The notes below the pieces were generated by a model. The model did no database searches, was not told where the DNA came from, and saw only the letters and a list, made by a program, of their open reading frames with translations. From assembly GCF_001270065.2 (NCBI RefSeq), contig NZ_LFYT02000012.1, positions 1 to 64,000 on the forward strand: a DNA stretch of 64,000 bases, in the 5' to 3' direction. The stretch's first letter is position 1; each line of letters starts with the position of its first letter. Origin of the DNA: Limnohabitans planktonicus II-D5. Lineage in GTDB: Bacteria > Pseudomonadota > Gammaproteobacteria > Burkholderiales > Burkholderiaceae_C. Shown in pieces: positions 1-64,000 of this stretch. The position numbers and the translations under genes were made by a program.

Positions 1-1271
1 CCAAACGTCGGACTCTGCGAGTGCCGACCTACAGGAGCCATGGATTGGTAGGTCGGTGGTCGAAGACCCCGACATGGGGCTGCTGAAGCCCGCCAAAGTT
101 GAATCGGGTTCAGCGCCTAAGCGGGCAAACGTCGGACTCTTCGAGTGCCGACCTACGGGGGCCATGTATTTGTTGGTCGGTGGTTGAAGACCTCGACATG
201 GAGCTTGCTGAAGCCCGCCAAAGTTGAATCAGGTTCAGCGCCCAAGCGGGCAAACGTCGGACTCTGCGAGTGCCGACCTACGGGAGCCATGTCTTCGTAG
301 GTCGGTGGTCGAAGACCACGACATGGGGCTGCTGAAGCCCGCCAAAGTTGAATCGGGTTCAGCGCCTAAGCTCACAAACGTCGGACTCTGCGAGTGCCGA
401 CCTACGGGAGCCATGTATTTGTAGGTCGACGGTCGAAGACCCCGACATGGGCTGGTGAAGCCCGCCAAAGTTGAATAAGGATCAGCGCCAAAGCCCATAA
501 ACGTCGGACTCTGCGAGTGCCGACCTACAGGAGCCATGTATTCGTAGGTCGGTGGTCGAAGACCCCGACATGGGGCTGGTGAAGCCTGCCAAAGTTGAAT
601 CAGGATCAGCGCCAAAGCTCACAAACGTCGGACTCTGCGAGTGCCGACCTACGGGAGCCATGTATTCGCAGGTCGGTGGTCGAAGACCCCGACATGGTGC
701 TGGTGAAGCCTGCCAAAGTTGAATCAGGATCAGCGCCCATGCCCGCAAACGTCAGACTCTGCGAGTGCCGACCTACGGGAGCCATGTATTCGTAGGTCGG
801 TGGTCGAAGACCCCGACATGGGGCTGGTGAAGCCCGCCAAAGTTGAATCAGGATCAGCGCCCATGCCCGCAAACGTCGGACTCTGCGAGTGCCGACCTAC
901 GGGAGCCATGTATTCGTAGGTCGGTGGTCGAAGACCCCGACAGGGGCTGCTGACGCCCGCCAAAGTTGAATCAGGATCAGCGCCCATGCCCACAAACGTC
1001 GGACTCTGCGAGTGCCGACCTACGGGAGCCATGTATTCGTAGGTCGGTGGTCGAAGACCCTGACATGGGGCTGGTGAAGCCCGCCAAAGTTGAATCAGGA
1101 TCAGCGCCAAAGCCAGCAAACGTCGGACTCTGCGAGTGCCGACCTACGGGAGTCATGTATTCGTAGGTCGGTGGTCGAAGACCCCGACATGGGGCTGGTG
1201 AAGCCTGCCAAAGTTGAATCAGGTTCAGCGCCCAGGCCCGCAAACGTCGGACTCTGCGAGTGCCGACCTAC
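1..1271. repeat. Tandem array of about eleven 124-bp units (BIME-like)
   Basis: The same block begins near 5, 129, 253, 378, 500, 624, 748, 872, 995, 1119 and 1243, giving a period of 122-125 bp. Each unit holds two head-to-head imperfect palindromes: GTCGG-a-CTC / GAG-tg-CCGAC, and after about 15 nt GTAGGTCGG...GACCCCGAC with a GAA loop. A third small stem (GGGCT / AGCCC) and a conserved AAAGTTGAATC stretch follow. Because 124 is not a multiple of three, the units fall in rotating frames and the many small ORFs over them are artefacts. Units 5-10 are more alike than units 1-4, which suggests recent expansion. The array may extend past the left edge. It ends 29 bp from the stop of the convergent cytochrome gene. 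Confidence 0.93.
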
Positions 1272-1299
1272 AGGGGGAGGCCTGGGGAGGCTCGTGGCC

Positions 1300-2634
1300 T
1301 CATGAACCTTGTGATGCGCGGATGCGGTTGACTTGCAGTGGCGTGACTTCGCTGGCCTGGTTGCCCCATTGGGTGCGCAGGTGTGTGAGCACGGCGGCGA
1401 TGTCGCGGTCGTCCAGCTCCAGCACCGCAGGCGGCATGCCAAAGGGCTGGGGGTGCCCTGCGGTGGCGGGGCCAAAGCCTCCGTACAACACCATTTGCAC
1501 CAGATTGGTCGGGTCGCGCAGCAGCACCGCCCGGTTGCCCGCCAGGGCCGGATAAGCCACCAGGCCCGCAGCGGTTGTCGCGCCCCGGCCTTGTTCGCCG
1601 TGGCATTGGGCGCAGTGGCGGTCATAAATCTTGAGCCCTTGCTCGGCCACGCGGGGGCTGATGGCGGCCTTTGGACTGGTGGACGTGGCAGCCGCGGTGG
1701 CCGCAGGGGGGCTGTTGCGCGATTTCAGATACACCGCCATGGCCTGCAGGTCGGCGGGGCTCATGTGCTGGGTGCCTTGCAGCACCACTTCGGCCATGGG
1801 GCCGCTGGTCTGGGCCTGGGGGGCGTGCCCTGTGCGCAGCAGCTGCACGATGTCGGCCAGGGGCGTGCTGGCCAGGCCGCTTTCTGATTCGCGGGTCAGA
1901 TCGGGCGCGTACCAGTTGACCACCGGTATCAGGCCGCCCGACAGATCGTCCACCGGGCCGCTGGCACCCAGGCGGTTGCGCGGGCTGTGGCAGGCTGCGC
2001 AGTGGCCCAGGCCTTGGACCAGATAGGCCCCCCGGTTCCATTCGGCGGTTTGGGTGGGGTTGGGTTGAAAGGGGCTGGGCTTGAAGTACAGGCTGCGCCA
2101 AACGGCCAGCGCTGCTTGGGTGCCCAGGGGCCACACCAGCGTGTGGGCGGGCTGAGCCTGCGCAACCGGGGGCAGGCTTTTGAGCCAGGCCAGCAGGGCG
2201 TCGCTGTCGCTGCGGGTGATGACGCTGGTGTGGTTGTACGGGAAAGCCGGGGTGAGCAAGCGCCCACCTTTGGAGCGGCCATGGTGCAGGGCTTGCCAGA
2301 AGTCATCGGCGGTCCAGTGGCCCAGTCCGGTGGCCATGTCGGGTGTCAGGTTGCTGCTGAAGACGCTGCCGAAAGGTGTGTCAATGCGGCGGCTGCCCGC
2401 CATGCTGACGCCGCCACGGGCGGTGTGGCAGGCCACGCAGTTGCCTGCACGGGCCAGGTACTGACCGCGTTCGATCTGGCCGGGGTCTGCAACGGTGCTG
2501 ATGCTGGAGGGGGGCGGTGCTGAGGAAGAAGGCAGCCAGGTGTCTCCCCAGTTGTCCCAGACCACCCAGGCCGACAAGGCCAATGCAGCGCCCAGCAGGC
2601 CCAGACCGATGCGCTGGATCAGGCGGCGGTTCAT
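1300..2634 (-). CDS. Triheme cytochrome c, dehydrogenase-subunit type
   Basis: A 444-residue protein with an N-terminal hydrophobic segment (about residues 8-25) that would export or anchor it in the periplasm. It has three CxxCH haem sites, read as CVACH, CAACH and CAQCH. This is the arrangement of the cytochrome subunit of membrane alcohol/gluconate-type dehydrogenases, which passes electrons from a quinoprotein or flavoprotein to the respiratory chain. The chosen ATG overlaps the upstream stop as ATGA, so translation is probably coupled. An upstream in-frame ATG at 2688 lies inside the preceding gene and is less likely. No catalytic dehydrogenase subunit is visible next to it, so the electron donor is unknown. 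Confidence 0.85.
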   Translation of the reverse strand: MNRRLIQRIGLGLLGAALALSAWVVWDNWGDTWLPSSSAPPPSSISTVADPGQIERGQYLARAGNCVACHTARGGVSMAGSRRIDTPFGSVFSSNLTPDMATGLGHWTADDFWQALHHGRSKGGRLLTPAFPYNHTSVITRSDSDALLAWLKSLPPVAQAQPAHTLVWPLGTQAALAVWRSLYFKPSPFQPNPTQTAEWNRGAYLVQGLGHCAACHSPRNRLGASGPVDDLSGGLIPVVNWYAPDLTRESESGLASTPLADIVQLLRTGHAPQAQTSGPMAEVVLQGTQHMSPADLQAMAVYLKSRNSPPAATAAATSTSPKAAISPRVAEQGLKIYDRHCAQCHGEQGRGATTAAGLVAYPALAGNRAVLLRDPTNLVQMVLYGGFGPATAGHPQPFGMPPAVLELDDRDIAAVLTHLRTQWGNQASEVTPLQVNRIRASQGS

Positions 2635-3410
2635 GGCTTGGCTCCTGCAGAAGTTGGGTTCAGTTCGGGCGCACTGCCGCAGCGCCATGCCTCGGGCAGG
2701 GGCGGTGTCTGCGGTGCCAGGGCTGCAGGGCGCGTGTCGGCAGGCAGGGGCTGGCGTGCCAGCCAGCTGGACACGGCAATCAGGTCATCGACAGGCACAC
2801 GCTGGATGACCTGGGCCATGCAGTCGGGCGCATGGGCCTTGCGCTGGCCGGTTTGCCAGGCACCCAGTTGGGCGTTCAGATAATCAAGCGGCAGGCCCAA
2901 CAGGCCTGGCACGTTGGGTTGCACGCCGGTCAGGCGCGCGCCGTGGCACTGGATGCAGGCAGGCAGGCCGCGCGAGGCATCGCCCTGGGTGACCAGCTGC
3001 TGACCGCGTGCCAGGCGTTCGGCCGAAATGGTGTTGGCTGCGGTGGGGCTGGGGTAGGGCAGTTGCAGGTCGGCGAAATACCGGGCCATCTCGCCCAGGT
3101 AGTCGTCGCTCAGCGGGTCGATCAGGCGGGTCATCAGATCGTAATGGCGTCTGCCTTGGGCAAAGTTGCGCAGCTGGTTGTGCAAATAACCGGCCGGTTT
3201 GCCCGCCAGGCGGGGGTAATAGCCATCGGGGCCTGCGCGGCCTTGTTCACCGTGGCAGGCGGTGCAGGCACGGGTGCGCTCGGCCATGTTGTCGGCAAAA
3301 CGGGCCGGGGTCTGGGCGGCGGCGCTCAAGGCCAGGACCCCCAGCAGGGTGCCCACCAGCAGGCGGGCACAGGCCACACTGGATTTCATGCGATAAAAAA
3401 ACGTCATCAT
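2631..3410 (-). CDS. Diheme cytochrome c, c4-like
   Basis: A 259-residue exported protein. A signal peptide ends near an AAAQ site. Two class I cytochrome domains follow, each with one CxxCH (CTACH in the first half, CIQCH in the second), matching the two-domain cytochrome c4 plan. The role would be periplasmic electron transfer, for example to a terminal oxidase. It is first in a two-gene operon with the triheme cytochrome (4-nt overlap). Start is uncertain: ATG at 3410, 3407 or 3389 are possible, and the last gives the most conventional signal peptide. The region upstream is shared with a divergent acetyltransferase gene. Confidence 0.83.
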   Translation of the reverse strand: MMTFFYRMKSSVACARLLVGTLLGVLALSAAAQTPARFADNMAERTRACTACHGEQGRAGPDGYYPRLAGKPAGYLHNQLRNFAQGRRHYDLMTRLIDPLSDDYLGEMARYFADLQLPYPSPTAANTISAERLARGQQLVTQGDASRGLPACIQCHGARLTGVQPNVPGLLGLPLDYLNAQLGAWQTGQRKAHAPDCMAQVIQRVPVDDLIAVSSWLARQPLPADTRPAALAPQTPPLPEAWRCGSAPELNPTSAGAKP

Positions 3411-3503
3411 GCTTGGAAGATAACCGAAGCGGCGACAATTGCAGGTTTTGCGCCCGATGTGCAGACACCTTGGGCGCTCAGTTCATTCATTCAAGTTCAA
3501 GCC

Positions 3504-4022
3504 ATGTCCGATATCCAAGTCCGATTTGCCACCCATAAAGATGCCCCCGCCGTTGCCGCCTTGCATGTGAGCGCCTGCCGCGCCGCTTATGCCGGTCAGG
3601 TGCCCGACACCCACTGGGAAGCCACGCCTATGGCCAAACGCGTGTCCTACTGGAAAGAAGCCATCGAATACGGCGAGCCGCAAGTCATTGTGGCCCTGGC
3701 GGGGCAAGAGATTGTGGGTTTTGTGGGTTTTGACCGTTCTCGTGACCCCAAATCGAAAAACACCACCGGCGAAATCTGGGCCATTTATGCCGCCCCCGAG
3801 CGCATCGGCCAAGGCGTGGGCCTGGCCCTGTGGGACGCGGCCCGTGAAGGCCTGGAAGACGAAGGCTGCACCGATGTCACCGTCTGGCTGCCGCTGTTGC
3901 ATGAAAAAACCCTGCGCTTTCATGACCTGGCCGGTTTCAAGCGCGAAATGAACACCGCCCGCACCGTGCCTTTGGGCGGGGTGAAAGTGGAAGAAGTGCG
4001 CCTCAAGCGCAAGCTGGCTTGA
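3504..4022 (+). CDS. GNAT family N-acetyltransferase
   Basis: A 172-residue protein covering a single GNAT fold. It has the usual N-terminal substrate half (IQVRFATHKDAPAVAAL), a central strand (IVGFVGF), and the acetyl-CoA loop region around PERIGQGVGLALW that corresponds to motif A (R/QxxGxG/A). The ATG at 3504 was chosen because the family homology begins there. A much longer in-frame extension upstream runs antisense through the cytochrome gene and is not credible. The substrate cannot be told from sequence. It ends 22 bp before dusC and may be co-transcribed with it. Confidence 0.85.
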   Translation: MSDIQVRFATHKDAPAVAALHVSACRAAYAGQVPDTHWEATPMAKRVSYWKEAIEYGEPQVIVALAGQEIVGFVGFDRSRDPKSKNTTGEIWAIYAAPERIGQGVGLALWDAAREGLEDEGCTDVTVWLPLLHEKTLRFHDLAGFKREMNTARTVPLGGVKVEEVRLKRKLA

Positions 4023-4044
4023 GTCTGAAACGGCCCGCCAGTCC

Positions 4045-5061
4045 ATGAAACTCTTGCTGGCACCCATGGAGGGCCTGCTGGACCACACGCTGCGTGACAT
4101 GCTCACGCGGCTGGGGGGCGTGGATTTGTGCGTGTCCGAGTTCATCCGGGTCACCAACACGGTGTTGCCGCGCCGGGCCTTCATTCGCGTGGCGCCAGAG
4201 TTGCTGAACAACAGCCGTACTCCCGCAGGCGTGCCGGTGCGGGTGCAACTGCTGGGCTCTGACCCGATCTGCCTGGCCGACAACGCTGCCGCCTTGGCAG
4301 AGCTGAACCCGTATGGCATCGACCTGAATTTTGGCTGCCCGGCCAAGACGGTGAACCAGCACCGGGGCGGGGCCGTTTTGCTGGACGAGCCCGAACTGGT
4401 GGGGCAAATCGTTGCGGCGGTGCGCCGTGCAGTGCCTGCCCACATTCCGGTGTCGGCCAAGATGCGGCTGGGCTACAACGACGACAGCCGCGCCGAAGAC
4501 TGCGCCCAGGCCATTGAGGCCGCAGGGGCCAGCGATCTGGTGGTGCACGCCCGAACCAAAGCGCACGGCTATCGGCCCCCGGCATACTGGGACCGCATCG
4601 CGGATTTGCGCCAGCATGTGCGCTTGCCCATGGTGGCCAACGGCGAAATCTGGACCGTGGCCGACGCGCTGCGTTGCCGCGAAGTGACCGGTTGCGAGCG
4701 CCTGATGATCGGGCGTGGCATGGTGGCCGATCCCGGCTTAGCCCTGGCGATTGCCCGGCACGATGCGGCTGTGGGCAAAGTGTTGGGTGGTACTGCAGGT
4801 GCTGTGGCTGCTGCAGGCAGCCTCGCACCCGGTCAATCCGTGGCGTGGTCACAGATCGTCGGCTTGATGCGCCTGTTCTGGGTGGGCATCAGCCAACGCG
4901 TAGCGCCCAGGCATCGGGCCGGTCGCCTCAAACAATGGCTCAACTACATGCGCCGCGTCTACCCCGAAGCCCAACAAGCCTTTGACCAATTGAGGCTGGT
5001 GCACGACGCCAAACACATCGAAACCTGGCTCAGTCAGCAATCCAACGCCAGCGCCCCGTAG
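4045..5061 (+). CDS. dusC: tRNA-dihydrouridine(16) synthase DusC
   Basis: A 338-residue FMN-dependent enzyme that reduces uridine to dihydrouridine in the D-loop of tRNA. It begins with the family hallmark MKLLLAPMEGLLD. It carries the catalytic cysteine in NFGCPAKTVNQHRGGA (Cys98), the FMN-phosphate region VHARTKAHGY, and the VANGEIW strand near residue 200. The length and the lack of the extra features of DusA and DusB favour DusC, which modifies U16. The start follows the upstream GNAT gene by 22 bp. Downstream is a run of REP-type palindromes rather than a classical terminator. Confidence 0.93.
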   Translation: MKLLLAPMEGLLDHTLRDMLTRLGGVDLCVSEFIRVTNTVLPRRAFIRVAPELLNNSRTPAGVPVRVQLLGSDPICLADNAAALAELNPYGIDLNFGCPAKTVNQHRGGAVLLDEPELVGQIVAAVRRAVPAHIPVSAKMRLGYNDDSRAEDCAQAIEAAGASDLVVHARTKAHGYRPPAYWDRIADLRQHVRLPMVANGEIWTVADALRCREVTGCERLMIGRGMVADPGLALAIARHDAAVGKVLGGTAGAVAAAGSLAPGQSVAWSQIVGLMRLFWVGISQRVAPRHRAGRLKQWLNYMRRVYPEAQQAFDQLRLVHDAKHIETWLSQQSNASAP

Positions 5062-5228
5062 GTCGGTGGCTTCAGCCCCGACGTTTTGGGCCTCCGGCAA
5101 AGGCCACATGTCGGGGCTGAATCCGCCGACCTACGAATGCAAGGCCTCCCGTAGGTCGGCACCTTAAGGTCCTACGTTTTGGAGCTCCGGCAAAGGCTTT
5201 ATGTCGGGGCTGAAGCCAACGACCTGCT
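5058..5228. repeat. Cluster of four GTAG-headed REP palindromes
   Basis: Four related palindromes lie immediately after dusC. One starts at 5058 (GTAGGTCGG...CCCCGAC, TTCA loop) and overlaps the dusC stop. An inverted partner ends at 5134. A third starts at 5151 with an altered stem (CACCTTaaGGT). An inverted partner ends near 5228. The conserved GTAGGTCGG head and the base-paired return show this is the same family as the array at the left edge. The position suggests it ends or protects the dusC transcript. Confidence 0.8.
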
Positions 5229-5293
5229 GTTGACCCGGCCCCATGGTGCTTGAATTTTTGTCATGTTCAACGTTGGGTGTGGGGTGGGCTTTT

Positions 5294-5365
5294 GTAGGGG
5301 CCTTGCCCTGCAAGCGATGGTCTGCGGTCCACAAGCGTCATGTCGCCAGCAGGGCTGGCTCCCAC
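5294..5365. repeat. GTAGGAG-type REP pair
   Basis: A second REP type. The left half reads GTAGGGGC followed by a CTTGC-CCT-GCAAG hairpin. The right half is inverted, CCAGC-AGG-GCTGG then CTCCCAC. The two halves face each other with about 30 nt between. The same pair recurs near 28281-28450 and 53286-53344. The rest of the dusC to HPt gap (5062-5485) contains only REP material and no gene. Confidence 0.75.
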
Positions 5366-5428
5366 AATGCCCATGTCTTGGCGCACAGGACCTGTTCTGC
5401 GCAAATGCTCATGTCCGCCAAACCCACA

Positions 5429-5457
5429 TGCGTCGGGGTCTTCGACCGCCGACCTAC
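5429..5457. repeat. Single GTAG-headed REP palindrome
   Basis: An inverted copy reading GTCGGGGTC-ttc-GACC...CCGACCTAC, the reverse complement of the right-hand half of the 124-bp array unit. It lies about 30 bp beyond the end of the HPt gene, which is transcribed towards it. Confidence 0.75.
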
Positions 5458-5485
5458 GGCATACGCAAATGCGGGAATGCCGGGC

Positions 5486-5842
5486 TTATTGGCTGGCCAG
5501 GTGGGCGGCGACTTCGGCGCGCAGTTGGTCGAGTTGGGGGGCCAAATGGCTGTAGGCGGCGCGGACTTCGGCGGGCTCGCCGTGTTTGCTCAGTTGCTCA
5601 ACCATGACGACGCGCTCGACCAAGCTGTCCACACAAAACACGGGCGTGAAGCCCTTGAGCTGATGCAGGATACGGTTGGCACCGTTGACATCTTCCTTGT
5701 TCAGAAATTCTTGCAAGCGGGGCAAGTCTTCACTCAGAGTTTGTTGCAAAGTCTTGAGCAGCGACAAAACCCCATTGATGTCGCCAATGAATTCCATGGC
5801 CCGGTCAATGGACAGGTAGGTCGGATCTGCAGCTTGGCTCAT
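5486..5842 (-). CDS. HPt (histidine phosphotransfer) domain protein
   Basis: A 118-residue, all-helical small protein with the HPt signature NRILHQLKGF. The histidine before QLKG (about residue 74) is the expected phosphoacceptor. Such free-standing HPt proteins relay phosphate between a hybrid sensor kinase and a response regulator. No kinase or regulator is adjacent, so partners must lie elsewhere. The ATG at 5842 begins MSQAADPTYL. A longer reading to 5944 overlaps the 3' end of the upstream Nudix gene and starts with residues that look untranslated. The gene points the same way as the Nudix hydrolase, 64 bp downstream of it. Confidence 0.8.
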   Translation of the reverse strand: MSQAADPTYLSIDRAMEFIGDINGVLSLLKTLQQTLSEDLPRLQEFLNKEDVNGANRILHQLKGFTPVFCVDSLVERVVMVEQLSKHGEPAEVRAAYSHLAPQLDQLRAEVAAHLASQ

Positions 5843-5906
5843 ACAGTAAGGATGCGGGTTAAATGAAAAAAGAACGTAACAATTTGAAACGTCTGATGAT
5901 CTTATT

Positions 5907-6785
5907 CTAGTCAAGCAATGCGGCCAAGCCCAATTCGGGTTCAAACCGCTTGTTTTTGTACATCAATCGGCTCGGGCCCGGAAAAGCGACTTGGGTGACG
6001 GAATGGCGTGGATCGCCCGGGTAGCAGATGGTGCGGATGCCGTCCTGGTCGAAGGGTTCGGGCTCGATCACGGGGGGGCGGCGGCTCTGGGCTTCGGCCA
6101 GGACGCTCTCCGTGTGCGCGTGCCGGGTCAGATGCACCAGGCTCATGATCTGCGGCGGTGCCAGCTCAATCTGGCGGTCCCAGTAGCGGATCAGCGCTTG
6201 ACGCGGGGTGATCCACAGGGTTTCAGTGGTTTCGTGGTTGTCGTGTGCGGCGGTTTGCCCGTCGGGCACGCGGGTGATGAAAAACCGCGTGTCAAAGCGC
6301 TTGTGGGTGACCGACGCCTGGCGGGGCGTGATCCAGCGTGTCCAGGGCACCAGGGCTTCGGTGCGCAGCTGCAGCGACAGGTGTTGAAAGGCTTCAGACC
6401 AGCTTTGCCCCTGGGTCAGGGCGTTTTGCAGGGCTTGCAGATCGGGTGTTTCGCTGTGCGCCTGGCCCAGCAACACGCGGCATTCTTCAAAGGCTTCGCG
6501 AATCGCGGCTACAAACAAGGCGGCGGCGCGTTCTGCGGGCAGCTCGGGCTCGGCCAGGCGCTGGTGCAAGGTGGCGGTGTCCTGGCTCAGCCTTGCCAGC
6601 AGCGCGGGACTGTGGTCGGCTGCGTCGAGCTTGCCGCCCGGAAACACATACGCACCCCCCAGCACATTCGACGCCTGATGGCGCTTGAGCAGCAGCACCT
6701 GCAGGCCCTCGGCGTGGTCACGCAGCAAGACCACCGAGGCGGAGTCCAGCGGCGGGGTGGTGATGATTTCAGTGTTCAGTTCCAT
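5907..6785 (-). CDS. Nudix hydrolase, NUDT19-like with long insert
   Basis: A 292-residue hydrolase of nucleoside-diphosphate-linked compounds. The Nudix box is split: GGKLDAAD sits at residues 50-57 and the metal-binding REAFEE at 96-101, with about 40 residues between instead of the usual few. That spacing is known from the NUDT19 branch, whose mammalian members cleave CoA esters. CoA or acyl-CoA is therefore a reasonable guess for the substrate but is not shown here. The ATG at 6785 fits the start of the domain. It is divergent from the SDR gene at 6928. Confidence 0.85.
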   Translation of the reverse strand: MELNTEIITTPPLDSASVVLLRDHAEGLQVLLLKRHQASNVLGGAYVFPGGKLDAADHSPALLARLSQDTATLHQRLAEPELPAERAAALFVAAIREAFEECRVLLGQAHSETPDLQALQNALTQGQSWSEAFQHLSLQLRTEALVPWTRWITPRQASVTHKRFDTRFFITRVPDGQTAAHDNHETTETLWITPRQALIRYWDRQIELAPPQIMSLVHLTRHAHTESVLAEAQSRRPPVIEPEPFDQDGIRTICYPGDPRHSVTQVAFPGPSRLMYKNKRFEPELGLAALLD

Positions 6786-6927
6786 GAGGGTGTCAATCGG
6801 GTAACACAGCGGGCAGACCGGCTGCTTTAAAGTTCGGCGTTAGGCTTTTTCAGAGAGCTGCCAGATTAGCAGATGGCGTCCGGCGGTCCTGTCACCCATT
6901 CACATCTATTCGAACAAAGGAAAACCC

Positions 6928-7839
6928 ATGAGCATCGAATTCAAAGGCCGCGTGGCCATCGTCACCGGCGCAGGTGGCGGGCTGGGCAAACAGCATGCCC
7001 TGGCACTGGCCGCACGCGGTGCCAAAGTGGTCGTCAACGACCTGGGCGGTGACGTGCACGGGGTGGGCGGCTCAGTGTCGGCCGCACAGGCGGTGGTTGA
7101 CGAAATCCGCGCTGCGGGTGGCGAGGCGATTGCCAACGGCGCTTCTGTGACCGACTTTGAAGCTGTGCAAAAAATGGTGCAGCTGGCCATGGACACCTGG
7201 GGCCGGGTGGATATTTTGGTCAACAACGCGGGCATCTTGCGTGACAAGAGCTTTGCCAAGATGGAGCTGGCCGACTTCAAATTGGTGATGGATGTGCACG
7301 TCATGGGCGCGGTGCATTGCACCAAGGCCGTGTGGCCCATCATGCAGGCGCAAAATTATGGCCGCGTGGTCATGACCACTTCGTCGAGTGGCCTGTATGG
7401 CAACTTTGGACAGGCCAACTACGGGGCGGCCAAGATGGCGCTGGCGGGCCTGATGCAAACCCTGTCGATTGAAGGCGAAAAACACAACATCCGCGTCAAC
7501 GCGCTGGCCCCCACCGCCGCCACCCGCATGACCGAAGGCCTGATGCCCGAGCAAGTGCTCAAGGCCCTGGAGCCCAGCGCCGTGGTGCCCGCCATGCTGG
7601 TCATGGCCAGTGAGGACGCGCCCAACCGCACCATCATCTGCGCCGGCGCGGGCAGCTTTGAGGTGGCCCACATCACCCTGACCCAAGGCGTGCACCTGGG
7701 CACCGGCCCCGACACCCCCGAACGCCTGGCCCAGGCCCTGAGCCAGCTGCACGACACCCAAGGCGAAACCGTGCCCCGCTCGGGTTCAGAACAAGGCGCG
7801 CTGGAAGTGGGCAAAGCGATGAAGGCGCATGGGGCTTGA
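6928..7839 (+). CDS. SDR family dehydrogenase, (3R)-hydroxyacyl-CoA type
   Basis: A 303-residue NAD(P)-dependent short-chain dehydrogenase. It has the cofactor motif TGAGGGLGKQHA near residue 13, NNAG at about 96-99, the catalytic Ser in TTSSSGLYGN, and YGAAK with Tyr and Lys. The insert NDLGGDVHGVGGS after the second strand and the length match the dehydrogenase domain of MFE-2-type (3R)-hydroxyacyl-CoA dehydrogenases, which act in beta-oxidation-like pathways. The start has AAAGGAAAA a few bases upstream. It appears to be a single-gene unit. The 80-bp gap after it shows nothing recognisable. Confidence 0.88.
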   Translation: MSIEFKGRVAIVTGAGGGLGKQHALALAARGAKVVVNDLGGDVHGVGGSVSAAQAVVDEIRAAGGEAIANGASVTDFEAVQKMVQLAMDTWGRVDILVNNAGILRDKSFAKMELADFKLVMDVHVMGAVHCTKAVWPIMQAQNYGRVVMTTSSSGLYGNFGQANYGAAKMALAGLMQTLSIEGEKHNIRVNALAPTAATRMTEGLMPEQVLKALEPSAVVPAMLVMASEDAPNRTIICAGAGSFEVAHITLTQGVHLGTGPDTPERLAQALSQLHDTQGETVPRSGSEQGALEVGKAMKAHGA

Positions 7840-7918
7840 ACCGCGAATTGAGCCGGGTAATCAAGCGGTTCAGGGACAGCATTCTTGGTCAAGAACTCCA
7901 GCCTGAATCAGGCCCAAC

Positions 7919-8719
7919 TCAGGTCAATTGCCTCGCCAAAGCTTGCAATTGAGGGGCAATGCGTTCTCGTAGCCAGACCTCGTCCAAGGCCCGCCCTTGA
8001 AATGAACAATTGATGGCGGCAAGCTCCCCCCGGTCAATGCGCCCCAAAGGGACGGCGACAGCTTGCACATCGGGGAAGACCTCTCCGACCGACACGCAGC
8101 ATCCGTACTTGGGATACTGGAGCAAATTTTCCGTGAGCTTGGGGCCAAACCTGTGCCAGTCCTGAGGCGTTTTGACCTGAATCTGGTTGAGCAAGGCTTC
8201 ACGTTCAGGGGGGCGGCAAGACATCAGGTACGCCCGGCCGATGGCTGTGCCCGCCATCGAGTGGCTGGTGCCGACTTCGAGGGGGTAAATCCTTTTGTCA
8301 AAAGACCTCACGGTTTCAATGTAGAGGATGGCCAGTCGGTCGCGAATGCCGATGGAGATGGAGCCACCCGTGGCCTCGGCCAACTCCAGCATCAGAGGGC
8401 GGGCTTGTCTGCGCAAGGTGAACTGTGCCAGCAAGGGATGACCCAAGGAAATCACGGCCGAACCCAACTGGTACTTGCCGTAATGTTCGGTGGGCATCAA
8501 GTAGCCCATGCACATCAGGGTGTAAGTCAATCGGGAGATCGTGGCCGCAGGCAGCTTCAATTTTTGGGACAAGTCCTTGTTTCCCAGCACAGCTTGTTCG
8601 GGCGTGAAGCAGCGCAGCAACTCCATGCCACGCGCCAAGGTGGTGGCAAATTGTTTGTCCCCGGCGTACTCCTGAAGGCTGGCGGGCGCACGGTTGGGAG
8701 GTGTCTCGAGTTTTGGCAT
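7919..8719 (-). CDS. IclR family transcriptional regulator
   Basis: A 266-residue regulator. The N-terminal winged helix (about residues 25-85, GMELLRCFTPEQAVLGNKDL...LPAATISRL) is followed by the effector-binding domain with SMAGTAIGRAYL and a conserved Cys in YGCCVSVGEVFPDV. The ATG at 8719 starts MPKLETPP. An upstream ATG at 8761 would run through the putative operator. It is divergent from the oxygenase operon, the usual arrangement for an IclR protein controlling an aromatic catabolic operon in response to a pathway metabolite. Confidence 0.9.
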   Translation of the reverse strand: MPKLETPPNRAPASLQEYAGDKQFATTLARGMELLRCFTPEQAVLGNKDLSQKLKLPAATISRLTYTLMCMGYLMPTEHYGKYQLGSAVISLGHPLLAQFTLRRQARPLMLELAEATGGSISIGIRDRLAILYIETVRSFDKRIYPLEVGTSHSMAGTAIGRAYLMSCRPPEREALLNQIQVKTPQDWHRFGPKLTENLLQYPKYGCCVSVGEVFPDVQAVAVPLGRIDRGELAAINCSFQGRALDEVWLRERIAPQLQALARQLT

Positions 8720-8725
8720 ATTGGA

Positions 8726-8789
8726 ATATTGTTCAATATATCGAAATTTAACCTGAATCAAGACCTTGCCCTCACTAGACTGGGTCTTG
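8726..8789. promoter_or_regulatory. Divergent control region with two inverted repeats
   Basis: The gap between the IclR gene and the oxygenase gene holds ATATTG-tt-CAATAT at 8726-8739, a perfect 6-bp inverted repeat directly in front of the iclR ATG. A second inverted repeat, CAAGACC...GGTCTTG, spans 8759-8789. Either could be the operator for the IclR protein. The AT-rich segment 8735-8752 is where promoter elements would be expected. This is inference from symmetry and position. Confidence 0.5.
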
Positions 8790-8837
8790 TAACAAAAATG
8801 CCATCACCAAAGAGTGACGGGCCACAGGAGACAAGAC

Positions 8838-10280
8838 GTGCAACTCAACGATTTGCCCAGCCACGAGATACCCGCGCTGAATGGCAACAATGCCCCCATT
8901 CACCAAGAAGATGTATTCAAGGACATGACGGTCATTGGGCAGGTGCCCAGTGATCTGAATGGCCTGTATGTGCGCAACGGACCCAATGCTTACTACCCAC
9001 CCGAGTGGCGATATCACGCCTATGACGGTGATGGCATGTTGCATGCCGTACGTTTCGAAAACGGTCAGGTGACTTACCGCAATCGCTGGGTCAAAACATC
9101 GGCCTTGCAGGAAGAGCAAGCTGCAGGGCATGCCCTGTGGAAGGGTCTGAAGGAGCCTTGGCGCACCGACCGTCCCGATGAGCCTTTGAAGAACACCGCC
9201 AACACGGACGTGAAGTACCACGCGGGTCGTTTGATCAGCATGTGGTACCGCTCAGGTATGCCCTATGCGGTAGATCCTGACACCCTCGAAACCCTTGGAC
9301 CGTCAGACTTTGATGGCAGCATCAACCGCTTATCGGCCCATTCGCGGCCCGACGAACACACTGGCGAATTGCTGTTTTTTGACTACAGTCTGAAAGCGCC
9401 CTACATGCAATACGGCGTGGTCGGTCCAGACCGCCAGATCAAACACAAAATCGATGTGGACCTGCCAGGCCCCAGTTTGCCGCACGACATGGCGATCACC
9501 GAGCACTTCACCATCTTGCATGACTTTCCCTTGCGCCCCGACCCCGAGGCACTTGCCGCAGGGCGCTACAAGTTGCGTTTTGATGCAGACCAACCCTCTC
9601 GTTTTGGCGTCCTCCCGCGCTACGGGCAGCCCCATGACATTCGCTGGTTCCATGCCAAGCCCACTTATATGTTGCATGTGGTCAATGCCTGGGAGGATGG
9701 CGATGAGGTGGTCATGGTGGGCACACCTTACCGACTGCACGAAGATGAGCAAGGTCGTCCCGATGCACGTCGACTTGAAAAAACCATCCATCTGCGCCAG
9801 CGCGATTTCATGCTGTATGAATGGCGCTTCAACCTGGCCACCGGCCAAACGCATGAGCGCGTGATTGACGATGTGCTCAACACCGAGTTTCCGGTCATCA
9901 ACAGTCTCTACCAAGGGCGCAAGAACCGCTACTCCTACAACATCATCTTTCCCCAGGGCGGCAAGGAAGAGCCGCGCTTTCCGGGCCTGGTCAAGTACGA
10001 CCTGAGCACGGGGGGGTATTTGGCCTACAGCGCGGGGCCCAAGTATTTCTACAACGAGCCTGGATTTGCACCACGAGACAACGCGCAATCCGAAGACGAT
10101 GGCTATCTGGTGGTCCCTGTTTGGAACCCGGACGAGCAACGTTCAGAAATCCAGGTGTTCGATTGCAAGGGTGCACGTATGGCCGAAGGTCCAGTGGCCC
10201 GCATTGTCTTGCCTCGCCGCATGCCGCATGGCTTTCACGCCACATTTGTCAGTCAAAACACCCTGAATCGCTGGAAATAA
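8838..10280 (+). CDS. Carotenoid/stilbene cleavage oxygenase (RPE65 family)
   Basis: A 480-residue non-haem Fe(II) dioxygenase of the carotenoid cleavage oxygenase/lignostilbene dioxygenase family. The four iron histidines are visible: SAHSRPD (about 168), LPHDMAIT (about 216), QPHDIRW (about 266) and GFHATF (about 465). NGPNAYYP and YHAYDGDGM near the N-terminus are also typical. The enzyme splits a conjugated double bond, giving two aldehydes. The GTG at 8838 was chosen because CAGGAGACAAGAC sits just upstream; GTG at 8814 is also possible. It starts an operon with a CoA ligase, hydrolase and TctC receptor, which suggests catabolism of a stilbene or phenylpropanoid rather than pigment synthesis. 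Confidence 0.87.
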   Translation: MQLNDLPSHEIPALNGNNAPIHQEDVFKDMTVIGQVPSDLNGLYVRNGPNAYYPPEWRYHAYDGDGMLHAVRFENGQVTYRNRWVKTSALQEEQAAGHALWKGLKEPWRTDRPDEPLKNTANTDVKYHAGRLISMWYRSGMPYAVDPDTLETLGPSDFDGSINRLSAHSRPDEHTGELLFFDYSLKAPYMQYGVVGPDRQIKHKIDVDLPGPSLPHDMAITEHFTILHDFPLRPDPEALAAGRYKLRFDADQPSRFGVLPRYGQPHDIRWFHAKPTYMLHVVNAWEDGDEVVMVGTPYRLHEDEQGRPDARRLEKTIHLRQRDFMLYEWRFNLATGQTHERVIDDVLNTEFPVINSLYQGRKNRYSYNIIFPQGGKEEPRFPGLVKYDLSTGGYLAYSAGPKYFYNEPGFAPRDNAQSEDDGYLVVPVWNPDEQRSEIQVFDCKGARMAEGPVARIVLPRRMPHGFHATFVSQNTLNRWK

Positions 10281-10282
10281 AC

Positions 10283-12028
10283 ATGATCCTGGTCTCATCC
10301 GAAAACATCAAAAATTATGTCGAACAGGGCTGGTGGACAGAGGAAACTCTGGGCGAGTTGTTCATCAAAACGGCAGAGCAGCAATCACAGGCCATGGCCG
10401 TTGTGGACCCGCCCAACCGCAGTGACATCTCAGGCGATGTCTCCTTGAGTTGGACCTGGGGGCAATTGCTGCAGCAAGTCGGCAGGTACAGCGCCCTGCT
10501 GCATGCGCAGGGTTTGCGCAAGGACGACGTGATCGTCATGCAATTGCCCAACTGTGTGGAGATGCATGCCATTTACCTGGCGTGCGCCATGACGGGTGTG
10601 GTGGTGTCGCCTGTGCCGGTGCAATACCGCGCGCATGAGCTGACGCATGTTTTTGCCACCACGCAAGCCAAACTGGCGATCACAACCGAACGTGTGGGCA
10701 ATTACCCTGCTGCGCAACAATGGGCCGCGCATGCCCACCTTTTTGAAGGCTTGCAGCACATTTGGTCTTTGGGTCATGACTTGCCGCAAGGTGTGCACAA
10801 CCTGAACAACTTGCTGGGCAACACCTTGCCATGGAGTGCGCCCCAGTTGCGACAGCACATGCACGACGAGGGTGTGACGGCGCATGATGTGCTCACCATT
10901 TGTTGGACTTCAGGCACGGAGGCCCGTTCAAAAGGGGTGCCTCGCAATCACAACGAGTGGTTGATTGCAGGCCAATCCGTCAGCGACGCAGGGCAGTTGC
11001 AACGGGGGGCTCAGATGTTGATTCCTTTCCCCTTTGTGAACATGGCCGGCATTTCATCGAGCCTGGCGGCCTGGCTGGTGGTGGGCGGCACTTTGCACCA
11101 CCACCATCCCTTTGATCTGGATGTGTTCGTGAACCAGTTGCGTGCACACCCCATGGATTACAGCGTGGCAGCGCCTGCGGTGCTCAATTTGCTGCTCAAA
11201 CAAGCTGAAAAAATGGAGGGCGCTGACCTCAGTCGCCTCAAAAGCGTGGGCTCCGGCGGTGGACCTTTGTCCGAGTGGATGATGGAGGAGATGAAAAACC
11301 GTTTCGACATCGAAGTGGTGAATTATTTTGGCTCCAACGAGGGTGCAGCTTTGAGCTCGTCGCCTCAAGACATGCCAGAACGCAAGCAGCGCGCTTTGTA
11401 TTTTCCTCGCATGGGGGTGCCAAGCTTTACCTGGAAAACGTCAGTCGCCCAGAAAATCCAGACACGCCTCGTGGACATCGACACCGGAGAGGACATCCAC
11501 GAAGCGGGACGCATTGGTGAGTTGCGCTTCAAAGGCCCGACGATATTCAGTGGCTATTACAAAGCACCGGAATTGACCGAGCGCGCTTTTGATGCGCAAG
11601 GGTTTTACCGAACCGGTGATTTGTTCGAAATTGCAGGCGACGCTTCACAGTTCTACCGTTTTGCCGGACGGCACAAGGACATCGTGATTCGTGGGGGCAT
11701 GAACATTTCCTCTGAAGAGATCGAGGGCTTGTTGCTGAGTCATCCCCAAGTGCGTGATGCTGCCGTGATTGGACTGCCTGATCCGGTCATGGGTGAGAGG
11801 GTGTGCGCTGTGGTCGTCGCACAAGCCGGTCAGGACATCACCTTGCAAAACCTGGTGGACTACCTCAAGCACACCCAGGAAGTCGCAGCCTTCAAATGGC
11901 CGGAAAAATTGATCCTTCTCGATGAGTTGCCCCGCAACCCGGTGGGCAAAGTGCTCAAAAGACAATTGCGTGAACGTTTTGCTGCAGAACCCTCTGCCCC
12001 ATCAGCCATGGCTGGAGCCACCTCTTGA
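10283..12028 (+). CDS. AMP-dependent acyl-CoA synthetase
   Basis: A 581-residue adenylate-forming ligase. The phosphate loop reads TICWTSGTEARSKGVPRN. FGSNEGAAL and the hinge GDLFEIAGD...YRFAGRHKDIVIRGG follow, and the C-terminal catalytic lysine is in NPVGKVLKRQL. It would activate a carboxylic acid with ATP and CoA. It begins 2 bp after the oxygenase stop. An obvious role is to activate the acid formed after the oxygenase aldehyde product is oxidised. No aldehyde dehydrogenase gene is present in the cluster, so that step must be supplied elsewhere. The exact substrate is unknown. Confidence 0.87.
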   Translation: MILVSSENIKNYVEQGWWTEETLGELFIKTAEQQSQAMAVVDPPNRSDISGDVSLSWTWGQLLQQVGRYSALLHAQGLRKDDVIVMQLPNCVEMHAIYLACAMTGVVVSPVPVQYRAHELTHVFATTQAKLAITTERVGNYPAAQQWAAHAHLFEGLQHIWSLGHDLPQGVHNLNNLLGNTLPWSAPQLRQHMHDEGVTAHDVLTICWTSGTEARSKGVPRNHNEWLIAGQSVSDAGQLQRGAQMLIPFPFVNMAGISSSLAAWLVVGGTLHHHHPFDLDVFVNQLRAHPMDYSVAAPAVLNLLLKQAEKMEGADLSRLKSVGSGGGPLSEWMMEEMKNRFDIEVVNYFGSNEGAALSSSPQDMPERKQRALYFPRMGVPSFTWKTSVAQKIQTRLVDIDTGEDIHEAGRIGELRFKGPTIFSGYYKAPELTERAFDAQGFYRTGDLFEIAGDASQFYRFAGRHKDIVIRGGMNISSEEIEGLLLSHPQVRDAAVIGLPDPVMGERVCAVVVAQAGQDITLQNLVDYLKHTQEVAAFKWPEKLILLDELPRNPVGKVLKRQLRERFAAEPSAPSAMAGATS

Positions 12029-12720
12029 GACCTGTCCTCTTGCTGATTCAAGGCATGCTCAATGATGCGGGTGTGTGGGCCGATGTGCTGCCTTTGCTGC
12101 CCCAGCATTGGGAAGTGCGCTTTGCCCAGATACAAACTCAAGACAGCATTGCAGCCATGGCCCGTGATGCCTGGGCGCAACTGTCCGATCTTTCGGCGGA
12201 CACATCCGTGATGGTGGCCGGATTTTCTTTGGGCGGCTATGTGGCCATCGAGATGTTGGCCAATCCACAAAGGACTTTGTCCGCGGCGGCGCTGATGTCC
12301 ACATCGCCTTTGCCAGAGACCGATGAAGGTCGGCATGTGCGTGAAAAAACCATGGCGGCCATGCAGGCCAATTTCCCCAAGGTGGTGGAGGGGATTGTCA
12401 AATTCGGTTGCCACGAGGCGACTGAGGCTGTTCAGGAGCGCGTGCGTCAAATGATATTGGCCGTCGGTTGCGAAACGGGTTTACGCCAGACACGCGCCAT
12501 CATGGGGCGCAGTGATCACCGCCATGCACTGTCCCGACTGACACTGCCTGTGGCGCTCCTGTGCGGAGAGCATGACCGTGTGACACCGCCCGCATTGACC
12601 CATGAATTGGCGCAATGCCTGCCGCATGCCCAGATTCATATCGTCCCAGGCAGTGGCCACATGCTGCCTGTTCAGCAAGCGCAGGCCGTAGCGCGTGTGC
12701 TGTCTTCCCTGCATCCTTGA
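12025..12720 (+). CDS. Alpha/beta hydrolase
   Basis: A 231-residue alpha/beta hydrolase. The nucleophile elbow is GFSLGGY (Ser about 73), the acid is probably the Asp of CGEHDRVT, and the histidine is in GSGHMLP near the C-terminus. It starts with TTG overlapping the ligase stop as TTGA, so it is translationally coupled to it. Likely activities are ester or thioester hydrolysis in the same pathway. Family members of this size are too varied to name a substrate. Confidence 0.82.
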   Translation: MRPVLLLIQGMLNDAGVWADVLPLLPQHWEVRFAQIQTQDSIAAMARDAWAQLSDLSADTSVMVAGFSLGGYVAIEMLANPQRTLSAAALMSTSPLPETDEGRHVREKTMAAMQANFPKVVEGIVKFGCHEATEAVQERVRQMILAVGCETGLRQTRAIMGRSDHRHALSRLTLPVALLCGEHDRVTPPALTHELAQCLPHAQIHIVPGSGHMLPVQQAQAVARVLSSLHP

Positions 12721-12748
12721 AATGAACCCTTTAACCAGAGAGAGTCCT

Positions 12749-13726
12749 ATGAAAAACCCCCTGTCCTGCTTTGCCATACTGGCTGCCTTGCTCCTGGGCA
12801 TGGCCACAGTTCAAGCACAAAACTTTCCCGACCGCCCTGTGCGCGTGGTCGTGCCCTTTGCCCCAGGCAACACCCTGGACAATGCCTTGAGACAGGTGGC
12901 AGAGGAGTTCAAGAAGAACACAGGTCAGCCCATCGTGGTGGACAACAAGGCCGGTGGGTCAGGCATCATCGCGGCTCAAAACGTCATGCAAGCGGCTCCT
13001 GATGGCTACACATTGCTGTTGTCCAACACCAGCATGATGACCATCAACCCCTACACCTTTGCCAAGTTGCCTTACGACCCTGAAAAAAGCTTCAAACCGG
13101 TCACCGGATTTTTGGGCGCTTCACTGGTTTTGGCCGTGAATGCGGCCAATGTGCCCGCCAACAACGTCAAGGAGTTCGTGGCTTGGGCCAAAACGCAAAG
13201 CGGTGGTGTGTCTTATGCATCGTTTACAGCTGGAAATTCATCCCACTTTGCGGGTGTGATCATGAATCAGCGCACAGGGCTGAACATGCTGCATGTGCCC
13301 TTCAATGGCACCCCGCCAGCCGTGCAGAATTTATTGGGTGGCCAAGTCCATGCTGCCTTCTTGCCGCTTTTGGCAGTCAAGTCCCACGTCGAATCGGGCA
13401 AAGTCAAAGTGCTGGCCGTGTCCAGTCCGCAGCGCTCGCCCCTGCTGCCCCAAGTGGCCACTTTCACAGAGCAAGGGCTGCCTGATCTCGAAATCTACAT
13501 CTGGTCCGGGCTGTCTGCACCTGCTGGCACGCCGGATGCCGTGATCAGCAAACTGCAGGCCGAATTTTCCAAAATTCTCAAGTCACAAACCATCATTGAG
13601 AAGTGGCGTGCGATTGACTTTGAGCCATTGCCTTTCAGTGCTGCTGAGTTTCTGGCGTTCACCCGCAATGACGCCAAACGCTGGCAAGAGGCGGTCAAAA
13701 TATCGGGGTTCAAGGCCAGCGAATAA
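12749..13726 (+). CDS. Tripartite tricarboxylate transporter receptor, Bug/TctC family
   Basis: A 325-residue periplasmic binding protein. The signal peptide (MKNPLSCFAILAALLLGMAT...VQAQ) is followed by the Bug hallmark FPDRPVRVVVPFAPGN. The substrate loops VDNKAGGSGIIAAQNV and the characteristic DGYTLL are also present. It captures an organic acid for a TctAB-type permease. No tctA or tctB is next to it, as is common for the expanded Bug families of Burkholderiales. As last gene of the oxygenase operon it probably binds the acid that the ligase activates. An alternative ATG lies at 12722. Confidence 0.9.
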   Translation: MKNPLSCFAILAALLLGMATVQAQNFPDRPVRVVVPFAPGNTLDNALRQVAEEFKKNTGQPIVVDNKAGGSGIIAAQNVMQAAPDGYTLLLSNTSMMTINPYTFAKLPYDPEKSFKPVTGFLGASLVLAVNAANVPANNVKEFVAWAKTQSGGVSYASFTAGNSSHFAGVIMNQRTGLNMLHVPFNGTPPAVQNLLGGQVHAAFLPLLAVKSHVESGKVKVLAVSSPQRSPLLPQVATFTEQGLPDLEIYIWSGLSAPAGTPDAVISKLQAEFSKILKSQTIIEKWRAIDFEPLPFSAAEFLAFTRNDAKRWQEAVKISGFKASE

Positions 13727-13772
13727 ATTGATTAACCCTTCGCCATCAATCGGGCGCACTCTTTGTGATCCG

Positions 13773-13892
13773 GCCCTTTGAAGTCTGCAGGATGACTTCA
13801 ATCTTGCACCTGGTGGGAGCTCGCCCTGCTGACGATCAGACGCTTGTGGACCACAGGCCTTTCGCTTGGCTGGCAAGCTCCCCAAAAATCCT
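13773..13892. repeat. Degenerate GTGGGAG-type REP and a repeated fragment
   Basis: GTGGGAG at 13813 begins a decayed hairpin, and an inverted GGCTGGCAAGCTCCC-like half ends at about 13892. The same stretch shares CGGCC(C)TTTGAAGT and GATCAGACGCTTGT with 21094-21134 after the MscS gene, so both places carry pieces of one older repeat. The rest of the gap from 13727 to the caspase-like gene contains the mltB remnant and one decayed GTAG-type palindrome. No gene is credible in it. Confidence 0.5.
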
Positions 13893-14094
13893 CCCAAGGG
13901 GCAAGACAAGGCTCAGACTTCATCGGGCCAAATCAATAACTGAAAGCAAGTCCCCCTTGGGCTCCACTTGTTTCATGTTTGTCAAACTCGCTCGCGCCCG
14001 AGGTCACACCTATGCCCAAATCGTGGAGTCCTATCGCGACGCCAGCGGTGAGCCGCGTCAGCGCAACTCCGATCTACGGCGAACGTGTTGTCGG

Positions 14095-14120
14095 GCGGTG
14101 GTCGAAGACTGCGACGCATG
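14095..14120. repeat. Decayed GTAG-type palindrome
   Basis: GTCGGGCGGTGGTCGAAGAC...GCGAC keeps the GTCGAAGAC hairpin tip of the right-hand half of the array unit but has lost the exact head. A matching, also decayed, left half (ACTCCGATCTAC) lies at about 14066-14078. Confidence 0.5.
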
Positions 14121-14171
14121 TTTTTTTCGCTGCATCGCCAGAGCGGGCAAGACCCGGCGCGCGAAACGTCG

Positions 14172-14231
14172 GCATTTCCCGCGCAACCTCCTCGGCCAAC
14201 TCGATCACCTCCATGGCGTAGTCGCTGCTCC
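14172..14231 (-). pseudogene. Remnant of an mltB 3' end
   Basis: About 60 bp matching the last codons of the intact mltB gene at 16424-16481. Translated on the minus strand, the remnant reads WSSDYAMEVIELAEEVAREM; the intact gene has WSSYYAMAVIELAEAVTREM. The 5' side is cut off sharply beyond the Trp codon. Lying just downstream of the caspase-like gene, it forms with the intact copy a pair of direct repeats around the block 14265-16395. It has no start and cannot be expressed as a protein on its own. Confidence 0.75.
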
Positions 14232-14264
14232 ACGCAAAACAACTAATGAGTAGCACTTCGTCGC

Positions 14265-15284
14265 TTAACGTGGCGGAATGAAATAAAAGTCGCCGACGAC
14301 TTGGTCATAGATCGCCGGCACCTGCTCGTGGCCTATGCTGCGTGCTTTCTCCACAACCTTCTTTCTGACTTCCCGTACGACGTTATCCACCCTTATGCCC
14401 GGTGCATACATTTCCTCAAGCAAGATGCGGGTGAACAGACCATTGGGGCTTGTGTCCCCTGAGCCGACCTTATCCAGGGCCTGCTGCCCGGAGCCTGCCG
14501 AGAAAATGATCATTTGTCCTGAGGCTGCCATCGTTGGCGCTAGGCCACGTCCGCCGATGGCGCGGCCCCGTCTTGGAAAGGGGTTGTCCCGGCAAGCGTC
14601 TATCAAGGCTAGCGTGAACTTCGCGTTTTTCTCGCTCATGTCGTCCAGCAAACGCTGAAGTTGCACAGCCTCGTCCTTCACTTGGTCCTCGGATTCACCC
14701 TTGATATCCGTAGGGAGAAGGTAATTTGTGCCCGAAAGCTGTAATCCATGACCGGCATAAAAAAACAGCACCTCGTCACCGCTGTTTACGCTTTCCTTGA
14801 ACTGGCGAATCACCGCCCTCATGCTCTTTTCAGACAAGTCCGTCTTGAGGGTGACGTGATAGCCAAGATTGGACAGGCTTTTCGCCATCGCCTGTGCATC
14901 GGCTCGGGCGTTCTGCAATTTGGCGACAGATTCATATGTGTCATTACCGATGACCAGCGCCTTCTTGTACGGAAGCGCCGCGATGCGAATCGACTTGTCG
15001 ATCGTGGGCTTCGCAGGTTCAGCGTTCTCGACTTTAGTCTGCATACGCTCCTTCTCCCTGCGCTCCAATTCAGCTGTTATCTTTTTTTGCAGTTCTTCTT
15101 CTAATCTGGCGGGATCCGACTCTCTGCCGGTAAACCTTGATTCACTTGTGGAGGACGATGGAGGGGGGCGGCATTTGTCTGGGTTCTTGGCGCATTCGAA
15201 GAAATTGACCTGCGCACTAACGTTCACGCAAAGGAAAAGGCCGAGCATGCAAGTCCCAACTCTATTGACGAAACTGGATGACAT
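14265..15284 (-). CDS. Secreted caspase-like (C14 family) protease
   Basis: A 339-residue protein. A signal peptide (about residues 1-25) is followed by a short Cys-containing segment (FFECAKNPDKC), a Ser/Pro-rich linker, a charged helical stretch (residues 58-92, probably coiled coil) and a caspase p20-like domain (about 100-339). The catalytic pair is visible: His179 in FFYAGHG and Cys231 in LIDACRDNPF. Family members cleave after basic or acidic residues; specificity here is unknown. The start overlaps the upstream gene by 23 nt and has a strong AAGGAGGAG ribosome site 7 nt before the ATG. Base composition is visibly less GC-rich than the neighbours, consistent with transfer. Confidence 0.88.
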   Translation of the reverse strand: MSSSFVNRVGTCMLGLFLCVNVSAQVNFFECAKNPDKCRPPPSSSTSESRFTGRESDPARLEEELQKKITAELERREKERMQTKVENAEPAKPTIDKSIRIAALPYKKALVIGNDTYESVAKLQNARADAQAMAKSLSNLGYHVTLKTDLSEKSMRAVIRQFKESVNSGDEVLFFYAGHGLQLSGTNYLLPTDIKGESEDQVKDEAVQLQRLLDDMSEKNAKFTLALIDACRDNPFPRRGRAIGGRGLAPTMAASGQMIIFSAGSGQQALDKVGSGDTSPNGLFTRILLEEMYAPGIRVDNVVREVRKKVVEKARSIGHEQVPAIYDQVVGDFYFIPPR

Positions 15285-16050
15285 AGGACTCTCCTCCTTC
15301 GAATTTCAGCTTTATTTCACCCGTGATTTTCTTTCTCCAAAAGCTGTAGGAAACGTCGCCAAAGTTGAATTCACCCCGGCGGTCTGGAACGCATCGAACG
15401 GGAATCTTAAATCGCTTATCCGACTGCATAAGTGCGTCGAGCCTGTCAATGCCTTTCATTTGAGATTCGAAAATGTCAAGCTCATACCGACACAACTCAC
15501 TGCCATCGAAGCCGAAGATTCCCGCGTTTTTGCTTCCCATGGTGAGTAGAACGGGTGCCCTGCTGCCAGACCCATCAACGAGGTCGGCCGCGAGCTTGAA
15601 AGATTCGTCCAGCAGCAATTCATCGTCATTCGACTTCCAGAGGGCCCGTTTCCGGCCGTGAATCGTTAACTCCGTTTCAAGTACGGACCTACAAGCACAG
15701 ACCTGCTTGACGTCTGGTGGCAGCAATGACAACTTCTCTTCAAACATCCGCTTGTTGCAACCGTCTTCCGTGATCTTGCGGTCGGCAGGGGTGATAGTGC
15801 CGTTCCAGCGGGTATATGTCCATGCGCTGATGGGGCAGAAACGTGGGGGCGAGTAAACGATCCAGTCGGCGGTGGTGGCGCGGTTGGCATATGCGCCTTT
15901 TTGAATCTGCAACTGGTACTGGAACCAGGGCAGGCTCAAGATCGGTTTAACTTCGCCAGATTGCATCTTGACGTCAACAAGGTCGAATTGCGCCAATGCG
16001 TTGACATGAAAGGCAATCAACGACAGCAGACAAAGGAGTGTCCTCATCAC
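15262..16050 (-). CDS. Secreted Cys-rich protein of unknown function
   Basis: A 262-residue protein I do not recognise. A clear signal peptide (MRTLLCLLSLIAFHVNALAQ) leaves a mature part of about 240 residues with six cysteines (in RFCP, GCNK, VCAC, LCRY and VRCV), enough for three disulfides. There is no transmembrane segment after the signal and no known enzymatic motif. Its 3' end overlaps the caspase-like gene by 23 nt, so the two are made together. It could be a substrate, inhibitor or partner of the protease. Codon and base use resemble the caspase-like gene and differ from mltB. Either of two adjacent ATGs could be the start. Confidence 0.75.
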   Translation of the reverse strand: MMRTLLCLLSLIAFHVNALAQFDLVDVKMQSGEVKPILSLPWFQYQLQIQKGAYANRATTADWIVYSPPRFCPISAWTYTRWNGTITPADRKITEDGCNKRMFEEKLSLLPPDVKQVCACRSVLETELTIHGRKRALWKSNDDELLLDESFKLAADLVDGSGSRAPVLLTMGSKNAGIFGFDGSELCRYELDIFESQMKGIDRLDALMQSDKRFKIPVRCVPDRRGEFNFGDVSYSFWRKKITGEIKLKFEGGESYVIQFRQ

Positions 16051-16173
16051 GTTTGCGCCAGATGCGTTGTAAACGGCTCAGTTTAGCTCCAAAGCGGGCT
16101 GCAACGCTTTTAGTCAGAGCGTTTCATTGGCATTCCCTCAAACCTGTAGACACTTTCACTGTTGTTGATCCAG

Positions 16174-16395
16174 TCAAACCCAACCTTGGCGCCAAACGCT
16201 GTCATCCTGCAGTTCACGCCAGGCAATCACCTGTGTCGCCTTGGAAAACACCGCTTCGATTTCCACCAACTCGATCGGGTCGGTGGGCAACTCAGGTTGA
16301 ATCACCCGGCTGACCAAGAAATGCTTTTGCTTGGCCACGGGCTTGACCGCCGTCCACTTGGTCAGCAGCAGTTTTTTGGAGTTCAGCGGGTTCAT
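16174..16395 (-). CDS. Small Trp-containing conserved protein (TIGR02450-like)
   Basis: A 73-residue protein starting MNPLNSKKLLLTKWTAVKPV, with three tryptophans in conserved settings (KWTAV, AWREL, WRQGW). This matches the small tryptophan-rich conserved family known as TIGR02450, whose function is unknown. It starts 12 bp after the mltB stop on the same strand and is probably in its operon. It is short but the family resemblance is strong. The 123-bp gap to the next gene downstream (16051-16173) holds only a weak stem-loop at 16103-16123. Confidence 0.8.
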   Translation of the reverse strand: MNPLNSKKLLLTKWTAVKPVAKQKHFLVSRVIQPELPTDPIELVEIEAVFSKATQVIAWRELQDDSVWRQGWV

Positions 16396-16407
16396 GGGTG
16401 AATGCCT

Positions 16408-17574
16408 TCAGCGACTGTTGTGCATTTCCCGCGTTACAGCCTCGGCCAACTCGATCACCGCCATGGCGTAGTAGCTGCTCCAGTTGTAGCGTGTGATGGC
16501 GTAGAAGTTTTCTGTGCCGGCCACGTAGCTGGGTGGGTTGTTGCCGTTGCGCAATTCGATCAGGGCCAGTGGGCCGTTGTGGGTGAGAGCTGGGCCTTGG
16601 AGGGCGGCGCCTTTGGCGGTGAAACTGGCCGCGCTGAAGGTGGGCAGGATGTCGGGGGCAAGCAGGGCGTCCATGTCGGTTTGGCCGGGGGTGAGGGTCA
16701 CGGCGTAGTGTGTGGGCATGCCCGTGCGCCACTGGAAGGCCTTGAAGTAATTGGCGACTGAGCCGATGGCGTCAGTCGGGCTGCCAAACAGGTCGATGCG
16801 GCCATCGCCGTCGAAGTCCACGGCGAAGCGAGTCCAGCTGGACGGCATGAATTGCGGCAAGCCCAGCGCGCCTGCGTAGCTGCCGCGCACGGCCAAGGGG
16901 TCGGCTCCGCTTTTTTGGCTGAGCTGTAAAAATTGTTCCAGCTCGGCGCGGAAAAACGCCTGGCGTTCTGCTGCACGCGGGTGGGCCAATGGAAAGTGAA
17001 AAGCCAAGGTGCCCAAGGCGTCGACGATGCGGAAGTTGCCGGTGTTTTGTCCGTACAAGGTTTCCACCCCGATGATGCCGACGATGATGGCGGCGGGCAC
17101 GCCGTATTCGCTTTCGGCGCGCTCCAGGGCGGTGCGGTGGGCAAGCCAGAATCGGGTGCCTGCCTGGATGCGGATGGGCTCGATGAAGCGTGCCCTGTAA
17201 GCCCCCCAGTCTTTGGCCGTGGGGCTTGCGGGGGGCAGCACGAGTTTTTCCACCAGAGGCAGGCGCTGTGCTGACTCCAGCGTCTTGAGCACCCAGGCGC
17301 GGTCGAGTTGCAAGCGGCCGGCTGCGTCATGCGCCCAGGCCAGAACCTCGGGGTTGTCCATCAGGCGTGTGCCTTTTGCAGGGACTCTGGGGTGGTGTGG
17401 CTTGCGACTGGAAATCGGTGTTTGGGCCGTTTTGCCTGCTTGCTTGTCATGGCGGTTGACCGCCAGGGCGGCCTCTGACCAAGTCAGCGAGATCAGCAAA
17501 CCGAACAGGCCAGCGCACAAGGGGTTCAGGCGTGGTGCCTGCGGGGTGGTGTGAAAGTGGGCGAGAAAATTCAT
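16408..17574 (-). CDS. mltB: Lytic murein transglycosylase B
   Basis: A 388-residue periplasmic enzyme that cleaves the MurNAc-GlcNAc bond of peptidoglycan, forming 1,6-anhydro ends. An N-terminal hydrophobic export segment (residues 20-38) is followed by the transglycosylase domain. The catalytic glutamate is in GIIGVETLYG (Glu171), and GALGLPQFMPSSW and DFDGDGRIDL are the usual MltB motifs. There is no lipobox, so it is soluble or anchored by its signal rather than a lipoprotein. The last codons are duplicated in a diverged form at 14172-14231. Confidence 0.93.
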   Translation of the reverse strand: MNFLAHFHTTPQAPRLNPLCAGLFGLLISLTWSEAALAVNRHDKQAGKTAQTPISSRKPHHPRVPAKGTRLMDNPEVLAWAHDAAGRLQLDRAWVLKTLESAQRLPLVEKLVLPPASPTAKDWGAYRARFIEPIRIQAGTRFWLAHRTALERAESEYGVPAAIIVGIIGVETLYGQNTGNFRIVDALGTLAFHFPLAHPRAAERQAFFRAELEQFLQLSQKSGADPLAVRGSYAGALGLPQFMPSSWTRFAVDFDGDGRIDLFGSPTDAIGSVANYFKAFQWRTGMPTHYAVTLTPGQTDMDALLAPDILPTFSAASFTAKGAALQGPALTHNGPLALIELRNGNNPPSYVAGTENFYAITRYNWSSYYAMAVIELAEAVTREMHNSR

Positions 17575-17662
17575 GTCGGTTCAGTTTAATCGCCCGACGA
17601 CCCACCAGGCAGAAACAACGGAACATGTCTCGGTAGGGTAGAGCGTTGTCAGTGATTGGCAG

Positions 17663-17738
17663 ATGTCGGACGCTTCGAGTGCCGACCTACGGGGGACTGA
17701 TTGTCTTTTGTAGGTCGGTGGTCGAAGACTCCGATGAA
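17663..17738. repeat. GTAG-type palindrome pair (BIME)
   Basis: A complete pair: a left half GTCGG-a-CGC...GAGTGCCGACCTAC, about 20 nt of spacer, then GTAGGTCGGTGGTCGAAGACTCCGA. Changes on the two sides of each stem partly compensate. The 309-bp gap 17575-17883 otherwise holds only the upstream region of the deacetylase gene. Confidence 0.8.
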
Positions 17739-17836
17739 TGCGGGTTGATCGGTGAGGCTTTAGATGCGATGGGCGTCAGATATTGCAAGCTGGGCGTGGT
17801 AAGCTGAAATTGATAAACATGCAGTAATTCAAAAAA

Positions 17837-17863
17837 TTCAACACTTCCGATCGGTGTGTTGAA
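17837..17863. promoter_or_regulatory. Inverted repeat in front of the deacetylase gene
   Basis: TTCAACAC, an 11-nt spacer and GTGTTGAA form a perfect 8-bp inverted repeat ending 20 bp before the ATG. It could be an operator or an mRNA hairpin near the ribosome site. No regulator gene is adjacent. Confidence 0.4.
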
Positions 17864-17883
17864 CTTGCAGGAAGACAAGCCAT

Positions 17884-18837
17884 ATGGGCGCGACGGGTTA
17901 TTTCACACATCCCACATGTTGGAAACACGAGATGGGTGCGGGCCATCCAGAATGTCCAGAGCGGCTGGGTGCCATTGAGGACCGTTTGCTGGTCACTGGG
18001 CTGGACATGGCTTTGCAGCGGCGAGAGGCCGGGCCAGCCGCTTTGGCCGACATTGAACTGGCCCACGGGCGCATGCATGTGGCGTCTTTGCGGGGCCTGA
18101 GCGATGTGTTGCGTGAAGACATGGCCGCTGGCGGCCCCAGCCACACGTCGATCGACCCGGACACGCTGATCAACGTTCACACCTGGGATGCCGCTTTGCT
18201 GTCAGCCGGGGCGGCGATTGAGGCCACCGATGCGGTCATGGCTGGTGAGTTGGAGAACGCTTTTTGCGCTGTGCGCCCGCCCGGTCACCATGCATGCCGG
18301 GACAAGGCCATGGGGTTTTGCTTTTTCAACAACGTGGCCATTGCCGCCAAGCATGCGGTGGAGCGCTATGGGCTCAAACGCGTGGCCATCGTGGATTTTG
18401 ATGTGCACCACGGCAATGGCACCGAAGACATCGTGGCCGGGGATGAGCGGATTTTGATGGTCAGTTTTTTTCAGCACCCGTTTTACCCGGAGGGCGGTTC
18501 ACAGTCGAATGCGCGCAATCTGGTCAATTTGCCCGTGCCCGCTTACACCCGGGGCATGGACATCCGGGAGTTGATCGACATGATGTGGATGCCGCGTCTG
18601 GAGGCGCACCGGCCTGAGCTGATTTTCATCAGCGCAGGTTTTGACGCACACCGCGAAGACGACATGGGGCAAATGGGGCTGGTCGAGCAGGACTATGCCT
18701 GGATCACCCAGCGCATCAAGGATGTGGCCCTGCGCCATGCCAAGGGGCGCATCGTGAGTTGTCTGGAGGGCGGCTACAACCTGAACGCTTTGGGCCGCAG
18801 CGTCGAGGCGCATTTGCGCGTGCTGGCCGACGTTTGA
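17884..18837 (+). CDS. Histone deacetylase family protein
   Basis: A 317-residue zinc-dependent amidohydrolase of the arginase/deacetylase fold (AcuC/HDAC-like). It shows the active-site histidines PPGHHA, the zinc ligands in IVDFDVHHGNGTED and AGFDAHREDD, and the terminal GGYNL. Bacterial members remove acetyl groups from acetylpolyamines, acetylated proteins or related amides; this one cannot be assigned further. An AGGAAG ribosome site precedes the ATG. The enoyl-CoA hydratase gene follows after 50 bp. Confidence 0.9.
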   Translation: MGATGYFTHPTCWKHEMGAGHPECPERLGAIEDRLLVTGLDMALQRREAGPAALADIELAHGRMHVASLRGLSDVLREDMAAGGPSHTSIDPDTLINVHTWDAALLSAGAAIEATDAVMAGELENAFCAVRPPGHHACRDKAMGFCFFNNVAIAAKHAVERYGLKRVAIVDFDVHHGNGTEDIVAGDERILMVSFFQHPFYPEGGSQSNARNLVNLPVPAYTRGMDIRELIDMMWMPRLEAHRPELIFISAGFDAHREDDMGQMGLVEQDYAWITQRIKDVALRHAKGRIVSCLEGGYNLNALGRSVEAHLRVLADV

Positions 18838-18887
18838 GCCCTGACTGGGCCGCCGAGCGGCCTGCGGCTTTGGGCACAATCGGGGGC

Positions 18888-19688
18888 ATGACTGATTCAA
18901 CTGTTCCCACAGGGGCCGATGTGCTGCTGCACGAGCGCGATGCGCGCGGCGTGCACCGCCTGACCCTGAACCAAGCAAGCACCTTCAACACCCTGGGCGA
19001 GGACATGCTGCATGCCCTGCAAAACGCCCTGCACCAGATCGCTCAGGACGAGCACGCCCGCGTGGTGGTGCTGGCGGCGGCGGGCAAGGCTTTTTGCGCC
19101 GGGCACAACCTCAAGGAAATGCGGGCGCAGCCCGAGATGGCCTACTACCAAAAGCTGTTTGCGCAGTGCACGCGCATGATGCTTTCCATTCAGAACCTGC
19201 CGGTGCCGGTGATTGCGCGCGTGCAGGGTGTGGCCACCGCTGCGGGCTGCCAGCTGGTGGCGCAATGCGATCTGGCGGTGGCGGCCGAGACCGCCCGCTT
19301 TGGGGTCAATGGCATCGATGTGGGTCTGTTTTGTGCCACGCCCAGCGTGCCCCTGGTGCGCAATATGCACGCCAAGCAAGCCATGGAAATGCTGCTCACA
19401 GGCGGCTTCATCAACGCGCAAGAGGCCAGCCAGCGCGGCCTGATCAACCGCGTGAGCCCACCCGAGGGGCTGGATGCACAAGTGAATGAATGGGTTGACT
19501 CGATCTTGAGCAAACCCCGCGAAGCCGTGCGCATGGGCAAGGCGCTGTTTTACAAGCAGCGTGAAATGGGCATCGAAGCTGCTTACCAATTGGCCGGTCA
19601 AACCATGGCCTGCAACATGATGCACGCCGACGCCCAGGAAGGCGTGCAGGCATTTATTGACAAAAGGAGCCCCGCATGGCGAGCATGA
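18888..19688 (+). CDS. Enoyl-CoA hydratase
   Basis: A 266-residue crotonase-fold protein. The oxyanion-hole motifs are AGKAFCAGHNLKEM and GVATAAGCQLVAQCD. In the second, the residue equivalent to one catalytic Glu of classical hydratases is not obvious, so isomerase or another crotonase activity is possible. The ATG at 18888 starts MTDSTVPTG; an in-frame extension upstream overlaps the deacetylase gene and is unlikely. The 3' end overlaps the MscS gene by 13 bp. Confidence 0.87.
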   Translation: MTDSTVPTGADVLLHERDARGVHRLTLNQASTFNTLGEDMLHALQNALHQIAQDEHARVVVLAAAGKAFCAGHNLKEMRAQPEMAYYQKLFAQCTRMMLSIQNLPVPVIARVQGVATAAGCQLVAQCDLAVAAETARFGVNGIDVGLFCATPSVPLVRNMHAKQAMEMLLTGGFINAQEASQRGLINRVSPPEGLDAQVNEWVDSILSKPREAVRMGKALFYKQREMGIEAAYQLAGQTMACNMMHADAQEGVQAFIDKRSPAWRA

Positions 19689-20956
19689 AGTCACTTCACA
19701 TCACCGACCCCCTGGCTTGGCTGGACACGCTGGTTCGTGCCGATTCCTTGCACGTTTTGTTGGCGTTTGTCGTTTGTGTGGGCTTGTCCTGGGGGGCTGC
19801 CTGGCTGGTGCGCCGCGCCTTTGCAGGGGCCGAGTTGTCGATCCTTTTGGGAAAACGCTTGGTGGACGGGGTGCTGTTCCCCACTTTGTTGCTGGGCCTG
19901 ACCTTTGCTTCGCGTGCGCTGTTGACCACCGACCACCCCATGGCCTTGTATGACATCTTGTTGCCGGTGTGCATTTCTCTGGCTCTGATCCGTCTGGGCG
20001 TCAAGGTGATGCAGGTGGCCTTCGGAGAAGCCCATTTTGTGAGGGTGCTGGAGCGCACCATTTCCTGGATGGCATGGCTGGCCGTGGTGTTGTGGGTCAC
20101 AGGGGTTTTACCGCTGTTGCTTGAGGAACTTGATCAAATCCGCTGGAAGGTCGGTGGCAGTGTCTTGTCGATGCGCACATTGATCGAGGGCGCGCTGACG
20201 GCAGGTGCCGTCATGATCGTCATGTTGTGGGTGTCGGCTGCGCTGGAGTCTCGTTTGCTCAGATCGGCCACGGGCAGCGATTTGTCGCTGCGCAAAGTCA
20301 TCAGCAACACCGTGCGCACTGCTTTGATGTTTGTCGGCTTGATGCTGGCTTTGTCCACTGTGGGCATTGACCTGACGGCCTTGTCCGTATTGGGTGGTGC
20401 GGTGGGCGTGGGCATTGGTTTTGGCCTGCAGAAGTTGGCGGCCAATTACGTCAGCGGTTTTGTCATCCTGGCCGAGCGCAGCATGCGCATTGGCGACATG
20501 GTGCGGGTCGACGGGTTTGAGGGCCGTATCACCGACATCAAGGCCCGTTACACGGTCATTCGGGCCTTGTCGGGGCGTGAATCCATTGTGCCCAATGAAA
20601 TGTTGATCACCCAGCGGGTGGAAAATCTCTCGCTGGCCGATCCCATGGTGTCGCAAAGCACGCAAGTGACGGTCGCCTACAACAGCCCTGTGGACTTGGT
20701 TGTGGACTTGCTGCAAGACGCCTGCAAGGCCCAAGCCCGCGTGCTGCCCGAGCCTGCGCCCACTGCTTGTTTGGTCACATTTGGCGTCTATGGCCTGGAG
20801 TTTTCCGTGTCGTACTGGATTGCCGATCCAGAAAACGGCCCGCTCAAACTCAAGTCAGACATCAACCGCGCCATCTTGCAGGCTTTGCATGCCCACGGCA
20901 TAGACATTCCGCCCCCCCCTCCTGCGGTGCATGCCCTGTTGCCCCCCGCTGCCTGA
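19676..20956 (+). CDS. Mechanosensitive ion channel, MscS family
   Basis: A 426-residue inner-membrane protein. Several hydrophobic segments (to about residue 225) lead into the pore-lining helix and the MscS beta domain: LGGAVGVGIGFGLQKLAANYVSGFVIL, then the signature region ERSMRIGDMVRVDGFEG. It would open under membrane tension to release solutes on osmotic downshock. It is longer than E. coli MscS because of extra N-terminal helices. The ATG overlaps the hydratase stop, and AAAGGAGC lies just upstream. The C-terminus is Pro-rich (IDIPPPPPAVHAL). Confidence 0.92.
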   Translation: MASMKSLHITDPLAWLDTLVRADSLHVLLAFVVCVGLSWGAAWLVRRAFAGAELSILLGKRLVDGVLFPTLLLGLTFASRALLTTDHPMALYDILLPVCISLALIRLGVKVMQVAFGEAHFVRVLERTISWMAWLAVVLWVTGVLPLLLEELDQIRWKVGGSVLSMRTLIEGALTAGAVMIVMLWVSAALESRLLRSATGSDLSLRKVISNTVRTALMFVGLMLALSTVGIDLTALSVLGGAVGVGIGFGLQKLAANYVSGFVILAERSMRIGDMVRVDGFEGRITDIKARYTVIRALSGRESIVPNEMLITQRVENLSLADPMVSQSTQVTVAYNSPVDLVVDLLQDACKAQARVLPEPAPTACLVTFGVYGLEFSVSYWIADPENGPLKLKSDINRAILQALHAHGIDIPPPPPAVHALLPPAA

Positions 20957-20998
20957 TCCTGACGGCATGGCCGAGTATTTGCAGGTCGCTGCCGTTTT

Positions 20999-21243
20999 GC
21001 AGGTCGGCGGCTTCAGCCCCGACATGGGGCGGTTGCCCAAGCCTGCAAACGTCGGACGCTGGGAGGGGCGAACAACGGAGCAGGTTTTTCATCCGGCCTT
21101 TGAAGTATGAAGCGATGATCAGACGCTTGTCGCATGCGGGTAGCGCCTCGGTCTGTGTGGCAGCCCCGCCGCCTGCGCGATGGGTGTTGGTCGGCGGGGG
21201 GGATTGCAGCGGGGGGTGATCGCAGCGGGGGCAACGCTCCCAC
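20999..21243. repeat. REP-type palindromes after the MscS gene
   Basis: GCAGGTCGGCGGCTTCAGCC...CGAC at 20999-21024 and a decayed left half (GTCGGACGC) at about 21051 belong to the GTAG family. At 21218-21243 an inverted GTGGGAGCG...CGCTGCGATC-like palindrome belongs to the second family. Between them at 21094-21134 is the fragment also found at 13773-13840. The 434-bp gap 20957-21390 contains no gene. Confidence 0.6.
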
Positions 21244-21343
21244 AAGTGAAGAGCCCTGCAAACTTTACAGGGCCGCACCTATAGAGAGCTCTTCGAAGAC
21301 TCCGACGAATCTTGTGTTGATGCTGTCAGGGCTACTGACCATG

Positions 21344-21373
21344 AAAAACGGCACGCCTTGGCGTGCCGTTTTT
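21344..21373. terminator. Bidirectional rho-independent terminator
   Basis: A perfect 14-bp stem, AAAAACGGCACGCC then GGCGTGCCGTTTTT with a 2-nt loop. The T run on both strands lets it end the TRAP operon on the minus strand (its stop is 18 bp away) and also transcription coming from the MscS side. Confidence 0.92.
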
Positions 21374-21390
21374 GCAATTGGATGACGCTG

Positions 21391-22683
21391 TCAGTCCATC
21401 ATGGAGGGCAGCCACAGGCTCAAGCCCGGGAATGCCAGCAAAACGCCCAAGCAGATGATCAACACCACCACCAGCGGCCAAACACCACGGAAGATGGTGC
21501 CCAGCCCCACTTTGGGCAGCAGGGTGTTGATGACGAACAGGTTCATGCCCACAGGCGGCGAGATCAGACCGATCTGGATCACCATCACGATCAGCACACC
21601 AAACCACACCGGGTCAAAGCCCAGCTGCGTGACGATGGGGAAGAACAGCGGAATGGTCAGCAGCACCATGGTCAACTCTTCCATCACGGTGCCCAAGATC
21701 ACGTAGATCAGCATCATGGCGCCCACGATCATGATCGGCGACAGGCCCAGGTGGGTGATCCACTCCTTGAGTTCCATGGGCATGCTGGTGAAGTTGACGA
21801 AGTTGGCAAAAATGGTGGCCGAAATCAGCAACGTGAACAGCATGGCGGTGGTGCGGGCTGATTCGACCAACACCTCAAACAAGGCCTTGAAGCTCAGAGC
21901 CCCCCGTGCCACGGCAAACAGGAATGCACCCATGGCCCCCATGCCAGCGCCTTCGGTGGCGGTGAAGAAGCCGCCATAGATGCCGCCCAGCACAATGACC
22001 ACCAGCAGCAAAACCCCCCAGATGCCGCGCAGTGCCGCCCAGCGTTGTGACCAGCTGAATTTTTCGCCTGCTGGCGCATGTTCGGGGTCACGCGAGGTCA
22101 TGATCACCACGGCCACCATCATGAGAATGGCGGTCATCAAGCCGGGAATCACCCCAGCCGCGAACAATTTGCCGATGTGGGTCTCGGTGATGATGCCGTA
22201 GATCACCATGATGGTGGACGGCGGAATCATGATGCCCAGGGTGCCGCCCGCTGCGATCACACCGGTGGACAGTGCATCGCTGTAGCCGAGCTTTTTCATG
22301 GACGGGTAGGCCACTTTGCTCATGGTTGCAGCCGTTGCAATCGACGAACCGCAAATGGCCCCAAAGCCAGCACAGGCCGCGATGGTGGCGTGCGCCAATC
22401 CGCCACGGCGGTGACCGATGAAGGTGTAGGCAGCATGAAAGAGTTCATGTGCCAGTCCAGCACGAGCCACAAAGTTGCCCATCAGGATGAACAGCGGGAT
22501 CACCGAGAGTGTGTAGGCAAAACCGGTTTCGTAAACCACTTGGGCGGTGCTGGCGAGCGCCGGCATCCAGCCGCGGGTCAGGCCAATGCCCACCAAGCCC
22601 ACCAGGCCCATGGAGAAAGCCAGAGGCACACGCAAGAGCGCCAGGCCAAAGATGGCCGCAAATCCAATCAGCGCTTCAATCAC
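21391..22683 (-). CDS. dctM: TRAP transporter large permease subunit (DctM)
   Basis: A 430-residue, highly hydrophobic protein with about 12 membrane segments, forming the transport channel of a TRAP system. FGAICGSSIATAATMSKVAYPSM and GGTLGIMIPPSTIMVIYG are DctM signatures. The GTG start at 22683 overlaps the small-subunit stop as GTGA, giving the standard family length. An upstream ATG at 22755 lies inside the small-subunit gene. The operon order is P-Q-M. Confidence 0.92.
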   Translation of the reverse strand: MIEALIGFAAIFGLALLRVPLAFSMGLVGLVGIGLTRGWMPALASTAQVVYETGFAYTLSVIPLFILMGNFVARAGLAHELFHAAYTFIGHRRGGLAHATIAACAGFGAICGSSIATAATMSKVAYPSMKKLGYSDALSTGVIAAGGTLGIMIPPSTIMVIYGIITETHIGKLFAAGVIPGLMTAILMMVAVVIMTSRDPEHAPAGEKFSWSQRWAALRGIWGVLLLVVIVLGGIYGGFFTATEGAGMGAMGAFLFAVARGALSFKALFEVLVESARTTAMLFTLLISATIFANFVNFTSMPMELKEWITHLGLSPIMIVGAMMLIYVILGTVMEELTMVLLTIPLFFPIVTQLGFDPVWFGVLIVMVIQIGLISPPVGMNLFVINTLLPKVGLGTIFRGVWPLVVVLIICLGVLLAFPGLSLWLPSMMD

Positions 22684-23156
22684 AGCACGCCTCCTTCGTT
22701 GTCTTGTTGTTCCTTGAACATCAAGCTCAAGTGGATGAGGCCGGTGAAGGCGCACAGCATGCCCATGCCATAGATGAACGGGGCTTTGAGAATTTTGAGT
22801 TGGGCCGTGGTTTCACCGGTTTGCAGAAAGTCGCCACCGGTTTTCCACATCAGCCAGCCCAGGGCAATCAATGCGGCACCGCACACCAGGTGCACCAAGG
22901 CGCGTTGGATTTTTTTGATGAAGTCGGGCAAATAGGGGTCCATCGAGTCGAACACCACATGTTCGCCACGCTCGGACACCAAAGGCAGAGCGCCGAAAAT
23001 GACAACCACCATCAGCAATTCGGTCAATTCCAGAGACCCGGTGATGGAGTTGCCCAAAAATTTTCTTCCCCCTACATCGAGGAAGGTGAGCAGCATGATC
23101 GCAAAGAGGGCGATTCCGGCGAGTAGCCCGCAAAGGGTTTCAAGCAGTTTTTTCAA
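22680..23156 (-). CDS. dctQ: TRAP transporter small permease subunit (DctQ)
   Basis: A 158-residue membrane protein with four hydrophobic segments, the small subunit that pairs with DctM. The segment after the first helix, DVGGRKFLGNSITGSLELTE, is typical. It overlaps dctM by 4 bp and lies 89 bp downstream of the binding-protein gene, separated by a stem-loop that may lower its expression relative to dctP. Confidence 0.9.
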   Translation of the reverse strand: MKKLLETLCGLLAGIALFAIMLLTFLDVGGRKFLGNSITGSLELTELLMVVVIFGALPLVSERGEHVVFDSMDPYLPDFIKKIQRALVHLVCGAALIALGWLMWKTGGDFLQTGETTAQLKILKAPFIYGMGMLCAFTGLIHLSLMFKEQQDNEGGVL

Positions 23157-23180
23157 AACAGGTGTCTTTCAAATTCAAAA

Positions 23181-23210
23181 GGCGGTCCCCTCTTACAGAC
23201 AGGGACCGCC
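23181..23210 (-). terminator. Stem-loop between dctP and dctQ
   Basis: GGCGGTCCC and GGGACCGCC form a perfect 9-bp stem with a 12-nt loop, followed on the minus strand by TTTT. In TRAP operons such a hairpin commonly causes partial termination or protects the abundant dctP message. Which of these happens here is inference. Confidence 0.6.
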
Positions 23211-23245
23211 GGTTGTTCCTTTTGCCCCATCGGGCAAAGCGGGAA

Positions 23246-24262
23246 TCACTTTTCCAGTTTGGCGATTTCGGCGCGGAAGTCAGCCAGCACTTTGGCTGGG
23301 TTCTTCAGGCCCTTGCCTTCAGCGGCTTTGACCCAGGCTTGCTCCAGAGGTGCGGTTTTGGCTTTGACGTCGGCAACGAACTTGGCATCGGCCTTGGTGA
23401 CCGCCACACCGTTGACTTGCATCAGCGCAAAGGCGCGGCGGTCCACTTTGTCCCAGCCACGGCCAAAGATGCGGGCAGCGGTTTCGCCAGAGATGGCATC
23501 CACGGCTTTTTTGTCTTCTGCAGACAGCTTGTCGTACTTGGCCTGGTTCATCATGAAGACGAAGCTGGTGTTGTACAGACCGCCTGGGAAGGTGGTGGCG
23601 TGCTTGATGATTTTGTCGATCTTGAACGATTCGGTGGACTCTGCGGGGAACAGCGTGCCGTCCATCACACCGCTGGACAACAGTTCATACGAGTCCGGTG
23701 CGGGTTTGAGCGTGACATTCATGCCCAGCGCTTTGGACATGTCGTTGACCATGCCACCGCCAACGCGGAATTTCAGGCCAGACAGGTCATCCACCTTGGT
23801 GATGGGGCGCTTGGTGTTGAACACAATGCCAGGGCCATGGGTGAACAAGCTGATCACCTTGACGCCAGGGTGCTCGGCCGCAAATTCTGGGTGCTTGTCA
23901 CTCACGCGGCTTAAGGCGACCGAGATGGTTTCGGAGCTGTTGCCCAGGAAAGGCAGTTCGGCCATTTGCGGAGCGATGAAGCGGCCGGGGGTGTAGCCAT
24001 GTACGGTGTAAGACACGTCGGCCAAACCATTTTTGACCGCGTCATAAGTGCCAGGGGCAGGCGTCACGCCACGGGGCAAGATGTTGCATTTGATGCGGCC
24101 TTTGGTGTTGGCCTCCAGCAGGTCGCACCATTCTTTTTGGGCCATGCTGGCTGTGTGGGTGGGCGGCAGCCAGCTGGAAACTGTCAGAACAGTTTGAGCT
24201 TGAGCTGTGCCAGCCAAGCTGGCCAGAGCTGTAAATGACAAGGAAAACAGGATTTTCTTCAT
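23246..24262 (-). CDS. dctP: TRAP transporter solute-binding protein (DctP)
   Basis: A 338-residue periplasmic binding protein. The signal peptide is MKKILFSLSFTALASLAGTAQAQ. The mature part shows the DctP fold, including LKFRVGGGMVNDM, where the conserved Arg (in KFRV) is expected to bind the substrate carboxylate. The ligand is probably an organic acid, with no further precision possible. The start at 24262 was preferred to an ATG four codons upstream. It is the first gene of the operon and faces the etf genes across a 280-bp control region. Confidence 0.9.
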   Translation of the reverse strand: MKKILFSLSFTALASLAGTAQAQTVLTVSSWLPPTHTASMAQKEWCDLLEANTKGRIKCNILPRGVTPAPGTYDAVKNGLADVSYTVHGYTPGRFIAPQMAELPFLGNSSETISVALSRVSDKHPEFAAEHPGVKVISLFTHGPGIVFNTKRPITKVDDLSGLKFRVGGGMVNDMSKALGMNVTLKPAPDSYELLSSGVMDGTLFPAESTESFKIDKIIKHATTFPGGLYNTSFVFMMNQAKYDKLSAEDKKAVDAISGETAARIFGRGWDKVDRRAFALMQVNGVAVTKADAKFVADVKAKTAPLEQAWVKAAEGKGLKNPAKVLADFRAEIAKLEK

Positions 24263-24336
24263 GGTGGACTCCACACAAATTGATGATTAAACATAATCTA
24301 ATCGGTTGATGACCAGACTGCTATGGATAGTAACCC

Positions 24337-24366
24337 GAATTCACCGACCGATTGGTCGGTGAATTC
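24337..24366. promoter_or_regulatory. Perfect 13-bp inverted repeat (TetR-type operator candidate)
   Basis: GAATTCACCGACC, a GATT centre, then GGTCGGTGAATTC. The core ACCGACC/GGTCGGT resembles operators of TetR-family repressors. It lies 75 bp upstream of dctP and 177 bp upstream of etfB, so it could control either. It also could form an mRNA hairpin, but no T run follows. No TetR gene is adjacent. Confidence 0.55.
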
Positions 24367-24483
24367 CCGGGGGTAGGATGTAACAGTTTGCTTCAGTTGA
24401 GTGTGTAAAATACGAACGGTCGTGCTTTTTTTGGGTGATTCGATAACACCCAAGGGTAATTTGGTGCAAAATTGCTGTTTACG

Positions 24484-24499
24484 TTGACGTAAACGTCAA
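24484..24499. promoter_or_regulatory. Inverted repeat upstream of etfB (MerR/LiuR-like site)
   Basis: TTGACGT-aa-ACGTCAA is a perfect 7-bp inverted repeat 43 bp before the etfB ATG, preceded by an overlapping TTTACG. The arrangement resembles sites predicted for MerR-family regulators of branched-chain and fatty acid breakdown in Proteobacteria, which often include etfBA. The assignment is from memory of the motif type and is tentative. Confidence 0.45.
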
Positions 24500-24542
24500 T
24501 TGATTTCAGACTTTCAAAATCAATCCAATCGGAGATGCTTTC

Positions 24543-25298
24543 ATGAAAATTCTTGTTCCCGTGAAGCGGGTGGTGGACTACAACGTTAAAGTGCGCGTGA
24601 AGTCCGATGGCTCCGGTGTGGACATCGCCAATGTCAAGATGAGCATGAACCCCTTTGACGAGATCGCCGTTGAAGAAGCCGTGCGCCTGAAAGAAAAAGG
24701 TTTTGCCACCGAAGTCATCGCTGTGTCTTGTGGCGTGGCCCAGTGCCAGGAAACCTTGCGCACCGCCATGGCCATTGGTGCCGACCGCGGCATTCTGGTC
24801 GAAACCCCGGCTGACTTGGACCTGCAGCCCTTGGCAGTGGCCAAGTTGCTCAAGGCCCTGGTGGACAAAGAGCAACCCGGTCTGATCATTTTGGGCAAGC
24901 AAGCGATTGACGACGACTGCAACCAAACCGGCCAAATGCTGGCCGCGCTGGCTGACCTGCCCCAGGCCACTTTCGCCTCCAAGGTCGAAATCGTGGACGG
25001 CAAAGCACAAGTCACCCGCGAAATTGATGGTGGCCTGGAAGTGCTGTCCATCAGCTTGCCCGCTGTGATCACCACCGACTTGCGCCTGAACGAGCCGCGT
25101 TATGTGACGCTGCCCAACATCATGAAGGCCAAGAAAAAGCAACTCGACAACTTCAAACCAGAGGACCTGGGCGTCGATGTGGCCCCACGCATCAAGACCT
25201 TGAAAGTGGCCGAGCCCGCCAAGCGCAGCGCTGGCATCAAGGTGCCCGATGTCGCCACGCTGGTGGATAAATTGAAAAACGTGGCCAAAGTCATTTGA
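24543..25298 (+). CDS. etfB: Electron transfer flavoprotein subunit beta
   Basis: A 251-residue cytoplasmic protein that, with EtfA, accepts electrons from acyl-CoA dehydrogenases and passes them to ETF-quinone oxidoreductase. It begins [19 protein letters not shown] and carries the AMP-binding loop region ([18 protein letters not shown]) and the EtfB signature near [13 protein letters not shown]. It is followed by etfA after an unusual 110-bp gap filled with heptamer repeats. Confidence 0.95.
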
Positions 25299-25302
25299 GG
25301 TT

Positions 25303-25405
25303 CAGGGTTTGGCGTTGTGTGTTCAGCGTGAAATTCATAACGCTCAACGCTCAACGCTCAACCCTTAACGCCCAACCCCTAACCCTCAACGCTTAACGCT
25401 CAACC
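25303..25405. repeat. Heptamer repeat hairpin between etfB and etfA
   Basis: A run of imperfect 7-bp units, CGCTCAA / CGCTTAA / CCCTCAA, fills 25341-25405. A short complementary run (GGTTTGGCGTTG...GTTCAGCG) lies just before at 25305-25330, so the transcript can fold into one long hairpin. Two similar elements lie at 50957-51061 and 55215-55385. Confidence 0.8.
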
Positions 25406-25408
25406 ATC

Positions 25409-26341
25409 ATGACTTCTCTCGTCATTGCAGAACACGACAACGCCTCGATCAAAGGCGCCACCCTCAACACCGTGACCGCTGCCGCCGCTTGCGGTGGTGA
25501 CGTGCATGTGCTCGTCGCAGGCCACAACGCAGGCGCTGCAGCAGCGGCTGCTGCCCAGATCGCAGGTGTTGCCAAAGTGATCCACGCCGACAGCGAAGCG
25601 CTGGCACACAGCTTGGCCGAAAACGTCGCCGCGCAAGTGCTGGCCATCTCCAGCAACTACAGCCACATCCTGTTCCCCGCGACCGCTGCTGGCAAGAACG
25701 TCGCCCCCCGCGTGGCCGCCAAACTCGATGTGGCGCAGATCAGCGATGTGACGCAAGTCATCTCGGCCGACACCTTCGAGCGCCCGATCTACGCGGGCAA
25801 CGCCATGGCCACGGTACAAAGCACCGACGCGACCAAAGTCATCACCGTGCGCACCACCGGCTTTGATGCCGCAGCCGCCACGGGTGGCAGCGCCGCGGTG
25901 GAAAGCGCAGCCGCCCAAGCCGACAGCGGCAAGAGCAGCTTCACGCGCAGCGAAATTGCCAAGAACGACCGCCCAGAACTCACAGCCGCCAAGATCATTG
26001 TGTCGGGTGGCCGCGCATTGGGCAGCGCCGAAAAGTTCAACGAAGTGATGACCCCCCTGGCCGACAAGTTGGGTGCTGCCATCGGTGCCAGCCGCGCAGC
26101 GGTGGACGCAGGCTACGCTGCCAACGACCTGCAAGTGGGCCAGACCGGCAAGATCGTCGCACCTCAGCTGTACATTGCAGCGGGTATCTCGGGTGCGATC
26201 CAGCACTTGGCGGGCATGAAGGATTCGAAGGTGATCGTGGCGATCAACAAAGATCCTGAGGCCCCCATTTTCAGCGTGGCCGACTTTGGCCTCGAAGCCG
26301 ATTTGTTTGCCGCTGTGCCTGAATTGACCCAGGCGCTCTGA
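25409..26341 (+). CDS. etfA: Electron transfer flavoprotein subunit alpha
   Basis: A 310-residue protein binding the FAD of the ETF heterodimer. The FAD domain is in the C-terminal half: [58 protein letters not shown] and [16 protein letters not shown] are all strongly conserved. The N-terminal half is Ala-rich ([13 protein letters not shown]). A strong terminator follows 17 bp after the stop. Confidence 0.95.
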
Positions 26342-26358
26342 TTCATCAGCATCACCAC

Positions 26359-26386
26359 AAAAGGCATCGTTCGCGATGCCTTTTTT
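26359..26386 (+). terminator. Rho-independent terminator after etfA
   Basis: AAAAGGCATCG, a 4-nt loop (TTCG) and CGATGCCTTTT followed by more T. The TTCG tetraloop closed by G-C pairs and the T run make this a convincing terminator. It separates etfBA from the acyl-CoA dehydrogenase gene that starts 32 bp later. Confidence 0.93.
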
Positions 26387-26417
26387 GTAACCTCACCCAG
26401 ACTTACCGGAGACTTTC

Positions 26418-28241
26418 ATGAGCTACACCGCACCCCTCAAGGACATGCTGTTCAACATCGAGCACCTGGCCCGCATCGACCAGATTGCGACAATTCCTGG
26501 CTTTGAAGACGCTGGTCTGGAAACCGCGCAGGCAGTGCTGGAGGAGTGCGGCAAGCTCAACCGCGATGTGATCGCCCCGCTGAACTGGGAAGGTGACAAG
26601 AACCCGTCCTACCACCACGACGGCCATCAGGTCACGACCACGCCCGGCTTCAAGGAAGCCTACAAACAATTCACCCAAGGCGGCTGGCAAAGCCTGCAGC
26701 ACCCGGCTGAGTTTGGTGGCCAGGGCTTGCCCAAAACCATCGGCGCGGCTTGCGGAGAAATGCTCAACTCGGCCAATATGAGTTTTGCGCTTTGCCCCAT
26801 GCTGACGGACGGTGCCATCGAGGCTTTGCTGACGGCTGGGTCAGACGACATGAAGGCCAAGTACCTTGAAAAACTCATCTCGGGTGAGTGGACCGGCACC
26901 ATGAACCTGACCGAGCCGCAAGCGGGTTCGGACCTGGCTGCCGTGCGCACCCGTGCCGAGCCCCAGCCCGACGGCACTTACAAAGTCTTTGGCACCAAGA
27001 TCTACATCACCTACGGTGAGCACGATATGGCCGACAACATCATCCATCTGGTCTTGGCCCGTGTGGTGGGCGCACCGGAAGGCGTCAAGGGCATCAGCCT
27101 GTTTGTGGTGCCCAAATTCATGGTCAATGGCGATGGCTCACTGGGCGCGCGCAACGACGTGCATTGCGTCTCCATCGAACACAAGATGGGCATCAAGGCC
27201 AGCCCCACGGCAGTGCTGCAGTACGGCGACGGCATGGCGGCGAGCATTGCAGACAGCACCGGGCCCGGCGCTGTGGGCTTCCTGGTGGGCGAAGAAAACC
27301 GTGGTCTCGAATACATGTTCATCATGATGAACGCCGCCCGCTATGCGGTGGGCGTGCAGGGCATCTCGATTGCCGAGCGCGCTTACCAGCATGCCGTGCA
27401 ATACGCCCGTGACCGGGTGCAAAGCCGCCCGGTGGATGGCAGCTTGCCTGGCGCTGGCCCCATCATTCACCACCCCGATGTGCGACGCATGCTTATGACC
27501 ATGCGCGCCTACACCGAAGGCTGTCGTTCGCTGGCCTCGGTGGCCGCCGCCGCCTACGACGCCGCGCACCATCACCCCGATGCCGAGGTGCGCAAGCAAA
27601 ACCAGTCTTTCTATGAATTCATGGTGCCTCTGGTCAAGGGCTACAGCACCGAGATGAGCCTGGAAGTCACCAGCCTGGGCGTGCAGGTGCACGGCGGCAT
27701 GGGCTTCATCGAAGAAACCGGTTGCGCCCAGTACTACCGCGACGCCAAGATTCTGACCATTTACGAAGGCACCACCGCCATCCAGGCCAACGACCTGGTG
27801 GGCCGCAAAACAGCCCGCGACGGTGGCCAGACCGCCAAGGCGCTGGCTGCGCAAGTGGCCCAAACCGAAAGTGAACTGGCTGCATCGGGCAATCCCGACG
27901 CACTGGCCGTGGCCCGTCGCCTCAAAGCCGCCCGCGAAGCTTTTGTGGACGTGGTCGAATTTGTGGCGGGCAACACCAAGGCCCACCCCAACGACGTGTT
28001 TGCAGGCAGCGTGCCTTACCTCATGCTGGCGGGCAACCTGATGGCGGGCTGGCAAATGGGCCGAGCCTTGCTGGTGGCCCTTACACCCGAAGCGCAAGCC
28101 CAAGACGCCGCCTTCATGGCCGCCAAGGTCACCACCGCGCGGTTTTATGCTGACCACATTTTGTCCAAGGCCCCCGGCATCCGCGACAGCATTGTCGAAG
28201 GTGCAGGCAGCGTGACAGCCATGGCGCTCGACGCGTTCTGA
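26418..28241 (+). CDS. Acyl-CoA dehydrogenase, long-form (DmdC-like)
   Basis: A 607-residue flavoprotein that introduces the 2,3 double bond into an acyl-CoA. It has NLTEPQAGSDL (FAD/substrate loop), GTKIYITYGEHDM, and the catalytic glutamate in LTIYEGTTAIQANDL. A C-terminal extension of about 120 residues after the classical fold is typical of the 600-residue branch that includes DmdC and many FadE-type enzymes. Electrons would pass to EtfBA encoded just upstream. The start has an appropriate GGAGAC site. Substrate chain length is unknown. Confidence 0.92.
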   Translation: MSYTAPLKDMLFNIEHLARIDQIATIPGFEDAGLETAQAVLEECGKLNRDVIAPLNWEGDKNPSYHHDGHQVTTTPGFKEAYKQFTQGGWQSLQHPAEFGGQGLPKTIGAACGEMLNSANMSFALCPMLTDGAIEALLTAGSDDMKAKYLEKLISGEWTGTMNLTEPQAGSDLAAVRTRAEPQPDGTYKVFGTKIYITYGEHDMADNIIHLVLARVVGAPEGVKGISLFVVPKFMVNGDGSLGARNDVHCVSIEHKMGIKASPTAVLQYGDGMAASIADSTGPGAVGFLVGEENRGLEYMFIMMNAARYAVGVQGISIAERAYQHAVQYARDRVQSRPVDGSLPGAGPIIHHPDVRRMLMTMRAYTEGCRSLASVAAAAYDAAHHHPDAEVRKQNQSFYEFMVPLVKGYSTEMSLEVTSLGVQVHGGMGFIEETGCAQYYRDAKILTIYEGTTAIQANDLVGRKTARDGGQTAKALAAQVAQTESELAASGNPDALAVARRLKAAREAFVDVVEFVAGNTKAHPNDVFAGSVPYLMLAGNLMAGWQMGRALLVALTPEAQAQDAAFMAAKVTTARFYADHILSKAPGIRDSIVEGAGSVTAMALDAF

Positions 28242-28280
28242 CAACGTGGCTTTGAACAAGCATTTGCAAAGTTTTAAACC

Positions 28281-28450
28281 ATCGCCAGCAGGGCTGGCTC
28301 CTACAGGGGACAAGCACCATGCCGGTTTTCCTCACGCATGGGGCCGACACGAGGCAGCTGCCAGTGCCGGTTTTTTTGTAGGAGCTTGCCCTGCAAGCGA
28401 TGGCCTGCCGTCCAGCACGGACACATCGCCAGCAGGGCTGGCTCCTGCAG
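28281..28450. repeat. GTAGGAG-type REPs after the acyl-CoA dehydrogenase gene
   Basis: An inverted half ending CTCCTAC lies at 28281-28304. A full facing pair spans 28378-28450, with GTAGGAG-CTTGC-CCT-GCAAG on the left and CCAGC-AGG-GCTGG-CTCCTGC on the right. These fill most of the 318-bp gap 28242-28559; no gene is seen there. The last 50 bp before the next ATG carry its promoter or ribosome site (CAGGAGAC). Confidence 0.78.
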
Positions 28451-28559
28451 GCGACTTGGATGTGCCGTGGTCCACCGCCATGGGTCGACTTGTCGCCGCG
28501 CCGACACCGTTTGATGCCTTTGTTCTCTCACAATAGACCGATAATTTTCAGGAGACTTC

Positions 28560-29513
28560 ATGTCCAAGCTGCCCCCCGTTCTGGCGAATTTGCCCTTCCC
28601 CGCCATCGCTTCGCCCCTGTTCATCATCAGCAACCCCAAGCTGGTCATTGAGCAGTGCAAAGCGGGCATCGTCGGCTCCATGCCCGCTTTGAATGCCCGC
28701 CCTGCTGCGCAACTCGAAGAGTGGTTGATTGAAATCACCGAAGCACTGGCCGCCTACAACGCCGCCAACCCCGACAAGCCCGCTGCGCCCTTTGCCATCA
28801 ACCAGATCGTGCACAAAAGCAACGACCGCCTTGAGCACGACATGGCCATGTGCGTGAAATACAAGGTGCCGATCATCATCACCTCGCTGGGCGCTCGCGA
28901 AGAGATCAACGCTGCAGCCCACAGCTATGGCGGCGTGGTGCTGCACGACATCATCAACAACAAGCACGCACACAAGGCGATTGAAAAAGGCGCAGACGGC
29001 CTGATCGCCGTGGCCGCAGGTGCCGGTGGCCATGCGGGCGTCAAAAGCCCGTTCGCCCTGATCCAGGAAATCCGCCAGTGGTTCGACGGCCCGGTGGCTT
29101 TGTCGGGCTCGATCGCGACGGGCGATGCGATTTTGGCGGCGCAAGCCATGGGCGCGGACTTTGCCTACATCGGCTCAGCCTTCATTGCCACGCACGAAGC
29201 GCGTGCCGCCGAAGATTACAAACAAGCCATTGTCGACAGCAACTCCGACGACATCGTCTACAGCAACCTGTTCACCGGGGTGCATGGTAACTACCTGGCC
29301 CCGTCGATTCGCGCAGCGGGCCTGGACCCCGAAAACTTGCCTGAGTCCGACCCCAGCAAGATGAACTTTGGTGGCGACGCCAAAAAAGCCTGGAAGGACA
29401 TCTGGGGCTGCGGACAAGGCATTGGCGCGATCCAGGCGGTGCAAAGCACGGCCGATTTGGTGGCCCAGTTCAAGGCCCAGTACCAAGCCGCCCGCGCCCG
29501 TTTGGCGCTTTGA
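28560..29513 (+). CDS. Nitronate monooxygenase
   Basis: A 317-residue FMN enzyme of the 2-nitropropane dioxygenase family, which detoxifies alkyl nitronates such as propionate-3-nitronate. The TIM barrel shows PLFIISNPKLVIEQCKAGIVGS at the start, the catalytic His in GAGGHAGVKSP, and FMN-phosphate residues in SGSIATGDAILAAQAMGADFAYIGSAF. The family also contains enoyl-reductase-like members, so the reaction is probable rather than certain. The following acyltransferase overlaps its stop. Confidence 0.88.
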   Translation: MSKLPPVLANLPFPAIASPLFIISNPKLVIEQCKAGIVGSMPALNARPAAQLEEWLIEITEALAAYNAANPDKPAAPFAINQIVHKSNDRLEHDMAMCVKYKVPIIITSLGAREEINAAAHSYGGVVLHDIINNKHAHKAIEKGADGLIAVAAGAGGHAGVKSPFALIQEIRQWFDGPVALSGSIATGDAILAAQAMGADFAYIGSAFIATHEARAAEDYKQAIVDSNSDDIVYSNLFTGVHGNYLAPSIRAAGLDPENLPESDPSKMNFGGDAKKAWKDIWGCGQGIGAIQAVQSTADLVAQFKAQYQAARARLAL

Positions 29514-30685
29514 GCGTCTTGCGCACGACTGTCGCTGCCCCTGAGGTCGTGCCTACCTCGGGGCGCGCCTGGCTGATTGACCTGCTCAAGGCACTGGGCT
29601 GTGTCTTGATCGTGCTCCACCATCTGGCATTTTACGGGCCCATGTCGGACGTCGTGATGGGTGTCTGGCCCCAGCTGATCGAATGGTTGTTTGACCGTGC
29701 GCGACTGGCGGTGCAGATGTTCTTGGTCTGTGCTGGTTTTTTGACGGCGGGCAGTTTGCGCCACGTCATGAGACTCGATGCCCCATTGGCTGCGCAGTGG
29801 CTGTGGCGTCGTTACTTGAGACTGTCCCTGCCGCTGCTGGCTGCCCTGAGTGTGGTGGTGTTGGTGTCTGAAATCATCAGGCCTGGATTTGATCACCCCT
29901 CTTTGTCCGCATTGCCCACATGGTGGCAGGCTTGGGCGCATGTCTTTTTATTGCAGCATCTGTTGGATTTGGAGGCCTTGTCGGCGGGTGTTTGGTATGT
30001 GGCCGTGGATTTTCAGCTGTATGCGCTGGCTATGCTGGTGCTGGCTGTGGCACAGCGGTTGAGCCGCTGGAAAGCTCACACGCGTGCAGAGGTTTGGTGC
30101 AATCGCCTTTGGCTGATGCTGGCCGCAGCGTCTTTGTGGTGGTGGAGCGGCATCGAAAGTCTGGACGATTACGCCCTCTATTTTTGTGCCTCTTACGCCA
30201 TGGGTTGGCTGGCCTATCAGACTCGGCTGGCAAGGATGGCGGGAAAAATCGGGTTCAGTTTTGGAATTGTTGTGATTTTGGGTGCCGTGGCGCTCTGGCT
30301 GGATCCGAATTGGAGGCTGGCGACTGCCTTGACGGTGGCGGCCTTGTTGGTCGCTGCTCCGCAGGAGTGGTTTGCGCCTCCTGAGGGCTGTGGCTTGTGG
30401 TGTCGGACCATTCAGGCGATCTCAAGGATGTCTTACGCCGTGTTCGTGGTCCATTTTGGCATCAGCTTGGCGGTCAATGCCTGGGTGTCGCAACGTTGGC
30501 CTGATCAGCTGTTGCCCAATGCATTGGGGATGCTGGGCTCTTTGGCGCTGTCTTTGTTGGCCGGGGCTTTGCTTTTTAAATATGTGGAGCAACCCCGCCC
30601 GACGGTCATGCGCTGGCTGCGTTGGGTGGGGATTTTCATGCTCAGTGTGGCGCTGGCCATGCACATCAACAGCCTGGCGGGCTGA
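29510..30685 (+). CDS. Acyltransferase 3 family membrane protein
   Basis: A 391-residue integral membrane protein with about ten hydrophobic segments. LIDLLKALGCVLIVLHHLAFYG near the start contains the paired His that is the hallmark of acyltransferase-3 (OafB/NodX-like) proteins, which O-acylate surface sugars or lipids. The TTG start overlaps the previous stop (TTGA), giving translational coupling to the nitronate monooxygenase gene. That pairing has no obvious functional logic. It converges on cphA with only 13 bp between stops. Confidence 0.82.
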   Translation: MSVLRTTVAAPEVVPTSGRAWLIDLLKALGCVLIVLHHLAFYGPMSDVVMGVWPQLIEWLFDRARLAVQMFLVCAGFLTAGSLRHVMRLDAPLAAQWLWRRYLRLSLPLLAALSVVVLVSEIIRPGFDHPSLSALPTWWQAWAHVFLLQHLLDLEALSAGVWYVAVDFQLYALAMLVLAVAQRLSRWKAHTRAEVWCNRLWLMLAAASLWWWSGIESLDDYALYFCASYAMGWLAYQTRLARMAGKIGFSFGIVVILGAVALWLDPNWRLATALTVAALLVAAPQEWFAPPEGCGLWCRTIQAISRMSYAVFVVHFGISLAVNAWVSQRWPDQLLPNALGMLGSLALSLLAGALLFKYVEQPRPTVMRWLRWVGIFMLSVALAMHINSLAG

Positions 30686-30698
30686 AGCCGCCAGGGTT

Positions 30699-33278
30699 TC
30701 AGGGTTTCAGGGTTTCAGCTTTGACTTTTTCGGTGATGTAGGCCAGAGCTTCTTCAACCTGGTCGATGAGGATCAGGCACAAATCACCTGCATTCAGACG
30801 CGAGAGCGCGATGTCAATGGCATTGAACTCGCCCTGAATGTCTTCGATATGGCGCGTGCGTGCCGCGCCATGCAAACCTTCGCGCAGCAGCTGGATGACT
30901 TCGCCGTCGGCGCGGCCCCGCTGGCAGGCGTCCTGATACAGCAGCACATCGTCAAAAGCAGCCCCCAGAATTTGCGTCTGCTCGCGGATGTCCTGGTCGC
31001 GGCGGTCACCGGCACCGCTGATCACCACCACGCGCTTTTGGGCAGGCATGTTGTCCACGGCCTGCACCAGAGCCTGGATGGCATCGGGGTTGTGGCCGTA
31101 ATCGGCAATCAAGGTGGCCCCTTTGTAATCGAACACGTTGAAGCGACCGGGCACGCCCTGGATATCGCTGATGAACGTTGCAAGGCCCTGGGCGATGGCG
31201 TCCCAAGGCACATTCACGGCCCAGGCTGCAGCCACAGCCGCCAGCACGTTTTCAGTCTGAAAACCGATCTGTCCCTGGCGCGTGATCGGCACTTGGGCCA
31301 GCGGGATGCGGAAAATCTGTTTACCGTTTTGCGCCACGAGGTCGCCGTCCTCGGTGAAGACCACGCGTTTGCCTTGTGCGCGGTGCGCAGCCAGCACAGG
31401 CTGGTTGCCGTCGAGTGCAAAAAAAGTCACATCGCCGGGGCAATGAAGCGCCATGGACACCACCGCAGGGTCGGCAGCATTGAGCACGGCCATGCCGCTT
31501 TGCTCCACGTTGAGCACGATGACGCGCTTGACCACTGACAGGTCTTCAAGGGTGGTGATGTAGTTCAAGCCCAGGTGGTCACCTGAGCCCATGTTGGTGA
31601 CGACGGCCACCTTGCAGCGGTCAAAGGCTTGGCCTTCGCGCAACAGGCCGCCACGGGCGGTTTCAAACACGGCGGCATCCACATCGGGGTGCATCAGCAC
31701 GTTGCGGGCGCTGCGCGGGCCACTGCAGTCACCTGAATCGGTCTGGCGGCCGTTGACGTACACACCGTCGGTATTGGTCATGCCCACGCGCAGGCCCTGA
31801 GCCCGCAGCAGGTGCGCTGTCAGGCGAACCGTGGTGGTCTTGCCGTTGGTGCCGGTGACGGCAATCACGGGCACGCGACCCGTCTCGCCATCAGGGAACA
31901 TCTGGTCAATGACGGCATTGCCCACATCGCGCCCCTTGCCATAGGACGGGCTGATGTGCATGCGCAAACCGGGTGCGGCATTGACTTCCACAATACCGCC
32001 GTTTTGTTCTTCGAGTGGGCGCATCACCGATTCGCACACCACGTCCACGCCGCAAATGTCCAGGCCCACCATCTGGGCCGCTTCGATCACGCGGGCGGCC
32101 ACGTCAGGGTGCACATCGTCGGTCACGTCGGTGGCTGTGCCGCCGGTGGACAGGTTGGCGTTGTTGCGCAGGATGACGCGACGGCCTTTTTCGGGCACTG
32201 ATTCGGGTTCCAGGTCTTGTTCGCGCAGGCGGCCAATGGCGATGTCATCGAAACGGATTTTGGTCAGCGATGTGGAGTGGCCAGAGCCCCGACGCGGGTC
32301 GGCGTTCACCAGGTCTACCAGCTGACGCACGGTGTGCTTGCCGTCACCCACCACCAAGGGCGGCTCACGACGTGCGGCGGCGATCAGCTTATTGCCCACC
32401 ACCAGCAGGCGGTAATCGTGGCCGGGCAGGAATTTCTCGACCATCACGGTGCCGTAACGCTCGGCGGTGACATAGGCGTTGTCAAAGGCTGTGCGGTTGG
32501 TGATGTTGACCGAGACGCCTTTGCCCTGATTGCCGTCCTGCGGTTTGACGACCACGGGCAGGCCCACTTCCAGTGCCACTTGCCAGCCCTCATCCACGGA
32601 CTGGACGGGCCGTCCCATCGGCACAGGCACCCCTGCCGCGTGCAAGAGGCTTTTGGTCAGGTCCTTGTCTTGCGCAATGGATTCGGCAATCGCGCTGGTG
32701 GAGTCGATTTCGGCGGCTTGAATGCGCCTTTGCTTGGCACCCCAGCCAAACTGGACCAGGCTGCCATCGGTCAGGCGGCGGATGGGCACGCCACGGGCCA
32801 TGGCTGCGTCCACGATGGCGACGGTCGAAGGCCCCAGACGCACGTTTTCATCCAGTTCATGCAGTTGCGTGATGGCCGCTTCAAGGTCAAACCCGACACC
32901 GGCAATGGCCGCGTTGCAGAGTTTTTCGGCCAAATCGAGGGCCAGGCGCCCAACGACTTCATCGTTGTATTCCACCACTACTTGGTACACCCCGGGCTCT
33001 TGTGTGGGGGTGGTGCGACTGAAGGAGATGAGGCAACCTGCTTGCACCTGCAGGCCCAGCGCCACTTTTTCAAGAGCGTGCGCCATGGCCACTTGCTGGC
33101 CCGGCCGTTGCCCGTCAAATGGGCCGACTTGCGGGAAGATGCGACGCAGTTGCTGTTCGATGGGGTGCTGGGCGTTCAGACCTTGCTCATGGGGTGTGCA
33201 AGTGATGATGGCTTCAATGGCCGTGTGGCGGCTCCACAAGTTGGGGCCGCGCAAGGCGCGAATTCGGGACACTTCCAT
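30699..33278 (-). CDS. cphA: Cyanophycin synthetase
   Basis: An 859-residue enzyme making multi-L-arginyl-poly-L-aspartate, a cytoplasmic nitrogen store. The order is an N-terminal domain (MEVSRIRALRGPNLWSRHTA), the ATP-grasp domain that adds Asp to the backbone (VVKPQDGNQGKGVSVN near residue 225), and a Mur-ligase-like domain that adds Arg, with an intact P-loop AVTGTNGKTTTVRL at about 474. Length and motifs are those of a full CphA1. The ATG at 33278 matches the family start; an ATG at 33347 would overlap the upstream gene. The end overlaps a short GGGTTTCA repeat. A diverged second synthetase lies 34 bp upstream. Confidence 0.94.
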   Translation of the reverse strand: MEVSRIRALRGPNLWSRHTAIEAIITCTPHEQGLNAQHPIEQQLRRIFPQVGPFDGQRPGQQVAMAHALEKVALGLQVQAGCLISFSRTTPTQEPGVYQVVVEYNDEVVGRLALDLAEKLCNAAIAGVGFDLEAAITQLHELDENVRLGPSTVAIVDAAMARGVPIRRLTDGSLVQFGWGAKQRRIQAAEIDSTSAIAESIAQDKDLTKSLLHAAGVPVPMGRPVQSVDEGWQVALEVGLPVVVKPQDGNQGKGVSVNITNRTAFDNAYVTAERYGTVMVEKFLPGHDYRLLVVGNKLIAAARREPPLVVGDGKHTVRQLVDLVNADPRRGSGHSTSLTKIRFDDIAIGRLREQDLEPESVPEKGRRVILRNNANLSTGGTATDVTDDVHPDVAARVIEAAQMVGLDICGVDVVCESVMRPLEEQNGGIVEVNAAPGLRMHISPSYGKGRDVGNAVIDQMFPDGETGRVPVIAVTGTNGKTTTVRLTAHLLRAQGLRVGMTNTDGVYVNGRQTDSGDCSGPRSARNVLMHPDVDAAVFETARGGLLREGQAFDRCKVAVVTNMGSGDHLGLNYITTLEDLSVVKRVIVLNVEQSGMAVLNAADPAVVSMALHCPGDVTFFALDGNQPVLAAHRAQGKRVVFTEDGDLVAQNGKQIFRIPLAQVPITRQGQIGFQTENVLAAVAAAWAVNVPWDAIAQGLATFISDIQGVPGRFNVFDYKGATLIADYGHNPDAIQALVQAVDNMPAQKRVVVISGAGDRRDQDIREQTQILGAAFDDVLLYQDACQRGRADGEVIQLLREGLHGAARTRHIEDIQGEFNAIDIALSRLNAGDLCLILIDQVEEALAYITEKVKAETLKP

Positions 33279-33312
33279 GGAGGTGGGTTCCTGTTGTTCT
33301 TCTGGGGCCGCT

Positions 33313-35484
33313 TCAGACGGCGGCGGTTTGGCCGTAGCTCTTGACACCAGCGCGGATCAGGTCTGCACCCATGTCCAGAGCCCAGGCTGCGCAGGCGGCA
33401 ATCAGCATGTCGGTTTGGCTGAGTGTGTCGGTTTTCAGCAAGCGGGACACAGCGGGGCGCTGACTGGACAGCACGGACACTTCCTTGCTGCCTTCGGCCA
33501 GGATCAGCTGGCCATCGCGCCAGAAACCGACGCGACCCCCTTCGCTGCGGTGCGCGCTCAGGCACGCGTTGGATTCATGGGTGGCATAAAAAATCACGCC
33601 GCCATCGCTGTACTGCGCCAGATCGGCCACGGCTTCATCTTCTGCGTTGAGCACGGCAAAGCCATGCGGCAGCACCAGATCAATCTGGGTGCGTATGTAG
33701 CTGGGCATTTTCTCGTCCGGCCCGGGATACAGGTCTTCCAGCGGTGCGGCTTTCGGCATGCGGGTGACGATGCCCACTTGGCAGCGGTCATAGGGCAGGC
33801 CCTGGGTCAGCAAACGCCGTGCATCCGTTTCGAACACGGCCGCTTGTACGGATCGGTTCACCAGCAAACGCTCGGCTTGTTCAAAGTCCATGGCATGCTG
33901 CGTCTGAACGCGGCGTTGGTGCATGTAAAGGCCATCGGCACAGGCCAGGCCCGTATAAAAGCCGTTGAGATGCAGCAACCAGGCGATCAGTTTGGCGCTG
34001 CGGGTGGTGTCACCATCGCCCATCAGGCCGACCACCGGGATGCGGCCTGTCTCGTTGGGGGCAATCAGGTGATCGGCAATGGCTTGACCGACTGATCGCG
34101 CCTGGCCTTCGGCCGGATTCAGGTGCATCAGCAAGCTGGGGCCGGCGTTGACTTCAACGATCACGCCTTGCTGGCCCAGAGGTTCGCGGATGTCGGGGGT
34201 CACCACATCCACACCGGCAATGTCCAGGCCCACCACGCGGGCTGCGAGCACGGCCAGTGCGGCCACATCGGGGTGCACCTCGTCTGTGACGTCGGTGGTC
34301 ATGTTGCCCGTGCGCTTGACCAGCACCTGGCGGCCTGCCTCGGGCACGCTGTCGGGGTTCAGGCCTTGGCGGGCCAATTCCAGCACTTCGGGGCTGTTGT
34401 CGCGCAGGCGCACCCGTTCAAGGGGCAGACTGCCGTCGCTGCCACGGCGTGGGTCGGAGTTGATCTGCATCTCGACCAGATCACGCACGCTGTGCTGGCC
34501 GTCGCCCGTCACGCTGGCGGTTTCGCCGCGGCTGGCGGCCACCAGGCGGTCACCCACCACCAGCAGGCGGTGTTCGGCACCCCGAACAAAGCTTTCCACG
34601 ATGACTTCGCTGCCTTGATCCAGGGCGATGGCGTAGGCCGCCTCCACATCGGCCTGGGTGTTCAGGTCCAGGGATACGCCCCGGGCACGGTTGCCGTCGC
34701 TGGGTTTGACGCACACGGGCAGGCCGATTTCCTGCGCGGCTTCCCAGGCAGCGGCGGGGCTTGCCACCACCTGGCCTTCTGGCACGGGCACGCCGCACAT
34801 GGCCAGCAGGTTTTTGGTCAGGTCCTTGTCTTTGGAGATACCTTCGGCAATGGCGCTGGTGCGGTCGGTCTCGGCCGTCCAGATGCGGCGCTGGTTCACG
34901 CCGTGGCCCAGTTGCACCAGGTTGCCTGCGTTCAGCCGGATGAAGGGCACACGCCGGTCATAAGCCGCTTCAACGATGCTGGCGGTGCTGGGGCCGACAG
35001 ACAGGCTGTCGACCATGTCGGTCAGTTTGGCAATGGCACCGGGCACGTCAAACAGATTGTCGTGAATGGCCGCCAGGATCAGTTCGCGTGCCATTTCCAG
35101 TGCGCTGCGACCCACGTCCTCGTGGTCGGTGCGGATGATGACTTTGTAGACGCCACGCGGGCCCGCCTCACGCGCCTTGCCAAAGCCCATGGGCATGCCC
35201 GCGCGTGTTTGCAGCTCCAGACTGACGTGTTCCAGAATGTGGCCAGCCCAGGTGCCGGTGTCCAGCCGCTGGAAGAAGCCGCCGCGCACGCCAGGCGTGC
35301 AGCGGTGCTCGATCATCTGGGGTAGCCAGGCCTTGAGCCTGTCGTTGAAGCCGGGTAGCAAATTGGAAGGGAAGTCTTCCAATTCACCGATGTCGATCAG
35401 GGCTTCGATCACGGGACGGTAGGTCCAGATGTTCGGGCCGCGCAAATGGGTCATGCGCAGGAATTGGATGTTTTTGGTGCTCAT
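33313..35484 (-). CDS. cphA': Second cyanophycin synthetase (CphA') with degenerate P-loop
   Basis: A 723-residue homologue of CphA. The N-terminal domain (MTHLRGPNIWTYRPVIEAL) and the ATP-grasp domain (CVKPSDGNRARGVSLDL) are present. The Mur-ligase-like part is shorter. Where CphA has GTNGKTT this protein has GLMGDGDTTRS (about residue 485), so the Walker lysine is lost and the Arg-adding site is probably inactive. Burkholderiales often carry such a CphA' next to CphA, and both can be needed for polymer formation. The ATG at 35484 begins MSTKNIQFLRM; one at 35502 is also possible. It faces the ABC transporter gene. Confidence 0.9.
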   Translation of the reverse strand: MSTKNIQFLRMTHLRGPNIWTYRPVIEALIDIGELEDFPSNLLPGFNDRLKAWLPQMIEHRCTPGVRGGFFQRLDTGTWAGHILEHVSLELQTRAGMPMGFGKAREAGPRGVYKVIIRTDHEDVGRSALEMARELILAAIHDNLFDVPGAIAKLTDMVDSLSVGPSTASIVEAAYDRRVPFIRLNAGNLVQLGHGVNQRRIWTAETDRTSAIAEGISKDKDLTKNLLAMCGVPVPEGQVVASPAAAWEAAQEIGLPVCVKPSDGNRARGVSLDLNTQADVEAAYAIALDQGSEVIVESFVRGAEHRLLVVGDRLVAASRGETASVTGDGQHSVRDLVEMQINSDPRRGSDGSLPLERVRLRDNSPEVLELARQGLNPDSVPEAGRQVLVKRTGNMTTDVTDEVHPDVAALAVLAARVVGLDIAGVDVVTPDIREPLGQQGVIVEVNAGPSLLMHLNPAEGQARSVGQAIADHLIAPNETGRIPVVGLMGDGDTTRSAKLIAWLLHLNGFYTGLACADGLYMHQRRVQTQHAMDFEQAERLLVNRSVQAAVFETDARRLLTQGLPYDRCQVGIVTRMPKAAPLEDLYPGPDEKMPSYIRTQIDLVLPHGFAVLNAEDEAVADLAQYSDGGVIFYATHESNACLSAHRSEGGRVGFWRDGQLILAEGSKEVSVLSSQRPAVSRLLKTDTLSQTDMLIAACAAWALDMGADLIRAGVKSYGQTAAV

Positions 35485-35652
35485 GGCTTGGGGGAGGGGC
35501 AACGATACAATGATCGGCCAATGGTGGCGCTGGCCAGAAGCTCAGAATTCGAAAGATACATGGGCAGTGTTGTTGCAGTCGTTGGCCACATCAATGGTAG
35601 TTTTTGTCTCGACTGGCCAAATGGCTGGTCGGCTATTTGCGGTTCAATCTTC

Positions 35653-37959
35653 ATGATCTCAACATCTTCCTCTGTTTTGCCCCGTCCGGTGATTCCAGAC
35701 GCCTGGCAAACCGAGGTTTCAGTGCACCTTCAACCTGAAGAAAACGCGTCAGCCTGGTTGGAAGTTGACCTCGATGCGCAATTGAGGTTCGCTAAAAATG
35801 TCATTATTTTGACTGATCGCCGGGTTTTATCACCTGACGGCCCTGAAAAAAATTGGCGCAGCTGGGCTTTGCAGCCCGATTTGAGCCTGAAATTGAGCGA
35901 TCACGCGGGTGTCGGCACGCTGGAGTTGTCCACCTCTGCGGGCCGTCTGGCCGTTTGGCGCTTCACCCTGGGCTTGCAACCGGTGGTGGCGCGCTGGGTC
36001 GCGCAATTTGAAAGCCAGATGGCACGTCTGGGCGCAGAGGCCCAGGGGCAGCCGTTGCAAACCCTGCTGTCGGGCGCGGTTTGTCCGGTTTGCCAAAGTC
36101 CCATGCGCAAGGATGAGGATGAGTGTTCCCAATGCGGCCGCGAAGACCTGACGCCGCCTTCCACCTGGACCTTGTTCAAGCTGTGGCGTTTTGCCAAGCC
36201 CTACCAGGGCTCGCTGCTGGCGGGTTTTGTGCTGACTTTGGCGGCCACGGCTGCGACCCTGGTGCCGCCCTACCTGACCATGCCGCTGATGGACGACATC
36301 CTGATCCCTTACCAGAATGGCAAGGCGATTGATCCGGGCCTGGTGTCCCTGTATTTGCTGGGTTTGCTGGGTGCAGCGCTGTTGGCCTGGGGCTTGGGCT
36401 GGGCCAAAACCTACATCCTGGCGCTGGTGTCCGAGCGCATTGGCGCAGACTTGCGCACCACCACCTACGAGCATTTGCTCAAGCTCTCGCTGGAATACTT
36501 TGGCGACCGCCGCACCGGTGACCTGATCGCCCGCATCGGCAACGAGACCGACCGCATCAACGTGTTCCTGTCCTTGCACCTGCTGGACTTTGCCACCGAT
36601 GTGCTGATGATCCTGATGACGGCGGTCATCTTGTTCACCATCAACCCCACCTTGGCCCTGGTGACCTTGCTGCCGCTGCCCTTCATTGGCTGGCTGATCC
36701 ATGTGGTGCGCGAGCGCTTGCGCACCGGCTTTGAAAAAATCGACCGCGTCTGGGCCGAAGTGACCAATGTGCTGGCCGACACCATCCCCGGCATCCGCGT
36801 GGTCAAGGCCTTTGCCCAGGAAGACCGTGAAGCCAACCGCTTCAAGGACGCCAACCGCCACAACCTGATGGTCAACGACCGCCTCAACCGCGTCTGGGCC
36901 TTGTTCTCGCCCACCGTCACGCTGATGACCGAAGTGGGTCTGTTGGTGGTGTGGGGCTTTGGCATCTGGCTGGTGTCGGATGACCAAATCACCGTGGGTG
37001 TGTTGACCGCATTCCTGGCCTACATCGGCCGCTTTTATGGCCGTCTGGACACGATGAGCCGCATCGTTTCGCACACGCAAAAGGCTGCATCGGGGGCCAA
37101 GCGTATTTTTGACATCCTGGACCACGTCTCCAGCGTGCCCGAGCCGGTGAATCCTTTGCCCCTGCCACAGGTGCAAGGGCGCATCACGGTGCGCGACGCC
37201 GGTTTTCGCTACGGCAACCGCGCCGTGATCCGCCAGCTCAATCTGGACATCCAGCCTGGTCAGATGATCGGACTGGTGGGGCACAGCGGCTCGGGCAAAA
37301 GCACCTTGGTCAATTTGATCTGCCGCTTTTACGACTTGACCGAAGGCGTCATCGAGCTCGATGGCACCGACATCCGTCAGCTCAAAATCGCCGACTACCG
37401 CAGCCAGATTGGTCTGGTCTTGCAAGAGCCTTTCCTGTTCTTCGGCACGATTGCCGACAACATCGCCTACGGCAAACCCGGTGCAACCCGTGAAGACATC
37501 GTGGCCGCCGCCCGCGCCGCGCATGCCCATGAGTTCATTTTGCGCATGCCGCAGGGGTATGACTCGCTGGTGGGGGAGCGGGGGCAGGGTCTGTCGGGGG
37601 GGGAGCGTCAGCGCATCTCGATTGCGCGTGCCCTGCTGATCAATCCGCGCATCCTGATCCTGGACGAGGCCACCTCGGCAGTGGACACCGAGACCGAAAA
37701 AGAAATCCAGCGGGCCCTGGACAACCTGGTGCGCGGTCGCACCACCATTGCCATTGCGCACCGCTTGTCCACCTTGCGCAAAGCCGACCGTTTGGTGGTG
37801 ATGGACAAGGGTGTGGTGGTCGAAGAAGGCTCGCACGATGAGCTGATAGAAACCCAGGGCGCTTACTGGCGCCTGTACGAAGCGCAGCAGCGCCAGGCCG
37901 AGGCCGAAGCGGTTTTGGGGGGCAACAGCCCGGTGACAGCACAAAAGGTGAGCGCATGA
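35653..37959 (+). CDS. Cyanophycin-associated ABC transporter (fused permease-ATPase)
   Basis: A 768-residue half-transporter. The first 140 residues are an uncharacterised domain, then comes a zinc-ribbon-like CPVC...CSQCG (residues 144-161). Six membrane segments (about 185-470) and the ATPase domain follow: Walker A GLVGHSGSGKST (about 540), signature LSGGERQR (about 646), Walker B ILILDEATSA. It is of the exporter type and would act as a homodimer. Its position, divergent from cphA'-cphA and overlapping the DUF1854 gene, matches the transporter recurrently found with cyanophycin genes. The ATG at 35653 was chosen over 35446, which would extend into the cphA' promoter and start. Confidence 0.9.
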   Translation: MISTSSSVLPRPVIPDAWQTEVSVHLQPEENASAWLEVDLDAQLRFAKNVIILTDRRVLSPDGPEKNWRSWALQPDLSLKLSDHAGVGTLELSTSAGRLAVWRFTLGLQPVVARWVAQFESQMARLGAEAQGQPLQTLLSGAVCPVCQSPMRKDEDECSQCGREDLTPPSTWTLFKLWRFAKPYQGSLLAGFVLTLAATAATLVPPYLTMPLMDDILIPYQNGKAIDPGLVSLYLLGLLGAALLAWGLGWAKTYILALVSERIGADLRTTTYEHLLKLSLEYFGDRRTGDLIARIGNETDRINVFLSLHLLDFATDVLMILMTAVILFTINPTLALVTLLPLPFIGWLIHVVRERLRTGFEKIDRVWAEVTNVLADTIPGIRVVKAFAQEDREANRFKDANRHNLMVNDRLNRVWALFSPTVTLMTEVGLLVVWGFGIWLVSDDQITVGVLTAFLAYIGRFYGRLDTMSRIVSHTQKAASGAKRIFDILDHVSSVPEPVNPLPLPQVQGRITVRDAGFRYGNRAVIRQLNLDIQPGQMIGLVGHSGSGKSTLVNLICRFYDLTEGVIELDGTDIRQLKIADYRSQIGLVLQEPFLFFGTIADNIAYGKPGATREDIVAAARAAHAHEFILRMPQGYDSLVGERGQGLSGGERQRISIARALLINPRILILDEATSAVDTETEKEIQRALDNLVRGRTTIAIAHRLSTLRKADRLVVMDKGVVVEEGSHDELIETQGAYWRLYEAQQRQAEAEAVLGGNSPVTAQKVSA

Positions 37960-38420
37960 CCCCGTTTGATTTGCAACGCGATGCCTTTGGCCGTTGGACC
38001 CTGGTGATGGCTGACGGGGTACGCCACGCGCCGGTGACGGCGCTGCGGGCTTACCCCGTGACCTCACCCGAGCAGGGTATTGCCCTGATGGATGCCGAAG
38101 GGCATGAACTGCTCTGGATCGAAGACCTGACCAAGCTCGATGTTGACGTGCGCACCACCGTCTTGCAGGCACTCAATGAACGGGAATTCCTGCCTGAGAT
38201 CCTGCGTCTGGAAGGGGTCAGCAGCTTTGCCACGCCCAGCACCTGGACGGTGCTCACCGATCGGGGCGTGAACCAGTTCCTGCTCAAGGGCGAAGAAGAC
38301 ATTCGCCGCCTGACGGGCACGGTGCTGCTGATCAACGACGCCGATGGCGTGCAATACATGATCCGTGACCTCGCAGCCATGGACAAACACTCGCGCAAGC
38401 TGCTCGACCGCTTTTTGTAA
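37956..38420 (+). CDS. DUF1854 protein associated with cyanophycin metabolism
   Basis: A 154-residue cytoplasmic protein matching DUF1854, a family found beside the cyanophycin-linked ABC transporter. It starts MTPFDLQRDAFGRW, contains GHELLWIEDL and ends DRFL. No catalytic motif is visible. It overlaps the transporter stop by 4 bp (ATGA), so a one-to-one role with that transporter is likely, for example as a cytoplasmic regulatory partner. The function is unknown. Confidence 0.85.
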   Translation: MTPFDLQRDAFGRWTLVMADGVRHAPVTALRAYPVTSPEQGIALMDAEGHELLWIEDLTKLDVDVRTTVLQALNEREFLPEILRLEGVSSFATPSTWTVLTDRGVNQFLLKGEEDIRRLTGTVLLINDADGVQYMIRDLAAMDKHSRKLLDRFL

Positions 38421-38465
38421 ACCTTTTGGTCATGGGTAGCCATGGTGGTCATCCAGTAACCTATC

Positions 38466-38702
38466 CGTCATTGCGAGCGAAGCGTGGCAATCCAGTGTCT
38501 GCTTCAGCACCCATTCTGGATCGCCGCGTCGCAAGCTCATCGCGATGACAGATTTTTGGGGGGGCGCCACGTCCCGCCACGTCGCTGCGCTCCTTGCGGC
38601 TGGAGGCGGCTTCTTGCGAGGATGAAATGAGGGTGGCTGGGCCCTGCGCGCCGTCCATGTGAACCACTTTCCCGTCATTGCGAGAGAAGCGCGGCAATCC
38701 AG
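38466..38702. repeat. CGTCATTGCGAG-type dispersed palindromic element
   Basis: GTCATTGCGAGCGAAGCG followed by TGGCAATCCAG at 38467-38497 is matched in inverted form by CTGGAT...CGCAAGC...CGATGAC at about 38519-38551, making one palindromic element. A second half-copy (GTCATTGCGAGAGAAGCG) lies at 38672-38702. This resembles small intergenic elements known from many bacterial genomes. Together they occupy the 351-bp gap 38421-38771, in which no gene is seen. Confidence 0.7.
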
Positions 38703-38771
38703 TCTTTGGCGGTTGATGCCGCACCAAGCCCCGCTTGGGCTACCTGATTTGAACGGCAAGGTCTTGTCATG

Positions 38772-40136
38772 TCACAAAGGCCAGACCGAGCCATGCTCGG
38801 GCACCAGTGCGCGCCATTTGATCTCGTGTTCAATGCGCTGGCGCAGCATGTCAGACGCTTCGCGTTCGCCGTGCACCACATACACCTGCCCGGGGGCGCT
38901 GGGCATTTTGTGCAGCCAGCTGAGCAGTTGGTTGGCGTCGGCATGGGCCGAGGCCGACTCGATTTGCACCACCTCGGCGCGCACCGCCACATCTTGCGCG
39001 TGGATGCGGATGGGGCTGCGACCGCTTGCCAGCCATGCACCGCGTGTGCCGGGCGCCTGGTAGCCCGTCAGGATGATCAGGTTGCGGTGGTCCCCTGCGT
39101 ATTGCGCCAAGTGGTGCAGCACGCGCCCACCGGTGGCCATGCCGCTGGCCGCCAGAATCACCATGGGGCCATGTCGCTTGGCCAGTGATTTGGACTGCTC
39201 GGGCGTCTCCAGCATGGTGGCCACATGGTCCATCTGGCGCACTTCCTGCACGCTCAGGCGGTGTTCGCCAGGGTGGCGCTCAAATAAGGCGGTGGTGTGG
39301 ATCGCCATCGGGCTGTCCAGGAAAATCGGCAAACTGCGTGGAATTTCTCCGGCCGCCTTGAGTTGGGCGATGGTGTGCAGCACTGCTTGTGCGCGACCCA
39401 CCGCGAACACCGGCACCACGGCCACGCCGCCCCGGGCAGCCAATTTGTGCAGCAGGGGGCCGAGTTCTTCAAAAAGCTTTTCCTTGGGGTGCTGGCGATC
39501 GCCATAGGTCGATTCGATCAACACCGTGTCGGCTTGCGGCGGCGGCTCGGGCGGGTTCATCAAGGGGTCATCGGGTCGTCCCAGATCGCCGGAAAACAGG
39601 ATGCGGCGACCGGCCACATCCAGCAGCAAACTGGCCGCGCCCAGAATGTGCCCGGCAGGTTGAAAGCGGGCCTTCCAGCCACGTATGGGCTCGAACCATT
39701 GCCCCTGATGTTCCGCGTGCAATTGCTTGAGGCTGTCAATGGCTTCTTGCTGGGTGTACAGCGGCAGGGCCGGGGCGTGTTTGGAAAAGCCGTGTCGGTT
39801 GGCAAAGAACGCATCCTCTTCCTGAATGTGGCCACTGTCAGGCAGCAAGATGCTGGCCAGATCGCAAGTCGCCGAGGTGGCATGTACCCGGCCCCGAAAG
39901 CCGTTTTTGACCAGCAGGGGCAGGTAGCCGCTGTGGTCCAGGTGCGCATGGGTCAGCAGCACCGCATCGATGTGCGCCGGGTTGGCGGGTAAGGGGCTCC
40001 AGTTGCGCAAGCGCAGTTGTTTGTAACCCTGAAACAGCCCGCAATCGACCAGCAGCCGCTTTTGATTGTGCTCGATCAGGTATTTGGAGCCGGTGACGGT
40101 GTCAGCTCCGCCCAGAAAGGTGATGGTGGCAGTCAT
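38772..40136 (-). CDS. Beta-CASP metallo-beta-lactamase-fold RNA nuclease
   Basis: A 454-residue protein. The metallo-beta-lactamase motif THAHLDHSGYLP (about residue 60) binds two zinc ions. The beta-CASP region follows (DSPMAIHTTALF, ILAASGMATGGRVLHHL), and the C-terminus contains HAHPDA-like SAHADANQLLSWL. This is the CPSF-73/Ysh1-like family, predicted RNA-processing exo/endonucleases. The ATG at 40136 begins MTATITFLGGADTVTGS, the conserved family start; an ATG at 40178 would lie within the terminator region. It is transcribed from its own promoter after the dnaJ terminator. Confidence 0.9.
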   Translation of the reverse strand: MTATITFLGGADTVTGSKYLIEHNQKRLLVDCGLFQGYKQLRLRNWSPLPANPAHIDAVLLTHAHLDHSGYLPLLVKNGFRGRVHATSATCDLASILLPDSGHIQEEDAFFANRHGFSKHAPALPLYTQQEAIDSLKQLHAEHQGQWFEPIRGWKARFQPAGHILGAASLLLDVAGRRILFSGDLGRPDDPLMNPPEPPPQADTVLIESTYGDRQHPKEKLFEELGPLLHKLAARGGVAVVPVFAVGRAQAVLHTIAQLKAAGEIPRSLPIFLDSPMAIHTTALFERHPGEHRLSVQEVRQMDHVATMLETPEQSKSLAKRHGPMVILAASGMATGGRVLHHLAQYAGDHRNLIILTGYQAPGTRGAWLASGRSPIRIHAQDVAVRAEVVQIESASAHADANQLLSWLHKMPSAPGQVYVVHGEREASDMLRQRIEHEIKWRALVPEHGSVWPL

Positions 40137-40158
40137 CCTGCCATGGTGGGCGCAAAAG

Positions 40159-40194
40159 CCCAAGGCCGTTTGACGCAAGTCAAACGGCCTTGGG
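40159..40194 (-). terminator. Terminator-like hairpin upstream of the nuclease gene
   Basis: A perfect 15-bp stem, CCCAAGGCCGTTTGA and TCAAACGGCCTTGGG with a 6-nt loop, followed on the minus strand by CTTTTGC. It would end read-through from dnaJ across the repeat region. Confidence 0.75.
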
Positions 40195-40212
40195 ATCGGT
40201 CACAGTGGTCAA

Positions 40213-40458
40213 GCAGGTCGGCACTCGAAGAGTCCGGCACATGGCTCGCAGACCGAATTCGCCCATGCAGGCTCCGCAGTTCAACAAGTAAATGTCGGGG
40301 TCTGCGACCACCGACCTACGAGCTGTAAACATCGTCCTGCGAATTTCCGCCTTGTAGGTCGGCACTCGAAGAGTCCGACATATGGCTCGCAGACCGAATT
40401 CGCGCATGCAGGCTCCGCAGCTCAACCAGCAAATGTCGGGGTCTGCGACCACCGACCA
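40213..40458. repeat. Two direct copies of a longer GTAG-type element
   Basis: Two copies, 40213-40319 and 40353-40458. Each starts with (G/C)AGGTCGGCACTCGAAGAGTCC and ends with the inverted half GTCGGGGTC-tgc-GACCACCGACC. Unlike the ordinary pairs, about 50 nt of inner sequence (ATGGCTCGCAGACCGAATTC onward) is also conserved between the copies. The 351-bp gap 40137-40487 holds these repeats and a terminator; no gene is seen. Confidence 0.82.
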
Positions 40459-40487
40459 GCCCGCTACGACGGCATCATTGTGCGGGT

Positions 40488-41630
40488 TTAACCGCCGAAA
40501 AAGCCCTTGAGCTTGTCGGTCCAGCTCTCGCCACTGGGCTGGTGTTTGCCGCCGCCTTTTTGCAAGGACTCTTCAAACTCCTTGAGCAACTTTTTCTGGT
40601 GCTCGGTGAGCTTGACCGGGGTCTCCACGGTGATGTGGCAATACAAATCGCCGGGGTAGCTGCCGCGCACGCCCTTGATGCCTTTGCCGCGGATGCGGAA
40701 CTGCTTGCCGGTTTGTGTGCCTTCCGGAATGTCAATGGCTGCTTTGCCGCCCAGGGTGGGCACTTCGATTTCGCCGCCCAACGCCGCTTTGCTGAAGCTG
40801 ATGGGTACAGCGCAATGCAGGTCGTCACCGTCGCGTTCAAAAATCGAGTGCTTTTTCAGGCGAATCTCGATGAACAGGTCGCCCGGGGGCCCGCCGTTGG
40901 TGCCAGGCTCGCCATTGCCCGCGCTGCGAATGCGCATGCCGTCGTCGATGCCGACCGGGATTTTGACTTCCAGCGTCTTTTGTTTCTTGACCTTGCCCTG
41001 ACCTTGGCAGGTGCCACAGGGGTCGGGGATGATCTTGCCCGTGCCGCGGCAGTGCGGGCAGGTTTGCTGCACGCTGAAAAAGCCCTGGCGCATTTGCACC
41101 TGGCCCTGGCCGTGGCAGGTCGAGCAGGTTTTGGCGCTGGTGCCGGGTTTGGCGCCGGTGCCGTGACAGGTGTCGCACTCGTCCCAGCTCGGAATGCGCA
41201 GCTGCGAGTCTTTGCCGTTGGCCGCCTCTTCGAGCGTGATTTCCATGGCATAGCTCAGATCGGCACCCCGGAAAACCTGGCGACCACCGCCACGTCCACC
41301 GCGACCCTGACCGCCAAAGATGTCACCAAAGATGTCGCCAAACGCATCGCCAAAGCCCCCAAAGCCTTGAGCCCCACCGGGGCCACCGCGCATATTGGGG
41401 TCCACACCGGCGTGACCGTACTGGTCATAGGCGGCACGTTTTTCGCCGTCTGACAGCATCTCGTAGGCCTCTTTGACCTCCTTGAATTTGGCTTCGGCAT
41501 CTTTGGCGGCATCCCCCTGGTTGCGGTCAGGGTGGTACTTCATCGCCAACTTGCGATAAGCCTTTTTGATGTCTTCGTCCGAGGCGTTTTTGGCAACGCC
41601 CAGCACTTCATAAAAATCTCGTTTAGCCAT
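40488..41630 (-). CDS. dnaJ: Chaperone protein DnaJ
   Basis: A 380-residue type I Hsp40. The J domain carries the HPD motif in [11 protein letters not shown] and stimulates DnaK ATPase. A Gly/Phe-rich linker ([17 protein letters not shown]) follows. Four zinc-binding repeats are visible: [24 protein letters not shown] and CGTCQGQG. The C-terminal substrate-binding domain completes it. It is the last gene of the fkbp-grpE-dnaK-dnaJ group and lies 100 bp after dnaK. Confidence 0.97.
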
Positions 41631-41657
41631 GGGGGAATCAAACCGTTAGAACAAGAA

Positions 41658-41700
41658 CGCCGCGAAGGCGATTCAGGGGGCTGAATCAGCTTGCGCGGCG
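41658..41700 (-). other. Stem-loop between dnaK and dnaJ
   Basis: An outer stem CGCCGCG/CGCGGCG and an inner stem GATTCAG/CTGAATC with a GGGG loop. Without a T run it is unlikely to terminate. It may set the dnaJ to dnaK ratio or protect the processed message. Confidence 0.55.
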
Positions 41701-41730
41701 GGATGGCAGGCTGGGCTGCAAGGCAGGGGG

Positions 41731-43650
41731 TCAGCCCTTTTTGACTTCCTTGACTTCAGCGTCCACGACGTTGTCGTCCTGGGGCTTGGCTTGCTCAGCG
41801 CCGGCACTGGCCGCAGCTTGTTGCGCTTGCATCTCGGCATAGACCTTCTCGCCCAGCTTTTGGCTGGCCGTCATCAGGGCTTCGGTCTTGGCTTCGATGG
41901 CGTCTTTGTCTTCGCCTTTCAAAGCTTCTTCCAGCGCTTTGGCTGCGGCTTCGATGGCTTCTTTTTCAGCTGCTTCGATCTTGTCGCCGTGCTCGGTCAG
42001 GCTCTTCTTGACGCTGTGCACAGCGGCTTCGCCCGAGTTGCGGGCTTGCACCAGTTCGAGTTTTTTCTTGTCTTCGGCGGCGTTCAGCTCGGCGTCTTTC
42101 ACCATTTGCTGGATTTCGGCTTCTGACAGACCGGAGTTGGCCTTGATGGTGATCTTGTTTTCCTTGCCGGTGCCCTTGTCCTTGGCGCCGACGTGCAAGA
42201 TGCCGTTGGCGTCGATGTCAAACGACACTTCGATCTGGGGCGTGCCACGCGCTGCGGGTGGAATGCCTTCGAGGTTGAACTCGCCCAGCGCCTTATTGCC
42301 CGAAGCGATTTCGCGCTCGCCCTGGAACACCTTGATGGTCACGGCGGGCTGGTTGTCTTCGGCAGTCGAGAAGGTCTGTGCGAACTTGGTCGGGATCGTG
42401 GTGTTCTTGGTGATCATCTTGGTCATGACACCACCCATGGTCTCGATGCCCAAAGACAAAGGTGTCACGTCCAGCAGCAGCACGTCCTTGCGGTCGCCCG
42501 ACAGCACCTGGCCCTGGATGGCGGCGCCCACGGCCACGGCTTCGTCAGGGTTCACGTCCTTGCGGGGTTCCTGGCCGAAGAATTCCTTGACCTTTTCCTG
42601 CACCTTGGGCATGCGGCTCATGCCGCCCACCAAAATCACGTCATGGATGTCGGAGACCGACACGCCAGCGTCCTTGATGGCGGTGCGGCAAGGGGCAATG
42701 GTGCGCTCGATCAGCTCTTCCACCAGCTGCTCCAGCTTGGCGCGGGTCAGCTTGACGTTCAGGTGCTTGGGACCTGTGGCGTCTGCCGTGATGTAGGGCA
42801 GGTTGACATCGGTGGATGCCGAGCTGGACAGCTCGATCTTGGCTTTTTCAGCGGCTTCTTTCAGGCGCTGCAGGGCCAGCACGTCCTTGGTCAGGTCGAC
42901 GCCGGATTCTTTCTTGAACTCGGCAATGATGAAGTCGATGATGCGTTGGTCGAAGTCTTCACCGCCCAGGAAGGTGTCACCGTTGGTGGACAGTACTTCG
43001 AACTGCTTTTCGCCGTCGACGTCGGCGATTTCGATGATGGACACGTCAAACGTGCCGCCACCCAGGTCATACACGGCGATCTTGCGGTCGCCCTTTTCGT
43101 TCTTGTCCAAACCGAATGCCAAAGCGGCTGCGGTCGGTTCGTTGATGATGCGCTTGACGTCCAGACCGGCAATGCGGCCCGCGTCTTTGGTGGCTTGGCG
43201 CTGTGCGTCGTTGAAGTAGGCGGGCACCGTGATGACGGCCTCGGTCACTTCTTCGCCGAGGTAGTCTTCGGCGGTTTTCTTCATCTTGCGCAGGATTTCA
43301 GCGCTGATCTGTGGCGGGGCCAGCTTCTGACCGCGCACTTCCACCCAGGCGTCGCCGTTGTCGGCTTTGGCGATGGTGTAAGGCATCAGGTCGATGTCTT
43401 TCTGGACTTCTTTCTCGGCGAACTTGCGGCCGATCAGGCGCTTGACCGCGTACAGCGTGTTCTTGGGGTTGGTGACCGCCTGGCGTTTGGCCGATGCGCC
43501 GACCAGGATTTCGCCGTCTTCCTGGTAGGCAATGATCGAAGGCGTGGTGCGAGCGCCTTCGGCGTTCTCGATCACTTTGGTGGTGTTGCCTTCCATGATG
43601 GCCACGCATGAGTTGGTGGTGCCCAAGTCAATACCGATGATTCTTCCCAT
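41731..43650 (-). CDS. dnaK: Chaperone protein DnaK (Hsp70)
   Basis: A 639-residue ATP-driven chaperone. It starts [15 protein letters not shown]. The nucleotide-binding domain contains [15 protein letters not shown] and [14 protein letters not shown]. The substrate domain contains [21 protein letters not shown] helical lid follows, and the C-terminus ends with the acidic [10 protein letters not shown] tail. The start at 43650 is the universal DnaK start; an upstream ATG at 43692 is not conserved. It works with DnaJ and GrpE encoded on either side. Confidence 0.98.
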
Positions 43651-43773
43651 GATGATTCTCCAAAATTCAGTGAAAGTGCAGATGGTCTGCAAGTGGGGCA
43701 GGGCGGAAACTTTTCAAGTCCCCACACGCCAAAAAAGGTTTTTGCGGTTTTGAAGCCGCGATTTGAGGCCGCG

Positions 43774-44322
43774 TTATTTGGGGGCGGTGACCGTCACAAG
43801 AGCCGGGCGCAGCACGCGCTCGGCAATCAGGTAGCCCTTTTGCAGCACCGTGACCACGGTGTTGGCTTCCTGCTCGGCTGGCACCACGCTGATGGCCTGG
43901 TGGTGGTGCGGGTCGAACTTGGTGCCCGCAGGCGGGGCGATTTCGACCACTTTGTTGCGCTCCAGCGCGCTTTTGAGCTGGCGCAGGGTGGCTTCGGAGC
44001 CTTCGCGGATTTGTTCCAGCGTGGCGTTGGGGATGGCCAGCCCGGCTTCCAGGCTGTCGAGCACGGGCAGCAAGCTGTCTGCAAAGCCTTCGACGGCGAA
44101 CTTGCGGGCCTTGCTGATGTCTTCGTCCGCGCGGCGGCGGGCGTTTTGCACATCGGCCTGGGCGCGCAGGTACTGGTCGGCCAAATCGGCGTTTTGGGCC
44201 TTGAGGTTGGCCAGTTCCGCTTGGGCATCAGCCAGTGGGTCGGTAGGGGCCATGGCCGCAGCGGCCGCGAGCTCTTCGTCGCTCAGGGGTTTGTTTTCGG
44301 GGTTTTGATTGGCTTCTGACAT
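43774..44322 (-). CDS. grpE: Nucleotide exchange factor GrpE
   Basis: A 182-residue protein that releases ADP from DnaK. The N-terminal part is acidic and disordered, followed by a long coiled coil (AELANLKAQNADLADQYLRAQADVQN). The conserved beta domain includes GTKFDPHHHQAISVVP. The start MSEANQNPEN at 44322 was preferred to an ATG at 44382 that would cover the promoter. It is followed by dnaK after 123 bp. Confidence 0.96.
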   Translation of the reverse strand: MSEANQNPENKPLSDEELAAAAAMAPTDPLADAQAELANLKAQNADLADQYLRAQADVQNARRRADEDISKARKFAVEGFADSLLPVLDSLEAGLAIPNATLEQIREGSEATLRQLKSALERNKVVEIAPPAGTKFDPHHHQAISVVPAEQEANTVVTVLQKGYLIAERVLRPALVTVTAPK

Positions 44323-44356
44323 GAACAATGTCCGCAAAAAATGAATACCCCTATCA

Positions 44357-44383
44357 ACTAAGGGCGAATGAACAGACTTCAAG
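44357..44383 (-). promoter_or_regulatory. Candidate heat-shock (sigma-32) promoter of grpE
   Basis: On the minus strand CTTGAA is followed after 13-14 nt by CCCTTAGT, close to the sigma-32 consensus CTTGAA and CCCCATNT. It lies about 35 bp upstream of the grpE start, a sensible distance. The -10 match is imperfect. Confidence 0.45.
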
Positions 44384-44423
44384 AGGGGGTGCTCAGGCGA
44401 ATGACGTGGTTTCAGGCCACCAG

Positions 44424-44447
44424 AAAAAAGCCCGCCTGGCGGCGGGC
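44424..44447 (-). terminator. Terminator after the FKBP gene
   Basis: GCCCGCC and GGCGGGC form a 7-bp GC stem with a 4-nt loop, followed on the minus strand by six T. It lies 24 bp beyond the FKBP gene stop and separates it from grpE. Confidence 0.85.
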
Positions 44448-44470
44448 AGGGTGGCAGACTGAGTGCTCGA

Positions 44471-44821
44471 TCAGTTCAGAGCCAGCAATTCCACGTCAAA
44501 TTTCAGGGTGGCATTGGGCGGAATCACGCCACCAGCGCCACGGGCACCGTAGCCCAACTCGGACGGGATGATCAAGGTGCGCTGACCGCCCACCTTCATG
44601 CCGGCCACACCTTCGTCCCAGCCCTTGATGACCATGCCAGCGCCCAGCGGGAACACAAAGGGATCACGGCGGTCACGGCTCGAATCGAACTTGGCGCCTT
44701 GTTGGCCGTCTTTGTAGAGCCAGCCGGTGTAATGCACGGTGACGTCCTGGCCTTTGGTGGCTTCGGCGCCTTCGCCAACAACGGTGTCTTCGAATTGCAG
44801 GCCGGAGGGGGTGGTGTTCAT
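44471..44821 (-). CDS. FKBP-type peptidyl-prolyl cis-trans isomerase
   Basis: A 116-residue single-domain FKBP that speeds proline isomerisation during folding. It has VTVHYTGWLYKDGQQGAKFDSS and the active-site strand PFVFPLGAGMVIKGWDEGVAGMKVGGQRTLIIPSELGYG. There is no signal peptide with the ATG at 44821 (MNTTPSGLQ), so it is cytoplasmic. A longer reading to 44914 has a non-conserved extension. Its place upstream of grpE fits a folding-related neighbourhood, though the terminator between them argues against one operon. Confidence 0.93.
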   Translation of the reverse strand: MNTTPSGLQFEDTVVGEGAEATKGQDVTVHYTGWLYKDGQQGAKFDSSRDRRDPFVFPLGAGMVIKGWDEGVAGMKVGGQRTLIIPSELGYGARGAGGVIPPNATLKFDVELLALN

Positions 44822-44925
44822 GGGTAAGCTTTCTGTGAATGCGCTGGCGCCAACGCAGGCGCTTGCGTGCGGTCGAAAAGCCAAAATTATGCCAGCCCCT
44901 ACTTGTTCACTCATCCGGACGCTGT

Positions 44926-45077
44926 CATGTCGGACTCTGCGAGTGCCGACCTACGGGATCAGAATTTGTAGGTCGGCGGTCGAAGACCCCGACATGCGGA
45001 GGCTGTCATGTCGGACTCTTCGAGTGCCGACCTACGGGATCAGAATTTGTAGGTCGGCGGTCGAAGACCCCGACATG
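44926..45077. repeat. Two tandem GTAG-type BIMEs, 81 bp apart
   Basis: Copies at 44926-44997 and 45007-45077 are nearly identical; the clearest difference is CTGCGAG against CTTCGAG at the tip of the left hairpin. Each has the left half ending CCGACCTAC, the spacer GGGATCAGAATTT, and the right half GTAGGTCGGCGG...CCCCGACATG. This is the shortest form of the tandem duplication seen at large scale at 1-1271. Confidence 0.88.
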
Positions 45078-45084
45078 CGGCTTG

Positions 45085-46257
45085 TCAAGCTGGCAGCTGG
45101 CGTTTGGCCAGGTCGCGCATCAGGGCGCCCACACCGTATACCCAGGGCTTGGCCTGGTCGCTGGTGGTGACCTGGTTGACCAAGGTGCCCAGCTGGGGGG
45201 TGGACACGCTCACCACGTCGCCCACCACATGGGTGAAGCCTTGACCAGGGCCATGACGGTCTTGCGTGGGGGCGAACATGGTGCCCAGAAACAGCATCAT
45301 GCCGTCCGGGTATTGGTGGTACTGGCCCATGGCTTGCCCCACCAGATCCAGCGGATCGCGGCTGATCTGGCTGAGCGAGCTGCTGCCTTGCATCACAAAG
45401 CCTTCGGGGCCTTGCACTTTCAGGCTCAGGTCGCTTTGGCGCACATCGTCGATGCCAAAGTGCTCGTCAAACAGGCGGATGAAAGGGCCGATGGCGCAGC
45501 TGGCGTTGTTGTCTTTGGCCTTGCCCAGCAGCAGGGCGCTGCGGCCTTCAAAGTCGCGCAGGTTGACGTCGTTGCCCAGGGCGGCACCGACCACTTCACC
45601 GCGTGAATTGACGGCCAGTACGATTTCAGGCTCGGGGTTGTTCCACTGGCTGCCCGGGTGAATGCCGACTTGGGCACCGGTGCCCACCGCGCTCATGGCC
45701 TGCGATTTGGTGAAAATTTCGGCGTCAGGGCCAATGCCCACTTCCAGGTATTGCGACCACATGCCTTGCGCCAACAAGACTTCTTTGAGCTTGGCCGATT
45801 CGGGCGAGCCGGGCTTGACGCTGCGCAGGTTGTCGCCAATCACCGCCACCACCGCCTGACGCACCGCTTCTGCCCGGCTGGCGTCACCCCGTGCCTGCTC
45901 TTCGATCACGCGCTCAAGCATGCTGGCCACAAAAGTCACGCCTGCCGCCTTGACGGCCTGCAAGTCGCAAGGGGCCATGAACCAGGGCTGGTCGGCCTGG
46001 CGTTTGTTTTCATCGCTGTTGGCCAGTGCATCGGCTGTGCTGGCCAGGCGAGGTGCCTGCCCGGTGCGCATGCATTCACGCACGCGTTCGGCCGCTTGGG
46101 GCAGTTCCAGCAAACCGCTGCAAGTGGCCGCCAATTCAGACAGGTCGAACACAGCGTCTTGCGCAATTGCCACCAGCACAGGCCCCAGACTGGGCACCCA
46201 TAAACGCCCGATCAACAAGGCTTGATGCATGTCTGTGGGCAAGGTGTTAGGCAGCAT
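45085..46257 (-). CDS. Fumarylacetoacetate hydrolase family protein
   Basis: A 390-residue protein of the FAH superfamily, which cleaves or hydrates 2-oxo acids using a metal. Metal-binding acidic residues are expected in NPEPEIVLAV and the GNDVNLRDFEGRSALLLGKAKDNNAS region. The long form with a separate N-terminal domain resembles enzymes of sugar-acid breakdown. The ATG at 46257 starts MLPNTLPTDMHQ. It stands alone, facing the OmpA-family gene, so the pathway is not evident from its neighbours. Confidence 0.85.
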   Translation of the reverse strand: MLPNTLPTDMHQALLIGRLWVPSLGPVLVAIAQDAVFDLSELAATCSGLLELPQAAERVRECMRTGQAPRLASTADALANSDENKRQADQPWFMAPCDLQAVKAAGVTFVASMLERVIEEQARGDASRAEAVRQAVVAVIGDNLRSVKPGSPESAKLKEVLLAQGMWSQYLEVGIGPDAEIFTKSQAMSAVGTGAQVGIHPGSQWNNPEPEIVLAVNSRGEVVGAALGNDVNLRDFEGRSALLLGKAKDNNASCAIGPFIRLFDEHFGIDDVRQSDLSLKVQGPEGFVMQGSSSLSQISRDPLDLVGQAMGQYHQYPDGMMLFLGTMFAPTQDRHGPGQGFTHVVGDVVSVSTPQLGTLVNQVTTSDQAKPWVYGVGALMRDLAKRQLPA

Positions 46258-46431
46258 GTTTCGTCCTTTCGGGCAAAGAAAAATGCAATTTTGACAGCCG
46301 GGGTCATGCCAGGCTGTCACCTGGGCGGATTGGCTTGAAACGATTGCTTGCAAGCTTTGTGCGCTGCAAAACTGAATTCTTGCTTGCTTGGGCTAAATTC
46401 AGTCGGTTCATACCAAAGGAGTAAACAGTTC

Positions 46432-47085
46432 ATGACCCCGAAAAATTCCGTGTTGACCGCCGTGGGCACAGCCGCTTGTGCCGTCGCCGTTTTATTGACA
46501 GGCTGCGCCACCGCCACCCCCGAGCAAAAAGGAGCAGGCACAGGCGCTGTGATTGGGGCGGTCGCTGGGCAAATCCTCGGGCGCGATTCGCGATCGTCTG
46601 CAATTGGTGCAGGTCTGGGTGCTTTGGGCGGGTATGTCTGGTCCAAGAACATGGAAGACAAAAAACGCGCCATGGAAGTGGCCACAGCGGGCACTGGCAC
46701 GGTGGTCACGCAAACTGCTGATAACCAGCTCAAGCTGAGCATTCCGAACGACATTTCGTTTGACACGGGGCGCTATGACATCAAGCCGAATTTGCGCCCG
46801 ATCCTGGACCAATTTGCCCAGGGTTTGAGCCAGCAAGTGTCCATGGAGGTCAAAATCGTGGGCCACACCGACAACACAGGCAGCGACGCGATCAACAACC
46901 CCTTGTCGGTCAACCGGGCGCAAAGTGCGCGCGATTATCTGGTGTCACGCGGCGTCAGTGCGAGCCGCATGGCGATTGATGGCCGAGGTTCCCGTGAACC
47001 CATTGCCGACAATGCCAGCGAATCAGGACGCGCCCGCAACCGTCGGATCGACATCTTTTTGGCCGAACGCGCTGCTGGCAGGTGA
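46432..47085 (+). CDS. OmpA family lipoprotein
   Basis: A 217-residue outer-membrane lipoprotein. The signal peptide ends in the lipobox LLTGC (Cys about 24). A glycine-zipper segment follows (GAGTGAVIGAVAGQILGRD, GAGLGALGGYVW). The OmpA C-terminal peptidoglycan-binding domain has FDTGRYDIKPNLRPIL, VGHTDNTGSD and NPLSVNRAQSARDYL. It resembles the YiaD/Pal-like group that links outer membrane and wall. The ATG at 46432 has an AAAGGAGT site. Confidence 0.93.
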   Translation: MTPKNSVLTAVGTAACAVAVLLTGCATATPEQKGAGTGAVIGAVAGQILGRDSRSSAIGAGLGALGGYVWSKNMEDKKRAMEVATAGTGTVVTQTADNQLKLSIPNDISFDTGRYDIKPNLRPILDQFAQGLSQQVSMEVKIVGHTDNTGSDAINNPLSVNRAQSARDYLVSRGVSASRMAIDGRGSREPIADNASESGRARNRRIDIFLAERAAGR

Positions 47086-47088
47086 AGC

Positions 47089-47673
47089 TCAGAGGTAAAT
47101 TTTTTGCAACAGTGACAGCAGCGTTTTGCGCTCTGCTGGCGTGAGCTTGGCGGTTTTTTCGGTTTCGAGCTCGGTTGCCGTTTGTTCGGCTTGCACCATC
47201 AGGGCTTGGCCCTTGGCAGTGGCGTGCAGGCCCACTGCGCGACCGTCGTGCGGGTGGGGCTTGCGCTCGATCAAGCCCCGAGCCTCCAGTGACTGGATCA
47301 AACCCACCAAGTTGGGGGGCAACAAATTCAAGGCCGCGCACAGCTGGCGCGAGGTCACGCCGGGGTTGTGGCCAATGGTGGACATCACCGAAAAGTCCAC
47401 CGGCTTGAGGCCATAGGGCGCAAGCCGCTCCAAAAACAATTCGATGATGCTCAGCGCCGCACGCCGGGCGTTGTAGCCCATGAGGCTTTGCAGGTAGCGC
47501 GTGTCCACTTGCTCAACGCAAGCCGCAGCAGGTTTGATCACTTTGGCGCTGTGGCGCAGCCCTTTGGATGAGGCGGGGAGTGGGGTTTTGAGGGCCGCAG
47601 TCGCCAGGGTTTTGGGGGCTGTTTTGCTGGCCGTTTGGCTTGGGCGTGTGATGCCGGGCATGGGGTCGTTCAT
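47089..47673 (-). CDS. MarR family transcriptional regulator
   Basis: A 194-residue regulator. A Lys/Ala-rich N-terminal tail of about 50 residues precedes the winged-helix domain (SIIELFLERLAPYGLKPVDFSVMSTIGHNPGVTSRQL...LVGLIQSLEARGLIERKPHPHDGRAVGLHAT). MarR proteins often sense aromatic acids or their CoA esters. The ATG overlaps the acyl-CoA dehydrogenase stop (ATGA), so it is the last gene of the operon it probably controls. A candidate operator lies in front of the first gene at 56231-56247. Confidence 0.9.
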   Translation of the reverse strand: MNDPMPGITRPSQTASKTAPKTLATAALKTPLPASSKGLRHSAKVIKPAAACVEQVDTRYLQSLMGYNARRAALSIIELFLERLAPYGLKPVDFSVMSTIGHNPGVTSRQLCAALNLLPPNLVGLIQSLEARGLIERKPHPHDGRAVGLHATAKGQALMVQAEQTATELETEKTAKLTPAERKTLLSLLQKIYL

Positions 47674-49388
47674 GCTGCGGCCATGCATTGCTGCACGATG
47701 ATGAAAGTGCGCATCTGGAATTCGGGCAGCACCCAGCTGCGCAAGGCTTTGGCCGGTGCCAGCCAACGAGCCTGGGCGTTGGGCGTGTCGGCGTCCACAC
47801 CTGATTCGATGCGCAGCCAAGCCCAATCCATGAGCACCAGCGCCACAGCACGCAAATAATCGTCGGCCACCCGATAGGGCAAGGCGGCGTCTTGTGCAGC
47901 AGCCTTGACGATTTGCGCGGTCACGGCACGCAGGGTCTGGATGCGTGCCTGCGCGGCGGTACTGGCTTTGGCACCTTTTGGCAAGTCGGCTGCGATCGTG
48001 TCCAGCAGGGTGTTCATGCTCGTGCCGCCATCGGCCAGCACTTTGCGCACCAAGAGGTCAATGGCTTGGATCTCGTTGGTGCCTTCGTAAATCATGGCCA
48101 CACGGGCGTCGCGCACGATCTGCTCGATGCCCCATTCGCGCACATAGCCGTGGCCGCCAAACACCTGCAGGCAGTCGCTGCCGCCATGAAAGGCCTGGTG
48201 CGTGAAGACCGATTTCATGACCGGCGTGACGAGGGCGCACCAGCGCTGGGCGGCGGCTTGCGTGGCGGCGTCCTGGCTGTGCTTGATCAGGTCGAGTTCG
48301 AGCGCGGTGCGGTAGGCCAGCACACGACCGGAATCGACCCAGGCACGCTGCGTGTCCAGAATTCGTCGCATGGCGGGGTGCTCGCCAATCAGGTCAGCTT
48401 CACCCGCTGACTTGCCTTTGCCCGGCGCACGCATTTGGCGGCGCTCTTGCGCATAGGCATCGGCTTTTTGCCAGGCAGCGTCCAACAGGCCAATGCCTTG
48501 CAAGGCCACATGCAATCGCGCGGCGTTCATCATCACGAACATCGCGTTCAGGCCCTTGCCGGGCTCGCCCACGATCGCGCACACGGCTTCGTCAAAGCGC
48601 ATCACGCAGGTGGGACTGCCGTGCAGGCCCATTTTTTCTTCGATGCGGTCGCAGTGCACGCGGCTGCGTGAGCCGTCCGGGTAGAACTTGGGGACCAGGA
48701 ACAGCGACAGGCCTTTGGGGCCGGGCGGCGCGTCGGGCAAGCGGGCCAGCACCAAGTGCACGATGTTGTCGGTGAGGTCGTGCTCGCCACCCGAGATGAA
48801 AATTTTGGTGCCGCTCACGGCGTACTTTCCATCGGGCAGGGGCACGGCGCGGGTAGCCGCCAGGCCCAGGTCAGAGCCTGCGTGCGGCTCGGTCAGGCAC
48901 ATGGTGGCCAGCCATTCGCCGGTGGCCACTTTCTCTAAATATTGCGCTTTCAGTTCGTCGCTGGCGTGGTGCTTGATGCATTCGTATGCGCCATGCAGCA
49001 GGCCGGGGGCCATGGTCCAGCCGTGGTTGGCGGCCGACAGCATTTCGTAGAGCATGGCTTCGAGCACGCTGGGCAGGCCCTGACCGCCGTCTTCGGCGCT
49101 GGCGGCCAAGGCGGGCCAGCCTGCTTGCCAAAACGCTTGGTAAGCGGCCTTGAAGCCCGGCGGCATGGTAACTGCGCCGTCTTTCCATTGGGCACCGATT
49201 TCGTCGCCGTCGCGGTTGAGCGGGGCGATGACTTCGCCCACGAACTTGCCCGCTTCACCCAGCACCTGCTGCATCAAGTCCGAGTCCACCTCGGCAAAGG
49301 CGGGAAGGGCTTGCAACTGGGCGGGTGCGTTCAAAACGCGGGACAACACAAACTGCATGTCCTCGGTGCGGGGCTGGTAGACGTTCAT
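47670..49388 (-). CDS. Acyl-CoA dehydrogenase, long-form
   Basis: A 572-residue acyl-CoA dehydrogenase related to the one at 26418. MCLTEPHAGSDLGLAATRA and GTKIFISGGEHDLTDN are the FAD/substrate loops, and the catalytic Glu is in VAMIYEGTNEIQAIDLL. A C-terminal helical extension follows. Within its operon it would oxidise the CoA thioester made by the ligase. Electrons would pass to EtfBA. Confidence 0.92.
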   Translation of the reverse strand: MNVYQPRTEDMQFVLSRVLNAPAQLQALPAFAEVDSDLMQQVLGEAGKFVGEVIAPLNRDGDEIGAQWKDGAVTMPPGFKAAYQAFWQAGWPALAASAEDGGQGLPSVLEAMLYEMLSAANHGWTMAPGLLHGAYECIKHHASDELKAQYLEKVATGEWLATMCLTEPHAGSDLGLAATRAVPLPDGKYAVSGTKIFISGGEHDLTDNIVHLVLARLPDAPPGPKGLSLFLVPKFYPDGSRSRVHCDRIEEKMGLHGSPTCVMRFDEAVCAIVGEPGKGLNAMFVMMNAARLHVALQGIGLLDAAWQKADAYAQERRQMRAPGKGKSAGEADLIGEHPAMRRILDTQRAWVDSGRVLAYRTALELDLIKHSQDAATQAAAQRWCALVTPVMKSVFTHQAFHGGSDCLQVFGGHGYVREWGIEQIVRDARVAMIYEGTNEIQAIDLLVRKVLADGGTSMNTLLDTIAADLPKGAKASTAAQARIQTLRAVTAQIVKAAAQDAALPYRVADDYLRAVALVLMDWAWLRIESGVDADTPNAQARWLAPAKALRSWVLPEFQMRTFIIVQQCMAAA

Positions 49389-49466
49389 GGGTTTCTTGGG
49401 CTCAAGGGAAAAAAATCCGGCGCTACCGTCGAGCAGCGCCGGACAAAACGATGTTGGTCAGCCGAA

Positions 49467-50468
49467 TCAGGAATCGACGCTGAAGCCAATGCGCTTGATC
49501 AGGGGCCCCCAGCGCTCGAGTTCTACTTGCGAGCTCTTGAGCTGGTCAGCGGCCGTGCCACCAAATGGAATCAGGCCGACCACGGTCAAGGCGTCTTGCA
49601 CGCCTTTGTCTTTGAGCGCAGCGTTGATCGCCGCATTGGCTGCTTGCACCACGTTGGCTGGGGTTTTGGCGGGGGCGTAAAAGCCAAACCACTCTTCCAC
49701 AGTCAACTCGGGGAAGCCTTGCTCGGCAAAAGTGGCCACATCGGGCACAAAAGGCGAACGGGCTTTGCCCGAGGTGGCCAAGATGCGCATCTTGCCGGCT
49801 TTGTGGTTGGCAATGAAATCGCCATGCGGGGTGAACATGCAAGCGATCTGGCCGCCGACCACATCGGTCACGCCGGGCACTGAGCCACGGTAGGGCACAT
49901 GCTTGAACTCGAAGTTCTGGTTCAGACCGAGCAAAGCGCCAATGAAGTGGGGCGTGGAGCCTGCAGCAGGTGAGCCGTAGCTCGCTTGCGCGGGGTTGGC
50001 CTTGGCCCAGACGATGAAGTCTTTCACGTTCTTGACGCTGGCCGGCACCATGGGGCCAACGGCAAAACCGTGATGGATCATGGAGGCGGTGCCCACGGGT
50101 GTGAAGTCTTCAAAGGGCTTGTACTGCAGGTTTTTGAAAATGTGGGGATAAAGCGAGATGGCCGAGAACGGCGTCATGGCCAGCACCGAGCCGTCGGCTG
50201 GAGCACCTTTCAGCAGGTTCAGGGCAATTTGACCGCCTGCACCAGGCTTGCTGTCAATGATGCCGGCGTTCTTGCTGTAGGGCGTGCCGCCAAACTTCTC
50301 GGCCACACGGCGGGCGCAGATGTCGCCCGAGCTGCCGGGCGGGAAGCCGTAGAGCACTTTGACTTGCTCAATCGGCAGGCCACTTTGCGCCCAGGCTTGC
50401 TGGAACGCGGTGCTGCCCAAAATGGCGGCACCGATGGTGGATTGAATGAATTCTCGACGGTTGCTCAT
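49467..50468 (-). CDS. Bug/TctC family substrate-binding protein
   Basis: A 333-residue periplasmic receptor. The N-terminus MSNRREFIQSTIGAAILGS has a twin-arginine-like motif, suggesting Tat export. Bug features follow: VKVLYGFPPGSSGDICARRVAEK, IDSKPGAGGQIALNLL and DGSVLAMTPFSAI. It probably captures the organic acid activated by the ligase of this operon. No permease genes are nearby. Confidence 0.9.
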   Translation of the reverse strand: MSNRREFIQSTIGAAILGSTAFQQAWAQSGLPIEQVKVLYGFPPGSSGDICARRVAEKFGGTPYSKNAGIIDSKPGAGGQIALNLLKGAPADGSVLAMTPFSAISLYPHIFKNLQYKPFEDFTPVGTASMIHHGFAVGPMVPASVKNVKDFIVWAKANPAQASYGSPAAGSTPHFIGALLGLNQNFEFKHVPYRGSVPGVTDVVGGQIACMFTPHGDFIANHKAGKMRILATSGKARSPFVPDVATFAEQGFPELTVEEWFGFYAPAKTPANVVQAANAAINAALKDKGVQDALTVVGLIPFGGTAADQLKSSQVELERWGPLIKRIGFSVDS

Positions 50469-50531
50469 GCTTGTCTCCTCGGAGGGGTGGTTGGAAAACT
50501 CAGGTTAGGGGAAAACAGGAAATCACACAAA

Positions 50532-50948
50532 TCAGCTGCACAAAGTGCGGATGTCATCGGGCACCGCAATGGCTTTGATCCGGTCGGGGTCTTCGGGGTG
50601 TTTGATACAAAAGGCGCGCACTTCGGTGCCCTCGCATAGCACCATATCTCCACGCATCACAACGTGTTTGTGTACAAACACTTTCTCGCGCCACTCCTGC
50701 ACGCTGGTGTGCACTTGAATGCTTTCTCCATAGGTGGCCGGGCGTATGAACTTGGTGTTGATCTCCAACAGCGGCGTGCCGATGATGCCGCGCGTCTTGA
50801 CCAGTTCGCGCCAAGGCGGGATGCCGCACTTCATGAAGAAGTTCAGCGATGACGCGTCCATCCATTTGGAGAAATTGGGGAAGAACACGATGCCTGCGGG
50901 GTCGCAGTCACCGAACATCACTTGCACTTCGTAGATGACGGTTTTCAT
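50532..50948 (-). CDS. Acyl-CoA thioesterase, 4-hydroxybenzoyl-CoA type
   Basis: A 138-residue hot-dog-fold thioesterase. VMFGDCDPAGIVFFPNFSKWMDASS contains the catalytic Asp and the PAGIVF motif of the 4-hydroxybenzoyl-CoA thioesterase/YbgC family. In this operon it would release a benzoate-like acid from its CoA ester at the end of side-chain shortening. That role is inferred from context. Confidence 0.88.
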   Translation of the reverse strand: MKTVIYEVQVMFGDCDPAGIVFFPNFSKWMDASSLNFFMKCGIPPWRELVKTRGIIGTPLLEINTKFIRPATYGESIQVHTSVQEWREKVFVHKHVVMRGDMVLCEGTEVRAFCIKHPEDPDRIKAIAVPDDIRTLCS

Positions 50949-50956
50949 GGGATATT

Positions 50957-51061
50957 TCGTTAAGCGTTTGGCGTTGAGCGTTTGGCGTTTGGCGTTTGGC
51001 GTTTGGCGTTTGGCGTTGAGCGTTCAGCGTTGCGCGGTTTTTCACGCTCAACGCTCAACGG
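50957..51061. repeat. Heptamer repeat hairpin between SDR and thioesterase genes
   Basis: About ten units of GCGTTTG / GCGTTGA fill 50961-51031. A shorter complementary run (CGCTCAACGCTCAACG) lies at 51044-51060, so the region can fold into a hairpin. It lies between two genes of one operon. Confidence 0.8.
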
Positions 51062-51064
51062 GCG

Positions 51065-51829
51065 TCAGCGGGGTGCCATGCGCAATGCGCCATCGAGGCG
51101 AATGACTTCGCCGTTCAGGTGGTCGTTGTGCACGATGTGGCAGGCCAGTTCGGCAAATTCGCTGGGCTTGCCCAGGCGCGCTGGGAAGGGGATGCTGGCG
51201 GCCAGCGATTGCTGAATAGGCTCGGGCAAGCTGGCCAAGAGCGGTGTCTTGAACAGGCCGGGTGCGATGGTGCACACGCGGATGCCGTGTTGCGCCAAGT
51301 CGCGGGCCATGGGCAGCGTCATGCCCACCACACCGGCTTTGGAGGCGCTGTAGGCCTGCTGGCCCACTTGGCCGTCAAAGGCGGCAACAGAGGCGGTGAA
51401 GACCATCACGCCACGCGCACCGTCCTCCATGGGGTCGAGTTGGGCGCAGGCCTCGGCAAACAGGCGCGCCGCGTTGTAGGTGCCGATCAGGTTGACGTTG
51501 ATCACTTTGGCAAACTCGTCCAGCGGCGCGGCTTTGCCGTCTTTGCCGACCACGCGCTTGGCGGTGCCGATGCCTGCGATCTGCATCAAGATGCGGGCGG
51601 GGCCGTGGGCTGCGGCGGCTGTCTGGATGGCTTGCGTCATGCTGTCTGCATCGCTCACATTGCAGTGCACCGCAACACCGCCAATCTCTGCGGCCACGCG
51701 CTCGGCGTTGGTCATGTTGAGGTCGAGCACCGTGACCTTGGCACCCAGGCGGGCCAGTTCGCGGGCCGTGGCCTCACCCAAACCAGAGCCACCGCCGGTG
51801 ACCAATGCTGCTTGTCCTTGAATGTTCAT
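51065..51829 (-). CDS. SDR 3-hydroxyacyl-CoA dehydrogenase
   Basis: A 254-residue short-chain dehydrogenase. The NAD motif is [11 protein letters not shown], and the catalytic Ser and YSASKAG are near residues 140 and 155. The overall pattern ([19 protein letters not shown]) is close to type II 3-hydroxyacyl-CoA dehydrogenases (HSD17B10-like). It would carry out the third step of beta-oxidation between the hydratase and the thiolase encoded in the same operon. Confidence 0.9.
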
Positions 51830-51845
51830 GTTGAGACCTTTCTGT

Positions 51846-52004
51846 TGTAGGTCGGCCCTTCAGGTCCGACGTTTCGGGTGCATGACGGGGCTGAAGCCGC
51901 CGACCTTCGGGTTCTTGGAATTTGTATTGATGTAGGTCGGTGGCTTCAGCCCCGACAAATGCCCGCAGACCGCAAACATGTCGGGGCTAAAGCCACCGAC
52001 CTAC
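51846..52004. repeat. Cluster of four GTAG-type palindromes
   Basis: GTAGGTCGGCCCTTCAGGTCCGAC at 51846-51870, an inverted half at 51881-51905, then a pair at 51932-52004 with TTCA loops (GTAGGTCGGTGGCTTC...). The stems vary but remain paired. The cluster occupies the 184-bp gap between the thiolase and SDR genes. Confidence 0.8.
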
Positions 52005-52013
52005 AAAATCAGT

Positions 52014-53264
52014 TCATGCGCTTTCAGGGTTTTCGATCAACAGCGCAATGCCTTGCCCACCACCGACACAGGCGCTGGAGATGCCGTAGCGCAAACCGCT
52101 GCGTTGCAACTCACGCGCCAGCGTGATGGTCAGGCGCACGCCTGTGGCGGCCAGGGGGTGACCGAGCGCGATCGCGCCGCCGTTGACGTTGAGCTTGGAC
52201 AGATCGAGTCCCAACTCTTTGGCTACGGCCAGGGTTTGCGCGCCTTGCGCTTCGTTGATTTCGAAGCGGCCAATGTCCGACAGCTTCAGTCCCGTGCGCT
52301 CGAGCAGCAAACGAATGGCCGGGGCAGGGCCGATGCCCATGATCTCGGGCGGTACGCCCACGGCCGCAGCGGCCACCACACGGGCCATCGGTTTTTTGCC
52401 TTGGGCTTTCGCATAGGTGCCAGACGTGACCACGCAGGCAGCCGCCGCATCGACCAGGGCAGAGCTGTTGCCACCGGTCTGCACGCCGCCTTCGTACACG
52501 GGCCTGAGTTTGCCCAGCACCTCGGCTGGCGAGATGCGCGGGTGCGTGTCGGTGCTGACCTCGGTCACTTTGCCTTGCAGCTTGATGCCCCGGGAAACGT
52601 AGCCTTCCAGCTCGAACTTTTCGGTAACCACCGGCACGATCTCGCCCGCATGAAAACCTTCTGCTTGCGCGGCCACCGCTTTGGCAAAGGAGTCGGACGC
52701 GAACTGGTCCACCTCTTCGCGGGTGATGCTGTATTTTTTGGCCAGGTTCTCGGCCGTCTGGATCATGTTGATGCCTGCAGCCGGGTCTTTCAGGGCTTCC
52801 CACATGAAGTCCTTGAAGCCCACGGGCGCGCCGAGCTTGAAGCCGGTGCGGTGGTCAAAGGCGGCAATCGGGTTGCGCGTCATGCTCTCGGTGCCAACCA
52901 CCAGCGCGGCCTCGCACACACCCGCTTCGATCTGCTCGCCGGCCTGGCGAAACAACTCAAAGCCGGTGCCGCAAATGCGTTGCACCATGATGGCGGGCAC
53001 CTCTTGCGGCACACCGGCGTACAGGCCGATGTGGCGCGGCAGTACAAACTGGTCAAAGTCGCCGGGGGCCATGTTGCCGGTGATGACCGAGCCGATCTCG
53101 CTGGCCGCTATGCCTGCGCGCTTGAGTGCTTCACGAGCGGCCTTGATACCCAGGTCGGTGGGCGAGATGTGGCCGAGTGATCCGCAGTAATCGACCATGG
53201 GCGTGCGCACGCCGTCGTGCATCCACACATCTGCAAACGCGTTGAAAAATCCTTTGGAAGCCAT
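52014..53264 (-). CDS. Acetyl-CoA acetyltransferase (thiolase)
   Basis: A 416-residue thiolase that cleaves a 3-oxoacyl-CoA with CoA. The nucleophilic Cys is in QRICGTGFE (about 98), the His in NGGAIALGHPLAATGVR, and the second Cys in SSACVGGGQG. The N-terminus is about 12 residues longer than in compact thiolases. In this operon it would remove an acetyl unit from the aromatic side chain or fatty acyl chain. Confidence 0.92.
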   Translation of the reverse strand: MASKGFFNAFADVWMHDGVRTPMVDYCGSLGHISPTDLGIKAAREALKRAGIAASEIGSVITGNMAPGDFDQFVLPRHIGLYAGVPQEVPAIMVQRICGTGFELFRQAGEQIEAGVCEAALVVGTESMTRNPIAAFDHRTGFKLGAPVGFKDFMWEALKDPAAGINMIQTAENLAKKYSITREEVDQFASDSFAKAVAAQAEGFHAGEIVPVVTEKFELEGYVSRGIKLQGKVTEVSTDTHPRISPAEVLGKLRPVYEGGVQTGGNSSALVDAAAACVVTSGTYAKAQGKKPMARVVAAAAVGVPPEIMGIGPAPAIRLLLERTGLKLSDIGRFEINEAQGAQTLAVAKELGLDLSKLNVNGGAIALGHPLAATGVRLTITLARELQRSGLRYGISSACVGGGQGIALLIENPESA

Positions 53265-53285
53265 TTTTTCTTCTTTCTGTTTTTG

Positions 53286-53344
53286 GTAGGAACTTGCCCT
53301 GCAAGCGATGCTGGAGGGCTATCGCTTGCAGGGCAAGCTCCTAC
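53286..53344. repeat. GTAGGAG-type perfect inverted repeat
   Basis: GTAGGAAC-TTGCCCTGCAAGCGAT, an 11-nt centre, then ATCGCTTGCAGGGCAAG-CTCCTAC. One side has A where pairing expects C/G; otherwise the 24-bp arms match. It fills the 87-bp gap between the ligase and thiolase genes. Confidence 0.85.
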
Positions 53345-53351
53345 ATGAAAT

Positions 53352-55202
53352 TCATTGGGGTTTGACGATGTCATGCAGCGTGTCGGCATGCAAGGCCGCC
53401 ACGGTGTCGGCGCGGTGGGTCAGCACCGAGCGTTGGTTGATCGAGCCTTTGTCGGTGATCTCGCCTTTGTCAATGGTGGGCGGCTCGCTGAGCAAACACA
53501 GGCGGGCAATGCGGTTGGCGCTGCCGGTGCTGGTTTGGGCCAGGGTGTTGACGATGTCCTGGAACTTGGCCAGCACCGGGGCCGAGGCCAGCACGTCGGC
53601 CAGGGGCGCATCAGCAGGCAAACCGCTCAAAGCACGCACCGCCGGTGTCGGAAAAATCATGGCACCGACTTCTTTCAGGTTGATGCCAGTCAGCACTGCG
53701 TCCTGAATGAAGGGGGCTCCCGCTGCGATGATTTTGGCCCGCAGCGGGCCCACGCTGACAAAGGTGCCGGTGGCCAGTTTGAAGTCTTCGGCAATGCGGC
53801 CGTCGAATTTCAGGCCCAGGTGCACATCGGTCTCGTCGATCCATTGGACCGCGTCGCCGGTCTTGAAAAAGCCTTCTTCGTCAAACGCACTGGCGGTTTC
53901 TTCTGGGTTGCGCCAGTAGCCGGGCGTGATGTTGGGGCCGCGGTAGCGCACCTCGGTTTTGCCTTGCATGTTCACCAGCTTGAGTTCCAGGCCGGGGGTG
54001 GGCACGCCCAGGTCGCCCGCTTGCACAAAGGGGTTGGTCACAAAAATACCGAAGGGACCAGACTCAGTCATGCCCAGGCCCGTGCCCATGACGATGCGCT
54101 CGCCCACTTCACGCTCCTGGCTGGCATACAGACTGTCCCAAATCGGTTGGGCCAATGCGGCTCCGGCGTAAAAGAACATCTGCACGCGCGACAGCAGCGT
54201 TTTGCGCAGCTGGTCGTCGGTTTGCATGGCGTGGGCGATCGCTTCAAAACCGGTGGGCACGTTGAAGTAGACGGTGGGCGCGATTTCACGCAGGTTGCGC
54301 AAGGTCTCGTGCATGAGCGCTGGCGTGGGCTTGCCGTCGTCGATGTACAGCGTGCCGCCGTGGAACACGGTCATGCCAAAGTTGTGGTTGCCGCCGAAGG
54401 TGTGGTTCCACGGCAGCCAGTCGACCAGCACCAGTTCTTGCTCGGCCAGCACGGGCATGGACTGGGCCATTTGTTGCTGGTTGGCACACCACAGGCGGTT
54501 GGTGTTGATGACGGCTTTGGGCAGCTTGGTGGAGCCGCTGGTGAACAAAAACTTGGCAATGGTGTCGGGGCCGGTGGCGGCCATGGCCGCATCCACCGCG
54601 GGTGTGGCGGGCTGTGAACACAGGCTCTCAAAGGCCGTGACACTTCGGCCGGGCACATCACCCTCGACCATCACGACTTCCATGTCGTCGCTCACCGTGG
54701 CGGCAATGGCTTTGGCATAGCGAGCGTCTGAGGCGAACACCATTCCAGGCGTGACGGTGCTCAGCACATGCTTGAGCTTGTCATAGTCCACGCTGACCAA
54801 GGAATAGGGGGGCGAGGTGGGCACGTAGGGCACGCCGGCCACGAGACAACCCAAAGCCAGTAAGGCATGTTCCAGGCTGTTTTCGCTCAGGATGACAACG
54901 GGGCGCTCAGCGTTCAGGCCGCGGTCGATCAGGCCTTGCGCAATGTTGCGCGCTGTTTGCCAGGCCTGGGCATAGCTGATGTGTTGCCAGTCACCCAAAG
55001 TGCCATCGGCTTGCTGGATGCGGCGCGCCATGAAGCTGTGCTCGGGCTTGACCTGCGCCCAATGCTGCAGGCGGTCGGTCAGGCGGTCCGGAAAGGCCTG
55101 CAGGTCCTGGTCGGCTTGTAGGTAACGCGTGCCGTCTGTACCGTTGCGCAGGTTGACACGGGTCACGCCGAATTTGAGCGGACGAAATTGGGGGGCGGTC
55201 AT
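53352..55202 (-). CDS. Feruloyl-CoA synthase-like acyl-CoA ligase
   Basis: A 616-residue adenylate-forming ligase. The phosphate loop reads FLFTSGSTKLPKAVINT. GTGLGMTESGPF and FKTGDAVQW...GLKFDGRIAEDFKLATGTFVSVG follow. The last block is diagnostic of the feruloyl-CoA synthase branch. It would activate a hydroxycinnamic or similar acid. The ATG at 55202 begins MTAPQFRPLKFGVTRV, the family start; a longer reading from 55358 would translate heptamer repeats. No hydroxycinnamoyl-CoA hydratase-lyase is seen, so side-chain removal would run through the beta-oxidation genes of this operon. Confidence 0.9.
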   Translation of the reverse strand: MTAPQFRPLKFGVTRVNLRNGTDGTRYLQADQDLQAFPDRLTDRLQHWAQVKPEHSFMARRIQQADGTLGDWQHISYAQAWQTARNIAQGLIDRGLNAERPVVILSENSLEHALLALGCLVAGVPYVPTSPPYSLVSVDYDKLKHVLSTVTPGMVFASDARYAKAIAATVSDDMEVVMVEGDVPGRSVTAFESLCSQPATPAVDAAMAATGPDTIAKFLFTSGSTKLPKAVINTNRLWCANQQQMAQSMPVLAEQELVLVDWLPWNHTFGGNHNFGMTVFHGGTLYIDDGKPTPALMHETLRNLREIAPTVYFNVPTGFEAIAHAMQTDDQLRKTLLSRVQMFFYAGAALAQPIWDSLYASQEREVGERIVMGTGLGMTESGPFGIFVTNPFVQAGDLGVPTPGLELKLVNMQGKTEVRYRGPNITPGYWRNPEETASAFDEEGFFKTGDAVQWIDETDVHLGLKFDGRIAEDFKLATGTFVSVGPLRAKIIAAGAPFIQDAVLTGINLKEVGAMIFPTPAVRALSGLPADAPLADVLASAPVLAKFQDIVNTLAQTSTGSANRIARLCLLSEPPTIDKGEITDKGSINQRSVLTHRADTVAALHADTLHDIVKPQ

Positions 55203-55214
55203 GGGGTCTCCGGT

Positions 55215-55385
55215 TTTGGCGTTTTGCGTTGAGCGTTTGGCGTTGAGCGTTGAGCGTGTTGGGTTCAGGGGTCGGTTTTCGGGTTTCGGGTTTCGGGGTC
55301 GTCGCTCAACGCTAAACGCACTTCGCAAATCGCTCAACGCCAAACGCTCAACGCTCAACGCTCAACGCTCAACCAAAAAACACTC
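55215..55385. repeat. Heptamer repeat hairpin between crotonase and ligase genes
   Basis: GCGTTGA/GCGTTTG units at 55220-55260 face a longer run of CGCTCAA/CGCCAAA units at 55300-55375, with a GGGTTTC-rich centre. The arms can pair over tens of bases. It occupies the whole gap between two genes of the operon. Confidence 0.82.
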
Positions 55386-56190
55386 AACCCTTCTGCACCT
55401 TGGCGGCCTTGCCCTCCAGGAAGGCACGCACACGGGCTTTGGCTTCCGGGGCGGCTTGGGCGATTGAGGCCATCAGGGCTTCGGTGAACAGGCCATGGTC
55501 AGCCGGTTGTTCGGCAATGCGCGGCATGGCGTGTGTGAGGGCAAAGTTGGTCAGTGGGGCATTGGTGGCAATGCGGGTGGCCAACTCGATGGCCTTGGCC
55601 AATGCAGTACCCGTGGGCACGAGGTATTGCGCCAAACCCACGCGCTCACCGTCTTGCGCGTTGTACACGCGGCCCGTGAGCATCATGTCGATCATGCGGG
55701 CTGTGCCAATCAACTTGGGCACGCGCACCGAGCCGCCGCCACCGACAAAGATGCCGCGTGTGCCTTCGGGCAGCGCGTAAAAAGTGCTCTCATCGGCCAC
55801 GCGGATGTGGCTGGCGCTGGCCAGTTCCAGGCCACCACCCACCACAGCACCATGCAAAGCGGCCACCACGGGCACCCGGCCTTGCTCAACGGCGTTCAAG
55901 GCCACATGCCAGCTGCGTGAGTGGTGAATGCCTTCGCCCGCATCGCGCTCTTTCAATTCAGACAAATCCAGACCGGCACAAAAGTGGTCGCCCTCGCCAT
56001 GGATCACGGCGGCCCCCGCTTCTGGCGGCAGGTTTTGAAACACATCACGCAGGGCTTCGATCAGGGCGTCGTTCAGGGCGTTGCGCTTGGCAGGGCGGCA
56101 CAGGCGCACCACCGCGACGGACCCTTTCATGTCCAGCGCAACACCGTTGGCGGCTGCGCGTTCGAGGATCGGGTGGCTGTTGTGTGTCAT
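55384..56190 (-). CDS. Crotonase/enoyl-CoA hydratase family protein
   Basis: A 268-residue crotonase-fold enzyme, first in the MarR-linked operon. HGEGDHFCAGLDLSEL and HGAVVGGGLELASASHIRV form the oxyanion hole; the Glu in GGLELA is present. EGTRGIFVGGGGSVRVPKLIG is unusual in its run of glycines. It would hydrate the enoyl-CoA made by the acyl-CoA dehydrogenase. It is not closely similar to hydroxycinnamoyl-CoA hydratase-lyase by eye. Confidence 0.88.
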   Translation of the reverse strand: MTHNSHPILERAAANGVALDMKGSVAVVRLCRPAKRNALNDALIEALRDVFQNLPPEAGAAVIHGEGDHFCAGLDLSELKERDAGEGIHHSRSWHVALNAVEQGRVPVVAALHGAVVGGGLELASASHIRVADESTFYALPEGTRGIFVGGGGSVRVPKLIGTARMIDMMLTGRVYNAQDGERVGLAQYLVPTGTALAKAIELATRIATNAPLTNFALTHAMPRIAEQPADHGLFTEALMASIAQAAPEAKARVRAFLEGKAAKVQKG

Positions 56191-56230
56191 CGCAAGGGGC
56201 TTTCAGCAGACTTGACCCATGGGGCAAGAA

Positions 56231-56247
56231 GGTTATTACTCATAACC
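56231..56247. promoter_or_regulatory. Inverted repeat, candidate MarR operator
   Basis: GGTTAT-tactc-ATAACC is a perfect 6-bp inverted repeat 41 bp upstream of the first gene of the operon whose last gene encodes a MarR protein. Size and symmetry are usual for MarR sites. The 492-bp gap 56191-56682 otherwise holds a partial GTAG-type palindrome at 56609-56626 and the gltA terminator; no gene is seen. Confidence 0.5.
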
Positions 56248-56631
56248 ATATTGTGATCAGCGCTTGACGATTTACTGCTTGGTGTTTTCCCTAGACTCCT
56301 TGTCTACACAAGGCGTATGCCCAGCCCTTTACAGAAGTCATGCCCTCGGGACACTGCGATGGGAGGGTGATAGGCGGTGATCTCAACCGGTGTTGTGGTC
56401 TGGCAGGTGATGTTTGTTGTGGCAGCGATCACTCACTCATCAGGCCCGAGGGTTGGTGATTTGATGCTGCTGGGTTCCGCCCAGAGGTGATGCTTGGCAT
56501 CCTTGAGGGTCATGCGGTGCGCCTGCTGGCGCTGGACAAGGCCGGCTGAGAATCGTCTGGCTTTGCGAGTCTGCCTGCAAGGAGAGGGGTGATTTTTCGC
56601 AGCTTGGGGGTCGAAGACCCCGACAATTTGA

Positions 56632-56670
56632 CCCATGAAAAAACCCGCAAGAAGCGGGTTTTTTCATGGG
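56632..56670. terminator. Strong bidirectional terminator after gltA
   Basis: A perfect 17-bp stem, CCCATGAAAAAACCCGC and GCGGGTTTTTTCATGGG with a 5-nt loop. T runs on both strands. It lies 13 bp after the gltA stop. Confidence 0.95.
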
Positions 56671-56682
56671 GGTGTCAAACGA

Positions 56683-57981
<1,299 letters not shown>

Positions 57982-58023
57982 GGTGGGTTTCCTCAAAATA
58001 TCCAGGTATGAACCGTTTCAGGC

Positions 58024-58332
58024 TCACGCTCTCAGCATGTCCAGGACTTCGCACACCTCTTCGGTGTTGATCTCGGGCTGTAGCGCCTTACGGCGCAACA
58101 GCAAGTCCATGAGATCGTTGTCTGACAGGTCCATCAGCACATACATGCCCCGGGCCTGGCCAACCGTCAACTTGTCTGCATGACGGTTGAAGAAGCGCTC
58201 GATGAACAAATCGTTCTCGAGCAGCCCGCGCCTGCTGCGCCAGCGCAGCTTGCTCAGGGACCGCTCGCTCAAAGGGGCGAGGCGGTCAGCGCCAAGCAGG
58301 GACGCGTCTTCCAGGATCGGGGTAACAGTCAT
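58024..58332 (-). CDS. sdhE: Succinate dehydrogenase assembly factor SdhE
   Basis: A 102-residue protein of the SdhE/Sdh5 family that helps attach FAD covalently to SdhA. The conserved RRGLLENDLFIERF contains the RGxxE motif. Its stop is 42 bp upstream of gltA and its start abuts the sdhB stop, giving tight coupling with the complex it assembles. Confidence 0.93.
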   Translation of the reverse strand: MTVTPILEDASLLGADRLAPLSERSLSKLRWRSRRGLLENDLFIERFFNRHADKLTVGQARGMYVLMDLSDNDLMDLLLRRKALQPEINTEEVCEVLDMLRA

Positions 58333-59036
58333 CAGGCAGCGCGGCGAACCATCATCTCTTTGATCTTGCCAATGGCCTTGGTGGGGTTCAAACCCTTGGG
58401 GCAGACATCGACGCAGTTCATGATGGTGTGGCAGCGGAACAGACGGTAGGGGTCTTCCAGGTTGTCCAGGCGCTCAGCGGTGGCTTCGTCGCGGCTGTCG
58501 GCGATGAAGCGGTAAGCCTGCAGCAAACCGGCCGGGCCCACGAACTTGTCGGGGTTCCACCAGAAGCTGGGGCAGCTGGTCGAGCAGCTGGCGCACAAGA
58601 TGCACTCGTACAAACCGTTCAGCTCGTCGCGCTCTTCAGGGCTTTGCAGGCGCTCGGTCTCAGGCGGGATGGTGCTGTTGATCAGGTAGGGTTTGATCGA
58701 GTGGTACTGCTTGAAGAACTGGGTCATGTCCACGATCACGTCGCGGATCACGGGCAGACCGGGCAGGGGTTTCAACACGATGGTGCCGGGCAGCGTGTTC
58801 ATGTTGGTGAGACACGCCAGACCGTTTTTGCCGTTGATGTTCATCGCGTCAGAACCGCACACGCCTTCGCGGCAAGAGCGGCGGAAAGAGATGGTGGGGT
58901 CCACGGCCTTGAGCTTCATCAGGGCGTCGAGCAGCATGCGTTCATTGCCGTCCAGTTCGACCTGGATGGTTTGCATGTAGGGCTTGGCGTCCTTGTCAGG
59001 GTCGTAGCGGTAGATCTGGAAAGTGCGTAGGGTCAT
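58332..59036 (-). CDS. sdhB: Succinate dehydrogenase iron-sulfur subunit
   Basis: A 234-residue subunit carrying three Fe-S clusters. The 2Fe-2S site is SCREGVCGSDAMNINGKNGLAC. The 4Fe-4S and 3Fe-4S sites are in CILCASCSTSCPSFWW and CHTIMNCVDVCPKGLNP. It passes electrons from SdhA FAD to ubiquinone. The ATG at 59036 begins MTLRTFQIYRYDPD; an ATG at 59096 would overlap the sdhA end. Confidence 0.97.
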   Translation of the reverse strand: MTLRTFQIYRYDPDKDAKPYMQTIQVELDGNERMLLDALMKLKAVDPTISFRRSCREGVCGSDAMNINGKNGLACLTNMNTLPGTIVLKPLPGLPVIRDVIVDMTQFFKQYHSIKPYLINSTIPPETERLQSPEERDELNGLYECILCASCSTSCPSFWWNPDKFVGPAGLLQAYRFIADSRDEATAERLDNLEDPYRLFRCHTIMNCVDVCPKGLNPTKAIGKIKEMMVRRAA

Positions 59037-59099
59037 GAAAGAACTCCTGGTGTATTCGGGTGATGGACCGCCACTGGAAGTGAGTGGTCCAGGCAATCT

Positions 59100-60905
59100 T
59101 TAGAACGTGCGGACCTTGGGTGGCACAGAGTCCACAGTCAGGGGCTTGAGCTTGACCGGCTTGTAGGTCAGGCTGTTCGACTGGCTGTGCCACAGGGTGT
59201 GTTTCATCCAGTTGGCATCGTCGCGGCCCAATGGGGCAACGGCGTCATCCACTGGACGCTCGTAGTCGCTCACGGTGTGGGCACCACGGCATTCGTGGCG
59301 GGCAGCAGCAGACACCATGGTGGACTGCGCGGCTTCGATCAGGTTTTCCACTTCCAGGGCTTCGATGCGGGCAGTGTTGAACACTTTGGAGGTGTCCTTC
59401 AGGCCAATCGCATTGACGCGCTCACGGATGGCAGCGATCTTTTGCACGCCTTCGTCCATGGAGGCTTGGGTGCGGAAGACGCCAGCGTGTTGCTGCATGG
59501 CCGCACGCATGTCGTTGGCCACGTCCTGGGCGTATTCGCCGCCACGGCCTTCGAGCTTGTTCAGGCGGCTCAGGGTGAAGTCTGTGGCGTCCGCGGGCAG
59601 TGGCTTGTGGGCCTTGGTCTTGCTGGCGAAGTCGACGATGTGGTTGCCTGCGGCGCGGCCAAACACCAGCAAATCGAGCAGCGAGTTGGTGCCCAGGCGG
59701 TTGGCCCCATGCACCGAGACGCAAGAGCATTCGCCCACGGCATACAAACCGTTGACCACGGCGTTGTGGTCGGTGGCATTTTGCGTCACGACCTGGCCAT
59801 TGATGTTGGTGGGAATACCGCCCATCTGGTAGTGGATGGTGGGCACCACCGGGATAGGCTCACGTGTGATGTCGACGTTGGCGAAGTTGACGCCGATTTC
59901 GTACACCGAGGGCAGACGCTTGTGGATGGTTTCCGCACCCAGGTGGTCCAGCTTGAGCATGACGTAGTCTTTGTTGGGGCCGCAGCCACGGCCTTCCTTG
60001 ATTTCCTGGTCCATGCAGCGGGACACGAAGTCACGCGGTGCCAGGTCTTTCAGGGTGGGCGCATAACGCTCCATGAAGCGCTCGCCATTGCTGTTGAGCA
60101 AGATCGCGCCTTCGCCACGGCAGCCTTCGGTCAACAACACGCCCGCACCGGCCACGCCGGTGGGGTGAAATTGCCAGAACTCCATGTCTTCCAAAGGAAT
60201 GCCGGCGCGAGCGGCCATGCCCAGGCCGTCACCCGTGTTGATGAAGGCGTTGGTGGAAGCGGCATAAATGCGGCCTGCGCCACCGGTGGCCATCAGCACG
60301 GTTTTGGCGTGCAAGACGTGCAGGTCGCCAGTTTCCATCTCAAGAGCTGTCACGCCCACCACGTCGCCTTCGGCGTCACGGATCAGGTCCAGCGCCATCC
60401 ACTCGACGAAGAAGCTGGTTTTGGCGGCCACGTTTTGCTGATACAGGGTGTGCAACATGGCGTGACCGGTGCGGTCAGCCGCAGCGCAAGCGCGTTGCAC
60501 CGGCTTTTCGCCGTAGTTGGCGGTGTGACCGCCAAACGGGCGCTGGTAAATTGTGCCGTCTGGATTGCGGTCAAACGGCATGCCCATGTGCTCCAGGTCA
60601 TACACGACCTTGGGCGCTTCGCGGCACATGAATTCGATGGCATCCTGGTCGCCGAGCCAGTCGGAGCCCTTGATGGTGTCGTAGAAGTGGTAGTGCCAGT
60701 TGTCGTCGGACATATTGCCCAGCGAAGCACCAATGCCTCCTTGGGCTGCCACAGTGTGGGAACGGGTGGGAAACACTTTGGAGAGGACAGCCACATTGAG
60801 GCCCGCGCGGGCCAGCTGCAGCGAGGCACGCATGCCCGAACCACCGGCGCCGACGATCACGACGTCAAACTTGCGGGTGGTGATGTTGTCTTTGGTATAG
60901 CTCAT
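59100..60905 (-). CDS. sdhA: Succinate dehydrogenase flavoprotein subunit
   Basis: A 601-residue catalytic subunit oxidising succinate to fumarate. FAD binding: VVIVGAGGSGMRASLQLARAG at the N-terminus and the covalent-FAD histidine in RSHTVAAQGGIGASLGN. Active-site residues are in the HPTGVAGAGVLLTEGCRGEG and GANRLGTNSLLDLLVFGRAAG regions. It is in the order C-D-A-B on the minus strand. Confidence 0.97.
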   Translation of the reverse strand: MSYTKDNITTRKFDVVIVGAGGSGMRASLQLARAGLNVAVLSKVFPTRSHTVAAQGGIGASLGNMSDDNWHYHFYDTIKGSDWLGDQDAIEFMCREAPKVVYDLEHMGMPFDRNPDGTIYQRPFGGHTANYGEKPVQRACAAADRTGHAMLHTLYQQNVAAKTSFFVEWMALDLIRDAEGDVVGVTALEMETGDLHVLHAKTVLMATGGAGRIYAASTNAFINTGDGLGMAARAGIPLEDMEFWQFHPTGVAGAGVLLTEGCRGEGAILLNSNGERFMERYAPTLKDLAPRDFVSRCMDQEIKEGRGCGPNKDYVMLKLDHLGAETIHKRLPSVYEIGVNFANVDITREPIPVVPTIHYQMGGIPTNINGQVVTQNATDHNAVVNGLYAVGECSCVSVHGANRLGTNSLLDLLVFGRAAGNHIVDFASKTKAHKPLPADATDFTLSRLNKLEGRGGEYAQDVANDMRAAMQQHAGVFRTQASMDEGVQKIAAIRERVNAIGLKDTSKVFNTARIEALEVENLIEAAQSTMVSAAARHECRGAHTVSDYERPVDDAVAPLGRDDANWMKHTLWHSQSNSLTYKPVKLKPLTVDSVPPKVRTF

Positions 60906-60958
60906 GGTTTAACTTGGTTGGTGTGATTTCAGCGCAATGACAGGCGAGGGCTGACGCC

Positions 60959-61324
60959 TCACAGGCGCCACAGGGCCTGAACAGCCCAGCCGGCACAGCC
61001 GACCAGCCAGACGAGGGTGAAGACGTGCAAGACCAGGCGCACGGCCAGGGGCTTGACGTAGTCCATCCAGATGTCACGCATGCCCACCCACACGTGGTAC
61101 AGCAGGGAAAGGATCACGCAGAAGGTCAGGACCTTCATCCACTGGGACGCAAAAATGCCAGCCCACTCTTCGTAACCGATAGGGCCAGCGGTGAAGATCA
61201 CCTGAGCCAGCAAGATGACGGTAAACAGGGCCATCAGGGTGCCGGTCACGCGTTGTGCGAGCCAGTCACGGAAGCCATAGCCAGCACCGGTCACGATGCG
61301 TTTGGAGCCGTAGTTCACGGACAT
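60959..61324 (-). CDS. sdhD: Succinate dehydrogenase membrane anchor subunit D
   Basis: A 121-residue membrane protein with three hydrophobic helices. LSLLYHVWVGMRDIWMDYVKPLAVRL contains the haem-ligand His and the Asp-Tyr pair near the quinone site. It begins MSVNYGSKRIVTGAGYGFRDWL, typical of betaproteobacterial SdhD. Confidence 0.93.
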   Translation of the reverse strand: MSVNYGSKRIVTGAGYGFRDWLAQRVTGTLMALFTVILLAQVIFTAGPIGYEEWAGIFASQWMKVLTFCVILSLLYHVWVGMRDIWMDYVKPLAVRLVLHVFTLVWLVGCAGWAVQALWRL

Positions 61325-61355
61325 AGTTCAGTTTCCTTTGTTGTTATGGGGCAGA

Positions 61356-61787
61356 TCAGTACAAACCAAACATCTTGGCGCCGAGCACGGCGGTCAGGCC
61401 GATGCTGAGCACCAAGGTGGCGATGGCAGAGGATTTGCCGAACTCTTTGGTCACGGCATGGCAGATGTCCATGTACAGGTGACGCAGGCCAGCAATGAAG
61501 TGGTGCAGGTAAGCCCAGATCAGGGCCAGTGCGATCAGCTTCATGAACCAGCCGGGCACAAAGCCGATGCCGACGTTGAAGGCAGCCGAGAACTTGGCAA
61601 ATGAAATTTCGGATGTGATCGAGTTGTCAAACATCCAGATGATCAGGGGCATCAGCAAAAACATCAGGAAACCGCTGATGCGGTGCAAGATGGACACGAT
61701 GCCAGCCAACGGCAAACGGTAAGTCGGCAAGTCTTTCAGGGCGTTGATGTTGCGGAATTCTGGCCGCTTTTTGGCGAGTTCAGTCAT
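61356..61787 (-). CDS. sdhC: Succinate dehydrogenase cytochrome b556 subunit C
   Basis: A 143-residue three-helix membrane protein. RLPLAGIVSILHRISGFLMFLLMPL is the SdhC signature with Ser and Arg at the quinone site, and HHFIAGLRHLYMD contains the haem His. It is the first gene of the operon. The 130-bp region upstream (61788-61917) should contain the sdh promoter, but no clear consensus stands out. Confidence 0.94.
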   Translation of the reverse strand: MTELAKKRPEFRNINALKDLPTYRLPLAGIVSILHRISGFLMFLLMPLIIWMFDNSITSEISFAKFSAAFNVGIGFVPGWFMKLIALALIWAYLHHFIAGLRHLYMDICHAVTKEFGKSSAIATLVLSIGLTAVLGAKMFGLY

Positions 61788-61917
61788 GTAAGCACTTTCT
61801 GGGAGGTAACTCGGTTGTAATTTTGAATGACAAACCGTCGGATTCTATTGCAACGCAGCAAACTGACATGAGCATTTCAGGCGAGTATTGAAAAAAACGT
61901 TCAACCGTGCTTTTTTG

Positions 61918-62739
61918 TCAGTTCAGCGCATTGCGGTAATGGTGACTGTCGGTGCGGTAGATGCCCCGGCGCAACTCCATGGGCGTGTCGTTGTAGGTGT
62001 AGGCAATGCGCTCGACGCTCAAAAGCGGGGAGCTGTTGGGGACTTGCAGCAGCTGGCTCTGGGTGTCGTCGGGCAAAACAGCTCGGATTTTTTCGTCAGC
62101 CCGCACCATGCGCACGCCAAATTCGGTTTCAAACAAGGCATACATGGGGCCATGGTAATCGGCCAGGCGCTCGGCCGTCAGACCCTTGAAGGGGCCGCCG
62201 GGCAGCCACAGGTCTTCCAAAATGGTGGGCACGCCTGCAAAAGACAGCACCCTGCGAACCTGCAAAACGGCATCACCCGCCCGTAAAGCCAGCGCCCGTG
62301 CAATTTCGGCCGAGGCCCGCAGTCGCTTGCAGTCCACGATCACGCGCTGCGCGGGGCCTTCGGTGTTGAGGTCGCCCCCCTGGTCGGGCACGAGTTTGAG
62401 AAAGCGGTACTGCACATGCTGCTCGGCATGGGTGGCCACAAAAGTGCCTTTGCCTTGTCTGCGCACCAGCAGGTTGTCGCCAGCCAGTTCGTCGATGGCT
62501 TTTCGCACCGTGCCCTGGCTCACCCGGTAGCGCGCTGCCAATTCCATTTCGCTGGGAATCGACTCGCCGGGCTTCCATTCACCTGTTTGCAGACTTTGCA
62601 GGATCAGGCCCTTGATCTGCTGGTACAGCGGACTGAACGCCGGGGCAGGCGTGGGCAGGTCTGCCGCAGGAAGATTGGAATCGGTCACGTTGAAGCTGGG
62701 GTGTGTTGAGGGCTTGTCCGGCATGTCGGTCAGGTGCAT
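61918..62739 (-). CDS. GntR family regulator (HutC subfamily)
   Basis: A regulator of about 273 residues. An unstructured Pro-rich N-terminus is followed by the winged helix PLYQQIKGLILQSLQTGEWKPGESIPSEMELAARYRVSQGTVRKAIDEL and a UTRA effector domain (LQVRRVLSFAGVPTILEDLWLPG). It sits between sdhC and the divergent mdh gene, the recurrent place in Burkholderiales for a regulator of these TCA genes; that role is inferred. The start is uncertain: ATGs at 62772, 62739 and 62724 are all possible, the first lying just next to a palindrome. Confidence 0.88.
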   Translation of the reverse strand: MHLTDMPDKPSTHPSFNVTDSNLPAADLPTPAPAFSPLYQQIKGLILQSLQTGEWKPGESIPSEMELAARYRVSQGTVRKAIDELAGDNLLVRRQGKGTFVATHAEQHVQYRFLKLVPDQGGDLNTEGPAQRVIVDCKRLRASAEIARALALRAGDAVLQVRRVLSFAGVPTILEDLWLPGGPFKGLTAERLADYHGPMYALFETEFGVRMVRADEKIRAVLPDDTQSQLLQVPNSSPLLSVERIAYTYNDTPMELRRGIYRTDSHHYRNALN

Positions 62740-62757
62740 GTCAGGTATGACATCATA

Positions 62758-62769
62758 TCTTATATAAGA
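62758..62769. promoter_or_regulatory. 12-bp palindrome in the gntR-mdh region
   Basis: TCTTATATAAGA is a perfect palindrome, with a further TCTTAT half-site just upstream on the minus strand. It overlaps the expected start region of the GntR gene and lies 12 bp before the -35 box of the mdh promoter. It is a good candidate for the GntR binding site and could control both genes. Confidence 0.5.
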
Positions 62770-62780
62770 CATAAGACAAA

Positions 62781-62810
62781 TTGACGAGTCAGGGTTTTCG
62801 CGGGTACACT
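62781..62810 (+). promoter_or_regulatory. Sigma-70 type promoter of mdh
   Basis: TTGACG at 62781-62786 and TACACT at 62805-62810 with an 18-bp spacer. This predicts a start about 130 bp before the mdh ATG, leaving a structured leader. Confidence 0.6.
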
Positions 62811-62823
62811 TGAAGGCTGTTTG

Positions 62824-62902
62824 CTTGCGTGGGGTCTCCGTTGAGAGGCTGTTTTGCGCAAGTCCGGTGCGCCGGACAGACCGGCCGATATGTTTGTCGG
62901 CC
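62824..62902 (+). ncRNA. Structured 5' leader of mdh (candidate cis-RNA)
   Basis: Three consecutive stem-loops: CTTGCG/CGCAAG enclosing TCTC/GAGA (62824-62862), GTCCGG-tgcg-CCGGAC (62862-62877) and GGCCGA/TCGGCC with an 8-nt loop (62883-62902). They lie between the promoter and the ribosome site of mdh. No known riboswitch class is recognised. Confidence 0.4.
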
Positions 62903-62946
62903 AAGGACTGCGACCCTTGTTTTCAATACTTCTGGAGTTTTCCACC

Positions 62947-63933
62947 ATGAGCAAAAAGCCCGTCCGCGTTGCCGTCACCGGCGCAGCAGGTCAAATCGGT
63001 TACGCACTGTTGTTCCGCATCGCCTCCGGCGAAATGCTGGGTAAAGACCAGCCCGTCATCCTGCAATTGCTGGAAGTGCCCGTCGAAGGCCCCCAAAAAG
63101 CGCTCAAGGGCGTGATGATGGAACTCGAAGACTGCGCGTTCCCATTGTTGGTCGGCATGGAAGCCCACGGCGACCCCATGACCGCCTTCAAGGATGTGGA
63201 TTACGCTTTGCTGGTCGGTTCGCGCCCACGCGGCCCCGGTATGGAGCGTGCCGAGTTGCTGGCCATCAACGGTGCCATCTTCACCGCTCAAGGCAAGGCC
63301 CTGAACGCTGTCGCTTCGCGCAACGTTAAAGTGTTGGTCGTGGGCAACCCCGCCAACACCAATGCCTTCATCGCCATGAAGGCCGCTCCGGACCTGAAAC
63401 CCGGCAACTTCACCGCCATGCTGCGTCTGGACCACAACCGCGCCCTGTCGCAAATCGCAGCCAAGACCGGCAAAGCCGTGGCCGACATCGAGAATTTGTG
63501 CGTCTGGGGCAACCACTCTCCCACCATGTACGCCGATTACCGTTTCGCCACCATCAAGGGCGAATCTGTCAAGGCCATGATCAACGACCAGGAATGGAAC
63601 GCCAACGTGTTCTTGCCCACCGTGGGCAAGCGCGGCGCAGCCATCATCGAAGCCCGTGGCCTGTCTTCGGCTGCCTCGGCTGCCAATGCGGCCATCGACC
63701 ACATGCGCGATTGGGCCTTGGGCACCAACGGCAAGTGGGTCACCATGGGTATTCCTTCGCAAGGCTGGTACGGCATTCCCAAAGACGTGATGTTCGGCTT
63801 CCCCGTCACTTGCGAAAACGGCGAGTACAAAGTCGTGGAAGGTCTGGAAATTGACGCCTTCAGCCAAGGCTGCATCGACAAGACGCTCAAAGAGTTGACC
63901 GACGAGCAAGCTGGCGTCGCTCACCTGATCTGA
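62947..63933 (+). CDS. mdh: Malate dehydrogenase
   Basis: A 328-residue NAD-dependent enzyme interconverting malate and oxaloacetate. [25 protein letters not shown] binds NAD. Substrate Arg residues lie in [15 protein letters not shown]. The catalytic His is in [14 protein letters not shown]. The length and the GxxGxxG spacing are those of the cytosolic-type MDH of Betaproteobacteria. The ATG at 62947 starts MSKKPVRVA; a longer in-frame reading upstream translates the leader and is not conserved. Confidence 0.97.
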
Positions 63934-63953
63934 TTTAAGGCCGAGAAGTCCAA

Positions 63954-64000
63954 GTGAGCCATCCTCGCGACGTCCTTTTGGGGGCACAAGCCGCAAGCGT
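63954..64000 (+). CDS. Partial HpcH/HpaI aldolase/citrate lyase family gene (5' end)
   Basis: Twenty bp after the mdh stop a GTG begins the reading SHPRDVLLGAQAAS, which runs off the window. This matches the conserved N-terminus of the HpcH/HpaI-type CoA-ester lyase gene commonly found directly after mdh in Burkholderiales. Only 15 codons are visible, so the call depends on that short match and on position. Confidence 0.55.
   Translation, partial: MSHPRDVLLGAQAAS

What the first reader, a model, noticed from the sequence alone, without database searches (positions are those of the whole stretch)
14265..16050. Two-gene cassette for a secreted caspase-like protease and a Cys-rich partner
The protease has a signal peptide, a coiled-coil stretch and an intact His179/Cys231 pair. 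Many bacterial caspase homologues are cytoplasmic and tied to large receptor modules. The partner is exported, has six cysteines and no recognisable family. The 23-nt overlap and the strong ribosome site show the two are made together. Lower GC than the flanks suggests acquisition. A periplasmic or extracellular protease with a dedicated inhibitor, activator or substrate is a plausible, apparently undescribed system.
Basis: partly seen in the sequence, partly recalled or inferred. Interest (0 to 1): 0.75.

Follow-up and report, generated by a model that had tools for sequence, protein, structure and literature searches.

The report
Mobile exported pair with swappable effector
A bacterium carries two overlapping genes for an exported caspase-like protease and an exported cysteine-rich partner, and a related species has the same partner and the same short front tag joined to a quite different protein, which suggests a mobile plug-in system whose working end can be exchanged.

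Summary
In detail: two overlapping exported genes (14265-15284, 15262-16050, minus strand), His179/Cys231 intact, six mature cysteines in the partner, strong ribosome site. The caspase alone is ordinary; exported C14 relatives are common in the family. The partner matches no family, but one clear homologue (37% identity, all six cysteines kept) exists in 1 other of 90 held genomes of the genus. There it again overlaps a second exported gene, whose start lies in the same partner codons. That protein shares only its N-terminal tag with the window caspase (Q.NFFECA.NP.KCR; 0 of 20,000 shuffles reach the score); its C-terminal part is not a caspase. So partner and tag are conserved and the effector is exchanged, which argues against a caspase-specific inhibitor or substrate. 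The second copy is cargo of a 7.9-kb element with DNA polymerase B and integrase at a tRNA-Arg gene; the window copy lies between 61-nt repeats of the mltB end in a hotspot. Most likely a periplasmic adaptor or sensor docking tagged effectors; function is inferred, from two instances.

The parts
14265..15284 (-). exported caspase-like protein (339 aa): signal peptide, Cys tag, coiled-coil-like linker, C14 domain
   Evidence: ORF; PF00656 E 7.3e-32; best coding frame of six
15168..15212 (-). conserved N-terminal tag, residues 25-39, QVNFFECAKNPDKCR
   Evidence: 12 of 15 residues identical to the second gene of the G682 pair; score 72 against shuffle mean 27.4, max 58, 0 of 20,000 reach it
14283..14966 (-). 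Peptidase_C14 domain; His179 at 14748-14750, Cys231 at 14592-14594
15030..15113 (-). coiled-coil-like helix, residues 58-85
   Evidence: helix in a low-confidence model (mean pLDDT 74 and 72 for residues 61-70 and 71-80)
15262..16050 (-). exported Cys-rich partner (262 aa from GTG 16050; ATG at 16047)
   Evidence: homologue in G682 at 37% identity with all six mature Cys kept
15262..15284 (-). 23-nt overlap of partner end and caspase start; ATG lies inside the partner's conserved Tyr-Val codons
   Evidence: same T-ATG-TC arrangement in G682 (sequences; overlap lengths)
15291..15298 (-). ribosome-binding site AGGAGGAG of the caspase gene, inside the partner frame
   Evidence: sequence
14172..14232 (.). 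direct-repeat copy of the mltB 3' end, just past the caspase stop
   Evidence: 90% identical to 16422-16482
16422..16482 (.). the same 61 nt inside the 3' end of mltB
16174..16395 (-). DUF2389/TIGR02450 Trp-rich small protein gene between mltB and the pair
16408..17574 (-). mltB, chromosomal anchor of the insertion hotspot
   Evidence: TIGR02282 E 8.2e-94

Best explanation
The two genes are one form of a modular, mobile, exported two-gene system. Shown: a constant partner (six conserved Cys) is encoded just before, and overlapping with, a second protein with a signal-peptide-like start, a constant 15-residue tag (two Cys, C-x6-C) and an exchangeable C-terminal domain, here a C14 caspase, in G682 an unrelated stretch; both copies lie in acquired DNA. 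Inferred: both are oxidised in the periplasm, where the partner works as an adaptor or sensor that binds the tag and holds, places or activates whatever effector is attached. In the window, an envelope or foreign trigger sensed by the partner would bring caspases together through tag and coiled coil and start cleavage (after Arg or Lys, as recalled for orthocaspases) of envelope proteins. The caspase domain came from a lineage in which another domain is fused in front of the protease; here the separate partner takes that place.
For: Partner homologue E 7.6e-52 in G682, six Cys kept. The next gene overlaps by 20 nt, with its start in the same Tyr-Val codons. Tag shared, 0 of 20,000 shuffles reach its score; C-terminal parts unrelated (score 29.0 against shuffle mean 29.6, 1058 of 2000 shuffles reach it); the G682 protein has no Pfam or NCBIfam hit at E<=1. 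Tag motif absent from 60 other caspase ORFs. The window caspase nests with the G665 fragment among eight N-domain-caspase proteins: 4-row clade 99/93, 10-row clade 83/85, the latter under the star threshold; their N-domains include Sel1 and weak M23-like ones. dN/dS 0.095 between window and G665 caspases. G682 element: 49-bp repeats at tRNA-Arg, PolB, integrase. Shared atypical codon usage of both window genes.
Against: Only two instances, so 'constant' and 'swapped' rest on one comparison. No structure of the partner (single-sequence model, mean pLDDT 34.6), hence no direct sign of binding. C..NP..C motifs also occur in an unrelated protein with a signal-peptide-like start (L156), so part of the tag may be a generic disulfide-stapled turn. 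The partner shows no similarity to two sets of fused N-domains (hhalign probabilities 0.14 and 0.10%). The nearest caspase relative (G665, 88% identical) lacks signal peptide, tag and partner: either a broken copy or a caspase that never needed them.
Confidence: 0.5

Rival explanations
1. Exported protease with a dedicated inhibitor, activator or substrate: the partner contacts the caspase domain itself.
For: Overlapping genes and signal-peptide-like starts on both.
Against: The partner homologue is paired with a protein without a caspase domain; a caspase-specific inhibitor should not outlive the caspase.
Confidence: 0.15
2. Exported antagonism cassette: tagged toxin-like effectors delivered through a common partner (carrier or immunity) against neighbours or predators.
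For: Constant front and variable end is the layout of polymorphic toxins (recalled); mobile context.
Against: No toxin-family hit for partner or G682 effector in the libraries scanned; a constant partner does not fit toxin-specific immunity. Secretion-system genes were not searched for.
Confidence: 0.15
3. Cargo that protects the mobile element or host at the envelope (entry exclusion or phage defence) by cutting or binding surface proteins, without sensing by the partner.
For: The G682 copy is cargo of an integrative element near its left repeat; the window copy sits in an insertion hotspot.
Against: PADLOC gives only a generic caspase hit for the protease and none for the partner; no phage or plasmid record in the two collections matches the partner by tblastn at E<=1.
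Confidence: 0.15
4. Chance neighbours: an orphan ORF that happens to overlap an ordinary exported caspase.
For: The nearest caspase relative lacks the partner; the partner is missing from nearly all genomes searched.
Against: The partner homologue is again joined to a tagged gene at the same codons.
Confidence: 0.05

Closest known systems
EACC1-caspase two-gene conflict system (Kaur et al. 2020, PMC7159879; section 33 read in full, other passages)
   Same: 5' constant gene plus 3' gene with a caspase and exchangeable domains; thought to act at the membrane
   Different: No family hit for the partner (so no EACC1 hit) and no membrane helix seen beyond the signal peptide (by eye); both proteins exported; the caspase is the C-terminal, exchanged part, not the constant one
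Exported bacterial C14 caspases (orthocaspases, bacterial metacaspases; PMC3501461, passages)
   Same: PF00656, HC dyad, signal peptide, close relatives in the same family
   Different: The close relatives carry fused N- or C-terminal domains; here only a short tag plus a separate overlapping partner gene
Pipolins (PMC7385651, start of abstract and passages), for the G682 carrier element only
   Same: PolB gene, tyrosine recombinase, att-like repeats at a tRNA gene
   Different: Not shown that the PolB is primer-independent; no PolB or integrase seen next to the window copy
Effector-associated domains (EADs; PMC7159879, passages)
   Same: Small modules that couple varied effectors to a partner
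   Different: Those are domains said to pair by homotypic contacts; here a 15-residue Cys motif on exported proteins

Membership tests
Peptidase C14 (orthocaspase/paracaspase-like) | match to PF00656 over the curated cut-off | tested here: met
   111.4 bits against cut-off 21.4
Peptidase C14 (orthocaspase/paracaspase-like) | catalytic His-Cys dyad | tested here: met
   His179, Cys231 invariant in 11 sequences, window included
Peptidase C14 (orthocaspase/paracaspase-like) | caspase fold | tested here: inconclusive
   best matches MALT1, E 3.4e-6, but the model has mean pLDDT 49.6
Peptidase C14 (orthocaspase/paracaspase-like) | proteolytic activity | not testable with these tools
   no assay
EACC1-caspase system | EACC1 domain with a transmembrane helix in the 5' gene | tested here: not met
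   partner has no Pfam or NCBIfam hit at E<=1; that these libraries hold an EACC1 model is recalled, not checked
EACC1-caspase system | caspase of the EACC1-associated type over the cut-off (NF047832) | tested here: not met
   61.3 bits against cut-off 140
EACC1-caspase system | caspase N-terminal with a variable C-terminal domain | tested here: not met
   caspase domain is at residues 107-334 of 339
Pipolin (carrier of the G682 copy) | PolB, tyrosine recombinase and att-like repeats at a tRNA gene | tested here: met
   PF03175 E 9.1e-13; integrase phrog_1 E 7.9e-60; 49-bp repeats, one overlapping tRNA-Arg
Pipolin (carrier of the G682 copy) | PolB of the primer-independent branch | not tested
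   only distant plasmid relatives, 24.5-29.7% identity in the ten listed of 45 records; no tree built

The most novel reading that the evidence does not exclude
A mobile conflict system outside the cytoplasm: a constant oxidised sensor protein recruits interchangeable effectors through a 15-residue disulfide-stapled docking tag, so that any exported domain (a caspase here) can be plugged in; a periplasmic counterpart of EAD/EACC1 systems.
Probability: 0.35. Interest if true: 0.8.

Novelty: new variant of a known kind. Interest (0 to 1): 0.56.

Why it matters
What exported bacterial caspases do is largely open. A partner that stays the same while the caspase is exchanged for another domain gives a handle: the partner and tag can be tested as the switch, and new effectors can be sought by searching for the tag next to the partner. 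If confirmed it would extend constant-component/variable-effector logic to the periplasm and to small integrative elements.

Tried and rejected
Partner as a known family: no Pfam, NCBIfam or PADLOC hit at E<=1; one PHROG at E 0.32; no PDB sequence hit at E<=10; with the two-row profile only E 0.74. Partner as a split-off fused N-domain: hhalign probability 0.14 and 0.10% against two sets. Class-wide weak hits to the partner (45 of 369 genomes at E<=1, own included) judged chance: I looked at the best one only (E 5.8e-4, L006), which by eye reads as a purine-biosynthesis gene (recalled). G702 hit (E 0.002, two stops) did not return with the profile at E<=0.01. Tag profile: 30 of 171 genomes at E<=0.1, but only the two training rows are strong; next best E 0.0023. 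A motif scan of the 30 loci (2 of the 32 listed places had none) found no other full tag with a signal peptide by eye: L147 and L167 matches lie antisense to AMP-ligase-like frames, L146 has FFECARNP without the second Cys, L148 and L164 have C..NP..C in other settings, L156 has repeated C..NP..C only. Partner structure: unusable. G682 effector: no Pfam or NCBIfam hit, weak PHROG hits at 0.008 and 0.018, no PDB hit below E 1.3, no viral or plasmid relative found. Scans of genome contigs, viral contigs, plasmids and phages for the partner found nothing; the contig scans are seeded on short exact peptides and reach close relatives only. Repeat unit as a widespread cassette system: PF09493 (DUF2389) is found once in 26 of the 28 (of 299) family genomes that have it, twice in two, the second match weak; among the 10 genomes an array was seen only in G665.

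Full report
What is in the window. On the minus strand two genes overlap: the partner (16050/16047 to 15262) and the caspase-like gene (15284 to 14265). The overlap is 23 nt and AGGAGGAG lies 6 nt before the caspase ATG. The caspase gives PF00656 at E 7.3e-32; its closest solved relatives by sequence are MALT1 paracaspases, and a low-confidence model (mean pLDDT 49.6) also finds MALT1 first. His179 and Cys231 are invariant in 11 sequences, window included. The partner matches nothing in Pfam, NCBIfam or PADLOC at E<=1, only one PHROG at E 0.32, and no PDB sequence at E<=10. Each frame is the best of six for coding, and both have the same unusual codon usage.

The caspase by itself is not unusual. 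119 of 299 sampled genomes of the family hold a relative at E<=0.001. In 35 regions that I chose from the listed matches, 44 of 46 distinct caspase ORFs score 1.5 or more in an uncalibrated signal-peptide heuristic that takes the best of several possible starts (one locus was fetched twice and is counted once; L118 and one frame of L123 fail). N-terminal helices that may be signal peptides on such proteins were noted in 2012 (PMC3501461, passages). A tree of 56 caspase domains puts the window copy and the G665 fragment among eight proteins that carry an N-terminal domain in front of the caspase (4-row clade 99/93, 10-row clade 83/85, 12-row clade 99/96, the last with two proteins of the other order). 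Those N-domains differ (Sel1 repeats in one, weak M23-like in two, unnamed in others). The own genome has two members of this group (C9 and C16) and a third, more distant caspase.

The partner is rare but not unique. At E<=0.001 it was found in 1 of 299 family genomes (own) and 1 of 398 phylum genomes (own). In the class sample (369 genomes) the listed matches at that level are own and one judged chance. In 60 genomes of the genus it found own, G682 (37% identity, E 7.6e-52) and a weak hit in G702 (E 0.002, two stops). A two-row profile over all 90 held genomes of the genus finds own and G682 only, at E<=0.01. These samples overlap. Window and G682 partners share all six mature cysteines.

The G682 pair changes the reading. 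There the partner (L139:8492-9274) is followed by an overlapping gene (9255-10094, 20-nt overlap). In both pairs the start ATG lies inside the partner's conserved Tyr-Val codons, as T-ATG-TC, behind a purine-rich site. The second protein begins, like the window caspase, with a signal-peptide-like stretch and Q.NFFECA.NP.KCR (12 of 15 residues identical). Over mature residues 25-100 the alignment score is 72, against a shuffle mean of 27.4 (sd 4.9, maximum 58; 0 of 20,000 reach it); the rest of the two proteins scores 29.0 against a shuffle mean of 29.6 (1058 of 2000 reach it). The G682 protein has no Pfam or NCBIfam hit at E<=1. The comparison is not circular: G682 was found through the partner, not the tag. 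The motif is in none of 60 other caspase ORFs. A profile of the tag over 171 relatives gives only the two training rows as strong hits; the rest, from E 0.0023 up, look like chance as far as checked.

Mobility. In G682 the pair is the first cargo inside 49-bp direct repeats (98% identical, 7,930 nt from start to start); the right one overlaps a tRNA-Arg(CCG) gene. Inside are also a DNA polymerase B (PF03175) and a tyrosine recombinase; the stretch has GC 0.408 against 0.555 beside it. This is the layout of pipolins (PMC7385651, start of abstract and passages), though the branch of the polymerase was not tested. In the window the pair lies between 61-nt direct repeats (90%) of the mltB 3' end; no recombinase was seen among the neighbours that I scanned. 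In G189, G264 and G087, of the same genus, mltB lies about 0.8 to 3.1 kb from the gene at 6928-7839, while the window has about 8.6 kb there, with an IclR regulator, an RPE65-type oxygenase, an AMP-ligase, a hydrolase and a TctC protein besides the pair. So the site is a hotspot; whether the 8 kb came in one or several events is not known.

A complication. The nearest caspase relative (G665, a Comamonadaceae MAG, 88% identical over residues 57-325) lies near the same anchor, but it lacks signal peptide, tag, partner and the last residues; its 3' end runs into a repeat that copies the end of the DUF2389 gene. In G665 contig C43, five copies and some shorter parts of the mltB/DUF2389 end separate unrelated genes. 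dN/dS between the two caspases is 0.095 (dS 0.65), so the domain was under purifying selection for much of the time since they split. The truncated copy most likely lost its front end in such a recombination, but this is inference.

Mechanism. Because the partner and the tag stay while the effector domain changes, the simplest reading is that the partner acts on the tag: an adaptor or sensor in the periplasm (both proteins have signal-peptide-like starts; the partner has six and the tag two conserved cysteines). The place of the partner, 5' of the effector, is where the fused N-domain sits in the sister proteins. Shown: overlapping layout, conservation of partner and tag, exchange of the C-terminal domain, mobile context. 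Inferred: oxidation, binding, sensing, activation, and any role in defence or competition. An inhibitor or substrate specific for the caspase is less likely, since the partner persists without a caspase.

Against known systems. Closest in concept is the EACC1-caspase two-gene system (PMC7159879, section 33 read): constant 5' gene, caspase-bearing 3' gene with exchangeable domains. The partner has no family hit, the caspase model NF047832 scores 61.3 against a cut-off of 140, and here the caspase is the exchanged part. I therefore file the protease as a new member of C14 and the pair as a new variant of constant-component/variable-effector systems, not as an EACC1 system. No description of such a pair turned up in the searches (open-access library only).

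Noticed in passing
L087/L088 (G665:C43, about 10.4-23.4 kb): Five copies (aligned over about 220-375 nt), plus shorter pieces, of the mltB 3' end and/or DUF2389 gene separate unrelated genes downstream of mltB (caspase fragment, FkbM methyltransferase, ATP-grasp, IS30-like by eye, glycine-zipper, MscS-like), like a cassette array; another DUF2389 copy is on contig C25.
   Followed up: partly
window 7840-16170: About 8 kb (IclR regulator, RPE65-type oxygenase, AMP-ligase, hydrolase, TctC, remnants, caspase pair) has no counterpart between the same flanking genes in three congeneric genomes; insertion hotspot next to mltB.
   Followed up: partly
window 13765-14253: Open frame without a Pfam hit, a likely decayed remnant; its middle resembles by eye (recalled) the N-terminus of an IS transposase; 14088-14120 also repeats 17708-17740 (85%).
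   Followed up: no
L139:8220-16198 (G682): 7.9-kb integrative element at tRNA-Arg with an 891-aa PolB and a tyrosine recombinase; the polymerase has distant relatives on plasmids of Fusobacterium, Staphylococcus and Pseudosulfitobacter.
   Followed up: partly
L121-L124, L127-L129, L133, L134: Short exported caspases (268-298 aa) follow a gene with a membrane-helix-like stretch that looks (by eye, recalled) like an anti-sigma factor; may match the sigma-factor/metacaspase operons reported in 2012 (PMC3501461, passages).
   Followed up: no
L156 (G1129): A 196-residue frame with a signal-peptide-like start and three C..NP..C motifs, the same kind of Cys turn as in the tag; hints that the motif is a wider exported building block.
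   Followed up: no
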